Assembly: GCF_006739205.1 (NCBI RefSeq) | Contig: NZ_AP019720.1 | Location: forward strand, 1,550,001-1,614,000 | Source: Streptococcus mutans | GTDB lineage: Bacteria; Bacillota; Bacilli; Lactobacillales; Streptococcaceae | Reading direction: 5' to 3' | Length of the DNA: 64,000 nt | Shown here: one piece after another, positions 1-64,000 of the stretch | How positions within the stretch are numbered: the first letter of the stretch is position 1 | Layout of the letters: each line of letters starts with the position of its first letter | Program-made: the position numbers and the translations under genes | The notes under the pieces: model-generated | What the model was told of the DNA's origin: nothing | Database searches by the model: none | What the model saw: the letters and a program-made list of their open reading frames with translations, nothing else

Positions 1-297
1 ATGACCAACTATATTCTTAAAGACAAATTGGAAAAAGGCGAATCAGTAACTGTCACTCAGGCTATTACTGAAAGCCGTCAATTAATGAACGGTCATAAAT
101 GGGAATACTTTGCCCTTCAGTTAAGCTTTATTGGCTGGGCCATTTTAGCCAATCTTACCTTTGGTATTGGCTATCTTTGGCTCGCCCCTTACATTGAAAC
201 AACCAATGCTGCCTTTTATCAAAATTTGATTGACAGTCAAATAGCAAATCATTCTATTGCATCTCTATCTCAAGAAATTGAAACAGGAACTGTCTAA
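1..297 (+). CDS. DUF975-family membrane protein, C-terminal part (5' truncated by window)
   Basis: The open frame runs into the left edge, so the true start is probably outside the window. The visible 98 residues carry an ITESRQLMNGHKWEYF-type segment, then a hydrophobic helix (about residues 38-62) and a polar tail ending in EIETGTV. This layout is typical of the C-terminus of DUF975 integral membrane proteins, whose function is unknown. A stem-loop follows at 321-348. The family call rests on the segment before the last helix. Confidence 0.65.
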   Translation: MTNYILKDKLEKGESVTVTQAITESRQLMNGHKWEYFALQLSFIGWAILANLTFGIGYLWLAPYIETTNAAFYQNLIDSQIANHSIASLSQEIETGTV

Positions 298-320
298 TTC
301 TTAAAATCAATTCTAATACC

Positions 321-348
321 AAAAGCTAGATAAACATCTGGCTTTTTT
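321..348 (+). terminator. Rho-independent terminator after the DUF975 gene
   Basis: AAAAGCTAGAT pairs with ATCTGGCTTTT around an AAAC loop (one G-T pair) and ends in a T run, 23 bases after the stop codon. Confidence 0.7.
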
Positions 349-483
349 ACTTGCTCATATAAAAAAACGAGCTTGTTTTCAATCTGAAAATTTAATCCCC
401 TTTCAATTATAAAATTTACCTTAAAATGCTATAATAAAAGAAATGTAAATGTCTTAGGTTATCATCAGAAAGGAGACTAACCA

Positions 484-765
484 ATGAAAATAATTAATGC
501 AAGCTTTTTTATTAAGGCAGACAAAAGAGAAGAGTTTTTAGCCGACACCTTGCCCTTAATTCGTTCATCAAGAGCAGAATCCGGCAACATCAGCTATCAA
601 CTCTATGAAGCAATTGATACTCCTAATCAATTTGTGATGGTTGAAGAATGGCAAGATCAAACTGCCATCGATCAGCATAATAGTAACCCTTTATTGATTC
701 AATTGCTGGAGAACTTAAAAATGTACAGCTCAGCCGAACCCATTATCAAAGTGGCAGAAGGCTAG
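484..765 (+). CDS. putative quinol monooxygenase / ABM-domain protein
   Basis: A 93-residue protein of the antibiotic-biosynthesis monooxygenase (ABM, YgiN-like) fold. It shows the usual layout of a start strand (MKIINASFFIKADKREEFL), a central NISYQLYEA strand, then FVMVEEWQDQTAIDQH, where the E-x-W and downstream H are family hallmarks. These small dimeric cofactor-free enzymes oxidise quinols or act on reactive carbonyls; the substrate here is unknown. An AAAGGAG ribosome-binding site sits 8 bases before the ATG, and a TATAAT hexamer at 430-435 could be the -10 element. It appears to be monocistronic. Confidence 0.75.
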   Translation: MKIINASFFIKADKREEFLADTLPLIRSSRAESGNISYQLYEAIDTPNQFVMVEEWQDQTAIDQHNSNPLLIQLLENLKMYSSAEPIIKVAEG

Positions 766-770
766 GTTAA

Positions 771-836
771 GCAGAAAAGGAGTAGAACCAAATCATGATT
801 TCCTAAAAATCGACCTTATCGTCCCACTCCCTTTCT
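771..836 (-). repeat. small dispersed stem-loop repeat, copy 1 (terminator-like)
   Basis: The ends AGAAAAGGAGTAGAAC (773-788) and GTCCCACTCCCTTTCT (821-836) are inverted repeats. Read on the minus strand they pair over 16 bp with three G-U pairs, so the hairpin suits a minus transcript, namely the dehydrogenase gene ending at 904. The block 800-828 recurs in similar form at 57222-57249, also downstream of a minus-strand gene. Confidence 0.55.
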
Positions 837-903
837 CATACCATTTATCTCATCATTTCAAGCGAGAAACCTACTACTCCTTTAGTATATAACCTTTTTA
901 GAT

Positions 904-1938
904 TTATTTTTCAACATAGGTATGAAGAGGATAGCTCGGATAGGTTATCAAGCGAGCCTTTTCTGATGTGATATAACCAGCTGGAGCATCAAGAACAGTT
1001 GGAATGCGATTGACAATTGTACCACATGTGAGTGCTACCGTATCAGGTTTGTTAACTGAGAAGATGAGATCTGGCTCTCCTGTAATTTCCCAGTCACACA
1101 TATCGCCATCATCTTGTCGATAAACTTTACCAATACATTCCACCTCTAAGTCAATGCCTTGATGCGTTTGAACCTTAGTGACTGCCGACATTCCTGTCAC
1201 TTGACCAGCTGGAATAGTGCGTCCCAAGGTTTCAGAATAGACATCTTCATCTAAAATATAAGGAACGCCTTTTTGATTAATAGATTGGATGGTCCAATTC
1301 ATTTTCGAGCAGATGGCTTCCGCAGCATTCCACATATAAGATGGTAAACTTTCCGCAGAAGCAATGTCACGTTCAAAACGTTCTAAATCATAACCAGCGC
1401 CGTGTGCCTCAGCTAGTGCCAATCCATAATCTTCAACATTATAGCTGACCACACCTCTCACTTTTTTAATCTTATTCATTCCTGCCATTGCTAAACAAGG
1501 CATGTTAATCCAGTAAATGTCCTGCATGCCCGACCCCATAATAGTGACATGATTCTCTTTAGCCAACTTATCCAAACGATTGGTCTCAGAAGGGGATGTT
1601 GTCCAAGGATAAATGGCTTCTTCACAGGTTGAAATGACATTAACACCATGTTTGATAGCCATTTCATAAAATTCATACATTTCTGGCATATAAGAAAAAA
1701 TGGTAACAATAGCGATATCGGCATCACAGTTATCAAACACTTGGTCAGCCTTATCAGAAATAATAATACCAGTCTTATGACCAAAGCCAGCAAAATCACC
1801 AATATCCTGTCCTACTACTGCTGGATTTTTATCAATAGCACCGACAATTTCAACACCATGATCTACAAGATAATTAAGAATGACCTTTGACATTTTACCA
1901 CAGCCATATTGGACAGCACGAATTTTTGTATTTCTCAT
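904..1938 (-). CDS. NAD(P)-dependent dehydrogenase of the dihydrodipicolinate reductase / 2,4-diaminopentanoate dehydrogenase-like family
   Basis: The 344-residue protein starts with a Rossmann segment, VQYGCGKMSKVIL (about residues 9-21), followed by GAIDKNPAVVGQDIG and ADIAIVTIFSYMPEM, as in DapB-like N-terminal domains. The C-terminal half, with MQDIYWINMPCLAMAG and an Asn/Glu-rich core, resembles the 2,4-diaminopentanoate dehydrogenase group rather than true DapB, which is about 100 residues shorter. The substrate is not known. The start is fixed by AGGAGG 8 bases upstream. It is divergent from a MerR regulator, and a MerR-type promoter at 2193-2223 points at it across a leader of about 250 bases. 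Confidence 0.7.
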   Translation of the reverse strand: MRNTKIRAVQYGCGKMSKVILNYLVDHGVEIVGAIDKNPAVVGQDIGDFAGFGHKTGIIISDKADQVFDNCDADIAIVTIFSYMPEMYEFYEMAIKHGVNVISTCEEAIYPWTTSPSETNRLDKLAKENHVTIMGSGMQDIYWINMPCLAMAGMNKIKKVRGVVSYNVEDYGLALAEAHGAGYDLERFERDIASAESLPSYMWNAAEAICSKMNWTIQSINQKGVPYILDEDVYSETLGRTIPAGQVTGMSAVTKVQTHQGIDLEVECIGKVYRQDDGDMCDWEITGEPDLIFSVNKPDTVALTCGTIVNRIPTVLDAPAGYITSEKARLITYPSYPLHTYVEK

Positions 1939-2192
1939 GAGAGGTTCCTCCTTTTATTGCTATAGTCTTTTAGTACTAGGCAGATGCAAATTTAATGGCA
2001 AATAAATTCCTTCATCAAACAAGAAGAGATCTATAGAATTTTCTCTAATAGCTGCATTAATTAATATCTTTGAAAATTAAAATTCCCAAAATACCATTAT
2101 CGGCAATGAACTGCAGAATAACTTGAGTTAAACAAGGAGATTAACAACTCTATAAAAGATAAACTAAACAGCCATATTTATGTCACAAATAT

Positions 2193-2223
2193 ATTATAAT
2201 ATCTATAGTAACTATAGAGTCAA
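2193..2223 (-). promoter_or_regulatory. MerR-type promoter with operator dyad, firing toward the dehydrogenase gene
   Basis: On the minus strand a TTGACT -35 (2223-2218) and a TATAAT -10 (2198-2193) are separated by 19 bp. The over-long spacer holds a perfect dyad CTATAG-TTA-CTATAG (2203-2217). A 19-bp spacer with a centred dyad is the signature of promoters untwisted by MerR-family activators. The -35 overlaps the ribosome-binding site of the divergent merR gene. Confidence 0.75.
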
Positions 2224-2234
2224 GGAGAAATGTT

Positions 2235-3071
2235 ATGGAGTTTATTTTAAAAATTGGAGATTTTTCCTACATTAATAACATCCCTATTCAAACTCTGCGT
2301 TATTATGATAAAATTGGTCTTTTAAAACCCTATCGCATTGATCAAAAGACGAATTATCGTTATTATCATATCAATCAATCTCAGATAGTAGACGAAATCC
2401 AATATTTAAGACAGCTTGACTTTTCTCTGGAGGAAATTAAAGGAATACTTTCTAAACATGAAAATTTGACTGAACTCAACCATTACATTAATGAACGACG
2501 CCAGTGTCTTTTATTTGAAAAGCAACGTTTGGAAGAGCGCTTAGCAGAAATTAATACCTATCAAGCAGGTGCCTTTATGTATGATTATAAAAAGCATAAC
2601 CAAGGTTTGGAAATTTTGACTTTACCAGCTAGACGAATGATTATTTATGAAACTAAAGAAAATATTTATCAAATGACTGATGAAGCTTATGAATTTAATC
2701 TAAGAAAATTTAAACAAGCTTTGAGAAAAAATAATCTCTCTTATTCAACCTTTTCTCGTGTTGGTTCTATTATTGAGAAAGAAGATTTCAAAAATAAAAA
2801 TTGGTTATCTCATCAAATGTTTATGTTCTTTAATGATATTGTGGAAAAGTTTAAAATAAAGACCTACCCTTCTGCCTTTTATGCTTCAATTTATTGTTCC
2901 TCTTTTCAAGAGGAGATTGAAAAATTAGACGATTTCTACCAAATGATTGTTGATAAGGGTTATCAAATTAAGGGAGATTACATTTGCGAGGTCATTTATG
3001 AACATCCTAATTTAAATCACAACAAAAGAGAAATATTTATTAGAATGCAGGTCGCTGTTAATAAAGGCTAA
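2235..3071 (+). CDS. MerR-family transcriptional regulator with C-terminal effector domain
   Basis: The 278-residue protein has the MerR winged HTH at its N-terminus (KIGDFSYINNIPIQTLRYYDKIGLL, about residues 6-30, then YRYYHINQSQI), a coiled-coil dimerisation helix (about 80-110, HYINERRQCLLFEKQRLEERL), and about 160 residues resembling a degenerate GyrI/BmrR-like ligand domain. It lacks the Cys pattern of metal-sensing MerR proteins, so a small organic effector is likely. AAGGAG lies 7 bases before the ATG. The dyad in the divergent promoter (2203-2217) is the obvious operator; its occupation would also cover the region just before its own translation start. Confidence 0.8.
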   Translation: MEFILKIGDFSYINNIPIQTLRYYDKIGLLKPYRIDQKTNYRYYHINQSQIVDEIQYLRQLDFSLEEIKGILSKHENLTELNHYINERRQCLLFEKQRLEERLAEINTYQAGAFMYDYKKHNQGLEILTLPARRMIIYETKENIYQMTDEAYEFNLRKFKQALRKNNLSYSTFSRVGSIIEKEDFKNKNWLSHQMFMFFNDIVEKFKIKTYPSAFYASIYCSSFQEEIEKLDDFYQMIVDKGYQIKGDYICEVIYEHPNLNHNKREIFIRMQVAVNKG

Positions 3072-3080
3072 GAATTTACA

Positions 3081-3119
3081 AAAAAGTTGGATAAGTGTAC
3101 GTATATTATCCAACTTTTT
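3081..3119. terminator. bidirectional terminator between merR and the ABC exporter operon
   Basis: AAAAAGTTGGATAA (3081-3094) pairs perfectly with TTATCCAACTTTTT (3106-3119). It is A-rich before and T-rich after, so it can serve both convergent genes. Confidence 0.85.
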
Positions 3120-3137
3120 TTATGAGTTAAAACTTAT

Positions 3138-4880
3138 TCAATCCATCATACCTGCTTGGAGTTGATACATTTTGTGATAGGTTCCTTTTTTCGCTAGAAG
3201 TTCCTCATGAGTTCCCGACTCAATAATTTTACCCTTATCAAGAACATAAATACAGTTGGCATCTTGAATGGTTGATAAACGATGGGCAATCGCAATGGTT
3301 GTCCGTCCTCTACGCATTTTAGCCAAAGAATTTTGAACCAATTGTTCTGTTTCTGAGTCAATATTAGCTGTCGCTTCATCAAGAATTAAAATTTTAGGCG
3401 AACTTGCTACCGTTCTGGCAAAAGCCAATAGCTGACGCTGACCAGTTGAAAAACTTGAACCACCTTCACTAACAGGTTCCTCATATTTATGAGCCAATTT
3501 TTGAATAAATTGATCAGCATCCACAAATTTTGCCGCAGCTTCAATATCCGCATCTGTCAAATCCTGATACATTTTTATATTAGACTTGATTGTCCCATGA
3601 TAAAGGAAGGGCTCTTGCAAAACCAGACCAACATTTTTGCGTAATTCTTCTTGGCTATAGTTACGGATATCATGTCCATCAATGGTAACTTGACCTTTTT
3701 GAAATTCATAAAAGCGCATGAAAACATTAATAATAGAAGACTTGCCTGACCCTGTTGGACCAACAAAAGCAATCGTTTGACCCTGATTGACTTTAAAAGA
3801 AATATGATCTAAAATTTGATGCTGACCATCATATGAGAAAGAAACATCCTTAAATTCAATATTACCAGCTGAAATGCTAATGTCACTATCATCTTGATGT
3901 GGTTCATAATCCCTTTCATCTATCAGATCAAAAACACGTCCTGCTGATACCATTGAAGTCTGCAAGGTCGAGAAATTCTGAGTCACTTCAATTAAAGGGT
4001 CAAAGAGGCGATTAACATATTGAATAAAGGCATACATCATCCCAGCTGAAATACCAATAGTCTGCCAATTAAATCCAAAATAAGCCATCAAAAGAGCATA
4101 AGCCAAAAGCTTCAAAAGCGACATAGCTGGACGTAGGAAAAGACTGTCCAAGGCCATAGAACGATTGGCATAATGAAAATGTTCTTCATTGATTGCCTCA
4201 AATTCTGCTTTTAAACGCTCTTCTTGTCCAAAAGCTTGAATAATATTGATACCTCCAATACTTTCAGATAAATTGGTATTGATATCACTCAATAAACTCC
4301 TCGTTTTAGCAATAACCTTAACAGACTTTTTACGATAGAGATTGACCAAAATAAAAATAAAAGGCAAAAAAAGCATGACCAGAAAGGTCAAATGATAATT
4401 CAGCATTAACATGGTATAAAGGGTAACACTAAAAATAAAAATAGCTGAAATAAAACTAGATAAGATGCCTGAAAACATGTCACTAATACTTTCTGTATCA
4501 TTGGTTAAGCGCGATACAATCGAACCTGCTGGCGTTTTATCGAAATAGGCCATTCCCAATCTTTCCATATTGGCAAAGGCATCCCTACGAATGTCGCGAA
4601 CAACACTAAAAGAAACACGCGCAAAAAGAAGATTGCCAAAATATTGTAAAATCGTCTGCAAAACATAGAGCAAGTAGTAGCCCAGCAAAAGTGAAGCTGC
4701 TGTCTGATTGAAATGAGTCAAAAAATGATCAATAAAATAAGAGGCCACTAAGGGGACGAAACTTTTAATCACTGTTGTTAACAAAAGGAAAAGCAAGGCG
4801 AAGAAAGTTAACCATTTATAGGGCTTAAGATAAGACATCAGACGCCAAAAAACATGGCCTTGGTGTTCATTATTCTTCAT
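3138..4880 (-). CDS. heterodimeric ABC exporter subunit with intact catalytic glutamate (multidrug/lipid type)
   Basis: The 580-residue half-transporter has six membrane helices in residues 20-300 and then an ATPase domain. Walker A is GPTGSGKS (about 374-381), the Q-loop is LQEP (421-424) and Walker B is ILILDE with Glu502. The ABC signature is altered to FSTGQ (477-481) instead of LSGGQ. Its start overlaps the upstream subunit gene by 11 bases, with AAAGGAG 6 bases ahead, so the two are translationally coupled. Together they look like the YheI/YheH, LmrCD or BmrCD class. The substrate cannot be read from sequence. Confidence 0.9.
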   Translation of the reverse strand: MKNNEHQGHVFWRLMSYLKPYKWLTFFALLFLLLTTVIKSFVPLVASYFIDHFLTHFNQTAASLLLGYYLLYVLQTILQYFGNLLFARVSFSVVRDIRRDAFANMERLGMAYFDKTPAGSIVSRLTNDTESISDMFSGILSSFISAIFIFSVTLYTMLMLNYHLTFLVMLFLPFIFILVNLYRKKSVKVIAKTRSLLSDINTNLSESIGGINIIQAFGQEERLKAEFEAINEEHFHYANRSMALDSLFLRPAMSLLKLLAYALLMAYFGFNWQTIGISAGMMYAFIQYVNRLFDPLIEVTQNFSTLQTSMVSAGRVFDLIDERDYEPHQDDSDISISAGNIEFKDVSFSYDGQHQILDHISFKVNQGQTIAFVGPTGSGKSSIINVFMRFYEFQKGQVTIDGHDIRNYSQEELRKNVGLVLQEPFLYHGTIKSNIKMYQDLTDADIEAAAKFVDADQFIQKLAHKYEEPVSEGGSSFSTGQRQLLAFARTVASSPKILILDEATANIDSETEQLVQNSLAKMRRGRTTIAIAHRLSTIQDANCIYVLDKGKIIESGTHEELLAKKGTYHKMYQLQAGMMD

Positions 4881-6615
4881 CTATTTCTCCTTTCATTTCT
4901 AATTGTTGAGATTCATAAGTTTTAGCATACCAGCCGCCTGCCTGAATGAGCTCATCATGACAACCGCGTTCTTGAATGTGTCCATCTTGCATCACTAAAA
5001 TCAGGTCAGCATGCACAACAGCACTTAAGCGATGAGCAGTAATCAAGGTTGTCTTGTCCTGTCGTGTTTTTTTTAGATTTTCAATGATAGCATGCTCGGT
5101 TTTAGCATCAACTGCCGACAGAGAATCATCTAAGATAAGGATATCAGGATTTAGAATCATGGCACGGCTCATGGCAATTCTCTGTTTTTGACCACCAGAC
5201 AAAGAGACGCCTTTTTCACCAATAATCGTGTCAAAACCCTGCGGCATAGCTACAATATCATCGTAAACTTGAGATAACTTAGTGGCACCTTCAACTGCTG
5301 TAAAAGTTAAATTAGGATCGCCAAAGCGAATATTATCCAAAATAGACATGGCAAAAAGAACCTGATCCTGTGGAACATAACCAATTAAACTGCGCAAATC
5401 AGCCAAACGATACTGACGAATATCATGTCCATTTAACTTGATTGTACCTTGATTAACATCGTATTCTCGCAAAAGAAGTTTGAGAAGACTGGTTTTTCCT
5501 GAACCCGTCTGACCAACAATGCCTAGTGTCTGACCTTTTTTCAAGGCAAAATGAACATCTTTAAGTGTTGCTTCCTTTTCATAAGCAAAGCGGTCAATAT
5601 CATATTCTAAAGAACCATTTTCAATCTTTGTTAAGGGATGCTTAGGATCTGTAATATCTGATTTTTGAGACAATAAATCCATAATGCGTTCATAAGAAAC
5701 CGCACCACGCTGAACAATATTAAACAAAAAACCAATCGCCATTAAAGGCCAAACCAGCATATCCAAGTAAGTCACAAAAGTAACCAAACTTCCGACAGTT
5801 ACTTGACCATTTTTAACAAAAAAAGCACCAACGAGCAGCGTCAAAGCATAGGAAGCTCCCACAAACAAAAGAACCAGAGGATCAAACATACTATCGTACT
5901 TCATGGTTATCATATTTTTAGCAAAAGTCATGTCATTTGTTTCCTGAAAAGAAGCTAATTCATTGGTTTGATAACCAAATGATTTCGTCACCTTGATACC
6001 TGAAACACTTTCTTGAACCTTATTATTAAGTTCTGAAAAGGCAGCTTGTGATCGTTTAAAACTTTCATGTGTTTTACGTCCTAAACGACTGGTTGCTAAA
6101 GCCATTAAAGGCAGAGGAATGATAGCCACCAAGGTCATCTGCCAAGAAATGCTGAAAAACATGGTCATTAAGGTCACCAAAGCAGTAATGGAAGCATCAA
6201 CTGCTGACATGACACCGCCACCTGCTAATCTGGTCAAGGAATTAATATCATTGGTGGCATGCGCCATCAAATCTCCTGTGCGGTACTTCTGATAAAAAGA
6301 AGGCGACATTTTAGTAAAATGCTCAAAAAGACGAGAGCGCATAATTTGCCCCAAACGATAAGATGTTCCTAAAATATAAATCCGCCAAACATAACGTAAG
6401 CCGTACATGGCAAAAGCGGATAAAAGCAAGTAAAACAAATCCCATAGAAGCATCTCTTTGTTTAAGTTCTTATTGGTGATATGATCAATAACATGTCCCA
6501 TCACTTTGGGTGGAATCAGATTGAGCACACTGACCAAACTCAGTGCCGATATTCCAATTAAATAGCGGCGCTTTTCAAGCCTGAAAAACCACCATAAATT
6601 CTTTATAACAGACAT
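4870..6615 (-). CDS. heterodimeric ABC exporter subunit with degenerate catalytic site
   Basis: The 581-residue membrane-ATPase fusion is partner of the downstream subunit. Walker A is GQTGSGKT (about 368-375), the signature is canonical LSGGQ (about 472-476), but Walker B reads ILILDD, with Asp where the catalytic Glu is expected. The start was set at the ATG at 6615 because AAAGAAAGG lies just before it; an in-frame ATG six codons upstream has no ribosome-binding site. It is first gene of the two-gene operon and is preceded by a MerR-type promoter at 6689-6719. Confidence 0.9.
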   Translation of the reverse strand: MSVIKNLWWFFRLEKRRYLIGISALSLVSVLNLIPPKVMGHVIDHITNKNLNKEMLLWDLFYLLLSAFAMYGLRYVWRIYILGTSYRLGQIMRSRLFEHFTKMSPSFYQKYRTGDLMAHATNDINSLTRLAGGGVMSAVDASITALVTLMTMFFSISWQMTLVAIIPLPLMALATSRLGRKTHESFKRSQAAFSELNNKVQESVSGIKVTKSFGYQTNELASFQETNDMTFAKNMITMKYDSMFDPLVLLFVGASYALTLLVGAFFVKNGQVTVGSLVTFVTYLDMLVWPLMAIGFLFNIVQRGAVSYERIMDLLSQKSDITDPKHPLTKIENGSLEYDIDRFAYEKEATLKDVHFALKKGQTLGIVGQTGSGKTSLLKLLLREYDVNQGTIKLNGHDIRQYRLADLRSLIGYVPQDQVLFAMSILDNIRFGDPNLTFTAVEGATKLSQVYDDIVAMPQGFDTIIGEKGVSLSGGQKQRIAMSRAMILNPDILILDDSLSAVDAKTEHAIIENLKKTRQDKTTLITAHRLSAVVHADLILVMQDGHIQERGCHDELIQAGGWYAKTYESQQLEMKGEIDEE

Positions 6616-6688
6616 TATTGTCCTTTCTTTCATTTTGACAAGAAAAACTCCCTCTCATCTGAGGGAAACCTTCTTTTACATTTCTTTT

Positions 6689-6719
6689 ATTATATACCTT
6701 GAAGCCAACTCTAAGTCAA
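6689..6719 (-). promoter_or_regulatory. MerR-type promoter of the ABC exporter operon
   Basis: On the minus strand TTGACT (6719-6714) and TATAAT (6694-6689) are 19 bp apart. The spacer holds an imperfect dyad, CTTGAAG-CCAA-CTCTAAG on the plus strand (6698-6715), close to the classic MerR-family operator pattern. The transcript would start near 6682, about 65 bases before the exporter start codon. Confidence 0.7.
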
Positions 6720-6771
6720 GTAAAATGAACTTTCTGAACCTACAAAAAATTACATACAAAAAGCGGAAAGG

Positions 6772-7308
6772 TCAAGCCTTACCACTTTGAGATTTCTGTT
6801 GATAATATGCTCTTATTTTCTTTTGAATAAAAAGGTGACAATAAAAGGCTAATAAACCACCTAAACTATTGGTCCATAAATCATCAATTTCAAAAACACG
6901 ATTAACATCGAAAAAGAAATCAAGAAGCAGTTGTGTGCATTCAATACTTAGACTTAGGCAAAAACTAAATAACAAGATTTTTTTCTTATTTCTCAAGTTT
7001 GGAAAGAGTAACAGAACTTGCAAAACCAAGGGAAAAAGCAAAAAGATATTAACAACATTTTGACCAAACACCCAGATAAGTTTCAAAAGATTGGACAAGT
7101 GCCCTAAACTAAATAGTGAATTGAAAGGCACAGGCAGTATAACAAGCCGACCAAAATGCTGAATGTTCGGGGTTTGAACACCCCTTATTGTATGCTGAGG
7201 ACAAAAACACATATAGCAAATAGCGATAAAATATAAAACCAGCAAAAGCCAAGATAACTTGCGACCGATTGGTTTTAACTCAGCTGTTTCATCAAAAAAA
7301 GCAGTCAT
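6772..7308 (-). CDS. VanZ-family membrane protein
   Basis: The 178-residue protein has about four hydrophobic helices (near residues 19-36, 75-95, 108-125 and 145-160) and the VanZ-like segments VVNIFLLFPLVLQVLLLFPN and SLSIECTQLLLDFFFDVNRVFEIDDLWTNSLGGLLAF. The E-x-x-Q and R-x-x-D-x-x-D-x-x-x-N-x-x-G residues are the conserved core of the family. VanZ relatives are linked to teicoplanin or lipoglycopeptide tolerance and to membrane-associated roles; no specific role can be assigned here. Its start codon abuts the rlmN stop, so it is probably cotranscribed with rlmN. Confidence 0.85.
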   Translation of the reverse strand: MTAFFDETAELKPIGRKLSWLLLVLYFIAICYMCFCPQHTIRGVQTPNIQHFGRLVILPVPFNSLFSLGHLSNLLKLIWVFGQNVVNIFLLFPLVLQVLLLFPNLRNKKKILLFSFCLSLSIECTQLLLDFFFDVNRVFEIDDLWTNSLGGLLAFYCHLFIQKKIRAYYQQKSQSGKA

Positions 7309-8393
7309 TACTGAGCTGTTCCAGCAGTCGCTTTCTCACGATCGCGTTTCATAGTATTAGAACGCAGCTGTCCACAGGCTGCATCAATATCAGTTCCATG
7401 TTCCTGACGCACCACACAGTTAACACCATTTTTCTTAAGAACATCGTAAAAAGCATCTACACGCTCTTTGGGGCTACGACTGTACTGGTCGTGTTCCGTG
7501 ACAGGATTGTACGGAATTAAATTAACATAGGAAAGTTTGCGGATTTTCTTAGTCAAATCAGCCAATTCCTGAGCATTTTCAGGGTTATCATTAACACCAT
7601 TGAGCATAATATACTCAAAAGTCACACGACGGTTGGTCGTTTCAATATAATATTCAATGGCTGCAAATAGTTTTTCCAAAGGAAAAGAACGATTGATGCG
7701 CATAATGCTAGATCGCAATTCATTGTTAGGTGCGTGAAGTGAGACAGCCAAATTGACTTGAACCCTTTCGTTGGCAAAATCACGAATTTTATGGGCTAAG
7801 CCTGAAGTTGACACTGTAATATGACGAGCACCAATTGCCAGCCCATTATCATCATTTATTGTACGCAGGAATTTGAGCACATTGTCATAATTATCAAAAG
7901 GTTCACCAATTCCCATCACCACAACATGACTGATACGTTCACCCTGACCGCGTTCATCAAAATATTTTTGCACCAACATAATCTGCGCTGTAATTTCGCC
8001 ATTATTAAGGTCACGTTGCTTTTTGATCAAGCCACTGGCACAAAAAGTACAACCAATGTTACAGCCTACCTGTGTCGTCACACAAACAGAAAGACCATAA
8101 TGCTGACGCATTAACACCGTCTCAATTAACATGCCATCTGGCAACTCGAATAAATACTTGACTGTCCCATCTGCTGACTCTTGAACGATACGCTGTTTGA
8201 GCGGATTGACAAGGAAATTTTCATTTAAAAGGGCGATAAAATCTTTTGAAAGATTAGTCATTTCCTCAAAAGACTGAACACGTTTACGGTAAAGCCAATC
8301 CCAAATCTGTGTGGCTCGGAACTTTTTTTCACCGTGTTCAATCGTCCAAGCAATTAAATCATTACGGGTTAAGCTATAAATAGATGGTTTCAT
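7308..8393 (-). CDS. rlmN: 23S rRNA (A2503-C2) / tRNA (A37-C2) methyltransferase RlmN
   Basis: The 361-residue radical-SAM methylsynthase transfers a methyl group to adenosine C2 through a Cys-linked intermediate. The cluster motif C-x3-C-x2-C is at Cys111, Cys115 and Cys118 ([11 protein letters not shown]), the SAM-binding GIGEP motif is central, and the second catalytic Cys is in DAACGQLRS near residue 340. Its length is normal for the family. The start overlaps the stop of the upstream yutD-like gene, placing it in a yunD-yutD-rlmN-vanZ operon. Confidence 0.95.
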
Positions 8394-8938
8394 TTAACTT
8401 CCTTTTTCCTTATCACAAAATTATTCTTAGCATCCTGAATCTCTCGCATAGCCTGACGCTCTTTTATCTTTTCACGACGAAGCTTCTCTTGAAGATTCAT
8501 TTTAGCATTATTTTTATTAAAACGTTTTTTCCTGCGATTATCGCGCCGTTTACGTCTTTGAGAGTTATCTTCTTCACTTTTGATTTCTTTAGGATTAGGA
8601 TTTTCCAAAACAAAATAGGCACAGCCAAAATTGCAATATTCTTTTAGATAATCATCCAAATAACCAATGTAAGGAGTTTTAGTTTTCCCTTGCATTTCCT
8701 CCTTATAGAAGCCCTTCAAACGCAGTTGTTCATTGCCCCAATCACCAACAATATAATCATATTTGAGCAAGATGTCTGAAAAGCGTTGGGTAAAAACAGT
8801 CACATCAAAAGCATTTTTGACATTTTCCAAAAGAAGCAAATCAATATCATCACTCTTAACATGATTATCAAAAGTTACAAATTGAGGACCGGGAAACTTA
8901 TTGTAATTATACATTTCAGGAGTAATGTCTTTTCTCAT
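8390..8938 (-). CDS. yutD: YutD-family (DUF1027) protein
   Basis: The 182-residue protein has the conserved opening [14 protein letters not shown], the core [13 protein letters not shown]...[27 protein letters not shown], and the closing [12 protein letters not shown]. The last 60 residues are highly basic ([17 protein letters not shown]), suggesting nucleic-acid or ribosome contact, which is inference. The biochemical function of the family is unknown. It overlaps both neighbours by 4 bases. Confidence 0.85.
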
Positions 8939-10266
8939 AGATCTCCTCTCAGGTATTTTTCTACTGTCTGTCTCAGTAAATCAGGAAACAGCAATTGTCC
9001 TTTTCTTGATGTTAGGCTATTAAAATAAGGAGCAAAATAATATTGATCCACTAAAACAAGGCTCATTTTATCTTTTCTGCCAATAGCCTTATTATTATAC
9101 ACTATTTTTCCATTTTTGTAAGTAAAACCACTCGTTACTACTTTGCCGAACTGTTTACCGCGAAAGCCCATACCACGAATCTGCTGACTAGCTAATAAAT
9201 CTGCTTGCGAAAAGATATCGTGACAGATTTCTAAGAGTTCAGTTTGTGTCACTTGAAATTTGACCAGACGCATTTGATGGGGTAAGGATTTGTGGAGGTC
9301 TGCCTTAGTAAGATTTTGCGAAAAAGGCTCAACAACCAATCCTGTGTTTATAATAGCTAAATCTGCAACAGCTGACTTCTTCATTGCCTCCATCACTAAA
9401 TCTGCACACTCTTTCAAACTTGGTTGGCGAGATAATTTGCAGATCAAATTCTCTGCCAGCAACTTTTCGCCTTCTTCAAAAAGATGGGCAACAAAAGCCG
9501 CATCTTCTTTTTCCGAATCAAGATCACTGGTTGGCACAGCTTCAATAGCGATATCCGTCAAGCTATGATCTTCAAAATCCAAATCAATTTGTCCCACATG
9601 ATCTCCGTAACGCCCTGCCGCTGCTAGATAAGTGCCATTGACAACCTCACCTTCTTCAAAGACATGGTGCGTATGGGCGCCAATAATCAAATCAATTTCA
9701 GGAACTTGACGCGCTATTTTTTCATCTAAACGAATGCCTAAATGGCTAAGTAAAATACGAAAATCTGCTGCCGCTACCTCTGGATTTTCCAAATCTTTTT
9801 TAAGACTGGAAATCGCATCAAGAACTTGCCAACCATTAGGCACATAAGTCCAATAGTAAGGAAAAGTGTAAGCCAAAAGTGCCAGTTTTGTCCCAGCTTT
9901 AGTTTCATAAATGACATAAGGCTGAGCCCAAGTAGGACGTCCCTTTTTGTCTCGCAAATTTCCTAAGATGACTTGGAAGTCAGCTTTATGATAAAGCTGA
10001 TTGATTTCAGCCTTTGCTAGACCAATGCCTTCATTATTGCCAATCGTCGCAAAATCAATTCCTAGATCGTTCATCAAATCAACATTTACCCTACCAGCGC
10101 TCACATCGGTCAAAGGATGGCTTTTATCTACATTATCACCAATATCAAATCTTAACACTTCCCTCTGTGTTTTTGAATGTTCAGCAAAAAAACGCTTAAT
10201 CTTTGGATAAGCTTCAAAGTGAGAATGTAAATCATTGATATGCAAAATACGCAGACTTTCTTTCAT
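8935..10266 (-). CDS. bifunctional metallophosphatase / 5'-nucleotidase (YunD-like)
   Basis: The 443-residue protein has a calcineurin-like phosphoesterase domain at the N-terminus: HINDLHSHF (metal ligands D and H), GDNVDKS, GNNEG where most relatives have GNHE, LSHLG and GAHTHH. A 5'-nucleotidase C-terminal domain follows (about 270-420), with IINTGLV and FRGKQFGKVV. There is no signal peptide, so it is probably cytosolic, unlike secreted UshA-type enzymes. It overlaps the yutD-like gene and heads that operon. The Asn replacing His in GN(H/N)E is worth noting. Confidence 0.85.
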   Translation of the reverse strand: MKESLRILHINDLHSHFEAYPKIKRFFAEHSKTQREVLRFDIGDNVDKSHPLTDVSAGRVNVDLMNDLGIDFATIGNNEGIGLAKAEINQLYHKADFQVILGNLRDKKGRPTWAQPYVIYETKAGTKLALLAYTFPYYWTYVPNGWQVLDAISSLKKDLENPEVAAADFRILLSHLGIRLDEKIARQVPEIDLIIGAHTHHVFEEGEVVNGTYLAAAGRYGDHVGQIDLDFEDHSLTDIAIEAVPTSDLDSEKEDAAFVAHLFEEGEKLLAENLICKLSRQPSLKECADLVMEAMKKSAVADLAIINTGLVVEPFSQNLTKADLHKSLPHQMRLVKFQVTQTELLEICHDIFSQADLLASQQIRGMGFRGKQFGKVVTSGFTYKNGKIVYNNKAIGRKDKMSLVLVDQYYFAPYFNSLTSRKGQLLFPDLLRQTVEKYLRGDL

Positions 10267-10306
10267 TCTTTTATTTTAACATTTTCAGCTCTGATATTAA
10301 AAGAGA

Positions 10307-10340
10307 AAATAAAAGTCCTAGAAATTCTAGAACCTTTATT
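10307..10340 (-). terminator. terminator after sepM
   Basis: AATAAAAG...CTAG...CTAG...CTTTATT forms an imperfect hairpin just after (and touching) the sepM stop codon, followed on the minus strand by a T-rich run. Confidence 0.45.
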
Positions 10341-11379
10341 AGTGTTTTCTTAGGTAATCAATAGCCTCCTGCACATTTTTAACAGGGACAATCTTCATCT
10401 TAGTGCCTAATTTTTTTGCAGCCTGCTTAGCTTCTTGATAATTAGTGAGAGCTTTGGGATTTTTTTTCAAAATTGCCTTACTTACAGGATTATTGGGAAC
10501 AAAAAAGATATCTGCATTAATCCTATCTGCTGCTGCCACTTTCATATCAGCACCGCCAATATCCCCAACAGACCCGTCTTCTCCAATAGTACCAGTACCT
10601 GCAATAATACGACCCTTACGTAAGTCCTCTTTCACTAGTTGATCGTAAATATCAAGGGTAAACATGAGACCGGCACTTGGCCCTCCAATACCATTTGTGC
10701 TAAATTCGATTTTATCATCAGAAGTGACCTTGGTATGATCAACCAAGCCAATGCCAATACCATTTTTGCCATTTGACAATTTAATAACTTTGCCCTTGGC
10801 TGTTTTCTTCTTATTTTCAGAAGTATATTGAACACTGACCTTGCTGCCTAATTTCAGTCCAGACACATATTTAATCAATTCTTTTGAACTATGAAAGGTC
10901 TTGTCATTAACGCCTGTTACAGTATCAGCAATATTTAAAACACCCTTGAATGTTGAATTCTTACTAACCTGCAAAACATAAACACCCATATAATTAAAGC
11001 TTGCCTTTTTATGAGCTAAAGAAAGAGCTTTATAGATAGCTCCATTTTGTGAGGTTTCCATATAAAACTGATTAATCCTCATATAATCCGCATCACTAAC
11101 ACCACCAGTTGTTTCCTTGGCACTGGTAATTTCTGTAAAAGGGGTCAGCCAAGCATAGAGGACTTGTATGGGGGTTGCCTTACTAAGAGAGACAGCTACA
11201 AAATTATAAGATCCCTTCTCTTTATCTTCTTTATGATTAACCGTCACAACAGAACGAATATCATAGGCTCCGCCGGGCATTTCTAAATAGTAAGGAAGAG
11301 GAAAAAAGAATACCATTAAAAGCAAAATAAGACTGATACCGCTGATTAGCCACCATTTAAATTTTTTGTTTGTTTTCAC
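10339..11379 (-). CDS. sepM: SepM: membrane-anchored PDZ / S16 (Lon-type) peptidase that matures competence-stimulating peptide
   Basis: The 346-residue protein has one N-terminal membrane helix (about 9-30), a PDZ domain (about 128-205) and a Lon-like S16 peptidase domain. The catalytic Ser235 is in GIGGPSAGLMF and Lys280 in GSVGDIGGADMKV, giving the Ser-Lys dyad. In S. mutans this protein removes three C-terminal residues from the 21-residue CSP to give the active 18-residue pheromone (established). The gene order rsmD-coaD-sepM and its overlap with coaD agree. The active domain would face outside the cell. Confidence 0.93.
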   Translation of the reverse strand: MKTNKKFKWWLISGISLILLLMVFFFPLPYYLEMPGGAYDIRSVVTVNHKEDKEKGSYNFVAVSLSKATPIQVLYAWLTPFTEITSAKETTGGVSDADYMRINQFYMETSQNGAIYKALSLAHKKASFNYMGVYVLQVSKNSTFKGVLNIADTVTGVNDKTFHSSKELIKYVSGLKLGSKVSVQYTSENKKKTAKGKVIKLSNGKNGIGIGLVDHTKVTSDDKIEFSTNGIGGPSAGLMFTLDIYDQLVKEDLRKGRIIAGTGTIGEDGSVGDIGGADMKVAAADRINADIFFVPNNPVSKAILKKNPKALTNYQEAKQAAKKLGTKMKIVPVKNVQEAIDYLRKH

Positions 11380-11857
11380 ATTTTTTCTCCACTTCTTTTA
11401 CAACTCCCTGCGGAACATAAGGACTGATGTCTGCCCCAAAATGAATAAGCTCGCGTATCCGACTAGAACTGAAATAACGATAGTCTAAAGCTGTTAATAA
11501 AAACACAGTTTCAATTTCTTTAGCTAATTGACTATTGAAAAAGGCGAGATTAGCTTCATACTCCAAATCTTGCGCATTTCTTAGCCCTCGAACTAAATGT
11601 GTAACCTGATGCTGTCTGGCAATATCAACTGCTAAACTATCTCGAGCTGCAACGACTTCAACATTTTTTAAATCACCCAATGCTTCTTTTAGCATAATTT
11701 GCCGCCTAGCAGGTTCAAACAAGCCAGTCTTATCTTTATTGTAAAAAAGCCCAACATAAAGTTTATCAAAAAGTCCGCTAGCACGACGAATAATATCCAC
11801 ATGTCCATTTGTCACAGGATCAAAAGATCCTGCAAAGAGTCCAATTCTATCTGACAT
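11357..11857 (-). CDS. coaD: phosphopantetheine adenylyltransferase
   Basis: The 166-residue enzyme converts 4'-phosphopantetheine and ATP to dephospho-CoA, the penultimate step of CoA synthesis. It has the nucleotidyltransferase motif GSFDPVTNGHVD near the N-terminus and YFSSSRIREL (the SSS-x-R motif) near residue 130. It overlaps rsmD by 11 bases at the front and sepM by 23 bases at the back, indicating one tightly coupled transcript. Length is normal. Confidence 0.95.
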   Translation of the reverse strand: MSDRIGLFAGSFDPVTNGHVDIIRRASGLFDKLYVGLFYNKDKTGLFEPARRQIMLKEALGDLKNVEVVAARDSLAVDIARQHQVTHLVRGLRNAQDLEYEANLAFFNSQLAKEIETVFLLTALDYRYFSSSRIRELIHFGADISPYVPQGVVKEVEKKCENKQKI

Positions 11858-12395
11858 AAACCGTTACCTTAGAAATCCCATAAATTTTTTGTTTCCAAAT
11901 GCCTAATTCTGCAACTTCTTCTGGCAGCTCAACCGCTTTATCCGTTTCACAGACAACCATAACTTCCTCAGACAAAAGCTTTCGCTGACAGAGTTCCTCA
12001 ATGGTTTTCATAATTTCTTCTTTTGCGTATGGTGGATCTAAAAAAATCAAGTCAAACTGTTCATTTAAATTTGTCAGAGCACGCGCTGCATCCATTTTTA
12101 ACAGTTGGAATTTATTTCCTTCTTTAGTCATCCTGATATTAGCTTCAATAACAGCTTGAGCTCTGCGATTCTTCTCCACCAAGACTGCCCCAGTCATTCC
12201 TCTTGAAATCGCTTCAATAGAAAGACCCCCACTGCCTGCAAAAAGATCCAAGACACGACCACCATCAAAATAAGGACCAATCATATTAAAAATGGCACCT
12301 CTAACCTTGTCTGATGTCGGACGAGTTGTCTTACCTTCCAAGGTTTTTAAAGGACGGCCGCCATAATTACCGGAAATAATTCTCATGTCTTCCAT
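11847..12395 (-). CDS. rsmD: 16S rRNA (guanine966-N2)-methyltransferase RsmD
   Basis: The protein carries MRIISGNYGGRPLKT at the front, the SAM motif DLFAGSGGLSIEA and the catalytic LDPPY, all diagnostic of RsmD. It methylates G966 of 16S rRNA in the small subunit. The 182-residue frame begins MEDMRII; most family members begin at the internal Met (start at 12386, 179 residues), and neither ATG has a well-spaced ribosome-binding site, so the start is uncertain by three codons. First gene of the rsmD-coaD-sepM operon. Confidence 0.93.
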   Translation of the reverse strand: MEDMRIISGNYGGRPLKTLEGKTTRPTSDKVRGAIFNMIGPYFDGGRVLDLFAGSGGLSIEAISRGMTGAVLVEKNRRAQAVIEANIRMTKEGNKFQLLKMDAARALTNLNEQFDLIFLDPPYAKEEIMKTIEELCQRKLLSEEVMVVCETDKAVELPEEVAELGIWKQKIYGISKVTVYVR

Positions 12396-12968
12396 TATAT
12401 CAAAAAGTATAACAATTTCGTACTGGCAAATAATTAAGTAACTATTAAAATAAAAAAGCTAAAGAGTTTGCCACCAGATTGAAAGCAGCTTATAACAAGG
12501 ACTTTCATAACATTCAGCATGTTTATAGTCCTGTCATTATTTCTTTTACCATTCTAAGTAACAGTATTAAGAGTCTATCAGTATCAGCCAACCACTTTCG
12601 ATCCATCGAATTAATTGTTCAATTCGATTTAGTTTAAGACTCAACAACATTTAAAATGCAATCTTTTGTAAAATACTCCCTTTACTAACTAAATACGTTG
12701 TACCGTGATCAAAACTTATATAGGCTGGAGACATTGAAATCAGCAAACTCAATATCCAATTGTGAAATTTCCTAGGAGTTCGCTGATGTCTATCATCACT
12801 TGAGCAAAGTATAAGGAAAGGCAAACTAGATTGTACTTGATTGTACTTTGATTTTAAATCAGTATAAATTATTATAACTAAACTTTTATGATAACAAAAG
12901 AGATTAGAATACAATAATCCTAATCTCCATTGAGCATAAAATGTTTTTGTACTAAACATAAGTCCAAC
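12396..12968. other. 573-base gene-free interval, probably decayed
   Basis: No convincing gene, RNA or terminator is visible. A minus-strand frame (12960-12651) could encode 102 residues but has no ribosome-binding site or family features. Around 12570-12640 the minus strand reads LNRIEQLIRWIESGWL before a stop, which looks more protein-like than the surroundings and may be a fragment of a lost gene. The tract separates core genes from the accessory segment that follows. Confidence 0.4.
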
Positions 12969-14744
12969 TTAAACAAGATGATAATCTTTCAGTAATTTTT
13001 CAAGATCTGTCCCCTTAGTTTTTTTCAATAATTCTTTTAGTGCAATCTTTTCAGATAAATTTAATTTCATATCTGTAATCTTTTTGCCATCACGAAGGGC
13101 AACTGCTGCATGCAACAGATCACGGATATCATAAGTGCTTCCCCAAACTTCTGGAACACCGCGATCCACATTCAACAAAGTATAAACAGCTTCCATCCCT
13201 GTCCGAATAGAATATTCCGTCGTAAAGATTGTATCTCTTTTTGTTTGTGCAAATTGTCCTAAAAAGGCAAAATTAACAGCACCTTGTGGAACTACATCTG
13301 GACGATCTCCCTCTTCTCTTGGCATAAAGAAAGCTGTAATATAGGGCATCATACAAGGAACAGTCTTGGCACTTTTTTTAGCCATTTCATCAATTTCTGA
13401 TAGAGGAACACCTAAATGATAGAGCCATTCTGCGCATATTTCTTTTCCCGTACAATCCCTCATTGGTTTTTTAATATAATCTCCTTCTTTATCAGAAAAG
13501 AGCGCATAAACCCAAACAACCAGCTGATCTTTAGGTTGGTTATGGAATTGCGGCTGACGATTGATGGTCCAGCTCATTAACCAATTAGAATCACGAACAG
13601 TAACAATACCACCTGTCACGATCTTTCCTGAGAATGGATCCCGTTTACAAATTTTTTGAATGTATGGCGGAATCTTATCATCCAAAGTTGTCACGGTTGC
13701 GCTCATCCAATTTGTCTGCTCAGGATCATAGCAGAATTTATCAGGATGCCCAAAAGAGGGATCTTGCTTAGCAATTTGACGCCACATATCCCAACCACCG
13801 CCTTCACGAATCTCACAATTAAAGACTGCCGCTTTATCCTGACTGCCATAGCTTGAATTTTCTACACAGCCGCCATTTGTAATAAAAACTAGATCATTTT
13901 CTGTCAAGTCAATTTTTTCGCCTTGGCCATCACGAATCACTGCGATACTTTTAGCTGCTTTTTTATCTTTTTGAATATCAAATGTAATATTAACCACCTT
14001 AGTATTGTAATGAAACACAACCCCAAATGACTCAAGATATTTGATCATTGGCAAAATCATCGATTCGTATTGATTGTACTTTGTGAAGCGCAAAGCCGTA
14101 AAGTCAGGCAAGCCACTAATATGATGAATGAAGCGCTTCAGATAAAGTTTCATTTCTAAGGCAGAATGCCAATTTTCAAAAGCAAACATTGTCCGCCAAT
14201 AAAGCCAGAAATTAGAATCAAAGACTTCACCATCAAAAACTTCGTTAATACGTTTATTATATAAATCTTCGTCTGGTGTGAAGAATAAATGCATAATCTC
14301 TTTGGCCCCTTTATCGGACAAGGTAAATTTTTTATCAGTATGGGCATCTTGTCCTTGCTTTTTCGTTGCACGGCAAAGCGAATAGTTGGGGTCTGCTTTA
14401 TTGAGCCAGTAATATTCATCAAGAACACTTATGCCTTCCGTTTCAATAGACGGAATTGAACGAAATAAGTCCCACATACATTCAAAATGATTGTCCATCT
14501 CACGACCGCCACGCATCACATAACCAATATCACTGTATTGATAACCATCACAAGCACCACCAGGAATGGGATCTTTTTCCAAAATATGCACTTGTTTACC
14601 GGGCATTTGTCCATCGCGAACTAGAAAACAGGCAGCAGACAGAGCGGCCAAACCAGAACCAATAATATAAGCCGATTTGTGTTCAACACCTGCAGGTTTT
14701 CTAGGGCGAGCAAAAGCTTCATAATTTCCACTTGAATAATACAT
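12969..14744 (-). CDS. oleate hydratase (MCRA family, FAD-dependent)
   Basis: The 591-residue protein is a 67-kDa myosin-cross-reactive-antigen family member. These enzymes add water to the cis-9 bond of oleic acid to give 10-hydroxystearate, detoxifying host or dietary unsaturated fatty acids. The FAD motif IIGSGLAALSAACFL is at about residues 28-42, followed by EKDPIPGGACDG and MRGGREMDNHFECMWDLF, conserved across the family. The start at 14744 was chosen because GGAGG lies 7 bases upstream; an ATG 24 codons earlier lacks one. It lies next to a TetR regulator that probably controls it. Confidence 0.93.
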   Translation of the reverse strand: MYYSSGNYEAFARPRKPAGVEHKSAYIIGSGLAALSAACFLVRDGQMPGKQVHILEKDPIPGGACDGYQYSDIGYVMRGGREMDNHFECMWDLFRSIPSIETEGISVLDEYYWLNKADPNYSLCRATKKQGQDAHTDKKFTLSDKGAKEIMHLFFTPDEDLYNKRINEVFDGEVFDSNFWLYWRTMFAFENWHSALEMKLYLKRFIHHISGLPDFTALRFTKYNQYESMILPMIKYLESFGVVFHYNTKVVNITFDIQKDKKAAKSIAVIRDGQGEKIDLTENDLVFITNGGCVENSSYGSQDKAAVFNCEIREGGGWDMWRQIAKQDPSFGHPDKFCYDPEQTNWMSATVTTLDDKIPPYIQKICKRDPFSGKIVTGGIVTVRDSNWLMSWTINRQPQFHNQPKDQLVVWVYALFSDKEGDYIKKPMRDCTGKEICAEWLYHLGVPLSEIDEMAKKSAKTVPCMMPYITAFFMPREEGDRPDVVPQGAVNFAFLGQFAQTKRDTIFTTEYSIRTGMEAVYTLLNVDRGVPEVWGSTYDIRDLLHAAVALRDGKKITDMKLNLSEKIALKELLKKTKGTDLEKLLKDYHLV

Positions 14745-14804
14745 TCTGATACCTCCATAAAACTTACCTTTATTGTAGAAAACCTTCATCTCAAAAACAA
14801 TAAA

Positions 14805-14850
14805 CAAAAAAAGCAAGTTGATTAAAAATTTATCAAAACTAGCTTTTTGT
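14805..14850. terminator. terminator-like stem-loop between tetR and the oleate hydratase gene
   Basis: AAAAAAGCAAGTT pairs imperfectly with AAACTAGCTTTTT around an AT-rich loop. It follows the tetR stop codon on the minus strand and precedes the oleate hydratase leader. Confidence 0.5.
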
Positions 14851-14864
14851 TCAATTATTTTTCA

Positions 14865-15431
14865 TTATTGATCATTAGTCTTATCATAGTGATGAAGAGC
14901 TGTCACAATATTGCCATGCACTAAAGAATCCAAGTGTTTCACGATGATACGAGGATCTTCTTTCATATCCTTTCTAATCCAATCCAACATCAAACCGACA
15001 AGAGCAAATTTATAAAAGTCCGCAATAAAACCCTTTTCTTCATCATTGACTTTCAGTCTCTTAGCTTTTTCATTAACAACATTAATCATTAAATCATAGG
15101 TTAAAGTATAAAGATAAGTTTCAATCTGCTCCCTGCTAACTGAATGATAGACATTCATGATAAAGGGTTTATTGGCTATCACGGCATTAAAAATTCGCAA
15201 TAAGCCTTCCTCCCATGTCTCATAATCTTTATTTTCTCCTAAAGCTTGGCTAGCATTCTCAATACAAACCCATTCAATCAAGTCATAAATATCCTTAAAG
15301 TGATAATAAAAAGTCATGCGGCTAATGCCGCAATCATCTGTTATGTCCCGAATTGTAATCTTAGGCAAGGGCTTTTGTAACAACAAATGTTTGAGAGAGT
15401 CCTCTAAAGCTTTTTTAGTTGTTTGTGACAT
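14865..15431 (-). CDS. TetR-family transcriptional regulator
   Basis: The 188-residue protein starts with the TetR DNA-binding helices: TKKALEDSLKHLLLQKPLPKITIRDIT, then CGISRMTFYYHFKDIYDLIEW (about residues 32-52). The ligand-binding part (60-188) resembles the DhaS-like or dihydroxyacetone-kinase-regulator subgroup. It lies directly upstream of the oleate hydratase gene on the same strand, with a stem-loop between. A perfect AGTCCA-T-TGGACT palindrome at 15512-15524, 81 bases before its start, and a tandem 9-base repeat at 15478-15495 are candidate operator parts. Confidence 0.85.
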   Translation of the reverse strand: MSQTTKKALEDSLKHLLLQKPLPKITIRDITDDCGISRMTFYYHFKDIYDLIEWVCIENASQALGENKDYETWEEGLLRIFNAVIANKPFIMNVYHSVSREQIETYLYTLTYDLMINVVNEKAKRLKVNDEEKGFIADFYKFALVGLMLDWIRKDMKEDPRIIVKHLDSLVHGNIVTALHHYDKTNDQ

Positions 15432-15477
15432 GAACTAACTAACCTCAATTCAATACATTATTTTTAACCCGTGGTGC

Positions 15478-15524
15478 TAGTTTATTTAGTTTATTTTTTA
15501 GTTCACAAAAAAGTCCATTGGACT
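15478..15524. promoter_or_regulatory. candidate regulatory region: tandem TAGTTTATT repeat and AGTCCA-T-TGGACT palindrome
   Basis: TAGTTTATT occurs twice head-to-tail (15478-15486, 15487-15495), with a partial third copy at 15499. A perfect 6-1-6 palindrome follows at 15512-15524. The block lies between the tetR start and a plus-strand mini-ORF, so it may be a TetR operator. This is inference from symmetry and position. Confidence 0.4.
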
Positions 15525-15560
15525 ATGCTGTTAGTGATCAAACGAACAGGAGACATCCAA

Positions 15561-15605
15561 ATGAACGACTTAAATGATACCGCTAAAAGTCATCATTTGC
15601 AATAA
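15561..15605 (+). CDS. 14-codon mini-ORF with ribosome-binding site (possible remnant or leader)
   Basis: ATG to TAA encodes MNDLNDTAKSHHLQ, with AGGAG 8 bases ahead of the ATG. It is followed by the convergent bacteriocin-like gene. It could be a truncated peptide gene whose body was lost, a small peptide, or chance. No family is recognised. Confidence 0.25.
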   Translation: MNDLNDTAKSHHLQ

Positions 15606-15626
15606 ATTAAAAACGATTTCCCTTTA

Positions 15627-15872
15627 CTATTTTTGGTCTCCGAAGACATCATTATTATTATAGCAATATCCTGCCGCAAGCCCCACATTGATAGCAATAA
15701 CTCCTATTGCTAAGGCAGCTGCTGCTCCCCAAGTAAAGGCTTTATCAAGTTCTTCAACAGTCCCACCCCAGAGGGCCGAACCTAAACCTTCTCCTTCGGT
15801 AGTAGCAAGATATTCATTGTTAGCAATTTCAAAATTGTCAAATACCATTGAATCTAATGTTAGTGTATTCAT
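15627..15872 (-). CDS. class II bacteriocin-like peptide precursor with variant leader
   Basis: The 81-residue precursor has a leader (MNTLTLDSMVFDNFEIANNEYLATTEGEG) matching streptococcal Blp/mutacin-IV-type double-glycine leaders in pattern (F-x-x-F, N-x-E, L-x-x-x-E-G), but the processing site reads Gly-Glu-Gly rather than Gly-Gly. The putative mature part (about 52 residues) is rich in Gly, Ala and Ile, with WGAAAALAIGVIAINVGLAAG and a GxxxG motif, as in two-peptide class IIb bacteriocins, and one Cys. AAAGGAT precedes the ATG. It is third in an operon after a truncated leader and a small membrane protein. It may not be processed normally. Confidence 0.65.
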   Translation of the reverse strand: MNTLTLDSMVFDNFEIANNEYLATTEGEGLGSALWGGTVEELDKAFTWGAAAALAIGVIAINVGLAAGYCYNNNDVFGDQK

Positions 15873-15912
15873 TACAAATCCTTTTAATTGTACTATTTAA
15901 GCCCTATTAAAA

Positions 15913-16116
15913 TTATTTTTTTGTGAATAAGTATTGTAGCATTATACGAGCATCTTTACCATACCTTAACAACATATACAAGGTGAAAACTAGCCCAATA
16001 AGGGAAATAAAAATTTTTACCTTCTCATTTGTTATTGTTTTGCGTAGAAAAAATATAATAACTATAGTACTCGCATACAAACCACACATCACGATAGCAT
16101 TACTGGGATTTTTCAT
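15913..16116 (-). CDS. small two-helix membrane protein, possible bacteriocin immunity protein
   Basis: The 67-residue protein has two hydrophobic helices (about 7-24 and 35-53) and a basic tail ending LFTKK. No named family is recognised. AAAGGAG sits just upstream, inside the end of the preceding mini-ORF, and the two overlap as ATGA, so translation is coupled. Placement between a bacteriocin-type leader and a bacteriocin-like gene suggests an immunity role, which is inference from position only. Confidence 0.5.
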   Translation of the reverse strand: MKNPSNAIVMCGLYASTIVIIFFLRKTITNEKVKIFISLIGLVFTLYMLLRYGKDARIMLQYLFTKK

Positions 16117-16187
16117 AATAACTCCTTTAAATCAATCTGTATATCATTGCGTATCATAGCCATTGAATCTAAAGTTAACGTGTTCAT
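16113..16187 (-). pseudogene. truncated bacteriocin-precursor leader (24 codons)
   Basis: The frame encodes MNTLTLDSMAMIRNDIQIDL and four further residues, then stops. Its first nine residues are identical to those of the 81-residue precursor at 15627-15872, and GGAGA lies 5 bases upstream. After the shared start the leader pattern and all mature sequence are missing, so this looks like a decayed second precursor gene whose ribosome-binding site and promoter still drive the operon. Confidence 0.6.
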
Positions 16188-16218
16188 CAGGTTCTCCTTC
16201 TTTTAAAATTATGCGGTC

Positions 16219-16247
16219 ATTATAACGCTTAAAATTTGCTTATGCAA
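16219..16247 (-). promoter_or_regulatory. promoter of the bacteriocin-like operon
   Basis: On the minus strand TTGCAT (16247-16242) and TATAAT (16224-16219) are 17 bp apart, about 30 bases before the first leader ATG. No paired direct repeats of the ComE-box type were seen upstream. Confidence 0.65.
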
Positions 16248-16350
16248 GGAGATTTGAAATATTTAATGTGAATAGTAACCTTTTGAAAAAAAATCCAAAA
16301 TTTCTGATAATTATTATCTTTTTCTTCACCTTCTCTTCACTATCCAATCA

Positions 16351-16359
16351 TGCTATAAT
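16351..16359 (+). promoter_or_regulatory. extended -10 promoter of the methyltransferase remnant
   Basis: TGC-TATAAT is an extended -10 element whose predicted start site falls at the ATG at 16367. This implies a leaderless mRNA. Confidence 0.5.
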
Positions 16360-16366
16360 GATTTCC

Positions 16367-16723
16367 ATGACGAAGAAAAATCTGCTTAAGGGAGAGCGCA
16401 TTGACCAGCTCTTTTCTACCGATGTTAAAATTATCCAAAATAAGGAAGTTTTCAGCTACTCTGTCGACAGTGTCTTACTGTCGCGTTTTCCCAAGTTTCC
16501 ATCTAAAGGACTGATTGTTGAGCTCTGCAGCGGCAACGGCACAGTCGGCCTCTTTGCCTCCACTCAGACTAAAGCTAATATCCTAGAAATTGAACTCCAA
16601 GAACGGCTGGCTAATATGGGCATGGGCCAGCGTTCCATTGAACTCAATGGGCTAGCTGAGCAGGTGAAGGCGAGTGAAACCTCTAAGAAAAATGCCAGCC
16701 AGCACTATCTCCTAGCCCGATAA
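16367..16723 (+). pseudogene. internally deleted TrmN6-like tRNA1(Val) A37 N6-methyltransferase
   Basis: The frame starts MTKKNLLKGERIDQLFST and carries the family opening with the SAM-binding VELCSGNGTVGLF, through ELQERLANMG and RSIELNGLAEQVK. Intact relatives are about 250 residues and continue through the catalytic NPPY motif. Here the sequence jumps to SKKNASQHYLLAR, a segment that normally follows NPPY, and stops after 118 residues. The catalytic motif and C-terminal half are therefore gone and the gene should be inactive. No ribosome-binding site precedes the ATG; an extended -10 (TGCTATAAT) ends 7 bases upstream, as for leaderless transcripts. Confidence 0.75.
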
Positions 16724-16785
16724 ACAGACTGCTTTTAAGATCATTATAGACTTGTTCTTTAATGGTAAATAGAATTTTTGGGATA

Positions 16786-16815
16786 TTTACAATATCTTTA
16801 CATTTATGTTATAAT
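16786..16815 (+). promoter_or_regulatory. promoter of the repeat-containing lipoprotein gene
   Basis: TTTACA (16786-16791) and TATAAT (16810-16815) are separated by 18 bp. An AGGAGG ribosome-binding site follows at about 16832-16837. Confidence 0.6.
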
Positions 16816-16850
16816 AATGACATCTATTTTTAGGAGGTTCTAGTCGGAAC

Positions 16851-17486
16851 ATGAAAAAGAACAAATTAATATTGCTAATTATTGCTGTTATTATAACTTT
16901 AGGCTGCCAGCATTCGCCATTATCTTATTCTGATAATCATCTTTTCAATCTCACAATAGCTTCTGCAGCAACTACAGATACTAACAAAGCGGAAAAAGCT
17001 GTTAAGAACTTAGAAGATCACCAGACTAGACAAAATTTAACAAAGGCTCAGCAAAAAGTTGATACGGTATCAGATGCAAATAAAAAAGAAAAACTTCAGC
17101 ATCGGGTTAATTTAGTTAAGCAAGCGATTACGATTAAAGAAGCACAAACAGCTGTTAAGTATTTAGAAGATCATCAATCCAGAGATAATATAGCAGATGC
17201 TAAAAATAAAACTGACCTCGTTACAGATGAAGGAACTAAAGCGAATTTAATCAATAGAATTAATCTTGTCGAAAATGCTATTGCTGCCAAAGAAGCGCCA
17301 ACGACTGAAAGTGCAGCACCTTCTCAAGAAGATCGGACTGTTTATGTTACCGGCGGCGGAAAATCACATGTTTATTGGTATAGCACAGAGAGTATGCCTT
17401 GGAATACCAATAGGAATAACATTGTTGAAATGAAAGAATCTGAGGCTATAGCCGCAGGAAAACGACATTCTCTAACAGAACCTTAA
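16851..17486 (+). CDS. predicted lipoprotein with two internal repeats and a conserved surface-type tail
   Basis: The 211-residue protein has a hydrophobic signal ending in a lipobox (ITLGC, Cys19), so it is probably lipid-anchored outside. Two 44-residue repeats follow (about 46-89 and 98-141), each with A-V-K-x-L-E-D-H-Q-x-R, then V-N-L-V-x-x-A-I, and predicted largely helical. After a Pro/Glu/Ala linker the tail (about 158-211) contains VYVTGGGKSHVYWYS, MPWNTN and AGKRHS, a pattern I recall at the ends of several secreted Gram-positive proteins of unknown role. No enzymatic motif is visible. Confidence 0.65.
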   Translation: MKKNKLILLIIAVIITLGCQHSPLSYSDNHLFNLTIASAATTDTNKAEKAVKNLEDHQTRQNLTKAQQKVDTVSDANKKEKLQHRVNLVKQAITIKEAQTAVKYLEDHQSRDNIADAKNKTDLVTDEGTKANLINRINLVENAIAAKEAPTTESAAPSQEDRTVYVTGGGKSHVYWYSTESMPWNTNRNNIVEMKESEAIAAGKRHSLTEP

Positions 17487-17527
17487 ATAGAAACAATAGA
17501 ATTGGAAATGTTAAATGATACTATAAC

Positions 17528-17560
17528 TGCCCCCTTTTGTATGTAATCAAAGGGGGGCAT
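17528..17560. terminator. bidirectional terminator
   Basis: TGCCCCCTTTTG pairs with CAAAGGGGGGCA around a short loop. It lies between the lipoprotein gene and the convergent end of the PTS operon. Confidence 0.75.
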
Positions 17561-17565
17561 GTTTA

Positions 17566-18177
17566 TTATTCATTGGCTAAGCTAACCAGCTCATCAATCA
17601 ATGGTCTGTAATCGACTTTGGCAAAATCGGTGACATCAATCTCATACAATTTTCCCAAGGAAAAGTCATTGTACTGACGATCTTTGATAATCTCTTCAAA
17701 TGCTTTTTTGGTAATAAGATCATCTGCCAAGTGACGATTGGAAAGTGTATCACCATGATGAAAATGAGTCATAATAAAGCTCAAATGTCTGTCATCGGCT
17801 AAGTCACGCGCTATGCGCCTTTGCCACAGAACGTCAAAATCGGCAGCCAAACGGATAGTGATAACGGAATAACCATGTTTTTGTGATAATTCTTTTAATT
17901 GCTTTCTTTGCTTAAATGAAAAGGGGTATTCTGTCACAACAAATTGTTTGCCAACAGCCATATAAATATTTAAGGCTTCATAATAATATTTCCAAACTTG
18001 TTTTTCTAAGATGCTCTTTTCTTGTAAATTATCAAAACCGATATTTTCCGCCAAATCTTGTTTAAATTCATCTGGAGACACTGTGTAGATTTGAGGGAGA
18101 GCCTTACGTATCAAATGCACCAGATAGCTTTTTCCAGTTGCTGGAGGACCGGCTAATAAAATAAGGTACTTATTCAT
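17566..18177 (-). CDS. P-loop kinase-like protein at the end of the PTS operon
   Basis: The 203-residue protein begins with a strong Walker A, LAGPPATGKSYL (about residues 8-19), followed by VSPDEFKQDL, VTEYPFSFKQRKQLKEL and IRLAADFDVLWQRRIARD, the pattern of small AAA_33/zeta-like metabolite kinases. The HFHHGD stretch near 138 is unusual. It lies 4 bases after the aldolase gene in the PTS operon, so it may phosphorylate a sugar-derived intermediate, for example before aldol cleavage. This is inference; a chemically different substrate is possible. Confidence 0.6.
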   Translation of the reverse strand: MNKYLILLAGPPATGKSYLVHLIRKALPQIYTVSPDEFKQDLAENIGFDNLQEKSILEKQVWKYYYEALNIYMAVGKQFVVTEYPFSFKQRKQLKELSQKHGYSVITIRLAADFDVLWQRRIARDLADDRHLSFIMTHFHHGDTLSNRHLADDLITKKAFEEIIKDRQYNDFSLGKLYEIDVTDFAKVDYRPLIDELVSLANE

Positions 18178-18181
18178 AATC

Positions 18182-19045
18182 CTATCCTACATTACTTGAC
18201 CCTTGCAAATTCATAAATAAACCAATTTTATGTTTGACAATTTCCTTAACCTTTTGATTGGCTGGAATAACATTGTAGCGCAGTGATTTATTAACTGCAG
18301 TTTTTCCAAAAGAATCTTTAGCTTCTTGTGTCCAATTAACCAGCAACTCTGTACCAACGTTAAATTTACGAATACCATTATTAATTAATTCAGAATAGTC
18401 TGCTTCTTTTACCCCTGTACCGCCATGGACAACTAGGGGAACAGTTACAGTTTGATGAATTTCTTTTAATAAAGGAATTTTAACATCTGTTTTAGACTTG
18501 AATTGACCATGATTTGTCCCAATAGCTACCGCTAAAGCATCAACATTAGTCTCTTGGACAAAAGTAAGGGCATCTTCTGATCGTGTATAAATTTTATCAT
18601 CTTCTGAAACTGAAATGCCTTCTTCTGTACCGCCAATCGTTCCAAGTTCTCCTTCAACAGTCACCCCTCTGGTATGAGCATAATCAACAACTAATTTTGT
18701 TTTTAAAATATTTTCTTTAAAGGACAAATTAGAACCATCAAACATGATACTAGAATAACCAGCAGCTATCGCATCCTTAATAGCATCTAAATCTCTAGCA
18801 TGATCCAAATGCAGTGCTACATCAACCATATTTTGATTAGCTAATTCTTTCACAACTGCTACTATAACAGAATAGCCAATATATTTAGCAGTGTCTACAC
18901 TGGTTTGAATAATAATCGGTGCTCCCATTTCTTTTGCCCCTCGAATCATATCTGGTAACATCTCCAGATTATGCATGTTGAAAGCACCAATGGCCATGTT
19001 TAATTTTTCTGCCTTATCCGTAAGTTCTCTCAAAGTAGTATACAT
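18182..19045 (-). CDS. class II ketose-bisphosphate aldolase (GatY/FbaA-like)
   Basis: The 287-residue zinc aldolase has VDVALHLDHARDLDAI with the two His ligands (HxxH; usually HLDHG, here HLDHA), MFDGSNLSFKENI, EGELGTIGGTEEG, VHGGTGV with the third His ligand, and VGTELL near the phosphate site. The family cleaves fructose-1,6- or tagatose-1,6-bisphosphate to DHAP and glyceraldehyde-3-P. Its place next to a galactitol/ascorbate-type PTS suggests it acts on the imported, phosphorylated sugar. The exact ketose is not decidable from sequence. Confidence 0.85.
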   Translation of the reverse strand: MYTTLRELTDKAEKLNMAIGAFNMHNLEMLPDMIRGAKEMGAPIIIQTSVDTAKYIGYSVIVAVVKELANQNMVDVALHLDHARDLDAIKDAIAAGYSSIMFDGSNLSFKENILKTKLVVDYAHTRGVTVEGELGTIGGTEEGISVSEDDKIYTRSEDALTFVQETNVDALAVAIGTNHGQFKSKTDVKIPLLKEIHQTVTVPLVVHGGTGVKEADYSELINNGIRKFNVGTELLVNWTQEAKDSFGKTAVNKSLRYNVIPANQKVKEIVKHKIGLFMNLQGSSNVG

Positions 19046-19068
19046 TATTATTTATCCTCCTTCATCTA

Positions 19069-19479
19069 TTATTTGGAAAGTGTTAATTTTTTAGCGATAT
19101 TTCGCATTTCATCCATCTTTGCCATGTAATAGTCAATCGCATCGTTATCTTTATTGCGTGCTGCTTCTGCACGTTTGGCATTATATAAACTCATTAATTT
19201 TTTATAACCTGCTCCCATAGACAACTTTTTGTCTAAACTCATTTCTAAGTTTGTAATAGCAGTATCAACTTCATTAAGTTCTGCATACCATAAACCCATT
19301 TGTTCGTAAGATTTTGCTAAATCTTCATCTGATTTCTCACTATCATTATTGACAAGAGCTTTTCCATCTGCAATCTTTTTTAAAAGTTCAGCCTTTGCTT
19401 CTTCAGATAAGGTGATTTCTTCGACAGTTTCGACTGACTTTCTATTTTTATCATCTTTTTTCTTAAAAAAACCAAACAC
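19069..19479 (-). CDS. uncharacterised helical (TPR-like) protein of the PTS operon
   Basis: The 136-residue protein opens with MFGFFKKKDDKN, then an acidic stretch, then helix pairs resembling tetratricopeptide repeats (DLAKSYEQMGLWYAELNEVDTAITNLEMSLDKK, followed by YKKLMSLYNAKRAEAARNKDNDAIDYYMAKM). No enzymatic motif is present. AGGAG precedes the ATG and it lies 19 bases after the EIIC gene. A scaffold role for the pathway is possible but unproven. Confidence 0.6.
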   Translation of the reverse strand: MFGFFKKKDDKNRKSVETVEEITLSEEAKAELLKKIADGKALVNNDSEKSDEDLAKSYEQMGLWYAELNEVDTAITNLEMSLDKKLSMGAGYKKLMSLYNAKRAEAARNKDNDAIDYYMAKMDEMRNIAKKLTLSK

Positions 19480-19498
19480 ACTATTATCTCCTTAATTA

Positions 19499-20788
19499 TT
19501 AAATACCTACTGCTTTAAATATCGGACTAAGCAGCCAAGCATAGAGTAAAGCCACAACTACTGTATCAACATCAGTTGCAGTTGCATTAACAAAACCTAA
19601 TTGATTAAAGGCGGTTACCAATAAGGCTGGAAGCAGTGTGATAAAGAAGCCGTGAGCAATACCACCAATAATGGCACCTCGCCTTCCTCCAACAGCATTC
19701 CCAAAAATACCAGCAGTTCCTCCGGCAAAGAAATTGGTTAACATACCTGGTAAAATCATAGCCAAACCAAACATTGGTAACAAGAGCATCGCAACAATAG
19801 TACCAATAGTTGTCGTAATAAAGCCAAGGATAACAGCATTAGGAGAATAAGGGAAAAACACTGGACAATCTAGAGCTGGCACTGCATCTGGAACAATCTT
19901 CATTGCAATACCACGGAAGGCTGGTACAATTTCAGCCAAAAGCAAACGAACACCAGCTAGCAAGATATAAACACCCACTACAAATTGAATGGCTTGCATG
20001 AAAGCGTACATAATATAATTTTGTGTCCCTGTATCAACTGCTTTAGATCCTGCAAAAACGGCTGTAAGGATAAATAAAGGTACCATGACAACCATTACAG
20101 ACAAATAAGTATCTTGAAGGAAATCAAATGCTTTAGGAAGTTCAATATCTTCAATGGATTTTTTCTTATCTCCTTTTTCTCCAAAAAGTTTAGCAATACC
20201 AGCTTCAAACAAATAACCAATGGTACAAAAATGTCCTAAAGCAATATCATTTGAACCCGTTACTTTTCGAATAATAGGCTGCGCAATTGCTGGCATGGCA
20301 ATGGCAAAAGCACCACCGACAATACCGCCAATAAGAATTAAGAAAATCCCACGTAAACCTGCAAAGTAGCCAAAGACAGTTGTCATTGTTGCCATCCAAA
20401 GTATAGCCTGTCCTGTCAAAAAAATATATTTCCACTTGGTAAGTCTTGCAAAGATGATATTAAATACAAAAATGGCTAAGAAAGTTAAGGCAATATCACT
20501 CCCCAATCCCAAATCATTCATGGCCTGACCATTGATAGCTTCAATAGAAGGAACAATACCTTGGGTATGAAAACCAATTTTAAATATTTTTCCAAAATAG
20601 GTTAAACTTGTGACGATAACACTCGAACCTGCACTTAAAACTTGGAATCCTAGTAAGGTCTTAAGCGTTCCTGAAATAACTTGGCCAGTTGATTTCTTTT
20701 GCAAAATCAATCCCAACATAGCAATCAAAGCAATAGTAATAGCTGCCTGAGTCAGGATGTTATTAATCATAAAATTGATAACACTCAT
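19499..20788 (-). CDS. PTS EIIC permease, galactitol/ascorbate type
   Basis: The 429-residue polytopic protein has about ten membrane segments. Features of the EIIC-GAT family include the opening FMINNILTQAAITIALIAMLGLIL, QAMNDLGLGSDIALTF, GHFCTIGYLFEAGIAKLFG and CPVFFPYSPNAVILGF, a conserved substrate-region motif. It forms the sugar channel for phosphorylation by the adjacent EIIB. It follows EIIB after 14 bases. The sugar is not identified. Confidence 0.87.
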   Translation of the reverse strand: MSVINFMINNILTQAAITIALIAMLGLILQKKSTGQVISGTLKTLLGFQVLSAGSSVIVTSLTYFGKIFKIGFHTQGIVPSIEAINGQAMNDLGLGSDIALTFLAIFVFNIIFARLTKWKYIFLTGQAILWMATMTTVFGYFAGLRGIFLILIGGIVGGAFAIAMPAIAQPIIRKVTGSNDIALGHFCTIGYLFEAGIAKLFGEKGDKKKSIEDIELPKAFDFLQDTYLSVMVVMVPLFILTAVFAGSKAVDTGTQNYIMYAFMQAIQFVVGVYILLAGVRLLLAEIVPAFRGIAMKIVPDAVPALDCPVFFPYSPNAVILGFITTTIGTIVAMLLLPMFGLAMILPGMLTNFFAGGTAGIFGNAVGGRRGAIIGGIAHGFFITLLPALLVTAFNQLGFVNATATDVDTVVVALLYAWLLSPIFKAVGI

Positions 20789-20802
20789 TATTTTATCCTC
20801 CT

Positions 20803-21111
20803 TTAGATAAGGTTTCTATCCTGTAAAACGGGAATCAGTTTTTCTTCAATTTCTTGACTGGAAACAATATTTTGTAAATAAATAATAGCGGTTTGTGATG
20901 TGTCAATATCAAAATTCGCAAATTGTTTTTGAAAATTTTGTGCTGTAATAATAACCTCTGGTTGTACCGATGCGGCTGTAGAAATATCTACATGATCCAA
21001 TTTTGCATTAATATGATACTTGGCCAAGACGTCTTCAGCAGCCATTTGCGCAGCAAAGCTACTACCTAATCCTGCACCACAAACGAATAAAATATATAAT
21101 GTCTTTCCCAT
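20803..21111 (-). CDS. PTS EIIB component, galactitol/ascorbate type
   Basis: The 102-residue protein has the phospho-cysteine loop FVCGAGLGSSFAAQM, with Cys11 as phospho-acceptor, followed by alternating strands and helices of the EIIB-GAT fold. It passes phosphate from an EIIA to the incoming sugar. The gene starts at the stop of the regulator, sharing its last base, so the two are coupled. No free EIIA gene follows. Confidence 0.87.
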   Translation of the reverse strand: MGKTLYILFVCGAGLGSSFAAQMAAEDVLAKYHINAKLDHVDISTAASVQPEVIITAQNFQKQFANFDIDTSQTAIIYLQNIVSSQEIEEKLIPVLQDRNLI

Positions 21112-23195
21112 TATGAATCCTCCTTTGAATGGAATAAAATAGTTTTAACTGATTGGACATCTTTAGCAGTGCATAGTTGTTCAATCTTATCGTTCGCTCG
21201 AATAAGATTAACTAAACTTTTCATAATATTAAGATGTGAAAAAGAATCAACTGCTGTTAAGCAAAATATGACTTGAACTTGCTCATTTTCTTCTTCTCCA
21301 AATTGAACAGGCTTTTCAAAAATAGCTAGACTCAATCCTAACTGATTAGCACCATCCTCAGGTCTAGCATGGGCTAAAGCTAAGTGAGGGCCAATAATAA
21401 TATAAGGACCATATTGCTCAACGCTTTTAATCATTGCCTCACTATAATGCTTGGTCACAATGCCATCCTCATAGAGAGGAGCCGCAACAAATTTAATAGC
21501 ATCGCGCCAAGTGTATTCTTTATCCGTAATTAATATGTGTTCATCACTTAAAATATCTTGAATCATTGGCTGAATCTCCCTTTTATTAATGGTTAAATAA
21601 TTCTTTAAAAAAATCTCCTCTACAGCACCATACAATTTTTTATCAACTTTACCATCAATCTCTTCCATTAAATTGAGAATATCTAAAAACACTTTTGTGT
21701 AATCCTCATGTTGCTGCGTAACTCTTCTTGCTTTATGGTTAAGATGTAAAAAATGACCAATGCGTAATTTGGTATCCTCTTGGATAATAGAATCCAGAAT
21801 CAATACCGGCTTGCCTTTATAATCGATATCAACTGTCGAAAAGACCAAGTCAACATCTAATTTATCAATAATATCTATTTCTCGAGAATTTAAAATTGCA
21901 AACACTTCAATATTAAAGAATTCTTTCAAATTCTCCGCTAACAGTTTTCCAGTAGCTGTTCCATGATTACAAACAACAACAGCGCGATACCAATATTTAT
22001 TTTCCTGATTAATTTCACTTAGAGTTGTTGAAAAATAAATTGTCAAAAATGCGATTTCATCATCAATAATTTTCCTCTTTAATAATTTTTCTAAATGGAA
22101 GGAAAACTTAGCAACGGCTTGATAGATACTGCCATAGCTTTGTTTTATTCTTTCTGTTAAAGGATTGGTTAGCTGAATATTATTTTTGACTCTGGCGACC
22201 ATACTGACCATATGCTGATATAAACCTTGTTGTAAGATATTATCTTTCATATTAAAAGGTATCTCTGTTTCTTGTTCAACAAAATCAATCAGTTGAATAG
22301 TTAAAATTTGCAATTGAACCCAATTAATAGGACTATCATCATTCTTTGTATTGAATGATTGCAAAATAGCATGGATGTATTGGCATTCCACTATTGAAGG
22401 CTCTATTGTAAACATTTGACAAATTGCCTTCAAATAGCCCTCAATAGACTTAGAATAATGGAACTCTTCTTTAGGCAATTCTTCTTCTTGCAGTCTACTT
22501 TTTTGTTTAACTCTCAAGAGCCAAACACAGGTCAATAAAATAAAATGTGTCCTGTGAATATCATCAGTTATGGAAAAGATAGTTTGATCAAAAATCTTAT
22601 TTACCTTTCCAATCATGTCAGCGGAAATATAATGATTAATGATACGATTTTTACGGAAATTAAAATTTATGCCCATCTTACTGATTTCGGGACTGAGCAG
22701 GCTATAGAGCATGATACGAATGGAAATTTCACTTCCTTCTAGGATCAAACCTTTTTTGGGATGACTGACAATATCAATATGGTAAAAAGATAAGCGCTGT
22801 CTAATTTGTCTCATATCTTCATCCATCGTAGATTTTGAAACCTTATAAAACTTTTCTTTTTGATATAAGAAAATCTTCTGTTTACCTAAGGCAGCATCAA
22901 GTATTAAGTCTAAAATACGCTCCTCTCTTTCAAGATAATCTGACTTATCCTCGCTTGATAGCTCACTTTTTAGTTTTCTTCCTTCTTCATCAGTTAAGGT
23001 TAGGAAGAAGCCTTGTGAACGAATACTTTGGATAATTGGTAAGTGAATTGATGTTAAAAAATCATTGATGGTTAAAATATCATTTCTTATAGTTCTAGAA
23101 CTTACATTAAATTCTTTTTGTAAGCTATCTGTTTGAACAGGTAAAGTTGACACTAAAATGCGATTTAAAATACTGACAGAACGTTCTTTCATCAA
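21111..23195 (-). CDS. MtlR/SgaR-type PRD regulator with EIIB-like and EIIA domains
   Basis: The 694-residue protein has an N-terminal HTH (about 1-70: RILVSTLPVQTDSLQKEFNVSSRTIRNDI), two PRD regulatory domains (about 170-400), an EIIB-GAT-like domain with Cys in VVVCNHGTATGKLLAENL (about 408), and a C-terminal EIIA domain (about 545-690) with the active-site His609 in HLALAHARPEDGA. Such proteins activate PTS operons when phosphorylated at PRD histidines and inhibited through EIIB/EIIA-like domains. As the only EIIA-like module in the operon, it may also donate phosphate to EIIB. First gene of the operon; a perfect dyad lies 61 bases upstream. Confidence 0.88.
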   Translation of the reverse strand: MMKERSVSILNRILVSTLPVQTDSLQKEFNVSSRTIRNDILTINDFLTSIHLPIIQSIRSQGFFLTLTDEEGRKLKSELSSEDKSDYLEREERILDLILDAALGKQKIFLYQKEKFYKVSKSTMDEDMRQIRQRLSFYHIDIVSHPKKGLILEGSEISIRIMLYSLLSPEISKMGINFNFRKNRIINHYISADMIGKVNKIFDQTIFSITDDIHRTHFILLTCVWLLRVKQKSRLQEEELPKEEFHYSKSIEGYLKAICQMFTIEPSIVECQYIHAILQSFNTKNDDSPINWVQLQILTIQLIDFVEQETEIPFNMKDNILQQGLYQHMVSMVARVKNNIQLTNPLTERIKQSYGSIYQAVAKFSFHLEKLLKRKIIDDEIAFLTIYFSTTLSEINQENKYWYRAVVVCNHGTATGKLLAENLKEFFNIEVFAILNSREIDIIDKLDVDLVFSTVDIDYKGKPVLILDSIIQEDTKLRIGHFLHLNHKARRVTQQHEDYTKVFLDILNLMEEIDGKVDKKLYGAVEEIFLKNYLTINKREIQPMIQDILSDEHILITDKEYTWRDAIKFVAAPLYEDGIVTKHYSEAMIKSVEQYGPYIIIGPHLALAHARPEDGANQLGLSLAIFEKPVQFGEEENEQVQVIFCLTAVDSFSHLNIMKSLVNLIRANDKIEQLCTAKDVQSVKTILFHSKEDS

Positions 23196-23255
23196 TTTCT
23201 TACTCCTTTCTTACTTATTAGTATAAGATGAATGATAAGTAAATGGTAGTAGATA

Positions 23256-23280
23256 TTTTTGCCACTTTTAATGGCAAAAA
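23256..23280. promoter_or_regulatory. perfect 9-7-9 dyad upstream of the PTS regulator (candidate operator)
   Basis: TTTTTGCCA (23256-23264) and TGGCAAAAA (23272-23280) are exact inverted repeats with a 7-base centre, 61 bases upstream of the regulator start. Activator-type PRD regulators bind such dyads near -35. No terminal T run supports a terminator role for the PTS transcript. Confidence 0.5.
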
Positions 23281-23308
23281 AGTAAGCTACTTTCATCTTT
23301 TGATAACT

Positions 23309-23376
23309 AAAAAAGCCCTTATAGAACCAGATTTCGATTATTTCATCTTGAAATTCGATTCTTATTAGGCTTTTTT
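23309..23376 (-). terminator. terminator overlapping the stop of the MmcQ-like gene
   Basis: AAAAAAGCC (left) and GGCTTTTTT (right) pair, with an inner stem TTTCGAT/ATTCGA. It ends in an oligo-U run on the minus transcript and overlaps the stop codon. Confidence 0.65.
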
Positions 23377-24439
23377 ACAAACTTTTCTTGACTTGATTAA
23401 TGAGTTCTTTAGTCATGCGACGTGGACCGCGAATATTGGTAACACCATATTTTTTGAGACACTCGATGGGAAAATTGCCATCATCATATTTTTTCAACAA
23501 TTCTAGTCTCATCTTTTTTTTATCTGAATGCCATCCTTCTATACCTGCTTCTACTACCCGACAAGCATAGCGCAAGGCACGCGTTGGTGCCGTAATGTAA
23601 ATAAAAAGATAATCACCTGCTTTAATACTGGCCTTTTGAGGCCATTCAACTATTTGGTAGCTTGCAAATTCGGCATCAATGTCATAATATTTAAGATTAG
23701 CTGGAATAATCCAGTAATCAGGCCCATCAGGATTCCCTAGGGCCTTTCCGGCAGTCAAAGCTCTGCTATTGTCCACCAAAGGAAAAAGAAAATTATCAGA
23801 AACCTGCTCATCTAAAACAAGAGAAATCCAAGATTTCTTGTTCATATGATAAGAAGGATAAATACCAGAAATAGTAAGTAAACGAGACATATCAGCAGGA
23901 TTCACCTTGAGATTGATGATTTCTACCTGCTGATCCAATTCTTCTTTCTCCCACTCTTCCTTTCCTAAGTCCAACTTACCACGCGCAATAGCCATAATCA
24001 GTGCATACCATTTGTGATTATCCGGATGACGATAGGAAGAAAAAGCTGGATACTTGGCAAAAGGATGGTCACAAGCATCACCATATTTCTTTGCAATATA
24101 TTGGGCCAAACGGTTGGTTTGATTTTTAATAAAAGGCAGAGCTTCAAAACAAGCATCTGCAATTCGACTTAAAATTTCTGTATAAGCTTGTCGAACCTGA
24201 CCAACAAAAGTTCCTACCTGTCTTTCGACACGCAGTGCAAGATAATCATCATCTGTATCCCTATCCAGTACTCGACCTGACACCTGTCCAGACTCAGAAA
24301 TCTTAACTTGAGCTTCAAAATCACCTGCCATAAAAATTTCTTTATAGAGATAGTCCTGCCCTATTTTAACAAAACCAAAGGCAGATAAGGTCTCAAAACG
24401 AACGCGTTTTTTCTTAAAAAAGTCAGATTCAAAAGACAT
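23375..24439 (-). CDS. MmcQ/YjbR-family protein
   Basis: The 354-residue protein begins with an FESDFFKKKRVRFETLSAFGF...YLYKEIFMAGDFEAQVKI segment followed by a region with RHPDNHKWYALIMAI and NLKVNPADMSRLLTISGIYPSYHMNKKSWISLVLDE, the conserved MmcQ/YjbR core. The C-terminal part (about 230-354) has DYWIIPANLKYYDID and AGDYLFIYITAPTRALRYACRVVEAG, like an EVE/PUA-type small domain. Family members are described as DNA-binding, but the role is unknown. The ATG at 24439 has AAGGAA upstream; an earlier in-frame start lacks one. Third in a deoR-HAD-mmcQ series. Confidence 0.7.
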   Translation of the reverse strand: MSFESDFFKKKRVRFETLSAFGFVKIGQDYLYKEIFMAGDFEAQVKISESGQVSGRVLDRDTDDDYLALRVERQVGTFVGQVRQAYTEILSRIADACFEALPFIKNQTNRLAQYIAKKYGDACDHPFAKYPAFSSYRHPDNHKWYALIMAIARGKLDLGKEEWEKEELDQQVEIINLKVNPADMSRLLTISGIYPSYHMNKKSWISLVLDEQVSDNFLFPLVDNSRALTAGKALGNPDGPDYWIIPANLKYYDIDAEFASYQIVEWPQKASIKAGDYLFIYITAPTRALRYACRVVEAGIEGWHSDKKKMRLELLKKYDDGNFPIECLKKYGVTNIRGPRRMTKELINQVKKSL

Positions 24440-24507
24440 GGCAATTCCTTTCTTATAGCCCCTATTATAACAAAAAATCAAGCAGCAAAAACCACTTGAT
24501 CTCTGTT

Positions 24508-25332
24508 TTAAATTAAAACATAATCTTCAATCACCTTGGAAACACCGTTGTCATTGTTCGATACCGTTTCAATATCTGCTTCATTCTTAACAGCCTGCGG
24601 TGCATTGGCCATAGCCACCCCCAAACCTGCTAGTTTAAGCATGGGAATGTCATTGTAATTATCCCCGATAGCCATCGTTTGGGATAGGGAAATATCATAA
24701 TATTTTGCAATTTCAAGTAAGGCATTTTCCTTTGATACGGACTGGGAAGTGACTTCTAAATAATTGTCTTTCGAAAGGTAAAAAGAAGCATCTTCAAAAT
24801 TCACTCGTTTAAGGTAAGTAAAGAATTCTTGAATAGCCTGTGCATTGGCAATTAAGAGAAGTTTGTGAATAGGAATAGAGTCATCTGTAAGCAGGGTATC
24901 AAAATTCCTAATATCAGGACTCTCTTTGGTAATATCAGCCTCAATCTGCACCCATTGATCTATCTCTTCAACAATCCAGTCACCGCCAGAATAAAAATTA
25001 ATAGAAATATGCGGAAACTGCTTCTTGATCAAAGCCACTATTTTTTTAACATCAGCTTTACTGAGACCGTGTTCAATTAAGGTTTGATAATGTTCTTTAT
25101 TTCCCTCAACAATCAGAGCCCCATTGTAACAAGCAATGGGATTAGCTCCTAAGTTAAGCTCTTGTGCAATAGGAAACATTCCATGGGGCGATCTAGCCGA
25201 GGCTAAAACGAATGGAATAGATTCTTTTTTTAACTCAGTAATCGTATCACGCAAATGGGCGTCTACCTGATGGTTATTATCTAAAATCGTACCATCAATG
25301 TCACTTAAAATCAGTTTAATTGTCTTTGCCAT
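24508..25332 (-). CDS. Cof-type HAD-IIB sugar-phosphate phosphatase
   Basis: The 274-residue protein has motif I LSDIDGTILD (Asp11 nucleophile, Asp13), LASARSPHGM (motif II region) and motif IV MAIGDNYNDIPML with AGLGVAMANA, plus the large IIB cap. These enzymes dephosphorylate sugar phosphates, pyridoxal-P or FMN. It follows a DeoR-type regulator by 11 bases, as is common for sugar-phosphate-responsive pairs. The substrate is unknown. Confidence 0.88.
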   Translation of the reverse strand: MAKTIKLILSDIDGTILDNNHQVDAHLRDTITELKKESIPFVLASARSPHGMFPIAQELNLGANPIACYNGALIVEGNKEHYQTLIEHGLSKADVKKIVALIKKQFPHISINFYSGGDWIVEEIDQWVQIEADITKESPDIRNFDTLLTDDSIPIHKLLLIANAQAIQEFFTYLKRVNFEDASFYLSKDNYLEVTSQSVSKENALLEIAKYYDISLSQTMAIGDNYNDIPMLKLAGLGVAMANAPQAVKNEADIETVSNNDNGVSKVIEDYVLI

Positions 25333-25343
25333 AACAAACCCCT

Positions 25344-26090
25344 TTAAAAAATAATTTCGACCTTATCAGATAAATTTGCCCGTATCTTTTTACTCGGTTT
25401 TTTGTCCGTAATAAAGTAATCAAAGTCATTGATAGATGCCAAAACGTAATTGGAGTGCTTAGCAAACTTATCCGCTTCTGCTAGCAGCACTTTAACTTTG
25501 GCATTCTTTAATACTAGCTTCTTTAAATACGTATCAGCCTCATCTTCAAAAGAAACTTGCCCCCCTTTAAGACCGGCAGCACCAATAATAGCCACATCAA
25601 AATGAATATCTTTCAACAATTCCGCTTCATTTAAAGCATAATAGAAACGATTTTTATGATGAAACTGACCGCCTAGCAAATGAAAGTCAACGGTTTCATG
25701 CTGAGCCAAGACCAAAGCATTATCCAAAGAATGTGAATAAACCGTAATGTCTCTATCAATAAGCTGAGCCAGCTTGAGAACAGATGTCGAAACATCAAAA
25801 AAATATAACTGACCTTCAACAATCAATTGGTAAGCTTTCTGAGCAATCTCATTTTTCTCTTTCATCAAATTATTAAGACGCTCTTCAAAAGAAAGAATCG
25901 TTTGCGATTTCTGCAAAGGTAAAATACCTCCATGTGTCCGCAAAACCTGCTTTCTCTCCGTCAAAAGAGCAAAATCACGACGAATCGTATCGCGCGAAAC
26001 AGCTAACAGATCAATAGCCTCTTTCGAAGATAGTTGTCCTTGCCTATCAAGCAATTCTAAAATTTTTTGCAATCTTTGTTCTTGATACAT
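25344..26090 (-). CDS. DeoR-family transcriptional repressor
   Basis: The 248-residue protein has the DeoR N-terminal HTH (RLQKILELLDRQGQLSSKEAIDLLAVSRDTIRRDFALLTERKQVLRTHGG, about residues 5-55) and the sugar-isomerase-like effector domain (FFDVSTSVLKLAQLI, LLGGQFHHKNRFYYAL, AIIGAAGLKGGQVSFED, EADKFAKHSN). Such proteins usually sense a phosphorylated sugar. The start at 26090 follows GAGGAAAG; an upstream in-frame start lacks a ribosome-binding site. A large dyad at 26137-26188 just upstream is a candidate autoregulatory site. Confidence 0.85.
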   Translation of the reverse strand: MYQEQRLQKILELLDRQGQLSSKEAIDLLAVSRDTIRRDFALLTERKQVLRTHGGILPLQKSQTILSFEERLNNLMKEKNEIAQKAYQLIVEGQLYFFDVSTSVLKLAQLIDRDITVYSHSLDNALVLAQHETVDFHLLGGQFHHKNRFYYALNEAELLKDIHFDVAIIGAAGLKGGQVSFEDEADTYLKKLVLKNAKVKVLLAEADKFAKHSNYVLASINDFDYFITDKKPSKKIRANLSDKVEIIF

Positions 26091-26136
26091 AACTTTCCTC
26101 TTTTCATAAATTAATAATAACATGATTTTTAAGTAA

Positions 26137-26188
26137 TTACAAGTATTCTTAAGTATTTATATATAAAAACACTTAAGAATACTTGTAA
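26137..26188. repeat. large inverted repeat upstream of deoR
   Basis: TTACAAGTATTCTTAAGT (26137-26154) and ACTTAAGAATACTTGTAA (26171-26188) are exact inverted repeats; the arms sit in AT-rich DNA around a 16-base centre and each arm has an inner TTAAG. It lies about 50 bases upstream of the deoR start codon, so it may be an operator or a transcript hairpin. Confidence 0.6.
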
Positions 26189-26280
26189 AACCTTATATTT
26201 CAATACCTTTTATAAACCCTATAATCAAAAATTTCCTTAACAAATAGAACTGCCAAGTTATTTCTTTGCTTAATATACTA

Positions 26281-26310
26281 AAAAAACCAACGTTCAGATG
26301 TTGGTTTTTT
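26281..26310. terminator. terminator after the small zinc-finger gene
   Basis: AAAAAACCAAC pairs with TTGGTTTTTT around CGTTCAGATG; it can act on the minus transcript coming from the dpn locus side. Confidence 0.75.
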
Positions 26311-26345
26311 GATTTAGATAACATTAGCAAAAGAGGAATAATTGC

Positions 26346-26528
26346 TTATGAATTTGATGACTTATGATTACTCCTACAAGTTTTACACCACGATTGATTT
26401 CTAATATTACCTTCTCCCATATTTCTATACCCAAAATCACTTAATGGCTTTTCTTCCTTACAGTGAGGACAAGGTCGAGTCGGTTCACTTCCATTGTAAT
26501 CAGTAGCATTAATTATTACGTTTGTCAT
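26346..26528 (-). CDS. small zinc-ribbon protein next to the DpnII locus
   Basis: The 60-residue protein has two CxxC pairs: CPHC (Cys20, Cys23) and CKTC (Cys48, Cys51), separated by KPLSDFGYRNMGEGNIRNQSW. The layout resembles the zinc-knuckle part of HNH-type proteins but without an HNH catalytic stretch. AGGAGA precedes the ATG. It lies 85 bases after dpnB on the same strand and ends at a terminator. Function unknown; it may be an accessory or a remnant of an HNH gene. Confidence 0.55.
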   Translation of the reverse strand: MTNVIINATDYNGSEPTRPCPHCKEEKPLSDFGYRNMGEGNIRNQSWCKTCRSNHKSSNS

Positions 26529-26613
26529 TAGTTTCTCTCCTTACATTATATTCTAAATTCTTACCAATGAAATGATCAAAATTTTAACCTACTATCAAAA
26601 GATATCAATTAGT

Positions 26614-27535
26614 TTATTCAAGATAATCATTTAAATAATCCGATTCAATCATTTTATAATTAAAAACTTTACCAATGTATTTCATGGCTTCCATTAAATG
26701 TGATTTATCACTATCCCAACCTTTACCATCTGTAATGTAAATGAACTCATGATTGGTTCTACTGAATCTATCATGTAAATCTTTAAATTCGGTTGCTGAA
26801 GCCTTGGATTTAGAGCCACTAGAATTGAAATTATTTACCTCAAATAAATATAATTTCTTCCTTACAGGATTAAATAATGACCCGTCAAAACGACGATTTT
26901 CAAAACTTTTATCCAAATCAATTCCATACCAATTTTTGATACTGCTACGGGTTGACTGCCCATGAGCTAACCAGGCCTTTTCTTTAGCAATCTTTTTTAA
27001 AGCCGTTTCCAAATAGAGTTCCCCCATATCTCCACTTCTATTTTTTCGACCATTAGAGTCCATACCAGCCTCCACTCCAACAGCATAATCATGAACTGAC
27101 TTTCTTAATCCAATTTTGAAAACCCAATCTAAACCACTGTCATGAATGAATTGAAGATAGAGATCTAGTTTACTCAAATCAATATCTTTAAAATTTAAGG
27201 TATAAACACCTGAGACATCTTGAACTTTTAAAATTCTATTTCGAATCGGTTTTTCAAATTTACTATCCCTAATCCCTAAAAGTTTAGGGACTAACAATAA
27301 TAAGTTGGGGCGTTTTTTAAAAAAATTGTCAATCTCTTGATCTGATTTTCCAATTAAATAATCCAAAGTATACAAATCTGGCTCATCATAGTTTGAAATA
27401 TTAGCTTTAACATTATCAAAATCAAACCAGTAAGAAGCAAGAAAACTCAATGATGAACGCGTCTCCATGAAAAACTCTAATTTTGCCTCTGAGGATAAAT
27501 TAAGGTAATCAAACACACTATATTTCAAGTTGTCA

Positions 27536-27552
<17 letters not shown>
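26614..27552 (-). CDS. dpnB: DpnII-type restriction endonuclease (GATC)
   Basis: The 312-residue protein follows dpnM and dpnA in the classic DpnII order. Conserved family segments are YAVGVEAGMDSNGRKNRSGDMGELYLE (about 152-178) and a nuclease-like FDGSLFNPVRKKLYLFEVNNF with Asp and Glu spaced as in PD-(D/E)xK folds. DpnII-type enzymes cut unmethylated GATC. It is slightly longer than the pneumococcal enzyme (288 residues, from memory). The start overlaps the dpnA end by 17 bases. Confidence 0.85.
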
Positions 27553-29232
<1,680 letters not shown>

Positions 29233-29397
29233 ATTACATTTTTTAGATTTACTGTAATTACTATTGATTTTATAAATTTCAATGCATCTCTCTCAATACT
29301 ACTAACTTTTTTTGTTAATTCAAATATCATGGTATAGAATCATTCATTTTAGGGAACAAAACATTACCTTTATGTTACATAATCATTTCATTTTATC

Positions 29398-29426
29398 TTG
29401 ACAATACGTAATATTCGTAATATTAT
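29398..29426 (+). promoter_or_regulatory. promoter of the DUF6287-like gene
   Basis: TTGACA (29398-29403) and TATTAT (29421-29426) are 17 bp apart. The spacer contains TATTCGTA (29412-29419), which on the minus strand reads TACGAATA. Confidence 0.6.
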
Positions 29427-29460
29427 TGTTACAGAAAAAGAAAAGGAGACTTCTATTACT

Positions 29461-30096
29461 ATGACACCTAAAAAAATCAAAATAGCTCTAACAGCTCTTA
29501 TCTCTTTGATGCTCGCCTTATTTTTATTCTTGTTTAATCACCATTCAGTAAGAGAAAACAGTCAGCAAGAAAAGTTAAAGATAAGTAAAGCAAGTTCTAA
29601 AAAATCACAAACAAGCACTTCTTCTGTTATGACAAGTAGTCGAAAAGCTACTGAACAAACAAGCCAAGCACAGACTCAAAGTCAATCACAAGCAGAACAA
29701 AGTAACCCTAATGTGATCCTCCCCATTCCGCAAGAATTAGTCGGCACCTACAAAGGTTCGAGTCCACAAGCATCTGAAATAACTTTTACCATTTCTTCAA
29801 ATGGTCAATTGCGTGCTCAAGCTAATTTTGATCCTGCTTCTGATATAAATGACGTTACCGCCACTGTTAGTGGTGTTAGAAAAGTCGGGGCAGATACCTA
29901 TATTTGGGAGTTTGTCTCTGGTAGTTCAGCTGCTCTTTTACCGGGTGTTACAGGTATAGGAGGGCTTGGAAAGATGCAGCCTGGTTTCATCCTAAAAGGG
30001 GGGCAATTAACACCTATCATGTTTACAGGTTCTGTAGATGGTGAAATTGATTATTCACATCCCAATCCCTATCCAGTATCATTAAACAAGCAGTAA
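29461..30096 (+). CDS. membrane-anchored extracellular protein (DUF6287-like)
   Basis: The 211-residue protein has a basic start, one membrane helix (about 8-26), a Ser/Thr/Gln-rich linker (about 35-80), then a compact domain starting LPIPQELVGTYKGSSPQASEITFTI and ending with MQPGFILKGGQLTPIMFTGSVDGEIDY. This fits a small beta-rich domain common in streptococcal lipoproteins and anchored proteins; I assign it to the DUF6287 type from memory. Function unknown. The ATG at 29461 was chosen over an upstream TTG, which is the -35 hexamer. Confidence 0.7.
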   Translation: MTPKKIKIALTALISLMLALFLFLFNHHSVRENSQQEKLKISKASSKKSQTSTSSVMTSSRKATEQTSQAQTQSQSQAEQSNPNVILPIPQELVGTYKGSSPQASEITFTISSNGQLRAQANFDPASDINDVTATVSGVRKVGADTYIWEFVSGSSAALLPGVTGIGGLGKMQPGFILKGGQLTPIMFTGSVDGEIDYSHPNPYPVSLNKQ

Positions 30097-30131
30097 AGGA
30101 AAAAATAACAATTTACTGGTAAGAGAAAAAT

Positions 30132-30175
30132 AAAATACTTTAATGGATTCATTGAAAAATCCATTAAAGTATTTT
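30132..30175. terminator. bidirectional terminator
   Basis: AAAATACTTTAATGGATT (30132-30149) pairs perfectly with AATCCATTAAAGTATTTT (30158-30175). It separates the convergent DUF6287-like and TcaA-like genes. Confidence 0.9.
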
Positions 30176-31876
30176 TTAGTCAACTGTATTTTTTGTACTA
30201 AGAACACTTGATTTACCATTGTCAGAAGTTATGCGATAGTCTTCATAAGAGTTATAGGAATAACTATCACTACTATTTTTCTTATTGTCACCAACATATT
30301 CAACAAGTGCAGACCAAGAGAGTTTTTGAGTAATGCTTCCTGAAGATTTGTGCTCAGAACTATAAGAATAATAGAAATCATAAACAACTGTAAATTCGAC
30401 AGCATAAGTTGTCGGACTTGTCTGTGTTACCTTAGTAACATCTACATCACTAAAGTTAATTGAATCCGCACTGCGATTTTTAGCATTGGTCGTATTAGTA
30501 TCTATAGTATTTTTTACATCTAAATAGAAATTGTTATGATTACCGCTCGTAAAAATGTCATCTAAATCATCAGGTGTTGTATGAGAAGAAGCATAGGAAT
30601 CCAATTTGTAATAGGCTTGTGTAATCAATGAATCTGCGGTATCACGGTCAAGAACTCCCTTAGCATCCAAACTAATGGTATCCCCATCATAAACGTCTTC
30701 TATCGATTGTACCTCAGATTTTAATGTTGCTTTGCCAGAAAATGATTTTTGAACGTAAATTTTTGAGGTATCTGTAACAGCAAGCTTAGTCACATTATAT
30801 TTGCCATCTTTTAACGTTCCAATTTTGCGACTGCCTACATATAAATCGCCGTCTGTTAGATTACTATTTACTTTGAAACTAAGATATTTAACATTTAAGT
30901 TAATCGTTGAATGGTTGGTAAGCTTTTCTTCTGATGAAACTTCAACCTTTTGTCCAGATATATTTCCTTTAGCAACAAAGTTATAGGTTCCAGGATATAA
31001 GCGAGATATTGTTTGACTAAAAGAATCACTGTCCGCTTTTGTGACCCTTTTATCATTAATAAATAATTCAAGTCCCTTTGTATTAATTGAAATTTTTGCT
31101 GAGGCTGGTTTGATAGCTACACGCCAATCAGGGAAAATGAGAAACTTATTGCCTACTTTTTTCATCTGACTAGCATCAGAGGTAAGCTTATCCATTGTGA
31201 CTGTTCTGGTTTCTTTAGAATTTCTATAGGTTAATTCCGATTTTTTGATTGGCTTTTCCGTATCGCTCCACACTTCAAATTCTAAAGCTTTATCAAAATT
31301 ACTATTAGCAACTTTCAAATATCTCTGTGCAACTGCTTCACGAGAAAAATACTGATTTCCATAAATATAACCGACAACAAGTGCTAACAAGCAAACCAGA
31401 CCAAGTGTGATTAGGATTTTTTTACCTTTTGTGAAAGGTGCTTTAGCTAAATTTGATGTTTTACTAACTGACTCTTTTTCAACCAATTGACTTATTTTAG
31501 CTAAATCAAAATCTTGATTTCTACCACTTATAAATTCTTCAGGGGTTGGCTGACGTCCAATAGTTTTTTCAAAAGCTTCTACCCATAATTGCTTAGGTGA
31601 TTTATCCACTTCAGTAGAAACTGGCTTATCTGTAGATTTTGTCTCCTCTTTTGAAGACTCATTATCTGGCTTTACTGCTGTAATAGAATTACCTAAAATT
31701 GCTTGCTTAATATCTGAAGATGTTTCTTGCAAATCATCTGCTTTATCAACTCCTGCAATTTTTTTAATTTCTTTTAAATCAAAGAAACCCTTCTTTCCTT
31801 CAAGAAATTCTTGCGGAGTTGGTTTGCGTCCAATAACTTTTTCAAATAATTCTGTCCATTTTTCTTTACTTGCCAT
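30176..31876 (-). CDS. TcaA-like membrane protein with duplicated N-terminal motif
   Basis: The 566-residue protein has two copies of a 30-residue cytoplasmic motif (about 6-35 and 97-126) with W-x-E-x-F-E-K-x-I-G-R-x-P-T-P-x-E-F, a membrane helix at about 153-172, and a large extracellular part with TcaA-like repeated beta domains (AQRYLKVANSNFDKALEFEVW, then repeats around LYPGTYNFVAKG and GTLKDGKYNV). TcaA relatives are linked to cell-envelope stress and glycopeptide response; the ligand here is unknown. It lies 19 bases after the polytopic gene that shares the motif, so they are one unit. Confidence 0.7.
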   Translation of the reverse strand: MASKEKWTELFEKVIGRKPTPQEFLEGKKGFFDLKEIKKIAGVDKADDLQETSSDIKQAILGNSITAVKPDNESSKEETKSTDKPVSTEVDKSPKQLWVEAFEKTIGRQPTPEEFISGRNQDFDLAKISQLVEKESVSKTSNLAKAPFTKGKKILITLGLVCLLALVVGYIYGNQYFSREAVAQRYLKVANSNFDKALEFEVWSDTEKPIKKSELTYRNSKETRTVTMDKLTSDASQMKKVGNKFLIFPDWRVAIKPASAKISINTKGLELFINDKRVTKADSDSFSQTISRLYPGTYNFVAKGNISGQKVEVSSEEKLTNHSTINLNVKYLSFKVNSNLTDGDLYVGSRKIGTLKDGKYNVTKLAVTDTSKIYVQKSFSGKATLKSEVQSIEDVYDGDTISLDAKGVLDRDTADSLITQAYYKLDSYASSHTTPDDLDDIFTSGNHNNFYLDVKNTIDTNTTNAKNRSADSINFSDVDVTKVTQTSPTTYAVEFTVVYDFYYSYSSEHKSSGSITQKLSWSALVEYVGDNKKNSSDSYSYNSYEDYRITSDNGKSSVLSTKNTVD

Positions 31877-31895
31877 AATTTCATCCTAATCAGTT

Positions 31896-32990
31896 CTAAA
31901 ATAATTTTGCTAGAGAGTCTTTGAGGCTATCTAATCCATGTAAAAGATTTGATAGCAGCGATTTATCCATAAAGAAAATAATTAAGATAAAAACAAGAAA
32001 TGATATCAACGTAACATAGAAATTATTTAAAGTTCCAATAGAAACCTTGATATTTTTTAAGAAAGCTACCAATAAAACAGCTAAACTAATAATACTTAAA
32101 ATCGTTAAATAAACACATACTGTTTGAATAGAATGAATGGCTGGAACTTCTTTGATTAAACGAGAAACAGAAGACAAACCTTCAGAAGGACTAGAAGCAA
32201 CTGTTTCAAATGAAGATGCAATTTGATAGGCATATTTACTTGAAACCACTAATTTATCTGATGTGAAAAAACTGACAACTAAAATTAGAAAATTAACGAC
32301 TGCTAACAATGGTGTATAAGCAACATATTTTCCTAACAATTCCGTCACATTCTCTTGAGATTTTGAAGCAAATTTGTTAATGAATGCTGGCAAAACAGCC
32401 AAAATGGCATAAGCAAGGAAAATAATGAGAGTCACAACAATGACTTTACTAAAACCAAAATTGGTACGAATGGCATCTTCAATCATAGAAAAAGTCTCTG
32501 GTTCTTTGAGCTTCAGACTCTCACCACTGACTGTCATATTAATAATAGAAGTAAAGATTCTATTGATATAATTGACCAGACCAGCTGCTAAAAGAACAGC
32601 AGCAAGAAAGAGTGTGATTAAACCATAAATAAATTGACTATTTGAAGACTCGGCAACAGGATGCTTCAAACCTTCTAAAAACCAACTTAAATAATTTTTC
32701 CCCTTTTCTTTTAACTGTTCTACCTGCTGCTTAGAGTTAGCAGTGTTATTTGAATGAGCAAGGGGCATTTGTTCTTTAGGATAAGCTATCGGATCAGTCT
32801 CAATTGATGAAGCTTCTTTTTCTTCTACAACTTCAGCAACCGTGTCGTTACTACTGCTTTCTTCAAAAGCTACGTCTGTAGTAGCGTCATCTTGAAATTC
32901 TCCTGTGGCTAAAGCCTCTGCAATCTCTTTAGCAGACGGCTCACGACCATTAATGGCTTCAAAATAATCCAACCAATCCTCTTTATTCAT
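31896..32990 (-). CDS. polytopic membrane protein sharing the N-terminal motif of its TcaA-like partner
   Basis: The 364-residue protein begins with the same kind of motif (WLDYFEAINGREPSAKEIAEALATGEF, about residues 6-32), then an acidic Ser-rich linker (34-95) and about six membrane helices between residues 110 and 345. It resembles DUF6574-type proteins, a guess from memory. AAGGAG precedes the ATG. Shared motif and adjacency suggest that both proteins bind the same cytoplasmic partner or each other. Confidence 0.6.
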   Translation of the reverse strand: MNKEDWLDYFEAINGREPSAKEIAEALATGEFQDDATTDVAFEESSSNDTVAEVVEEKEASSIETDPIAYPKEQMPLAHSNNTANSKQQVEQLKEKGKNYLSWFLEGLKHPVAESSNSQFIYGLITLFLAAVLLAAGLVNYINRIFTSIINMTVSGESLKLKEPETFSMIEDAIRTNFGFSKVIVVTLIIFLAYAILAVLPAFINKFASKSQENVTELLGKYVAYTPLLAVVNFLILVVSFFTSDKLVVSSKYAYQIASSFETVASSPSEGLSSVSRLIKEVPAIHSIQTVCVYLTILSIISLAVLLVAFLKNIKVSIGTLNNFYVTLISFLVFILIIFFMDKSLLSNLLHGLDSLKDSLAKLF

Positions 32991-33113
32991 TTCAATCTCC
33001 TTCTCTGAATATTAAAAATATTACAAAATAATTATAGCATGGGAAACTTACTCTGACAAGGCTATAAAAAAAGCCAACCCACTTAATGAATTGACTTATT
33101 AGTATTAATTCTA

Positions 33114-33662
33114 TTATTTTGCTTCAATAAGACCCAAATTACCATCTTCACGACGATAGAGAACATTTGTTGTATTATCATTAGCATCTGTGTAGATGAA
33201 GAAATCGTGACCTAAGAGATCCATTTGTAAACGAGCCTCTTCGATATCCATAGGTTTTAAAGTAATGTTTTTGGTTCTGACAACCTTTATAGCTGGAGCC
33301 TCTTCCATCTCTTCTGCTTCAAATTCAGCTGTAAAGACATGTGCCGCTGGTTTCTTTTCACGATGCTTCTTAGCAATTTTAGTTTTATTTTTACGAATCT
33401 GACGTTCAATCTTATCAACAACTAAATCAATAGAACCATACATATCTTGTGAAACATCCTCTGCACGAAGAGTAACGGGAGCAAGAGGAATAGTGACTTC
33501 AACTTTAGCTGTTTTCTCACGATATACTTTCAGATTGATACGTGCATCCAACTCTTGTTCAGCATTGAAATACTTTTCAATCTTCTTGAGTTTAGACTCA
33601 ACATAGTTACGGATTGCATCTGTTACCTCGATGTTTTCACCACGAATACTATATTTAATCAT
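33114..33662 (-). CDS. hpf: long-form ribosome hibernation promoting factor
   Basis: The 182-residue protein has the N-terminal S30AE domain (MIKYSIRGENIEVTDAIRNYVESKLKKIEKYF, then RINLKVYREKTAKVEVTIPL) and the C-terminal dimerisation domain (VVRTKNITLKPMDIEEARLQMDLLGHDFFIYTDA). The long form joins two 70S ribosomes into inactive 100S particles in stationary phase. It has its own promoter at 33705-33732 and a cre-like site, and lies downstream of comFC as in other streptococci. Confidence 0.95.
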   Translation of the reverse strand: MIKYSIRGENIEVTDAIRNYVESKLKKIEKYFNAEQELDARINLKVYREKTAKVEVTIPLAPVTLRAEDVSQDMYGSIDLVVDKIERQIRKNKTKIAKKHREKKPAAHVFTAEFEAEEMEEAPAIKVVRTKNITLKPMDIEEARLQMDLLGHDFFIYTDANDNTTNVLYRREDGNLGLIEAK

Positions 33663-33685
33663 AAGTTACCTCTTTTCTCGCGCTT

Positions 33686-33695
33686 AAGCGCTTTC
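33686..33695 (-). promoter_or_regulatory. cre-like site downstream of the hpf promoter
   Basis: GAAAGCGCTT on the minus strand matches the core of the catabolite-responsive element TGAAAGCGCTTTCA at ten positions. It sits between the -10 of hpf and the start codon, a position where CcpA blocks elongation or initiation. Confidence 0.5.
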
Positions 33696-33704
33696 TTCAT
33701 TATT

Positions 33705-33732
33705 ATTATATCGCTTTCATGAAAATTTGCAA
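33705..33732 (-). promoter_or_regulatory. hpf promoter
   Basis: On the minus strand TTGCAA (33732-33727) and TATAAT (33710-33705) are 16 bp apart, about 43 bases before the hpf ATG. Confidence 0.65.
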
Positions 33733-33740
33733 GTTTTTTA

Positions 33741-34406
33741 TTACCTTGCTAAAGAAAAGGATTTTATTGTTTTCACACCATTTTCACGCAATAATTGACT
33801 GGCCAATTGAATTGTCATACCCGTTGTATAGATATCATCAACTAGCATCACTTTATCAGGTAATTCTTTATGTTTCCTTAAATAAAAGTTTTGTTGAGTC
33901 TTTAGGCGTTCTTGACGTGTTTTACTTGATTGTTTTACACTACCATCTTCTTTGCCTAATAAATCATGATAAGACAATTTTGCCTCATCTAAAAAAGCTT
34001 GCACTTGATTAAAACCACGATTCTCTAAACTTGAAGAGCTGAGTGGAATGGGAACCAAAGTATAATTAGTATACTCTCTTAAGGCTTCTTTAATAGGCTT
34101 TATAAAGACCTTTCTTAAAAGATAATCCCCTTGAAATTTGTAAGCACTGAAATAATCTTTCATAGCTTGATTGTAACAAAAGAGAGCCTTGTGATGAACC
34201 TCCTTTTTGAGATTTTGCCATTTGTGGCAATCTTGACAGATATCTCCTTCTCCCTCCTTATAACAATTTAGGCAATGTTTTTCAGATATGAATTGAAATT
34301 TCGCAAAGCAAGGTGGGCAAACAAAATCTCTTGAAGTTTTCAAGAAGAAAATAGAATAGAAATAATATTTACTCTCAAAAGGCAAGTGACAAATGAGACA
34401 GTTCAT
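33741..34406 (-). CDS. comFC: competence protein ComFC (phosphoribosyltransferase-like)
   Basis: The 221-residue protein has N-terminal Cys pairs (CLIC at 3-6, CPPC, CLNC, CQDC) that form a zinc site, and a C-terminal PRTase domain with VPIPLSSSSLENRGFNQ and the PRPP-type motif VMLVDDIYTTGMT. ComFC partners the ComFA ATPase in taking transforming single-stranded DNA into the cytosol. It overlaps comFA by 4 bases (ATGA), so both are made from the competence transcript. Confidence 0.95.
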   Translation of the reverse strand: MNCLICHLPFESKYYFYSIFFLKTSRDFVCPPCFAKFQFISEKHCLNCYKEGEGDICQDCHKWQNLKKEVHHKALFCYNQAMKDYFSAYKFQGDYLLRKVFIKPIKEALREYTNYTLVPIPLSSSSLENRGFNQVQAFLDEAKLSYHDLLGKEDGSVKQSSKTRQERLKTQQNFYLRKHKELPDKVMLVDDIYTTGMTIQLASQLLRENGVKTIKSFSLAR

Positions 34407-35704
34407 GCAAAACCTCCTTTTTTGTTCATAGTCTTGATTTCCATAATGGCCTTTTTCATGGCTCTGTTCATTCCATTATGAAAGAAAAGTAATTTTCCAT
34501 CTGGTCTATCGGCAGAGCGTCCCACACGACCAGCAATCTGTACCAGAGAACTTTTGGTGAACAGATAATGGTTGCTCATCATGACAAAAACATCTACACA
34601 AGGAAAAGTGACTCCCCTCTCTAAAATCGTTGTTGAAACCAAAATTTGTGTGTTTCCTTTTCTAAAATTTTCGACTTTTTCTAAACGATCTGTTGTCAAG
34701 CTGGAAACAAAATCAATTTTCTCATTTGGAAGATAGGTTTGCAGTGATTTAGCAAAGGTTAAACCATCTTCAATATTCGGAAAAAAGATCAAAAGAGGGA
34801 ATTGAATCTGCCTTTGAATTCTTATCTGCTGTAAAAAAGAGCGCGGTAATTTACCTCTTTGTAATCTTTCAAGAGATAAATTCAACCAAATTGGCTTGGG
34901 AACAACTAAGGGATTGGCATGAAATCGTCTGGCTAAATGCAGTTTTTTTAGCTTCCCTTGCTTAACCTGTTTGTCTAATTGGTCAGTCGAAGTTGCAGTC
35001 AAAAATACTTTGACACCATCTGATTTCAGACAATGATCTACAGCATAATAGAGCATCTTATTGTCAACAAAAGGAAAGGCATCTACTTCATCAATAATTA
35101 ACAAATCAAAAGCTCGGTAAAATTTCAAAAGTTGATGCGTGGTTGCAATCACTAATGGACTGCGTTCATAAGCTTCTGACTCTCCATACAAAAGACTGAT
35201 AGGACAAGAAAAGTCACGACTTAAACGTTTATACAGTTCTATGCAGACATCAATGCGAGGACTAGCAAGTGCAACCGCACCCCCTTGATTGAGAATGCTG
35301 GCCAGAGTTTCATAAATCATCTCCGTTTTGCCTGCACCTGTTACAGCATGAATAAGCATATTTTCCTTATGGCAAACACTCTTTTTTAAACCACGGGAAA
35401 CTTCCTGCTGAAAAGGGGTTAATTGCCCTTGCCACCTTAAGACCTGACCCTTTGGAAAAGGCTTTTGCTCAAAATAATAAAGACTGTCCCTGTTAGTAAG
35501 ACGTCCAAAGACAAGACAAGCTCGACAGTAGATAGATCCATCCGGCAAAGCATTACCAAGATTGTTCTGACTGCCGCAACGATTGCAGATAAAGTAATGC
35601 GGTTTTTTTATCATAGCTGGCAAGATTTTAGCTTGCTTTTTCAAATCACTGTTCATTTGATTCTCGGTCAAGAGGCGGCCATAATAATTCTCTAAATTCT
35701 CCAT
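34403..35704 (-). CDS. comFA: competence helicase-like ATPase ComFA
   Basis: The 433-residue protein has a four-Cys zinc finger (CNRCGSQNN...YCRAC), Walker A in HAVTGAGKTEM, a DEAD-like LLIIDEVDAF and C-terminal helicase motifs TTILERGVTFP and QIAGRVGRS. It drives DNA import in transformation together with ComFC. The start at 35704 (MENLENYYGRLLTENQM) matches other ComFA N-termini; AAAGG lies 5 bases ahead, and a perfect com-box sits only 10 bases upstream, so an upstream in-frame start is unlikely. Confidence 0.95.
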   Translation of the reverse strand: MENLENYYGRLLTENQMNSDLKKQAKILPAMIKKPHYFICNRCGSQNNLGNALPDGSIYCRACLVFGRLTNRDSLYYFEQKPFPKGQVLRWQGQLTPFQQEVSRGLKKSVCHKENMLIHAVTGAGKTEMIYETLASILNQGGAVALASPRIDVCIELYKRLSRDFSCPISLLYGESEAYERSPLVIATTHQLLKFYRAFDLLIIDEVDAFPFVDNKMLYYAVDHCLKSDGVKVFLTATSTDQLDKQVKQGKLKKLHLARRFHANPLVVPKPIWLNLSLERLQRGKLPRSFLQQIRIQRQIQFPLLIFFPNIEDGLTFAKSLQTYLPNEKIDFVSSLTTDRLEKVENFRKGNTQILVSTTILERGVTFPCVDVFVMMSNHYLFTKSSLVQIAGRVGRSADRPDGKLLFFHNGMNRAMKKAIMEIKTMNKKGGFA

Positions 35705-35713
35705 CACCTTTCT

Positions 35714-35721
35714 TATTCGTA
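35714..35721 (-). promoter_or_regulatory. ComX (SigX) com-box of the comFA-comFC operon
   Basis: TACGAATA on the minus strand (35721-35714) is the exact late-competence consensus and ends 9 bases before the comFA ATG. A transcript begun from it would have a leader of only a few bases. Confidence 0.88.
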
Positions 35722-35741
35722 AACAAATAAGAAGAATTGAC

Positions 35742-35770
35742 TTGCAGCTTTTCAAAAAAATGTGTACACT
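35742..35770 (+). promoter_or_regulatory. promoter of yigZ, predicted to give a leaderless transcript
   Basis: TTGCAG (35742-35747) and TACACT (35765-35770) are 17 bp apart; the predicted start site is at or within a base of the ATG at 35777. Confidence 0.5.
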
Positions 35771-35776
35771 TTTCCT

Positions 35777-36406
35777 ATGAACTATCGAACAATCGCCAAA
35801 AACGGCAGCACTGAAGAAACTATTAAAAAATCACGATTTATTTGTCAGGCAAAAAGAATCACTAATGAAGCAGAAGGACGTGATTTTATTACTCAAATCA
35901 AAAAAGAGCATTACAAGGCACGACATTCATGCTCAGCTATGATTATTGGCGAAAACAGCGATATCAAACGATCCAGTGACGATGGTGAGCCCAGTGGAAC
36001 TGCAGGCATCCCTATGTTAAGTGTCCTCGAAAAAAAGCAATTGACAAACCTTGTCCTTGTTGTAACACGTTATTTTGGTGGCATCAAGTTAGGAACAGGC
36101 GGACTGATCCGAGCTTATTCGGGTGGAGCTGCTAATACGCTCAAAGCTTTAGGAATCGTTGAAGTCAAAAAGCAGACAGGTTTGCGGTTGGAATTAACCT
36201 ATCCACAATATCAGACCTTTGCTAATTTCTTGAAGGAACATCAACTGCAAGAATATGATACCGATTTTTCAGTGACTGTTAACACTACTATTTATGTGGA
36301 TAAGAAAGATATTGAGTTCACCCTTGACCAACTTACTGAGTTTTATCAAGGAAAACTTAAAAGCCATGTTGCTGGTAATCAAATTATTGAAGTTCCCGTG
36401 ATATGA
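35777..36406 (+). CDS. yigZ: YigZ/IMPACT-family protein
   Basis: The 209-residue protein (MNYRTIAKNGSTEETIKKSRFI) has the UPF0029/IMPACT signature HSCSAMIIGENSDIKRSSDDGEPSGTAGIPML and VTRYFGGIKLGTGGLIRAY, followed by a small ferredoxin-like C-terminal domain. The biochemical role is not settled; relatives modulate translation control or act on proline-related peptides. No ribosome-binding site precedes the ATG, in keeping with the leaderless promoter. It is divergent from comFA. Confidence 0.88.
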   Translation: MNYRTIAKNGSTEETIKKSRFICQAKRITNEAEGRDFITQIKKEHYKARHSCSAMIIGENSDIKRSSDDGEPSGTAGIPMLSVLEKKQLTNLVLVVTRYFGGIKLGTGGLIRAYSGGAANTLKALGIVEVKKQTGLRLELTYPQYQTFANFLKEHQLQEYDTDFSVTVNTTIYVDKKDIEFTLDQLTEFYQGKLKSHVAGNQIIEVPVI

Positions 36407-36411
36407 TTTCC

Positions 36412-36426
36412 TTATCACGGTGATAA
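36412..36426. promoter_or_regulatory. TTATCAC-G-GTGATAA palindrome upstream of cysK
   Basis: A perfect 7-1-7 palindrome lies 12 bases upstream of the cysK -35 and just after the yigZ stop. It could be an operator or the base of a short terminator; the one-base loop makes an RNA hairpin unlikely. Confidence 0.4.
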
Positions 36427-36437
36427 ATAATTTATAT

Positions 36438-36466
36438 TTTACAAAGCTTATTTTTCAGCCTATACT
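36438..36466 (+). promoter_or_regulatory. cysK promoter
   Basis: TTTACA (36438-36443) and TATACT (36461-36466) are 17 bp apart, 30 bases before the ATG. Confidence 0.6.
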
Positions 36467-36496
36467 GGAAACATATTAAATTTGTGAGGTATTATC

Positions 36497-37423
36497 ATGG
36501 CAAAAATTTATAACAACATTACTGAATTAATTGGCAATACACCTATTGTAAAACTCAACAATGTTGTTCCTGAAGATGCAGCTGATGTTTATGTTAAACT
36601 TGAAGCTTTCAATCCTGGTTCTTCCGTTAAAGATCGGATTGCTTTAAGCATGATTGAAGATGCTGAAAAACGTGGTCTCATCAAATCTGGAGATACCATT
36701 GTCGAACCGACAAGTGGTAATACAGGTATTGGACTTTCATGGGTCGGCGCTGCCAAAGGTTACAATGTCATTATTACAATGCCTGAAACAATGAGCGTTG
36801 AACGCCGCAAAATTATACAAGCTTACGGTGCCAAACTCGTATTGACACCAGGAAGTGCTGGTACTAAGGGTGCCATTGACAAAGCTCACGAGATTGCCAA
36901 AGAAGTTGGTGGTTGGGTGCCTCTGCAATTTGACAATCCAGCTAATCCAAAAATTCACGAATTGACAACAGGTCCTGAGATTCTGGAAGCATTTGGTTCA
37001 CATGGACTTGATGCTGTCGTTGCTGGTATTGGTACTGGTGGTACGATTACTGGGATTTCACGTGCCCTTAAAAAAGACAATCCTGACATTAAAATCTATG
37101 GATTGGAAGCTGATGAATCTGCTGTTTTGTCAGGTGACAAACCGGGGCCCCATAAAATCCAAGGTATCTCAACAGGCTTTATCCCAGCTGCATTAGATAC
37201 TCATTCTTATGATGAAGTTATCCGTGTTAAATCTGATGATGCTTTGGCTACTGGTCGCTACTTCGGCGGTAAGGAAGGATTCCTACTTGGCATCTCCGCT
37301 TCTGCTGCTGTCTGGGCCGCACTTGAAGTCGCTAAAAAACTCGGTAAGGGTAAAAAAGTCTTGGCTATTGCACCTGATAATGGTGAGCGTTATCTTTCAA
37401 CCGCACTTTATGAATTTAACTAA
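36497..37423 (+). CDS. cysK: cysteine synthase (O-acetylserine sulfhydrylase)
   Basis: The 308-residue PLP enzyme makes cysteine from O-acetylserine and sulfide. The PLP lysine (Lys45) is in [10 protein letters not shown], the substrate loop is [10 protein letters not shown] (SGNTG at about 73-77), the phosphate cradle is [10 protein letters not shown], and the end carries [23 protein letters not shown] lies upstream of the ATG. It is a single-gene unit ending at a strong terminator. A CysR/LysR-type control is likely in streptococci but its site is not proven here. Confidence 0.96.
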
Positions 37424-37756
37424 GAAACCTGTAACATTTATGTCATGCTGACCTTCAAAGTTGCACAGAAAGAAAAAAACAAAAGAGTATCATTTATATA
37501 ACTCCCTTTACTGTAAACAGCGAAGAACAAAACTTCGTTAAAACACAAGAAAGGGAGCTTTCTTATACCCAAAAACGCGAAATTAGTCTACCTCAAACGT
37601 TTTCCAACACAAAAAATAATCTGATTCCTCTTGCATTTAGGAATCAGATTATTCTCTCAAGCTTTTATTATATCACTGTCTGCTTGTCAGAAAGTTATTT
37701 CATTTAATCTTTTCTTTTTCGTCTTCAGTGCCATTAATTGGTAAATATTTCGTTTA
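37424..37756. other. 333-base intergenic tract between cysK and gldA
   Basis: No gene is visible. It holds a nested hairpin, CTCCCTTT (37502-37509) with AAAGGGAG (37550-37557) enclosing CGAAG/CTTCG (37521-37537), then a strong terminator stem at 37615-37653 and a stretch of short AT-rich sequence. Confidence 0.5.
37615..37653. terminator. bidirectional terminator between cysK and gldA
   Basis: AATAATCTGATTCCT (37615-37629) pairs perfectly with AGGAATCAGATTATT (37639-37653). Confidence 0.85.
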
Positions 37757-38848
37757 TTATTTTAATGATCTAGTGTACTGATCTACTGCTAAGAGTGCAT
37801 TGGCAACATCACCTGCCTTAATTTCAAATGGCATTTGATGAATCGTTTCGCCTTCAATTGTAGCTTGTTGGCCAATCTTTAGAAGTTCAGAATAGTCAGC
37901 ATCTCCCAAGTGCATTTCTTCTAAAGTCGTTGGCATGCCAATTGCTCTATAAAAATGAATATACTTATCAATTTCTTCTTTTGGACGATTTTCAAGAAAG
38001 AGTTGCGTTAAGGTTCCATAAGTAACTTTTTGACCATGTGTCAGATGATGAATATCTCCCGTTAAGGCTGTAAAACCGTTATGAATAGCGTGAGCTGCGG
38101 CCAAACCTGCACTTTCAAACCCTAAACCACTTAATAAGGTATTAGCCTCTATAACATTTTCAAGTGCTCTTGTCACTACTTTTGCTTCACAAGCTGCCAG
38201 CGCTTGTAGACCATCTGCAAATAAAGTACGCTCACAGGCTTGGGCAATAGCAAGGCTAGCTAAAGTTTGCCCTGCACCAGTCATTGTTTGCCCATTTTTT
38301 TGAAGCACAGCTCTTGCTTCTACCCAAGTAGCAAGTCCATCTGCAATTCCCGAAGCCAGTAGAATAACTGGAGATTTACTGATGACTTCAGTATCTACTA
38401 AAACAAGATCTGGATTTTTGGAATAGAAAATGTATTTTTCAAAAGCACCTTGGTCAGTATAAATGACGGACAAGGCTGATGTTGGAGCATCTGTCGAGGC
38501 AACTGTAGGAGCAATAATAACAGGTATCTCTAATAAATCAGCAATGGCTTTAGCACTGTCAATCGTCTTTCCCCCACCAAGACCAATAATTAAATCATTT
38601 CCCTTTTCTTTAGCTATAGCAACAACGCGATCAATTTCGTTTATTGAAGCTTCACCATTAAAGGCTATACGATCTACTATCAATCCTTCTTGGTTAAGAT
38701 AAGTTTCGAAACGTTTACCAACAATATCATAAACGACATTGTCTGTTAAAAGGATAGGATGAGAACCCAAATTAATAATAGCTTTTGCATTTTCAAATAA
38801 AGCTTTTTCACCCTGAATATAACGTGATGGGCTGGCAAAAATTTTCAT
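37757..38848 (-). CDS. gldA: glycerol dehydrogenase
   Basis: The 363-residue metal-dependent alcohol dehydrogenase oxidises glycerol to dihydroxyacetone with NAD, or the reverse. It opens IFASPSRYIQGEKALFENA and has GLGGGKTIDSAKAIAD, TDAPTSALSVIYTDQGAF, GLAAAHAIHNGF and THGQKVTYGTL, with the Asp and two His zinc ligands. GGAGG lies 7 bases before the second of two adjacent ATGs, which was taken as start. Last gene of the glycyl-radical cluster, 37 bases after the aldolase gene. Confidence 0.93.
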   Translation of the reverse strand: MKIFASPSRYIQGEKALFENAKAIINLGSHPILLTDNVVYDIVGKRFETYLNQEGLIVDRIAFNGEASINEIDRVVAIAKEKGNDLIIGLGGGKTIDSAKAIADLLEIPVIIAPTVASTDAPTSALSVIYTDQGAFEKYIFYSKNPDLVLVDTEVISKSPVILLASGIADGLATWVEARAVLQKNGQTMTGAGQTLASLAIAQACERTLFADGLQALAACEAKVVTRALENVIEANTLLSGLGFESAGLAAAHAIHNGFTALTGDIHHLTHGQKVTYGTLTQLFLENRPKEEIDKYIHFYRAIGMPTTLEEMHLGDADYSELLKIGQQATIEGETIHQMPFEIKAGDVANALLAVDQYTRSLK

Positions 38849-38885
38849 CATGAAACCTCCTTCTAAAGTAAAGTCCTTTTATTTT

Positions 38886-39554
38886 TTAAATATAAGGACG
38901 TCCTTGTGTGCTTTCCCAATCTGCTGCAAAATCATCAACAGCTTTTTGAATGGATGGATTGGCAAAACCAGCAGCAAAAATATCTGCACCAGCAGTAACG
39001 GCTTTAGCACCCGCTGCTAAAGCCTTGGCAACCTGAGTAACATTTTTAAAGCTTGCTGCCAAGATTTTTGCAGAAGCTTGTTGACACTCAATAGCCTGAG
39101 CAAGTTGACCAATCACCTCAATTGGGTCTATATTAAGATTTTCCATACGATTATAGTAAGGGGCAAGATAGTCTGCGCCAGCTTCAATGGCTAAAAGGCC
39201 TTGAAAAACTGTATAAATAGCCGTAGCAGTGATTTGAAATCCTTCTTCTTTTAGTTGCTTCATCGCTGTTAAGCCAGTTGGAGAGACAGGCACTTTAACA
39301 TAGAGATTGCCGCCAAGTTCATCTTGAAGTTTGTGGGCATCTTTAATAATCCCTTCCACATCTGCCGCAACCACTTGTGCATGAATACTTGGTTCTTCAC
39401 CAATAATGGTACGAACCCTTTTCACTTGCTCAAAAAAATCAATTTTTCCTTCTTTTTTAGCAATTGATGGGTTGGAAGTTACCCCAGCTAATGGTAGGAT
39501 TGCTGCCCATTTTTCAATGTCTGCTAAATTGAGTGTATCAAGCATAAATTCCAT
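38886..39554 (-). CDS. fructose-6-phosphate aldolase-like transaldolase
   Basis: The 222-residue protein is of the FSA/TalC subfamily. The Schiff-base lysine (Lys87) is in [13 protein letters not shown], preceded by [14 protein letters not shown] and followed by [25 protein letters not shown] cleaves fructose-6-P to dihydroxyacetone and glyceraldehyde-3-P. Dihydroxyacetone is also the product of GldA next door, linking the two enzymes. Good GAGG upstream of the ATG. Confidence 0.88.
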
Positions 39555-39572
39555 TTTCTTTTCCTCTTTTTC

Positions 39573-42029
39573 TCAAAGTGCATGTTCTGTACGAGCGATA
39601 ATATCGTCTTGAGTTGCTTTAGAAAGAACATTGAAGAAGGCTGAGTAGCCCGCAACCCGTACAATCAAATCGCGATGTTTCTCAGGGTGCTTTTGAGCAT
39701 CAATCAGAGTTTCACGAGAGACAACATTGTATTGAATATGATAGCCATGTAAACGATTAAAGAAAGCTCGAAGAAGTGCAATGAGTTTTTGCTTATCTTC
39801 TTCTTTTGATAAGGTTTGTGGATTTACTTTTTGATTGAGAAGGACACCTCCAACAATTTCAGCGGTTGGTAATTTAGATACTGATTTGAGTACCGAAGTT
39901 GGACCGTTTTTATCCATATTATGAGATGGTGAACAGCCTTCTGCAAGCGGTGTCCCTGCATGACGGCCATCCGGAGTTGCTAGTGTTCCACGTCCTTGAC
40001 CAACATTAGCTGAAATGGATGATGTTCCTGAATAACGAATACCACCGATTGGGCCTCGACCATAGCGTGTATTTGGATATTTAGCGATTTCATCAACATA
40101 AACATCGTAACAATCACATACCAATTGATCGGCATAATCATTGTCATTGCCGTACTTAGGAGCGTCATTAATCAGCATTTGACGAATTTCTTCGCCACGT
40201 TCACCAGCATAATCCGATTGCAAAGCTTCCCAAAGTTCAGCTGTTGTTAAGCGTTTTTCTTCAAAAACTAATTTTTTGACAGCTGCAAGAGAATCTGAAA
40301 GGTTAGCAATCCCAACTTGAAGTCCAGAAATATAGTCGTAAATGGCACCACCTTCTTTTAAATGTTTGCCACGACCAATACAATCATCTGTCAAGGCAGA
40401 ACAAAGAATATCTGGAACTTCCCGTTCCAAACTGAGGTCAATAGCGTTTTCGACAATAACACTCATACGCGTCAAATAGCGGAGCGTCTTATCCCATGCA
40501 GACTTAAGATCTTCGTAAGATGTCATATCGACAAAATGCCCAAATTCAGGCGCAAAGCGTTTGCCAGAAGCTGGATCAATACCATTGTTCATGGTAATAA
40601 GCAATATTTTAGGAAAATTCATATAACTCATACCCGTACAACGATAGCCCCATTTGCCAGGAACAGCCGTTTCAACACAGCCGATTGCTGAGTAATCGTA
40701 AGCGTCTTCTTCTGCCACACCCTTAGCGATGAATGATGGAATAATAATTTCATCATTGTTAAAGGCCGGCATCCCAAAACCAAGTTTCATGACCTCAATC
40801 GCCTCATTCATAAAATCAGGGTTGAGACCAGCATGATAACGAACCGTCAAATTTGGCTGTGGTAAATGTGTCTGCGCAACAGATTTCAAAACAAGGAAAG
40901 ATAAAGGATTAACTGCATCCTTCTTAGCGCGCGTCTGACCTCCAACAGTGACATTTTGATAAAGCGGTGAGCCAGCAGATGAAAAAGTATGTGCTTGACT
41001 GCGAACCTTGTTGATGGTAAGTGTCTTAATCCATAAATTGGTCAAACGTTCAACAATGGAGTCTTCCGTTTCACGACCTGCTTCTAAATCTGCTTTAACA
41101 TAAGGATACATGTATTGATCGAAACGCCCGTAAGAAAGGGAATGACCGTTTGATTCAATTTGCAAAATACATTGGATGAACCAAACCGATTGCACAGCTT
41201 CTGCAAAGGTGCGTGCTGGATAATAAGGCACCCGTTCACAAATGGCTGCAATCTCCAGTAATTCTCTTCGGCGCTTAGCCGCTGCAGTTTCTGCCATCTC
41301 TTTAGCTAAAGTTACAAAACGTTGGGCATAAGTTTTGACTGCGTCAATTGTCACTAAAATAGAATCATAAAAATGATATTTATCGATACTAGCTGGGTCT
41401 GTTAAGTCAAGATCGGCCTTAGCTTCACGTGTCCGTTCTTCAAAACCGACAAGTCCCAATTCCAGCAACTTTTGATAATTGACTGCTAAATGAGCATCAC
41501 CAGAATTCATCTTGCCTTCCATACCAAAGAAGCCTGTTTCCATATAGACCTGTACTTCATCTGGGAGCATCGCACCTGCACGAGCACGCAAGTTATTATT
41601 TTCCCAAAAAGGGGCAATGTCACGAATCTGCTTTTTGGTTTCTTCTGTGATATAGAAAACGTCACCGTCACGCTTTTCAAAGAGGTCCAATTCATTCAAA
41701 ACAAATTCGAGTGTATATTCCGGAAAGATTGGAGCATCTTTATCACTAGAAGCTTGATTTCCAACAATCATCGTCTCATCATCAATATAGAGCGACATTT
41801 TTTCTAAAATGTTTTTAAGCATGTAAGCCCTCTTAAGGACATTTGGTTTTTCTTGATGTTCTTTATAGGCTTCTGTAGCAAGTATGGCACGTTCGGCATC
41901 AATATAAGGCTTTTTATCAAGTACCTTATCACGATAACTGTACATGCGTTCCGTCAAATAACCAAAGTGTTTTTGAGAATTCTTTTGAACATCATTTGTG
42001 TACTTTTGAGTTAAAAGCGGAATTACCAT
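39573..42029 (-). CDS. glycyl-radical enzyme of the PFL2 group (diol-dehydratase-like active site)
   Basis: The 818-residue protein has the C-terminal glycyl-radical loop VRVAGYSAFF (Gly794) and the active-site Cys451 in SAIGCVETAV. The residue pair is Cys-Val-Glu, as in glycerol and choline-type lyases, instead of the Cys-Cys of true pyruvate formate-lyase. His180 (GDAHLAV) and His296 (NGHSLSYGRFDQY) are further candidate active-site residues. The cluster with GldA, FSA and a radical-SAM activase resembles the E. coli pflD region. It is usually named pfl2, but pyruvate cleavage is doubtful. AAGGAG precedes the ATG. Confidence 0.85.
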   Translation of the reverse strand: MVIPLLTQKYTNDVQKNSQKHFGYLTERMYSYRDKVLDKKPYIDAERAILATEAYKEHQEKPNVLKRAYMLKNILEKMSLYIDDETMIVGNQASSDKDAPIFPEYTLEFVLNELDLFEKRDGDVFYITEETKKQIRDIAPFWENNNLRARAGAMLPDEVQVYMETGFFGMEGKMNSGDAHLAVNYQKLLELGLVGFEERTREAKADLDLTDPASIDKYHFYDSILVTIDAVKTYAQRFVTLAKEMAETAAAKRRRELLEIAAICERVPYYPARTFAEAVQSVWFIQCILQIESNGHSLSYGRFDQYMYPYVKADLEAGRETEDSIVERLTNLWIKTLTINKVRSQAHTFSSAGSPLYQNVTVGGQTRAKKDAVNPLSFLVLKSVAQTHLPQPNLTVRYHAGLNPDFMNEAIEVMKLGFGMPAFNNDEIIIPSFIAKGVAEEDAYDYSAIGCVETAVPGKWGYRCTGMSYMNFPKILLITMNNGIDPASGKRFAPEFGHFVDMTSYEDLKSAWDKTLRYLTRMSVIVENAIDLSLEREVPDILCSALTDDCIGRGKHLKEGGAIYDYISGLQVGIANLSDSLAAVKKLVFEEKRLTTAELWEALQSDYAGERGEEIRQMLINDAPKYGNDNDYADQLVCDCYDVYVDEIAKYPNTRYGRGPIGGIRYSGTSSISANVGQGRGTLATPDGRHAGTPLAEGCSPSHNMDKNGPTSVLKSVSKLPTAEIVGGVLLNQKVNPQTLSKEEDKQKLIALLRAFFNRLHGYHIQYNVVSRETLIDAQKHPEKHRDLIVRVAGYSAFFNVLSKATQDDIIARTEHAL

Positions 42030-42044
42030 TCTCCTTCTCCTTTT

Positions 42045-42057
42045 TTATGTTCGTAAT
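42045..42057. promoter_or_regulatory. candidate DeoR operator upstream of the glycyl-radical enzyme gene
   Basis: TTATG-TT-CGTAA is a near-palindrome (one mismatch) and matches the perfect palindrome ATTACG-TT-CGTAAT at 43084-43097. It lies about 16 bases upstream of the start codon of the enzyme gene. Confidence 0.5.
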
Positions 42058-42279
42058 AATTATATTTTCTTTCGAAGTTATAATAACACCAATTTTAATA
42101 AAATGCAACCATTTTTCATAAAAGACAGTCTGTATTTAAAGAAAAAGACCAGTTTTTACAAATGAAAATACTGATCCAATTTTACCTTTTATTAAGAATT
42201 TACAGTCAATATCATAAAGACATGTCTCCTTACGAATAACTGTTTTTTCTTGTTATTCACAACCGTCTCATATCATGCT

Positions 42280-43026
42280 TTAATTGACCAATTTTAGATT
42301 AATATGATTAGCTATTAAATGCTCACGTCTTGCTTCTGAAATGGCAGAATCTGTTATGACTTGCGAAACTTGACTCAAAGTAAATTGATTGACCAAACTA
42401 CGCTTAGCAAATTTACTTGAATCTGTTAAGACAACCAATTCATCAGCAGATTCAGCCATATATTGAACAACTTCACATCGCATCATGTCTTTTCCCATAA
42501 ACCCTAACTCATCGTCAAAGCCATCCGTTCCTACAAACAACTTTTCAACATGAAACAGCTTAAGCATTTCTTTTAGCAAGGGGCCAACAGTTACTTCAGA
42601 ATTAGGTTGATAATTACCACCAAGTAAAATCACTTGACAAGAATCATACTTTCGAATGTAAGTTGCAATAAAACAAGAATTGGTAATAATTTTGACATTG
42701 CGTCTACTTTGACAAATAGCTTCCGCTAACAAAGCACAGGTTGAACCTGATTCAATCATAATGGTTTCATTGTCACGTACCAATTCAACTGCCTTTGCAG
42801 CAATACGCTTTTTGATATTATAGTTGTAAGAAAGCCTGACATTTAAGTCATCACCACTATTTAATACTGCATAACCGTGCTCACGATGCAGCAATCCTTT
42901 GCTTTCCAATTTATCTAAATCTTTACGAATAGTTACTTTCGATACGCCTAATTTTTCAGATAAGGTATTAACATCTATTTTTTTCTCCTGAGAAACTAAG
43001 TTAATAATCTCATCTAAACGTTTCAT
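42280..43026 (-). CDS. DeoR-family regulator of the glycyl-radical cluster
   Basis: The 248-residue repressor has the DeoR HTH (MKRLDEIINLVSQEKKIDVNTLSEKLGVSKVTIRKDLDKL, about residues 1-40) and the effector domain with MIESGSTCALLAEAI, VILLGGNYQPNSE, FVGTDGFDDELGFMG and TDSSKFAKRSL. The start at 43026 has GAGGTG 7 bases ahead; a GTG three codons earlier abuts that site. It sits between the divergent activase and the enzyme gene, each of which carries a TTCGTAA palindrome. Confidence 0.88.
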   Translation of the reverse strand: MKRLDEIINLVSQEKKIDVNTLSEKLGVSKVTIRKDLDKLESKGLLHREHGYAVLNSGDDLNVRLSYNYNIKKRIAAKAVELVRDNETIMIESGSTCALLAEAICQSRRNVKIITNSCFIATYIRKYDSCQVILLGGNYQPNSEVTVGPLLKEMLKLFHVEKLFVGTDGFDDELGFMGKDMMRCEVVQYMAESADELVVLTDSSKFAKRSLVNQFTLSQVSQVITDSAISEARREHLIANHINLKLVN

Positions 43027-43083
43027 AATAATCACCTCTAGATTTATTTTACCAAATAGAATATAAAAAATAAAGCCAACAGC

Positions 43084-43097
43084 ATTACGTTCGTAAT
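43084..43097. promoter_or_regulatory. ATTACG-TT-CGTAAT operator candidate between deoR and the activase gene
   Basis: A perfect 6-2-6 palindrome in the divergent intergenic region. A degenerate copy occurs before the glycyl-radical enzyme gene at 42045-42057. Confidence 0.55.
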
Positions 43098-43157
43098 TGA
43101 TTTTGTTTCGTTTTTCTGATAAACTGATTATAAGTTGAAAAAAAGAAAGGCAAAAAT

Positions 43158-43934
43158 ATGACTAGCGAAAAAGGAATTATCTTTAATATCCAGCATTTTT
43201 CCATCCATGATGGCCCTGGTATTCGCACAACTGTGTTTTTAAAGGGTTGTCCCTTACGCTGTCCTTGGTGCTCTAATCCTGAATCTCAAAAATATAAACC
43301 CGAACAAATGCTGGATGCCGAAACAAAATTACCAATGATTATAGGGGAAGAAAAAACAGTGGAGGACATCATATCAGAAGTTAAAAAGGATATTGATTTC
43401 TATGAGGAATCCGGAGGTGGTCTCACGCTGTCTGGTGGTGAAATTTTTGCCCAATTTGAATTTGCCAAGGCCATTCTTAAATGTGCCAAAGAAGAAGGAC
43501 TCCATACAGCCATTGAAACAACAGCTTTTGCCGAGCATGAAAAATTTACCGATTTGATTCAATATGTTGATTTTATTTATACTGATTTGAAACATTACAA
43601 TACTATTCGACATCGCAAAGTAACTGGTGTCAATAATAATTTTATCATCCAAAACATTCATTATGCCTTTACGCACAAAAAAACGATCGTTTTGAGAATT
43701 CCTGTCATTCCTGATTTTAATAATTCCTTAGATGATGCTGAACACTTTGCAAAACTTTTTAATGATATTCAAGTAGATAAAGTCCAACTGCTTCCTTTTC
43801 ATCAATTTGGAGAAAATAAGTACAAATTCCTCAATCGGAAATATGAAATGTCCGGCTACACAGCTCTTCATCCGGAAGACCTTTATGATTACCAATCTGT
43901 TTTTCTAGAACATGGCATTGACTGTTATTTTTAA
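43158..43934 (+). CDS. radical-SAM activating enzyme of the glycyl-radical enzyme
   Basis: The 258-residue protein has the cluster motif KGCPLRCPWCSN (Cys31, Cys35, Cys38), HDGPGIRTTVFL, GGGLTLSGGE and TDLKH(Y), all typical of PFL-activating enzymes. It installs the glycyl radical on Gly794 of the partner. It lacks the extra ferredoxin-like Cys clusters found in many diol-lyase activases, so it is of the short PflA-like type. AAAGG lies just upstream. Divergent from the deoR gene. Confidence 0.92.
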   Translation: MTSEKGIIFNIQHFSIHDGPGIRTTVFLKGCPLRCPWCSNPESQKYKPEQMLDAETKLPMIIGEEKTVEDIISEVKKDIDFYEESGGGLTLSGGEIFAQFEFAKAILKCAKEEGLHTAIETTAFAEHEKFTDLIQYVDFIYTDLKHYNTIRHRKVTGVNNNFIIQNIHYAFTHKKTIVLRIPVIPDFNNSLDDAEHFAKLFNDIQVDKVQLLPFHQFGENKYKFLNRKYEMSGYTALHPEDLYDYQSVFLEHGIDCYF

Positions 43935-43945
43935 AAATATAAAAT

Positions 43946-44003
43946 AAAAAACTGCATCTTTAAGTTTTGGATTTTTCTGTCCAACTTAAAGATGCAGTTT
44001 TTT
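43946..44003. terminator. bidirectional terminator
   Basis: AAAAAACTGCATCTTTAAGTT pairs with AACTTAAAGATGCAGTTTTTT (21 bp, perfect), with a TTGG/CCAA extension. It sits between the convergent activase and S1-protein genes. Confidence 0.92.
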
Positions 44004-44012
44004 AACGAACAC

Positions 44013-44405
44013 TTAATCCTTAGCTTGATTATCACTCTCATCTTGATCCTTTTTCAAATAATCAAGATTTTCTTCAACCCAGATTGGTAAATGTTCTTCT
44101 AAAGGTTTAAAACCAATATTTAAACGATTATTAGAAAAACGATGGCGATGTTGGTAATGATGTTTTTCTTCTTCCAAAGTTCGCAAAGAAAGACTGGCTT
44201 TTTGACTATATTCATCATAATCAACGACTTGAACAAGAACTTCTTGACCAACCGATAATGTCTGATAAATATTATCAATATAACCCGTTTTGATTTCTGA
44301 GATATGGATGAGACCAATTGAGCCATTTTCTAATTGGACAAAGGCACCGTAAGGCTTAATTCCTGTGATTTTTCCTTTTAGCTTATCCCCTATTTTCATC
44401 ATCAA
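44013..44405 (-). CDS. S1-domain RNA-binding protein (CvfD/YugI-like)
   Basis: The 130-residue protein has one S1 domain ([36 protein letters not shown]...[23 protein letters not shown]) and a His-rich linker with an acidic tail. Related general-stress S1 proteins act as post-transcriptional regulators. In S. mutans the last gene of the liaFSR operon has been called pnpB. GAGGTG precedes the ATGs. Its start overlaps the end of the HAD-cyclophilin gene. Confidence 0.88.
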
Positions 44406-45798
44406 TCACCTCGATGCTCTCAATCACAATGTCATCTATAGGTTTATCAGCAACTCCTGTATCAACATTAGCAATATTATCAAGAGCTTCATAAGAAGCT
44501 TGATCAACTAGTTGACCAAAAACGCTATGACGGCGGTCAAGATGCGGTGTTCCTCCATTTTCGGCATAGGCTGCTGCAATTTCCTTAGGCCAACCGCCAC
44601 GTTCTAATTCTTTAGCGCTATATGGAAGATTCTGATTTTGAACAATGAAAAATTGACTCCCATTGGTATTTGGACCTGCATTGGCCATAGAAAGAGCGCC
44701 TCGAAGATTGTAAAGTTCCTCTGAAAATTCATCTTCAAAACGCTCACCATAGATGGATTCACCACCCATACCAGTACCAGTTGGATCGCCACCTTGAATC
44801 ATGAAGTCTTTAATAACACGGTGGAAAATCACACCATCATAGTAGCCATCCTTAGCTAAAGCAACAAAATTGGCTACTGTTTTTGGGGCCTGTTTAGGGA
44901 ATAATTTCACCTTTAAATCGCCATAATTCGTTTTGATAAGAGCCATAGGGGCATCATCATTAGTCACATCTAATTGTGGAAATTGTAATTCTTTTTCTAC
45001 CAAACCTAATTCCTCCAAGGCATACAAAATGCCATCTTCTTCTACATTTTTTGTAATAAAATCAGCTTTCTCTTTTAAATCACCATGACCATTGCCCATG
45101 GCAACTTTGAGACCAACATAATCAAATATTTCCATATCATTTGGTCCATCACCAAAGAAAAGAACATTTTCTGGTTTTAAATGGACTTTTTTTAGAACAT
45201 GAGCAAGTCCTGACGCTTTGGAAATACCATTCTTAATAACATCTGAAGAATTTTCATGCCAACGTACCAAACGGACATCTTCTTTCAATTCATCTGAAAG
45301 TTGTAAGCTGTCACCCACATCCTCAAAGGTCCACATATGATAAACCTCATGATTTTTATAAAAATCGGGTTCAACAGGACAAAAACCATAAACAGGGACT
45401 AGAGCCTTATCAACCAACTCTGTTCGTTTTGAAACAACAGCTTTGTCTTTACCAGCAAAACCATACTCAATACCAATTTCTTGGCACCAAACAACATATT
45501 TTTCAATAATATCTTTAGGAATTGGATCATTAGATAATTCTTCACCTTTATGATTAATCACATAGGAACCATTAATGGTGACAAAAAAATCTGGATTTAA
45601 TTGACGAATTTCTGGAACAACACCGTAAGGTGCCCTCCCTGAAGCAATACCAGTTAAAATATCCTTTTCTTGTAAGCTTTCAAAGACTTTTTTGATTGAA
45701 TCAGGCATATAACCCGTATCTTTGATGCGTAAGGTATCATCAATATCAAAAAAGACGGCTTTTATTTTTTTGGCTTTGTTTTTTATTCTAAGATCCAT
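44383..45798 (-). CDS. ppiB: bifunctional Cof-type HAD phosphatase / cyclophilin peptidyl-prolyl isomerase
   Basis: The 471-residue protein joins two domains. Residues 1-270 form a Cof-type HAD phosphatase ([51 protein letters not shown]). Residues about 285-465 form a cyclophilin ([43 protein letters not shown]). It is third in the lia operon after liaR. The fusion occurs in streptococci; why the two activities are joined is unknown. No signal peptide, so it is cytosolic. Confidence 0.92.
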
Positions 45799-45841
45799 TG
45801 TTCTCCTTTTTTGAATAACCCATTTTATTATAACACAGAGT

Positions 45842-46483
45842 CTAATTTTCGTCCTGTGGCACTAAATGATGCTGAAAAGCATAGACAACGGCTTGGGTCC
45901 GATCATCAACTTGTAATTTCGATAAGATATTAGAAACATGTGTTTTGACAGTCTTCAAAGAAATGAAAAGCTCATCAGCAATCGTTTGGTTATCATAACC
46001 CTTAGCAAGTAAAGCCAAAATGTCTCGTTCACGCGCTGTTAAATCTTCATGCAAATCAGGATTATTATGATGATCCTTGATTTTCTTATCAACTTCTGTT
46101 TCAATCGCTAAATCTCCCTTAGCTACTTTTTGAATGGCATTCAAAATTTCAGCTGCACTGGAAGTTTTCAACATATAACCTTTAGCACCTGCTTCAATGA
46201 CAGGATAAATTTTTTCGTTATCTAAATAACTGGTTAAAACTAGAATTTTGGCTTCTTTCCAATCTTTTAGAAGTTCAAGAGTGGCTTCTACACCATCCAT
46301 TTCTGGCATAACCAAGTCCATGACAACAACGTCTGGTTTTAATTTTAAAGCCAAGTCAATACCTTGACGGCCATTGCTAGCCTCACCGATAACTTCTACA
46401 TTATCTTGTAAATTAAGAAAACTTTTCAAACCCAATCGAACCATTTCATGATCATCAACCAGTATAACTTTTGTTTTACTCAT
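45842..46483 (-). CDS. liaR: LiaR response regulator (NarL/VraR family)
   Basis: The 213-residue protein has a receiver domain ([14 protein letters not shown]; phospho-acceptor Asp56 in [13 protein letters not shown]; Lys in [10 protein letters not shown]) and a LuxR-type HTH ([40 protein letters not shown]). It controls envelope-stress genes in response to lipid-II-binding agents. The start at 46483 has AGGAG 6 bases upstream; an ATG two codons earlier abuts that site. It overlaps liaS by 8 bases. Confidence 0.95.
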
Positions 46484-47480
46484 CAGCATCTCCTTTCATT
46501 ATTGGTACATGGATATCCATAACAACCCCCTTATTTTCAGCACTTAAAAACTTTACTGTCCCAGCTAAATCATTAACGCGATCTTCGATGTTTTTCAAGC
46601 CGTAACTCAAATCTCGAACGACATCCATATCAAAACCAATACCATCATCAATCATCTTCAGCTGAACTTTTGAAGAAGTTTGATACAAATAAACTTCTAG
46701 ACGACTAGCCTTGGCATGTTTAAGAGTATTGCTGATAAATTCTTGAGCAATTCGGAAAAAATTGCTTTCAATCGTTTTAGGAAGTTCCCCAATATCTTCC
46801 TTATAAACAACCTCAATATTACTCTTATCAGTTAATTCTCTAAGAATCATAGCAAGTCCTTCTGAAAGTGTCTTTCCTTCTAATTCTGTAGGACGCAAAT
46901 GCAGTAAAAGGACTCGCAAGTCATTCTGAGCATTGTTGAGCATATCTTCAATAGCTAATAATTGTGTCTGCAGTTGTTTTTTTTCCAATTGATCAAGATT
47001 ATGAGAAACACCTGACAAAATCATAGAAGAGGCAAACAGTTCTTGACTCACTGTGTCATGTAAATCTCGAGCAATGCGTTTTCTCTCCTTTTTGACAATT
47101 TCCTGACTGCTGGCAATATAGGTATTTTCCGTCTTTTGCAAATTATTAGTTAACTGCTGCATTTTACGAGAAAGGCGATTAACGTTTTTCCCTAATTCGG
47201 TATCATCTTCCTGTGTGATGGTCTGATTAAGCAGAATGCGTTTCAAATTTTGGTTGAGGTGGCGTTTGCTATTATCATCTAAAATCATCCATACCAACAG
47301 TAAAAGAAAAGTCAAGGAAATAAAGGCAGCAAGAAGCGATAAAATAAATTGCTCAAGAACAAGCCAATCAGCTAACAAACTTTTCAAATCAAGATTAAGA
47401 CTGTTAATAATGACAAAAACAATGGAAATGATGGTAACTGCCGCGTATAAAAAAATCATTAAGATCGTCTTTTTTTTCAT
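46476..47480 (-). CDS. liaS: LiaS sensor histidine kinase
   Basis: The 334-residue protein has two membrane helices (about 5-27 and 45-67) with a very short outside loop, a coiled linker, the HisKA_3 segment KERKRIARDLHDTVSQELFA with His141 as phospho-site, and an HATPase domain (EFISNTLKHAKA, DDGIGFD, YGLKNIEDR). This is the intramembrane-sensing type. Partner of LiaR, held inactive by LiaF. ATGA overlap with liaF. Confidence 0.95.
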   Translation of the reverse strand: MKKKTILMIFLYAAVTIISIVFVIINSLNLDLKSLLADWLVLEQFILSLLAAFISLTFLLLLVWMILDDNSKRHLNQNLKRILLNQTITQEDDTELGKNVNRLSRKMQQLTNNLQKTENTYIASSQEIVKKERKRIARDLHDTVSQELFASSMILSGVSHNLDQLEKKQLQTQLLAIEDMLNNAQNDLRVLLLHLRPTELEGKTLSEGLAMILRELTDKSNIEVVYKEDIGELPKTIESNFFRIAQEFISNTLKHAKASRLEVYLYQTSSKVQLKMIDDGIGFDMDVVRDLSYGLKNIEDRVNDLAGTVKFLSAENKGVVMDIHVPIMKGDADE

Positions 47481-48172
47481 ATACGTTCTACCTCCACCAA
47501 GCCCGCAATGACATTGATGATAATTTTTACAGATTTGGTTCTTCCATCTATATGATCAGACAGTCTAATTTCCTCATTGCGCAAATCATATTCTGGTGCA
47601 TCAAAAAAGCGAACATAGCCATAGATGCTGCTAACATCCAAACTAACTGAGACATCAACAGGAACTAAAATCTTGGTAGGTCCGTAAACTTTACGAATCA
47701 TGACCACATTATTTTGTTCACTTACAATGACCTGACTGAGATTAATCACATCACTTCCGCTGAGACGAATAACATTGATATCATCAAAAGCATAGGTATC
47801 TGTTTCCACATGTTCATCATTACCAATCCACTGATGTGGTTTTTTAGTCACATCTAAACCTTCTTCTTGCAAGGTTAATAAAGCGTAGCGATTCTTCTTT
47901 TTGACTTGAGCAAAATGATTAATCATAACATAAAGGATTCCAACAAGTACCGCAGCAATTGTATAAGGATTGAGCATAAAAATAAGAAAAAGTAAAAGTA
48001 AACTAGCTGTCAATAAAAAGTCATTTCGACTGCCTAAACGATAAAATCTCAAGGCTAAAAGAGTAATAACCACAATCAAGATAAAACTTGAGAGATTACT
48101 CGCCAGAATAGTCATAAAAGCTAAAGCAATTAAGATAGTTTCAACAACCAAAAAAAATTGAAATTTTCGCAT
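47477..48172 (-). CDS. liaF: LiaF membrane regulator
   Basis: The 231-residue protein has about four N-terminal helices in residues 5-90, then a soluble C-terminal domain (GNDEHVETDTYAFDDINVIRLSGSDVINLSQVIVS, then KVYGPTKILVPVDVSVSLDVSSIYGYVRF) of the DUF2154/LiaF type. LiaF negatively controls LiaS. The ATG at 48172 has GAAGGAAG ahead, and an in-frame upstream extension of 41 codons lacks a good ribosome-binding site. A TACAAT hexamer about 40 bases upstream may be the -10. Confidence 0.93.
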   Translation of the reverse strand: MRKFQFFLVVETILIALAFMTILASNLSSFILIVVITLLALRFYRLGSRNDFLLTASLLLLFLIFMLNPYTIAAVLVGILYVMINHFAQVKKKNRYALLTLQEEGLDVTKKPHQWIGNDEHVETDTYAFDDINVIRLSGSDVINLSQVIVSEQNNVVMIRKVYGPTKILVPVDVSVSLDVSSIYGYVRFFDAPEYDLRNEEIRLSDHIDGRTKSVKIIINVIAGLVEVERI

Positions 48173-48558
48173 AAGGCTTCCTTCAGTTCTACAATTATTA
48201 GTCATTGTATCAAAATTTAGGATAAATTTCACCCCTTGATCTAGACCAGATAACACTAAAGATAAAGAGAATTTTTCAAATATCAAAGACGCCATAGCTT
48301 AGTTATCATACATCAATCTTATACAGTCTTAATCCTAGACGGATACAAGTTTGATAACAAAAAAGTTATCTCTTCAAACAAGGAGGCTGAGGCAAGAACC
48401 TTAAACTTATAAATATAATAACTACAACATATGAGTATATCTGCATTAGATAACATTATTATCAACAGATCATAAACATAACTTGAATTGACATGATGAC
48501 CTAATAACATCATATAATTAACCGCCTATATCATTCAATAGTTCGAGCCATGATATAT
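48173..48558. other. intergenic tract upstream of liaF
   Basis: About 385 bases between the pknB terminator and liaF. Possible -10 TACAAT lies near the liaF leader. No further gene, RNA or clear LiaR box was recognised; a short minus-strand frame (48513-48319) has no ribosome-binding site. Confidence 0.4.
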
Positions 48559-48598
48559 AAAAACAAGGATTGAGAAGATTCTTCTCAGTCCTTGTTTT
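48559..48598 (-). terminator. terminator after pknB
   Basis: AAAACAAGGATTGAGAAG pairs with CTTCTCAGTCCTTGTTTT around ATT (one G-T pair) and lies just after the pknB stop codon. Confidence 0.85.
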
Positions 48599-48612
48599 AC
48601 CTATTTCTTTAT

Positions 48613-50463
48613 TTAATGTGAAGTTGTCGTCGCACTTGAACTAGAGTCTGTCGAGGCTTCGCTTGATGTTGTTCCTTCACTGTTCGAAGATTCAGACGAC
48701 GACGAACCAGAATGAGAGCCACCTGATGTTGAAACATACAAGATAATATCATCATTAGATGACAGACTGACAGTATTACCATAATAAGGACTTTGACCGA
48801 CAACGAGTGACGAAGATGATGGTGATGAAATTTCTGATGAGTAATCGCTGGCATCATAAGCTTTTATACGGCTTGAAGAAATCCCCATAGCTGTTAAAGT
48901 ACTGACAGCCTCTTCATAAGTAGAATTTTTAAGATTTGGCATAGTGACTTTGACAACCTTGAGAGTTATTTTTTTATCACTGCTAGGATGATAGGTCTTT
49001 CCGGGTTTTGGTGATTGACCGATAACAGTTCCACCACTGTAGTCATCAGATGAAACTTCCTTAAGAACAATACTGTCCCTAGAAACACCATAATTATTAG
49101 TCAAATTATCAATAGCATCCTTGTAGTCTTGACCGGTATAGTCCTCCATCTTAAATCCCTTAGCACTAGCTACAAAAATATCAACACTAGAACCTTCACG
49201 TTTTTTACTGCCTGCACTTGGATTAGTTCTTACGACCTTTCCAGCACCAACGTTATCATCCTCAATTTTTTGAACGTCACCCACCTTAAGACCCGATTTT
49301 CTAATAATCATCTTGGCCGTTGATAATTTATCTCCTGAAACGTCAGGAACTGAAACAGTACTCGGTTTTGTCAGAACCAGGTAGGTCAAAACAGCAATAC
49401 CAATGGCAACTAATATAAAGAAGATTTTAAAGAAACGAGCTAAAAAATGTCTTTTTTTCTTAGGCTTAGGTTGTGGTTTGGTTTTAGGCTTAGATTTATG
49501 ATCTACTTTATCCTGATTGGAAGTTTTATTTTTTAAGGACTGAGCAGCTAAAGAGTTTGCTGCTGCCTGTTCCAGTTTTGGTAGTGGTTTTGTATCTGAA
49601 GCATCACTGAAAACAAGCTTTCTTTCACGGCTGCGATTCGGCTGCAGAGACGTTCTTAAATCCTGCAACATCTCCTGCGTTGAATGATAGCGGTCCGTTA
49701 ATCGTTTAGCTGTTGCTTTAATAACAACATTTTCAAGAGCTTGAGGGACATTTTTATTCTCAGCAATAATAGATGGTAAAGGCTTTTGAAAATGCTGCAA
49801 AGCAATTGTAACAGCACTATCGCCATCATAGGGAATATGCCCTGTCAGCATTTCAAAAAGCATAATCCCCATTGCATAGATATCACTTTGAACAGTAGCC
49901 TTAGAACCACGCGCCTGTTCAGGAGATAAGTAATGTACTGAACCCAGCATTGAATTGGTTTGGGTCAAACTCGTTTCAGCAAAAGCCACAGCAATACCAA
50001 AGTCTGTTACTTTAGCCGTTCCATCTTTGGTCAGTAAAACATTTTGAGGTTTTAAATCCCGATGAATAATACCCTTTTGGTGGGCAAGAGTCATAGCAGA
50101 AAGAACCTCTTTCATGATTCTAATGACTTCAGCATTTGATAAAGGAGCGTGATCTTGAATGTATTTCTTCAAGTCGGCGCCATCAACATATTCCATTGCA
50201 AGGAATTGCTGACCGTCTTCTTCTCCAATGTCACGAATGGCTACAATATTAGGATGATTAAGTTCTGCCATGGCACGTGCTTCCCGCTGAAAACGTGTCA
50301 CAGCAACCTGATCTGTCTGATAATTCGTACGTAGAACCTTAATGGCCACTTCCTCATTATCTAAAATCAAATCATTAGCTAAATAAACATCCGCCATCCC
50401 ACCTCGTCCGATAGACTGGAGAATCCGATAACGACCAGCAAATAATTTGCCAATCTGAATCAT
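48613..50463 (-). CDS. pknB: Ser/Thr protein kinase PknB (StkP) with PASTA domains
   Basis: The 616-residue protein has the kinase domain at 1-275 ([26 protein letters not shown] in [23 protein letters not shown]), a basic linker, a membrane helix (about 345-366) and three PASTA repeats outside (starting [18 protein letters not shown], then [15 protein letters not shown], then [15 protein letters not shown]), ending in a Ser-rich tail. It senses peptidoglycan and controls division and competence. ATGA overlap with pppL. Confidence 0.96.
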
Positions 50464-51221
50464 TGATCTCCCTCACTTTCGGCGTGAATTAAGGCTACAG
50501 TGATATTGTCAAGCCCACCTGCATCATTAGCTAATTGAATCAAATGCTTGGCTTTTTCATCTAAGTCCTTTGTTTCATCAGTTAGAACAGCAACAATAGC
50601 TTCATTCGAAATCATATTCGTCAAACCATCACTATTAACTAAAAGATAATCATTTGCTCCTAAGGTTTGAATACCAAGATCTGGTTCAACTGGACTAGCT
50701 TGTCCAATAGATTGTGTGATAATATTGTTTTGAGGGTGGCTAGCAGCCTCTTCTTCTGTTATTTGGCCAGCCTTAACTAATTCATTGACTAGAGAGTGAT
50801 CACTAGTCAATTGCGTATAAACCCCATCGTGAATTAAACTAATTCGTGAATCACCAATATGAGCAAAAAGAACATTATTTTCAATGATAACTAAGGCTTC
50901 AATAGTTGTCCCCATACCTTGAAAATCATCTGTTTGACCCAATTCATAAATCCGACGATTAACTTTTTCGATATTATTAACCAGCCAATCACGAATTTGT
51001 CCTAAGTCCGTTAAGTCTGTATTAATCCATTCGCGCCCCAAATCAGTAACGGTCATCTCACTGGCTATATTTCCAGCACGATGACCGCCCATGCCATCTG
51101 CCAATACAATCAGTGTATGCCCCGCACGATTATCAAATTTATTGATAAAATCTTGATTATTAGAACGCTTCTGTCCAATATCTGTAAAAAGGGAAATTTT
51201 CATATGCTCGTTGTCTGACAA
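50460..51221 (-). CDS. pppL: PP2C-type Ser/Thr phosphatase PppL (StpA), TTG start
   Basis: The 253-residue metal-dependent phosphatase reverses PknB phosphorylation. It has the PP2C motifs [58 protein letters not shown] and DNITVALI. The start was placed at a TTG (51221) because AGGAGG lies 6 bases upstream; the first ATG, six codons on, is too far (24 bases). It follows the rsmB stop by 20 bases. Confidence 0.93.
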
Positions 51222-51241
51222 GGTCAGCCTCCTCCTAAATC

Positions 51242-52564
51242 TTACGAAATACGCTTAACTTGGCTGATAAAAAAACCGTCTGTTAGATATTGTTCAGGTG
51301 TAATAAGAAGACAACCATCAACGACAATATCTTTCTTTTTATGATTTAATTTTACCTGTTCAAAATTTGGATGCTGTTCCAAAAATTGTTTAAGTACCAT
51401 CTGATTCTCTTCAGCAAAAATAGTACATGTGCTGTATGTTATTATACCACCTTTTTTTATAGTTTGGCAAACACTATCTAAAATCTCTAACTGAATTTTT
51501 TGTAAGCTGGTAAAATCCTTACTATCCTTATTATACTTAATATCTGGTTTACGCCTAATCAAGCCAATTCCTGAACAAGGAGCATCAACTAAAATTTTAT
51601 CAAATGTATCCTTAGCAAAGTATTTATGGACTTTTCTAGCATCTAATTTTTGCGGCTTTATATAATTGGCGGCTTTTAGACGGTCTGCATTATCTTTGAT
51701 TAATTTTAGTTTATGATCATACAAGTCAAGTGCTATAATCTGGCCTGTCGTCAAATAAGAAGCTATATGGACAGCTTTTCCTCCGGGGGCACTGCAAGCA
51801 TCTAGAACAGTCTCATTTCCTTTAATAGCTAAAGTGGGCGCTACTAACTGACTACTCTCATCTTGAATGGTGATCTTTCCCTGTTTAAATAAATCACTAT
51901 CAAAAAACTGACCTGATGCTTTGACCAGACCACAAGGTGATAAAACCGATTTTTTGGCTCCTGTTGCTTTTGCTATCACTTCTATTTGATCAGGATTAAC
52001 CACACGAATACTAGCCTTACTTCGAACTAAAAGACTTTTCAAAATGCTGATTGCCCTATCTTCACCGAATTGGCTAATCATTTTTTTAACTAGCCAAACT
52101 GGTACAGAATAGGTGATGGAATAACGTTTATTTTTTCGTTTAATGACAGTTATGTCAGGTCTTTTTTGGCGTAAAAACTGCCTTAACACAGCATTGACTA
52201 ACTTTTCAGCACCTCTATTTCTGCTTTTTGCCAGATCAACAGCTTCATTAACAATAGCATGCTGAGGAATTTTATCTAAATAAAGAATTTGATAAAGGCT
52301 AAGCATTAGTAAATAATAGATCCAAGTTTCTAATTTATTGCGATCTTCAATATAATGAGCAATATACCATTCCAAGGTAATCTTGCGAGTCAAGGTCCCA
52401 TAAACGAGCTCAGTCAGTAAGGATCTATCAGCCTGAGAAAGTTTGTGCTTGCTTAAATAGTGCCTTAAAGCGATATTGCTATAGGCAGTCTTATCAAAAA
52501 TTTCAGTTAAGACAAAAAGGGCACCACTACGTGCAGTTGGTTGCTTATTTCCCAAAATAATCAC
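51242..52564 (-). CDS. rsmB: 16S rRNA (cytosine967-C5)-methyltransferase
   Basis: The 440-residue protein (also called Sun) has an N-terminal NusB-like domain (about 10-140: [37 protein letters not shown]) and a methylase domain with [30 protein letters not shown] and the second catalytic Cys in [12 protein letters not shown]. The start is unclear: a GTG at 52564 overlaps fmt, a TTG three codons later is also possible, and no ribosome-binding site decides. Confidence 0.92.
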
Positions 52565-53480
52565 CCACTTTAAGTTTTTGACCTAGGCCGTTTAAAAAGT
52601 CAGTGATAGACATTTTAGGTTTTCCAGCAGGCTGAACCAATTTTAATGATAAAGCATCTTGGTTTGCAGCTACAATCAAAGCTTTCTTCGTTTTTTCAAT
52701 GATTTCTCCCGGATTTCCAGCCCCATTAACGACTTCAACAGCATAAATTTTAAAACGTTTACCATCAAGCAGAGTGTGAGCAACTGGCCAAGGATTCATA
52801 CCACGGACTTGATTGAAAATATCTCGGGCAGATTTGCTCCAATCAATTTTTTCTTCTTGAGAACTGATATTAGGAGAAAAAGTTGCTTGACTATCATCCT
52901 GAGCCTGTGGCTCAATTTTACCAGACAGATAGCCTGGAAGAGTCTGCAAAAGTAAGTCACGCCCAATGATAGCTAACTTTTCAAACATCGTACCAACATC
53001 ATCTGCATCCGTAATTGGTGTTGAAGCCTTTGCAATCATATCCCCAGCGTCCATCTCTTTGACCATTTCCATGATGGTTACGCCAGCTTTCTTATCTCCA
53101 TTGATAATAGCATAATGAATAGGTGCCCCACCGCGATATTTAGGAAGCAAGGATGCGTGAACGTTGACAGCAAAATCAACAGAATTAATCAATATCATTG
53201 GTAAAAATTGACCAAAGGCAGCTGTCACAATACCATCAGCACCCAAATTCATTAATTCTACCATTTCCGATGAACCTGATAACTTCTCAGGCTGATAAAC
53301 CTTTAAACCATGTTCTAAAGCAAGTTGTTTAACAGGTGTCATCTTAATTTCTTTTTTACGACCAACAGCACGATCTGGCTGTGTAACAACTGCTAAGACA
53401 TGATAATGACTGTCCTCTAGTAAACCTTTGAGAACAGTTGCTGAAAAATCAGGTGTCCCCATAAAAATTAATTTTGTCAT
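52545..53480 (-). CDS. fmt: methionyl-tRNA formyltransferase
   Basis: The 311-residue enzyme formylates initiator Met-tRNA with 10-formyl-THF. It opens [20 protein letters not shown], has [24 protein letters not shown] (the formyltransferase core with Asn-His-Asp set) and a C-terminal anticodon-side domain. GAGG lies 6 bases before the ATG at 53480. It overlaps rsmB and follows priA by 59 bases. Confidence 0.95.
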
Positions 53481-53539
53481 TTGTAACCTCATTAGTGTGT
53501 CACCAATCTACCATAAGCACTTGGCAAGTTTAAAGTGTT

Positions 53540-55924
53540 TTACATAAAACTTTGTGGCTCATGATCAATAATCAAACGTAACTTTTTATTTTCTTTAGCT
53601 TGAGTTAAATCTAAAATATGATTTAAAACAATCTCCAACTGGTCTTCAAAACGATACTTAATGATAATTTGATAATGATAAAGATTATGCGTCCTAGCGA
53701 CAGGTTTGGGTGTTGGACCCAATATTTTAATCTTATCTGTCAGTCCTTCCTTGATCAACGTCACTATCTCATAAGATTTTTTGATAACCTCTTGCTCATC
53801 TTTATGTGATAGAGTTAAGCCAACTGTGAAATAGTAGGGTGGGTAGGAAAGTGCCTTACGAATTCTCATTTCGTAGCGATAAAAAGCTTCATAGTCCTGT
53901 TCCCTTGCCAACTGAATAGCATAATGATTAGGATTATAGGTTTGAATCAAAACCTCACCCGGTTTATTTGCACGGCCTGCGCGTCCTGCCACCTGTGTTA
54001 AAAGTTGAAAAGTACGCTCACTTGAGCGAAAATCCGGCAAATTAAGTGAAGTATCTGCATTTAATACACCAACCAAAGTAACATTAGGAAAATCAAGTCC
54101 TTTGGCAATCATTTGCGTTCCTAAAAGAATATCAGCTTCATGACGACCAAATTTCGTCAGAATCTTCTCATGCGCTCCCTTTCTTTTGGTTGTATCAACA
54201 TCCATCCGTAAAATGCGTGCTTCTGGCAAAACTTGTTTTAATTCATCATAAGCTTTTTGCGTTCCCGTTCCATAATAACGAATTTGCCGACTTTGACAAT
54301 TAGGACAGTTGTAAGGAATTCCTTTTAAAAAGCCACAATAGTGACAATTCATTGTTTTGGTATCCATGTGTAAAGTTAAGGAGATATCACAATTAGGACA
54401 GTTATCAACATAACCGCAGTCACGGCACATAATAAAACTAGAATACCCGCGACGATTAAGCATAAGAACGACCTGTTCCTTTTTTATTAGACGATCTTTA
54501 ATTTTATCTAGCAGAACAGGTGTTAAATTACTCACTTTTTGCTGACCGATATAATCACGAAAATCTACAATTTTTACCTTGGGAATGTGTGCTTGAGGAT
54601 TGGCCCTTTGACTTAGCTGCAGGAAGTTATAAACACCACGGCTGGCTCGCGCTCGGCTCTCAATAGATGGCGTCGCACTGCCTAAGACTAAAACTGCCTG
54701 ATGATATTGGGCACGCAATAGTGCCACCTCCCGCGCATGATAGCGTGGACTAGACTCTTGTTTATAAGTTGCCTCGTGCTCTTCATCAATAATGATAGCA
54801 CCAATATTTTTTAAAGGAGAGAAAATAGCTGAGCGCGCTCCAACAACAACTTTAGCTTGATTGGATTTCATTTTACGCCACTCATCGAATTTTTCACCAT
54901 CAGACAAGCCCGAATGCATGATAGCAACTTGACTGCCAAAGCGAGAAATAAAGCGACTAGTCATCTGAGGTGTTAACGAAATCTCAGGAACTAGAACAAT
55001 GGCTGTTTTACCTAATTTCAAAGTCTGATCAATAACATGGAGATAAACCTCTGTTTTTCCGCTTCCTGTAATTCCTTCAAGCAGATAAGGCTTATTAGAA
55101 GAACCAATAGCAGCTGTTATTTGCTCTACTGCTGTTTGCTGTTCTGGGTTTAAATCAAGAAAATCAGATTGAATAATATTTTCAAAATAGCTTTGGGTAC
55201 GATTCACTTCTACTTGTGAAATATTGAGAACAGCTTCTTTTATAAAATAATGAACAACCTCTCTTGAAAAAAGCCGATACAGATCCGAAAGAGGACCGGG
55301 CTGCGGATGATTAGCAAGATAATCTTTCAGTTCTTGCCGCTTTTTAGCTCGCTTATTGATAAGAAGATGAGATAACTTTTCAAGATTAACATCATAACAT
55401 TTTTGCGTTTTAATTGTCTTTCTATCCTTGGCTAAATATTCTATATCAATTTTACCAGCCTGTATCAAGCTTAAACTTTTAGTCTGTATTTCTTGATTCA
55501 GTTGCGAAAAATTTATCTGTTTTTTACCAGCAAAAATTAAGGCCTTTTCTTCCTGAGATAGCCCTTTTTTAGGTTTCAGCAAACGATCATAATTAGAATT
55601 TAAGAGATTTGGAATCATTGATTTCAAAATAGAAATCTTATAAGAAAAAACCGTTTTACGCATTTGATCTGCTAATTCCAACTGCTCCTGATTAAGCACC
55701 GGTTCCACATCTAAAACGTCAATAATTGTTTTTAAATGCTGAGCTGATCCACTATCTACACTTACTACAAACCCTTGTAATAATCGATTTCCTTTACCAA
55801 AAGGAACATGAACACGTGAACCTGCTGTAATCACTGATAATAATGCCTCTGGAATTTTATAAGAAAAGGGCTTATCTGTTTGCATTAAGGGCACATCTAC
55901 AATGACCTTTGCAATTTTTGTCAT
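53540..55924 (-). CDS. priA: primosomal replication restart helicase PriA
   Basis: The 794-residue protein has the N-terminal 3'-DNA-binding domain (AKVIVDVPLMQTDKPFSYKIPE, HVPFGKGNRLLQGFV), Walker A LLEGITGSGKTEVYLH, DEEH box (IIIDEEHEATYKQ), and a zinc-binding insert with eight Cys (CRDCGYVDNCPNC, CHYCGF, CPNC), then helicase motif QVAGRAGRANKPG. It restarts stalled replication forks. In operon with rpoZ upstream and fmt downstream. Confidence 0.96.
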   Translation of the reverse strand: MTKIAKVIVDVPLMQTDKPFSYKIPEALLSVITAGSRVHVPFGKGNRLLQGFVVSVDSGSAQHLKTIIDVLDVEPVLNQEQLELADQMRKTVFSYKISILKSMIPNLLNSNYDRLLKPKKGLSQEEKALIFAGKKQINFSQLNQEIQTKSLSLIQAGKIDIEYLAKDRKTIKTQKCYDVNLEKLSHLLINKRAKKRQELKDYLANHPQPGPLSDLYRLFSREVVHYFIKEAVLNISQVEVNRTQSYFENIIQSDFLDLNPEQQTAVEQITAAIGSSNKPYLLEGITGSGKTEVYLHVIDQTLKLGKTAIVLVPEISLTPQMTSRFISRFGSQVAIMHSGLSDGEKFDEWRKMKSNQAKVVVGARSAIFSPLKNIGAIIIDEEHEATYKQESSPRYHAREVALLRAQYHQAVLVLGSATPSIESRARASRGVYNFLQLSQRANPQAHIPKVKIVDFRDYIGQQKVSNLTPVLLDKIKDRLIKKEQVVLMLNRRGYSSFIMCRDCGYVDNCPNCDISLTLHMDTKTMNCHYCGFLKGIPYNCPNCQSRQIRYYGTGTQKAYDELKQVLPEARILRMDVDTTKRKGAHEKILTKFGRHEADILLGTQMIAKGLDFPNVTLVGVLNADTSLNLPDFRSSERTFQLLTQVAGRAGRANKPGEVLIQTYNPNHYAIQLAREQDYEAFYRYEMRIRKALSYPPYYFTVGLTLSHKDEQEVIKKSYEIVTLIKEGLTDKIKILGPTPKPVARTHNLYHYQIIIKYRFEDQLEIVLNHILDLTQAKENKKLRLIIDHEPQSFM

Positions 55925-55965
55925 AGCTTACCTCAATATGAAAAAATCTAAGATTGATGCCAACC

Positions 55966-56283
55966 TTAGATTTTCTCACCTTCTTCTTCCTTCTCTTTTG
56001 CAATTTGTTCTTTAATTTTGCGTTCTTCCTCTTCTTTCGCAATACGTTCAGCTTCAGCTCTAGCTCTCACAGCTGCACGTTTAGCTTCTGGATCAGGGTG
56101 AATAACGACATTACCTGCTTCAATCTCTTCAAGTGCTTGAAGAGTTGGCTTAACTGATGTGAAGGCTTGAGTTGGGGTTGCTCCAGATTCAAGTTCATGT
56201 GCACGTTTAGCTTGTAAAATAACCAGCGAATATTTTGATGGTACCTTATCCAACAAGGTATCAATTGATGGTTTTAACATCAT
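55966..56283 (-). CDS. rpoZ: RNA polymerase omega subunit
   Basis: The 105-residue protein has the omega core [33 protein letters not shown] and an extended charged tail ([22 protein letters not shown]...). It helps assemble the RNA polymerase beta' subunit. Two adjacent ATGs leave the start uncertain by one codon. It lies between gmk and priA. Confidence 0.93.
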
Positions 56284-56306
56284 AAAAGTTTTATCTCTTT
56301 TCTAAT

Positions 56307-56995
<689 letters not shown>

Positions 56996-57221
56996 GAAAT
57001 TTTTCCTAACTTTATCTCTTTCTTCCAATAGTTAATGACGGATACTCCTCACTAAATAAGACTGCCTTATTAGCCATTACAAAGTGTTCCGTTACGACTG
57101 CATAGTCAGCTTAAGTGCCCATACCGTACAAAGCCTGTTTATAGCTTTTTTAAGTTTTGGAGCGAACAAAAGTATGCCTAAATTCCTTGATACAATCCGA
57201 TTAAAATACAGCACCACACAC

Positions 57222-57249
57222 TTCCTAATTTTGATCTTATCGTCTCACT
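57222..57249 (-). repeat. dispersed repeat, copy 2
   Basis: TTCCTAATTTTGATCTTATC and the following GTCTCACT match the 800-828 block (TTCCTAAAAATCGACCTTAT, CGTCCCACT) with few differences. A related arm (AGCAGGGGTAGGAAC on the minus strand) is inside the hairpin at 57349-57384. Confidence 0.5.
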
Positions 57250-57348
57250 TTTTGCAAAGTTAATTGGGTATTGACACAAACTTTCCTTCATGGAATTAGA
57301 CAGGGATTTCCGACCAACCGCTGTGTTAAACGGAAACCACTGCACAAT

Positions 57349-57384
57349 AAAAGGGCGGAACATTTTGTTCCTACCCCTGCTTTT
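57349..57384 (-). terminator. terminator-like hairpin after rny
   Basis: On the minus strand GGAACA-AAA-TGTTCC with flanking GGG/CCC and a TTTT tail follows the rny stop directly. Confidence 0.6.
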
Positions 57385-57385
57385 C

Positions 57386-58993
57386 TCATTTAGCATAATC
57401 AATCGCACGAAGTTCACGAATGACTGTAACTTTAATATTACCTGGATAATCCAAATTGTTTTCAATTTTTTCACGAACCTTGTGAGCTAAAATGGTGACA
57501 TCATCATCAGAAAGTTTTTCTGGTTGAACCATAATGCGTATTTCACGGCCTGCTTGCAAGGCATAGCTATTTTGAACACCATCAAAGCTTGTTGCTATTT
57601 CTTCCAAATCACGCAGACGTTTGATGTAATTTTCCATAGACTCATTGCGAGCACCCGGACGAGCTGAACTGAGCGCATCAGCAGCAGCAACTAAAACAGC
57701 AATGACCGATTGAGCTTCCACATCACCATGGTGACTAGCAATAGTGTTAATCACAACAGGATTTTCCTTGTATTTACGAGCAAATTCTGTTCCAATCTCA
57801 ACATGACTGCCTTCAACCTCACGGTCGATAGCTTTTCCAATATCGTGTAGAAAACCGGCACGGCGAGCTAAATCAACATTTTCACCTAACTCACTGGCCA
57901 AAAGTCCAGCTAATTTACCAACTTCAACAGAATGACGAAGAACATTTTGTCCATAAGACGTTCTAAATTGCAAACGTCCCATCAGTTTAATCAAATCAGG
58001 GTGAAGATTGGGAGCACCAATTTCAAAGGCGGCAGCTTCACCATATTCACGAATCCGATTGTCCATTTCCAGACGATTCTTCTCAACTAATTCTTCAATT
58101 CGAGCAGGATGAATACGGCCATCTTGGATAAGCGCTTCTAAAGTCATACGAGCAATTTCTCGACGAATAGGATCAAAGCCTGATAAAACAACCACCTCTG
58201 GTGTGTCGTCAATAATAATATCAATACCTGTCAAGCTCTCAAGCGTTCGAATATTACGACCTTCGCGGCCGATAATACGACCTTTCATGCTATCATCAGG
58301 GAGATGAACTGTCGTAATGGTCTGTTCAGCTACATAATCTCCTGCTAGACGTTGCATAGCTTGAGCTAACAAATCTTTAGCCGTTTTATCCGTTCTATCT
58401 TTGATTTCACGCTCTGCTTCTTTAATACGATTCGCAATATCATGTGCTAAATTTTTCTCTGTTTCCGAAAGAATAATACCGCGTGCTTGTTCTTGACTTA
58501 AGGACGCTATTTTCTCAAGTTCCTCAGCCTTTTTAACTTCTAATTGTTTAACTTGTAGTTCACGCTCATCAATATGCCTAGATTTATCGGATAGACTTTG
58601 CTCTTTACTATCAAGCAATTGTTCTTTGCTGCTTAGATTTTCATCTTTACGATCAAGAGATGCTGCACGCTCTGTCAAACGCGCATCCATTTGTTTGAGC
58701 TCTTGTCTTTCAGACTTAAATTCTTTTTCAATCTCTTCACGATATTTTCTAGCCTCTTCTTTTGCTTCTATAAGCAGTTCCTTTTTATAGGCCTTACTTT
58801 CACGTTCTGCCGTTTTTTTGATATGCTCAGCATCCATTTCAGCTTTACTGCGAGCATTGACAGCATCTTGTTCTGCATTTAAAAGAGTCAGTTCTGCGGT
58901 TTCTTTAGCTTTCTTTAAACGAGCCGAAATAACTGCATAACCAATAACCAAACCAATGAGGGAGAAAACAAGAGTTAAAAGAATATTTAACAT
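57386..58993 (-). CDS. rny: ribonuclease Y
   Basis: The 535-residue protein has an N-terminal membrane helix (about 3-22), a long coiled coil (about 25-200, rich in E/K/R/Q), a KH domain ([24 protein letters not shown]) and an HD nuclease domain with [10 protein letters not shown] and IASHHGDVE. It starts mRNA decay at the membrane. Start set at ATG 58993, length matches the family. Divergent from luxS. Confidence 0.96.
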
Positions 58994-59105
58994 GCTTTTA
59001 CCTCAAAATATTATTGGATTTCGATTAGAAAATCCAAATTATAGTTTATCATAAAATGCCATTTTCTACAATCTAAAATTATCAGCAACATTTTCTAAAT
59101 TATGA

Positions 59106-59118
59106 TATGATTATCATA
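59106..59118. promoter_or_regulatory. TATGAT-T-ATCATA palindrome upstream of luxS
   Basis: A perfect 6-1-6 palindrome lies 19 bases before the luxS ATG and overlaps a likely -10 region (TATGAT). An operator role is inference. Confidence 0.35.
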
Positions 59119-59137
59119 AAACTAAAAGGAGTTTACT

Positions 59138-59620
59138 ATGACAAAAGAAGTTACTGTTGAAAGCTTTGAACTTGACCACACTGCTGTAAAAGCCCCTTAT
59201 GTCCGTCTTATTTCAGAAGAGTTTGGACCTAAAGGCGATCTTATTACCAATTTTGATATTCGCTTAGTACAGCCTAATGAAGACTCTATTCCGACTGCAG
59301 GCCTTCATACTATTGAACATTTACTGGCTAAGCTGATTCGTCAGCGTATTGACGGGATGATTGACTGTTCCCCTTTTGGCTGTCGTACTGGTTTTCATCT
59401 CATCATGTGGGGTAAGCATACAACAACCCAAATAGCCACAGTCATCAAAGCAAGTTTAGAAGAAATTGCTAATACAATCTCATGGAAAGATGTCTCTGGA
59501 ACAACTATTGAGTCCTGTGGGAATTACAAAGATCATAGCCTTTTTTCAGCTAAAGAATGGGCAAAGCTGATTTTAAAACAAGGCATTTCAGATGATCCTT
59601 TTGAGCGTCATCTAGTGTAA
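59138..59620 (+). CDS. luxS: S-ribosylhomocysteine lyase LuxS
   Basis: The 160-residue metalloenzyme cleaves S-ribosylhomocysteine to homocysteine and DPD, the AI-2 precursor. Metal ligands His57 and His61 with catalytic Glu60 are in HTIEH; Cys82 (GCRTGF) is the catalytic Cys and Cys near 127 (ESCGNYKDH) the third ligand. AAAGGAG precedes the ATG. Single-gene unit ending in a strong terminator. Confidence 0.97.
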
Positions 59621-59625
59621 AATAA

Positions 59626-59682
59626 AAATAGGATGGATACCCTAACTGCTACTGAGTAGTCAAGGGATATTCATCCTATTTA
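59626..59682. terminator. bidirectional terminator after luxS
   Basis: AAATAGGATGGATACCCT pairs with AGGGATATTCATCCTATTT (one mismatch) around an inner ACT/AGT stem. It lies between the convergent luxS and mapZ genes. Confidence 0.85.
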
Positions 59683-59780
59683 ATATTTGGTCTTAAAATA
59701 TGAAAAGATAACAATGTTTGTCTTTCTTAAGCAAATAATCCAAAGTATCTCTCTAACACTTTTAAACATCTCATTCTTTT

Positions 59781-61421
59781 TTAATAATCTAATTTATCCG
59801 AATGACCGGCGGCATTTCCCACAAAATAACCTGTTTTACAATTAATTGAGAAAAGGTAAGTCCCATCTGGCTTAAACATATTGTAATAACCATTACCATT
59901 GATAATATTAACTTTCTCAAGAATATAGTCATTACCTGTAATATAACCACGTTGTTGTGAAATAGCTACTATTTTTTCTAAAATACCTGCATTAAAGGCC
60001 CAAGCTGAATTGTTACTATCAGCAATCTTAGATTGGTCATAAGGAACTCGACTACGATCACGTTGCAGCTTAGAAACATCATAGTTGGAAATACCATAAC
60101 CAGAAGCACCTGCATTTGATGTCCCATTATTTGGAGCAGCAGGTGTACTTGGTGATGTGCTACCAGATGTATTATTAGATCCAGATGAGCCATTAGCTGG
60201 TATATTGGAGTCAGCAGCTGGAGCTTGAGCATTTTGATTACTGCCTTCAGTATTTGATGATGTACCGCTGTTAGCATTTGATGAAGCAGCTGAGCTTCCT
60301 GATTTCTTATTATTAGCTTCTAATTGTTTGCGTCCATCAGCAATGACAGATTTCAAAAGGGCATCTAATGTAGCATTTCCTGTATTTAAGCTCTTTTCTG
60401 AAATATCATCAAAATTAGCATTATCTTTAACAGCAGCTGCTTTTTTATCACCATTAAGAATGGCAGTTGTTTTAAATTTCCCATTTACAGCATTAATCGC
60501 TGAAATTTGACGCTTCAAGCTTTCATACTTCTTTTTAGCCTCGTCATAATATTTGCTGTCCTTAAGTTTTTTCAAATGTTTTTCTAATTTAGGCAAGTTA
60601 GCAAATTGATTGTTTTTTAACTTTGTTCTCTTTGCATCCGCAAAGAAAGCCGTATAAGACTTTTCAAACCTTTTAGAAGCTGCTGTAAAATCTGTTGATT
60701 TCTTTGTTGACGTTGATTTTGTTGTTCTCTTAGTTTTTGCTGTGTGATGGCTCAATTGATAAACACTGTATGTAGCACCAGCAGCCAATAAAAGTAAAAC
60801 AATAAATGATGCCATGATTACTTTTTTACGCTTATAAAAAGGCGGTTTTGTTTCATCATCTTCATCAAAATCTTCAGAATTCCCAACATCATCCTTATCC
60901 AAATCAGAAGTTGGAGCAGTCAAAAAACTAGACTTCTCCTCAGTATCTAATTTGGCAGTCTCTTGCGTATCTGACAAAGGAACATCATCAAATTCGTCTT
61001 TCTTCCAGATCTCCTGATTCGGATTGATAGCTGGTGCCACAATGGTATCTTCTAGGCTCTGCTCTTTAGCAGTGTCAGCAGAAATCGCTGATTCAGAAGG
61101 TATTTCTTCTTCTGGCTCCTCAATGGGATCAATTAAACCTGTGTCAACTAATTCCTGACGCTGTTGCTTAATAAAATTATCAAGTGTGCTAGTATCAATG
61201 CTTTCAAAATCATCACTGCTAGTATCAAATTTCCGTGCGGTTACTTCATCACGATGTTGCTTAATATAACGGTCTAGAACACTATCTTCTTCAGTTACAC
61301 CGGCCTTAATTTCGGAATCTTTACGAACTGCTTCACCAACTGTCATTTCCTTGGCATCTTGAAAATCAAGACTGTCTTTGCTCTCACTGTTTTCTATTGG
61401 ATTTTTTTCCTTTTCTGACAC
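59781..61421 (-). CDS. mapZ: MapZ (LocZ) midcell division-site protein
   Basis: The 546-residue protein has an acidic cytoplasmic part with two copies of an L-D-x-(F/Y)-I-K-Q-x-R-x-E motif (about 49-60 and 80-90), a membrane helix at about 201-222, a Lys-rich helical outside domain (KRFEKSYTAFFADAKRTKLKNNQFANLPKLEKHLKKLKD), a Ser/Gly/Asn linker and a C-terminal peptidoglycan-binding domain (GISNYDVSKLQRDRSRVPYDQSKIADSNNSAWAF). In streptococci MapZ marks future division sites, binds FtsZ and is phosphorylated by StkP/PknB. It follows the 23S methyltransferase gene by 15 bases. Confidence 0.88.
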   Translation of the reverse strand: MSEKEKNPIENSESKDSLDFQDAKEMTVGEAVRKDSEIKAGVTEEDSVLDRYIKQHRDEVTARKFDTSSDDFESIDTSTLDNFIKQQRQELVDTGLIDPIEEPEEEIPSESAISADTAKEQSLEDTIVAPAINPNQEIWKKDEFDDVPLSDTQETAKLDTEEKSSFLTAPTSDLDKDDVGNSEDFDEDDETKPPFYKRKKVIMASFIVLLLLAAGATYSVYQLSHHTAKTKRTTKSTSTKKSTDFTAASKRFEKSYTAFFADAKRTKLKNNQFANLPKLEKHLKKLKDSKYYDEAKKKYESLKRQISAINAVNGKFKTTAILNGDKKAAAVKDNANFDDISEKSLNTGNATLDALLKSVIADGRKQLEANNKKSGSSAASSNANSGTSSNTEGSNQNAQAPAADSNIPANGSSGSNNTSGSTSPSTPAAPNNGTSNAGASGYGISNYDVSKLQRDRSRVPYDQSKIADSNNSAWAFNAGILEKIVAISQQRGYITGNDYILEKVNIINGNGYYNMFKPDGTYLFSINCKTGYFVGNAAGHSDKLDY

Positions 61422-61436
61422 GCACTTCCCGCCTTT

Positions 61437-62591
61437 CTATCTAAGCACACGTTTGACACGTTGACCATAAAATTGATATAAATCAACTTTTAAGCTTCCA
61501 TTATAAAGCTTACGCTTTTTATCCGCTTTTCTACCAAATTTTTGTTCAAAATCAGTATCATTAGTCAAAATAAACTGACTCCATGTTTTTAAAGGAGCGA
61601 ATGTTTCACCCATCTCATTATACAAAATGTCAACTGCTTTGTCATCAAGCAATCTTTCCCCATAAGGTGGATTTGAAATGAGAACACCGTTGATTTTATT
61701 GGTTTTAAAGTCTTGAAGACGCATTTGTTTCAATTTGACAACATCTTCAAGACCAACTTCTCTAGCATTTTTCCGAGCAATTTCTACCATACGGCCATCA
61801 AAATCAAAGCCTGAAATATCAAGTTGAATATCATAGTCTGCTTGTTCATCTGCCTCATTACGAACCCGGGTGACAAGTGCCTCATCCACCCAAGGCCATT
61901 CTTCAAAAGCAAAATCACGATTAAATCCAGGTGCAATATTCATACCAATCATAGCAGCCTCAATACAAAAGGTTCCTGAACCACAAGTTGGATCAACAAA
62001 AGGCTTATCAGGAAACCAGTTACTTAAGAGAATAATAGCCGCTGCCATGTTCTCTTTGATAGGAGCTCCACCCTTTTCAGTACGGTAACCACGTTTGAAT
62101 AGACTTGGTCCTGTTGTATCGATCATAACTCTAGCCTGATCTTTAAGGAGAGAGATTTCTATTTTAAACTCAGGCCCATTTTCTGGCAGAGGTACACTGT
62201 CAGGTCTATGAAAATAATGTTGTAATTTCTTGACAACGGCCTTTTTCGTAATTCCTTGTATGCTCGGCTCATTATGTAACTTTGACTTGACGGATTTAGC
62301 CTTAGCAACAGGAAATTGGCAGCCCAAAGGCAAATAATTTTCCCAATCAAGAGCATAGACTCCCTGAAACAGTTCTTCAAATGTTCTGGCAGGGAATTCT
62401 CCCACTACAATTTTGATTCGATCTGCTGAACGCAGCCAGAGATTGGATTTAGCAATAGTCTCAATATTTCCTTTAAAAAGAACCCTGCCGTTTTCTACTT
62501 GACAATCAAGACCCAAGTTTCTTAATTCTTTACCGACAACAGCTTCAATACCTGCTGCTGCAGTTGCTACTAAATTGAAAGTTTTTTTCAT
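61437..62591 (-). CDS. THUMP-domain class I 23S rRNA methyltransferase (RlmL/YpsC-like)
   Basis: The 384-residue protein has a THUMP RNA-binding domain (about 45-160: LWLRSADRIKIVVGEF, FEELFQGVYALDWENYLP) and a methylase domain with VDPTCGSGTFCIEA, ISGFDFDGRMVEIA and catalytic SNPPYGERL. The family methylates 23S rRNA guanine at N2. Start ATG 62591. Gene order with mapZ is typical of streptococci. Confidence 0.9.
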   Translation of the reverse strand: MKKTFNLVATAAAGIEAVVGKELRNLGLDCQVENGRVLFKGNIETIAKSNLWLRSADRIKIVVGEFPARTFEELFQGVYALDWENYLPLGCQFPVAKAKSVKSKLHNEPSIQGITKKAVVKKLQHYFHRPDSVPLPENGPEFKIEISLLKDQARVMIDTTGPSLFKRGYRTEKGGAPIKENMAAAIILLSNWFPDKPFVDPTCGSGTFCIEAAMIGMNIAPGFNRDFAFEEWPWVDEALVTRVRNEADEQADYDIQLDISGFDFDGRMVEIARKNAREVGLEDVVKLKQMRLQDFKTNKINGVLISNPPYGERLLDDKAVDILYNEMGETFAPLKTWSQFILTNDTDFEQKFGRKADKKRKLYNGSLKVDLYQFYGQRVKRVLR

Positions 62592-62637
62592 GATTCCTCA
62601 CTAAAGACAATAAAAGCTAGCCAAAGCTAGCTCACCT

Positions 62638-63030
62638 ATTATGCAATTTTCTATAAGCCATGTTTTGTTCCAAAGGTGACTAGGTACCACCTTTTTTGAT
62701 AATCATCTGTCTACTGCTTATGCAGTCAGAAAAGACCGTTCTTTTTCCAGCTTTTCCATGCCCCTACCAAAGTTTGGGTTGCTAGCTTGAGGGGTTTACC
62801 GCGTTCCACCTTTTATGTTTCCATAAAAGCTACGTCACTGTGGCACTTTCAGAATTACTCCGGCCTATCAAAGACTTAGCCATTTTATCCGCCGTAATGC
62901 GCAAAGCACATCCCTAGACTTATTTTTTTGTCTAGCACAAACACTACTGGCATCACAGCCAGTGCTAGCATGGACTTTCCTCATGATAAAATTGCAATAT
63001 TTACCACGCGATTATCCAAAAATTGCATCG
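62638..63030 (-). ncRNA. rnpB: RNase P RNA (B type)
   Basis: On the minus strand the conserved block GAGGAAAGTCCATGCTAGCAC (about 62982-62962), the ACAGTGACGTAGC core (near 62840-62828), GGTGGAACGCGGTAAACCCC (about 62815-62795) and the 3' closing arm are in RNase P order. The ends pair (GCAATTTTT near 63024 with AAAATTGC near 62648). Length of about 390 bases fits B-type RNA of Firmicutes. Ends are approximate. Confidence 0.93.
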
Positions 63031-63040
63031 TTTTCTTAAT

Positions 63041-63379
63041 CTATTCGGTAATTTGTTTACCAAAAACTTCTTTTTCTAAACGACTGATACGTTTTAAAAT
63101 ATCAAAATTTGTAGCGGTAGTCGCCACACGACTAGAACTTACAGAAGCTGCTGGAGATACTGTTGTTTGAGCGGCCTCTTGACGTTTTTTAGCTTGTTTT
63201 ACTTCTTCTTTTAAGCGCGTATTTTCTTGACGCAATTCTTCGATTGTGGAAATATAGGTTTCATAATCCTTAATAATATCGTCAAGGAATTCGTCAACTT
63301 CTTTTTTATCATAGCCACGCATGCTAGATTTAAATTCTTGTTCAAAAATATCTTTAGGGGTGTACATAATACTTGCCAT
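63041..63379 (-). CDS. gpsB: cell-cycle protein GpsB (DivIVA-like)
   Basis: The 112-residue protein has the GpsB N-terminal coiled coil ([46 protein letters not shown]...) and the C-terminal trimerisation part ([18 protein letters not shown]), joined by an Ala/Ser/Thr linker. It coordinates septal wall synthesis with PknB and MreC in streptococci. It lies upstream of rnpB. Confidence 0.95.
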
Positions 63380-63484
63380 ACTTTTATCTCTCCAAACATA
63401 TCATTTCGACCAGCTTACAGCTGTTCCATCATTTTTAATCATACAGAAAATTATTTCAAAAATCAAGTCTTTTATATTACAATT

Positions 63485-64000
63485 CTAATCAAAGTCCTGA
63501 ACGATGTCATCTAAATCTTCAAAAGTAAGCAGGCTCACAGGATAGTTATCCTTAGCTGTCATCATTTGATAAAGATATTTTAAATTCGTTTCCTTATCTT
63601 TATCATAAAATAGGTAAGCTCTATCCGTATTCTCCAACAAAAATTGATTATATTTTTTAAATTGATAGGAATTTTGATAACGTTTATAGCTACTTTTTAC
63701 AAAGTCTGTCTGTTTAAATTTAAAGAGCTTTTCCTGATTAGCTTCACTCCAGTGCTCTCCATGATTTTCAAAGGGAAAGATAGTAGCCAGTTGCATATCA
63801 TATTCTGTTTGGAGACTTAAAGCAACCTCTAAAGCCCAGTACTCAAAGCCCAAATTACCCATAAAAACAAACCAATCCACTCCTTCTTCAAGAAAATGAA
63901 TGAAGTCTCGCTTAATTGCTTTCTTGATAATTGTTATTTTAGGATCCTTATCCTGAAAAATTCCCAATTCAAAATTTTTATAACCCGTTACAAGAATTGT
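63485..64000 (-). CDS. YpsA-family (DUF1273) protein, start outside the window
   Basis: The frame extends to the window end; the visible N-terminus reads [17 protein letters not shown], so the initiator Met probably lies just past 64000. The 171 visible residues carry the SLOG-like YpsA pattern ([67 protein letters not shown]). YpsA affects cell division in Bacillus; the ligand is thought to be a nucleotide-type molecule. It lies next to gpsB, as in other Firmicutes. Confidence 0.88.

Follow-up and report, generated by a model that had tools for sequence, protein, structure and literature searches.

The bacteriocin-like locus at positions 15,627 to 16,187 of the analysed stretch of Streptococcus mutans DNA (64,000 nucleotides of contig NZ_AP019720.1, hereafter the window, from a genome of 2,018,796 bases) is probably what remains of a bacteriocin-immunity island of class II (Gly-X leader) after collapse by deletion, with a chimeric bacteriocin precursor and a probable immunity gene still in place. 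This state would be the result of two or more deletions at short repeats. The first would have removed a first bacteriocin except for its promoter and leader start, and would have joined these to the 5' flank of a gene for a small membrane protein. This gene of 67 codons would still stand behind a promoter, and the truncated leader would be no more than a scar. The second would have joined the leader and the N-terminal part of a peptide with a GEG motif in frame to the C-terminal part of a leaderless remnant, resulting in a chimera of 81 residues. The anatomy of the locus, its homologies and the two junctions were directly observed, and the direction of the changes would follow, by parsimony, from two relatives, designated here G127 and Streptococcus sp. 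ZJ373.

All three frames that the initial annotation had described are present on the minus strand, together with the GEG motif, the start shared by two of them and an ATGA overlap. The 81-residue open reading frame (15627-15872, minus strand) consists of a leader ending in Gly-Glu and the N-terminal part of one peptide, called peptide A below, fused to the C-terminal part of a second bacteriocin; its leader region ends in ATTEGEG. Upstream of it lies an immunity-like frame of 67 residues with two hydrophobic segments (15913-16116, minus strand), and further upstream a truncated leader frame of 24 codons (16113-16187, minus strand), which reads MNTLTLDSMAMIRNDIQIDLKELL and whose TGA overlaps the ATG of the 67-residue frame as ATGA in the window. 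The nine residues MNTLTLDSM are identical in the 24-codon frame and the 81-residue frame, a match that is not due to chance, since this leader start recurs across a family of Streptococcus bacteriocin-like precursors. Neither the Pfam nor the NCBIfam library gave a name to any of the three frames: the 81-residue frame had no match up to E = 1 and the 67-residue frame none above the cut-off, and two paralogues of the precursor in the same genome matched no family model.

The composite nature of the precursor is apparent from its relatives. Among 197 genomes of the genus, the 81-residue query had a match in eight including its own (E <= 0.001), and among the matches listed only that to its own gene extended over the whole query. 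In G127, whose flanks around the locus are 96-98% identical to the window, the query matched in two separate places, with residues 1-68 and with residues 47-81, and the blastn comparison of the window with G127 resulted in two collinear blocks that overlap by 7 bases in the query and have 565 bp extra between them in G127. The first approximately 50 residues of the chimera correspond to the longer G127 peptide A with the same GEG leader, and the last approximately 30 residues to a remnant, without a leader, of a second bacteriocin, located in G127 past the 565 bp that are absent from the window. This extra DNA encodes the remaining part of peptide A and an ORF resembling a small membrane protein, and also contains the remains of a further peptide. 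In the window, peptide A and the remnant are joined in frame at GCAGCAG (junction 2, 15719-15725, minus strand), a sequence common to both that falls at residue 50 of the 81-residue frame. Peptide A of G127 continues for 107 residues beyond its initial codon; this codon is ATA, in contrast to ATG in the window, so that G127 may itself be decayed at this place, and the C-terminal part has no start of its own in G127. ZJ373 carries the C-terminal part twice, degraded in both cases, one copy with a stop just upstream and the other frameshifted; the context upstream of both copies was judged by eye to be that of G127. The simplest history would be a deletion at GCAGCAG in the lineage of the window that created the in-frame chimera. 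Given that one genome of the species of the window was searched, the fusion may be strain-specific. A search of viral contigs for the fusion junction gave 0 matches, a pattern scan of genome contigs gave 136 matches from which one relative, ZJ373, was confirmed, and the literature yielded nothing under the residues of the peptide itself.

The 67-residue ORF is probably an immunity gene, as suggested by its size, position and hydropathy. It had matches in five of the 197 genomes (E <= 0.01), namely its own, G127 (99% identity), ZJ373 (94%), G042 (33%, among bacteriocin genes) and G176 (32%, with two stops), and a second, weak match in its own genome and in G127 extends with 38% identity over 34 residues. 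The gene has thus been retained at 94-99% identity, with neighbouring peptides broken. In comparison to ZJ373, dN was 0.029 and dS 0.142 (dN/dS about 0.20), corresponding to nine changed codons, four of them nonsynonymous and five synonymous; on these few changes, and with an assumed nonsynonymous fraction of 0.76, the one-tailed P for constraint is about 0.04. The sole difference from G127 is nonsynonymous. In ZJ373, the gene is preceded by peptide debris only, which suggests an immunity gene that has lost its own peptide.

Within class II, the window precursor is a variant and not a canonical member, since it has Glu at position -1, where the class has Gly, Ala or Ser. Phe at -15, Leu at -7 and Gly at -2 fit the leader model, which has hydrophobic residues at -15, -12, -7 and -4 according to the accessible text of PMC7018657; position -12 is Ala and -4 is Thr, and Thr at -4 is described in the accessible part of PMC6363468 as processed by another C39 peptidase. 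In the genome of the window, one C39 match exceeded the cut-off (G000:C1:1781933-1782343), located in an ORF of 774 residues. If the chimera is exported, its leader would presumably be cleaved behind Gly-Glu by this sole C39 transporter. The neighbourhood of the C39 ORF (L048, G000:C1:1780000-1790000) contains paralogous peptides with GE, GS and GG leaders, of which the GE one starts with ATA.

To obtain a sample of leaders that depends less on the GEG query, we searched 284 genomes of the genus with a profile of 11 mixed leaders, one being that of the window and the rest ending in GG, GS, GA or AG, and obtained a match in 37 of them (E <= 0.01). From the hits listed, the 101 with E <= 1e-4, which come from 10 genomes, were evaluated, except for six in which the frame stops short of the cleavage region or is disrupted at it. 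The remaining 95 leaders were tallied by hand as GG (54), GE (18), AG (13), GS (4), GA (4), GQ (1) and EG (1), two leaders that are one residue shorter (rows 79 and 94) being counted as GG. The 18 leaders with Glu at -1 are distributed over eight of the 10 genomes, and the G127 orthologue of the window gene has the same GEG. This does not support the earlier suggestion that GEG reflects decay or altered processing particular to this locus. Apart from the genome of the window, the other nine genomes carry one to five C39 matches each, some of which are fragments.

A considerable proportion of the GE genes lack a usable start of the full leader. Start defects, judged by hand, were found in nine of the 18 GE genes and in three of the 77 others (Fisher p = 6.7e-6, relatedness uncorrected); four of the nine are ATA codons and five are frame breaks or other codons. 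At the cluster level, 4/5 GE clusters and 3/40 others were affected (p = 0.001, again uncorrected for relatedness), counts that are coarse, since single linkage at 60% placed 14 of the 18 GE genes in one 20-member cluster via the shared leader. By hand, the 18 GE genes were divided into nine orthologue groups, and a start-defective member was present in seven of these. Such a distribution would be expected if Glu at -1 blocks processing, so that GE peptides are not exported and are silenced stepwise by start loss, with the window gene among those that still have a start. It would also be in line with the substrate motifs named in the accessible text of PMC6363468 and PMC7018657, which are Gly-Gly, Gly-Ala and Gly-Ser only. 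We consider this explanation possible rather than probable, because seven of the 18 GE genes, including that of the window, keep a start and an open frame of at least 81 residues, and some GE genes could be translated with a shorter leader from an internal ATG. In two more GE genes a start is followed by a frame of less than 50 residues, which is also the case in three of the 77 others.

Moreover, eight of the 11 GE-GE pairs with a defined dN/dS ratio have values of 0.14-0.38, within the range of the non-GE pairs, which argues against the GE genes being simply dead. The values were 0.14, 0.33 and 1.21 in group a (the last on 46 codons), 0.38, 0.38 and 0.33 in group b, 0.22 in group d, 0.16, 0.19 and one undefined in group e, and 0.70 in group g; the value of 0.64 for the window versus G127 is confounded by the fusion. 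A GE/GQ pair gave 0.11, a GE/GG pair 0.24 and 19 non-GE pairs 0.06-0.89, all pairs having been chosen by hand from among the possible ones. The constraint on the GE genes may partly predate the start losses. Two orthologues, L065 (G042:C18:91649) and L095 (G127:C1:1545559), comprise one gene with GEG and a lost leader start and one with GGG and a start. Another, rather doubtful interpretation is that Gly-Glu leaders represent an undescribed class of exported streptococcal peptides that would be recognised by the C39 transporter, which is often encoded adjacent to them, and the production of which would be throttled or switched by start-codon changes; here, a deletion would have put such a leader on a foreign core and formed a new peptide in one step. 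Among the open papers searched, we found none that mentions Gly-Glu, in this spelling, together with a double-glycine leader and a bacteriocin.

A novel and functional bacteriocin is an unlikely interpretation of the chimera; its leader would still work and direct the export of a new core, which would be released by cleavage behind Gly-Glu and be active, and the 67-residue protein would provide immunity to it. The chimera has an ATG with AAAGGA upstream, an in-frame join and a hydrophobic C-terminal part that was kept, features that would also fit selection for it, and the constraint in eight of 11 pairs of relatives with GE leaders is consistent with function. Such islands do fuse peptides: in the rtg locus, according to the accessible text of PMC7018657, rtgV is a probable peptide fusion and rtgA is still functional after a change of its start from ATG to ATT, so that neither a start change nor a fusion alone proves death. 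However, the chimera is carried by one of 197 genomes among the matches listed, and a random join is in frame in one of three cases. In addition, the 67-residue gene predates the fusion and was therefore not acquired for the chimeric core, and GE genes are often without a usable start of the full leader. Under the deletion history of the island that we favour, the chimera would probably be a weak or inactive by-product.

The truncated leader can be traced to the beginning of the island in ZJ373, which spans approximately 5.7 kb here and comprises two intact peptides near the promoter, followed by degraded peptides and immunity-like ORFs. Behind a promoter homologous to that of the window stands an intact first peptide (L044 5286-5528) that begins with MNTMSLDSMAFDNF, has a leader ending in DGG and scores below the cut-off of PF10439 (20.5 vs 27.1 bits); the 67-residue gene is located approximately 4.5 kb downstream. 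The 24-codon frame is collinear with this first peptide, including the promoter and the leader start, and tracks its leader until AATGG, whereafter the remainder of the frame matches the flank of the 67-residue gene (ZJ373 L044 from about 9763). The AATGG of this junction 1 (16160-16164, minus strand; compared by eye with ZJ373) is found both in the first leader and in the sequence flanking the 67-residue gene, so that short identical overlaps are present at both junctions. The same scar was found in G127, and the first deletion should therefore predate the split of the G127 and window lineages; the second one, the fusion, was seen in the window only and not in G127. To judge from this comparison, the truncated leader was left behind when a deletion removed the first bacteriocin peptide, and is not a partner of the GEG peptide.

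The initial annotation had interpreted the three frames as a two-peptide locus in decay and had proposed to look for an intact first peptide in other S. mutans strains. Decay is borne out by the larger island in the relatives and by at least two deletions, and an intact first peptide is present in ZJ373, but it is a different peptide, whose 5' end was joined to the flank of the 67-residue gene, and not the partner of the GEG peptide. A two-peptide (class IIb) locus has two adjacent intact precursors, and the upstream frame here has 24 codons. The shared MNTLTLDSM, one plausible promoter and the ATGA overlap would fit remains of a partner that now serve translational coupling, but this is most improbable, since in ZJ373 a distance of approximately 4.8 kb, with other peptides and remnants, separates the first peptide from the GTG-start leader behind the 67-residue gene, and since the overlap is absent from G127. 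There, the short frame has a 10-bp difference behind the leader part, reads MNTLTLDSMAMIYRLI and stops before the 67-residue gene; this earlier end means that the ATGA overlap is not conserved. The 67-residue gene has its own Shine-Dalgarno-like AAAGGAG upstream of the ATG in both the window and G127, which also speaks against the leader serving to couple translation.

Two further ORFs lie next to the locus. A methyltransferase-like ORF (16268-16723), with Pfam matches below the cut-off, is shortened and has an internal gap, as judged by eye, in comparison to an ORF of 335 residues in ZJ373 (L044 4033-5040), which suggests that the same neighbourhood is losing DNA. A putative lipoprotein-like ORF (16851-17486) contains a repeated module of approximately 45-50 residues (KAVKNLEDHQTRQNLTKAQQKVD...) and is conserved in G127.

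A putative promoter (16216-16247, minus strand), from which all three frames would be transcribed, consists of TTGCAT (16247-16242), a 17-base spacer and TATAAT (16224-16219). A single promoter for the frames is plausible; however, TTGCAT agrees with the -35 consensus at three of six positions only, and a consensus promoter scan, which listed four promoter-like sites compared to 4.7 expected by chance, did not list this one. The putative promoter is overlapped by a palindrome-type box, AATTTTAAGCGTTATAATGAC (16236-16216), with three mismatches to ATTTTAANNNGTTAAAATGAC. The box is located 49 bases before the start of the short frame; in 10 listed leader genes with a box, this distance was 48-53 bases in nine cases and 34 in one. 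A proportion of 0.002 of mononucleotide shuffles of the stretch matched ATTTTAANNNGTTAAAATGAC as well as the window box at -10, a figure that is optimistic, since the motif was picked after viewing these promoters, including that of the window. The ATTTTAANNNGTTAAAATGAC box is perfect upstream of two paralogues, and two promoters of the paralogous genes beside the C39 match (L048, G000:C1:1780000-1790000) have the palindrome GTCATTTTAA-N4-TTAAAATGAC at -10. Scanning the genome of the window for the palindrome with up to two mismatches resulted in six entries, and the reversed-pattern control in three, so that single weak palindrome sites mean little. The six entries are two sites without mismatch, each with a counterpart on the other strand (one counterpart having one mismatch), and two sites with two mismatches, of which that at 1782721 lies upstream of the C39 transporter ORF and that at 1331002 elsewhere. 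Two ComE-type direct repeats (ACCGTTTAGGA-like) are absent from the 250 bases upstream, where the best match has 10/22 mismatches. Repeats of this type occur with zero and two mismatches at two mutacin-like genes of the same genome, from which, and not from a paper, the ACCGTTTAGGA motif was derived; we take these genes to be mutacin-IV- and VI-like.

By description, the locus resembles the pneumococcal rtg locus, an island of several GG peptides with a conserved N-terminal leader motif at -22 to -18, a C39-type transporter (RtgAB), an inverted-repeat promoter element and disrupted genes (accessible text of PMC7018657). The rtg leaders end in GG, sometimes in GA or GS, whereas that of the window ends in GE. 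With the Blp and nonlantibiotic mutacin loci, the locus shares Phe at -18 and -15 and Leu at -7 of the leader, small membrane immunity-like ORFs and a C39 transporter; it differs from them by a promoter without ACCGTTTAGGA-type repeats, a leader ending in GE and a chimeric gene. In S. mutans, NlmTE is described to export and process a pheromone precursor (PMC5295010, accessible part). A small bacteriocin-like peptide of S. mutans with a GG-type leader, pep299/SMU.299, is also known from the accessible text of PMC9408444. Identity of the window peptide with pep299/SMU.299 was rejected, as the SMU_299c antisense transcript (PMC7521000, accessible part) gives an unrelated C-terminus when compared by eye.

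Taken as a whole, the locus is a decayed structure of a known kind, and it is informative for its chimeric precursor, which would be born of a deletion, and for the Gly-Glu leader as a common variant. The shrinkage that a bacteriocin island can undergo, with a probable immunity gene kept behind a promoter, can be followed here at the level of single bases, as can the way in which leader and core may be reshuffled by a deletion in a single step. Leaders ending in Gly-Glu, which account for about a fifth of the survey, raise the question of C39 processing at Glu -1 and of the frequent loss of the start in these genes.
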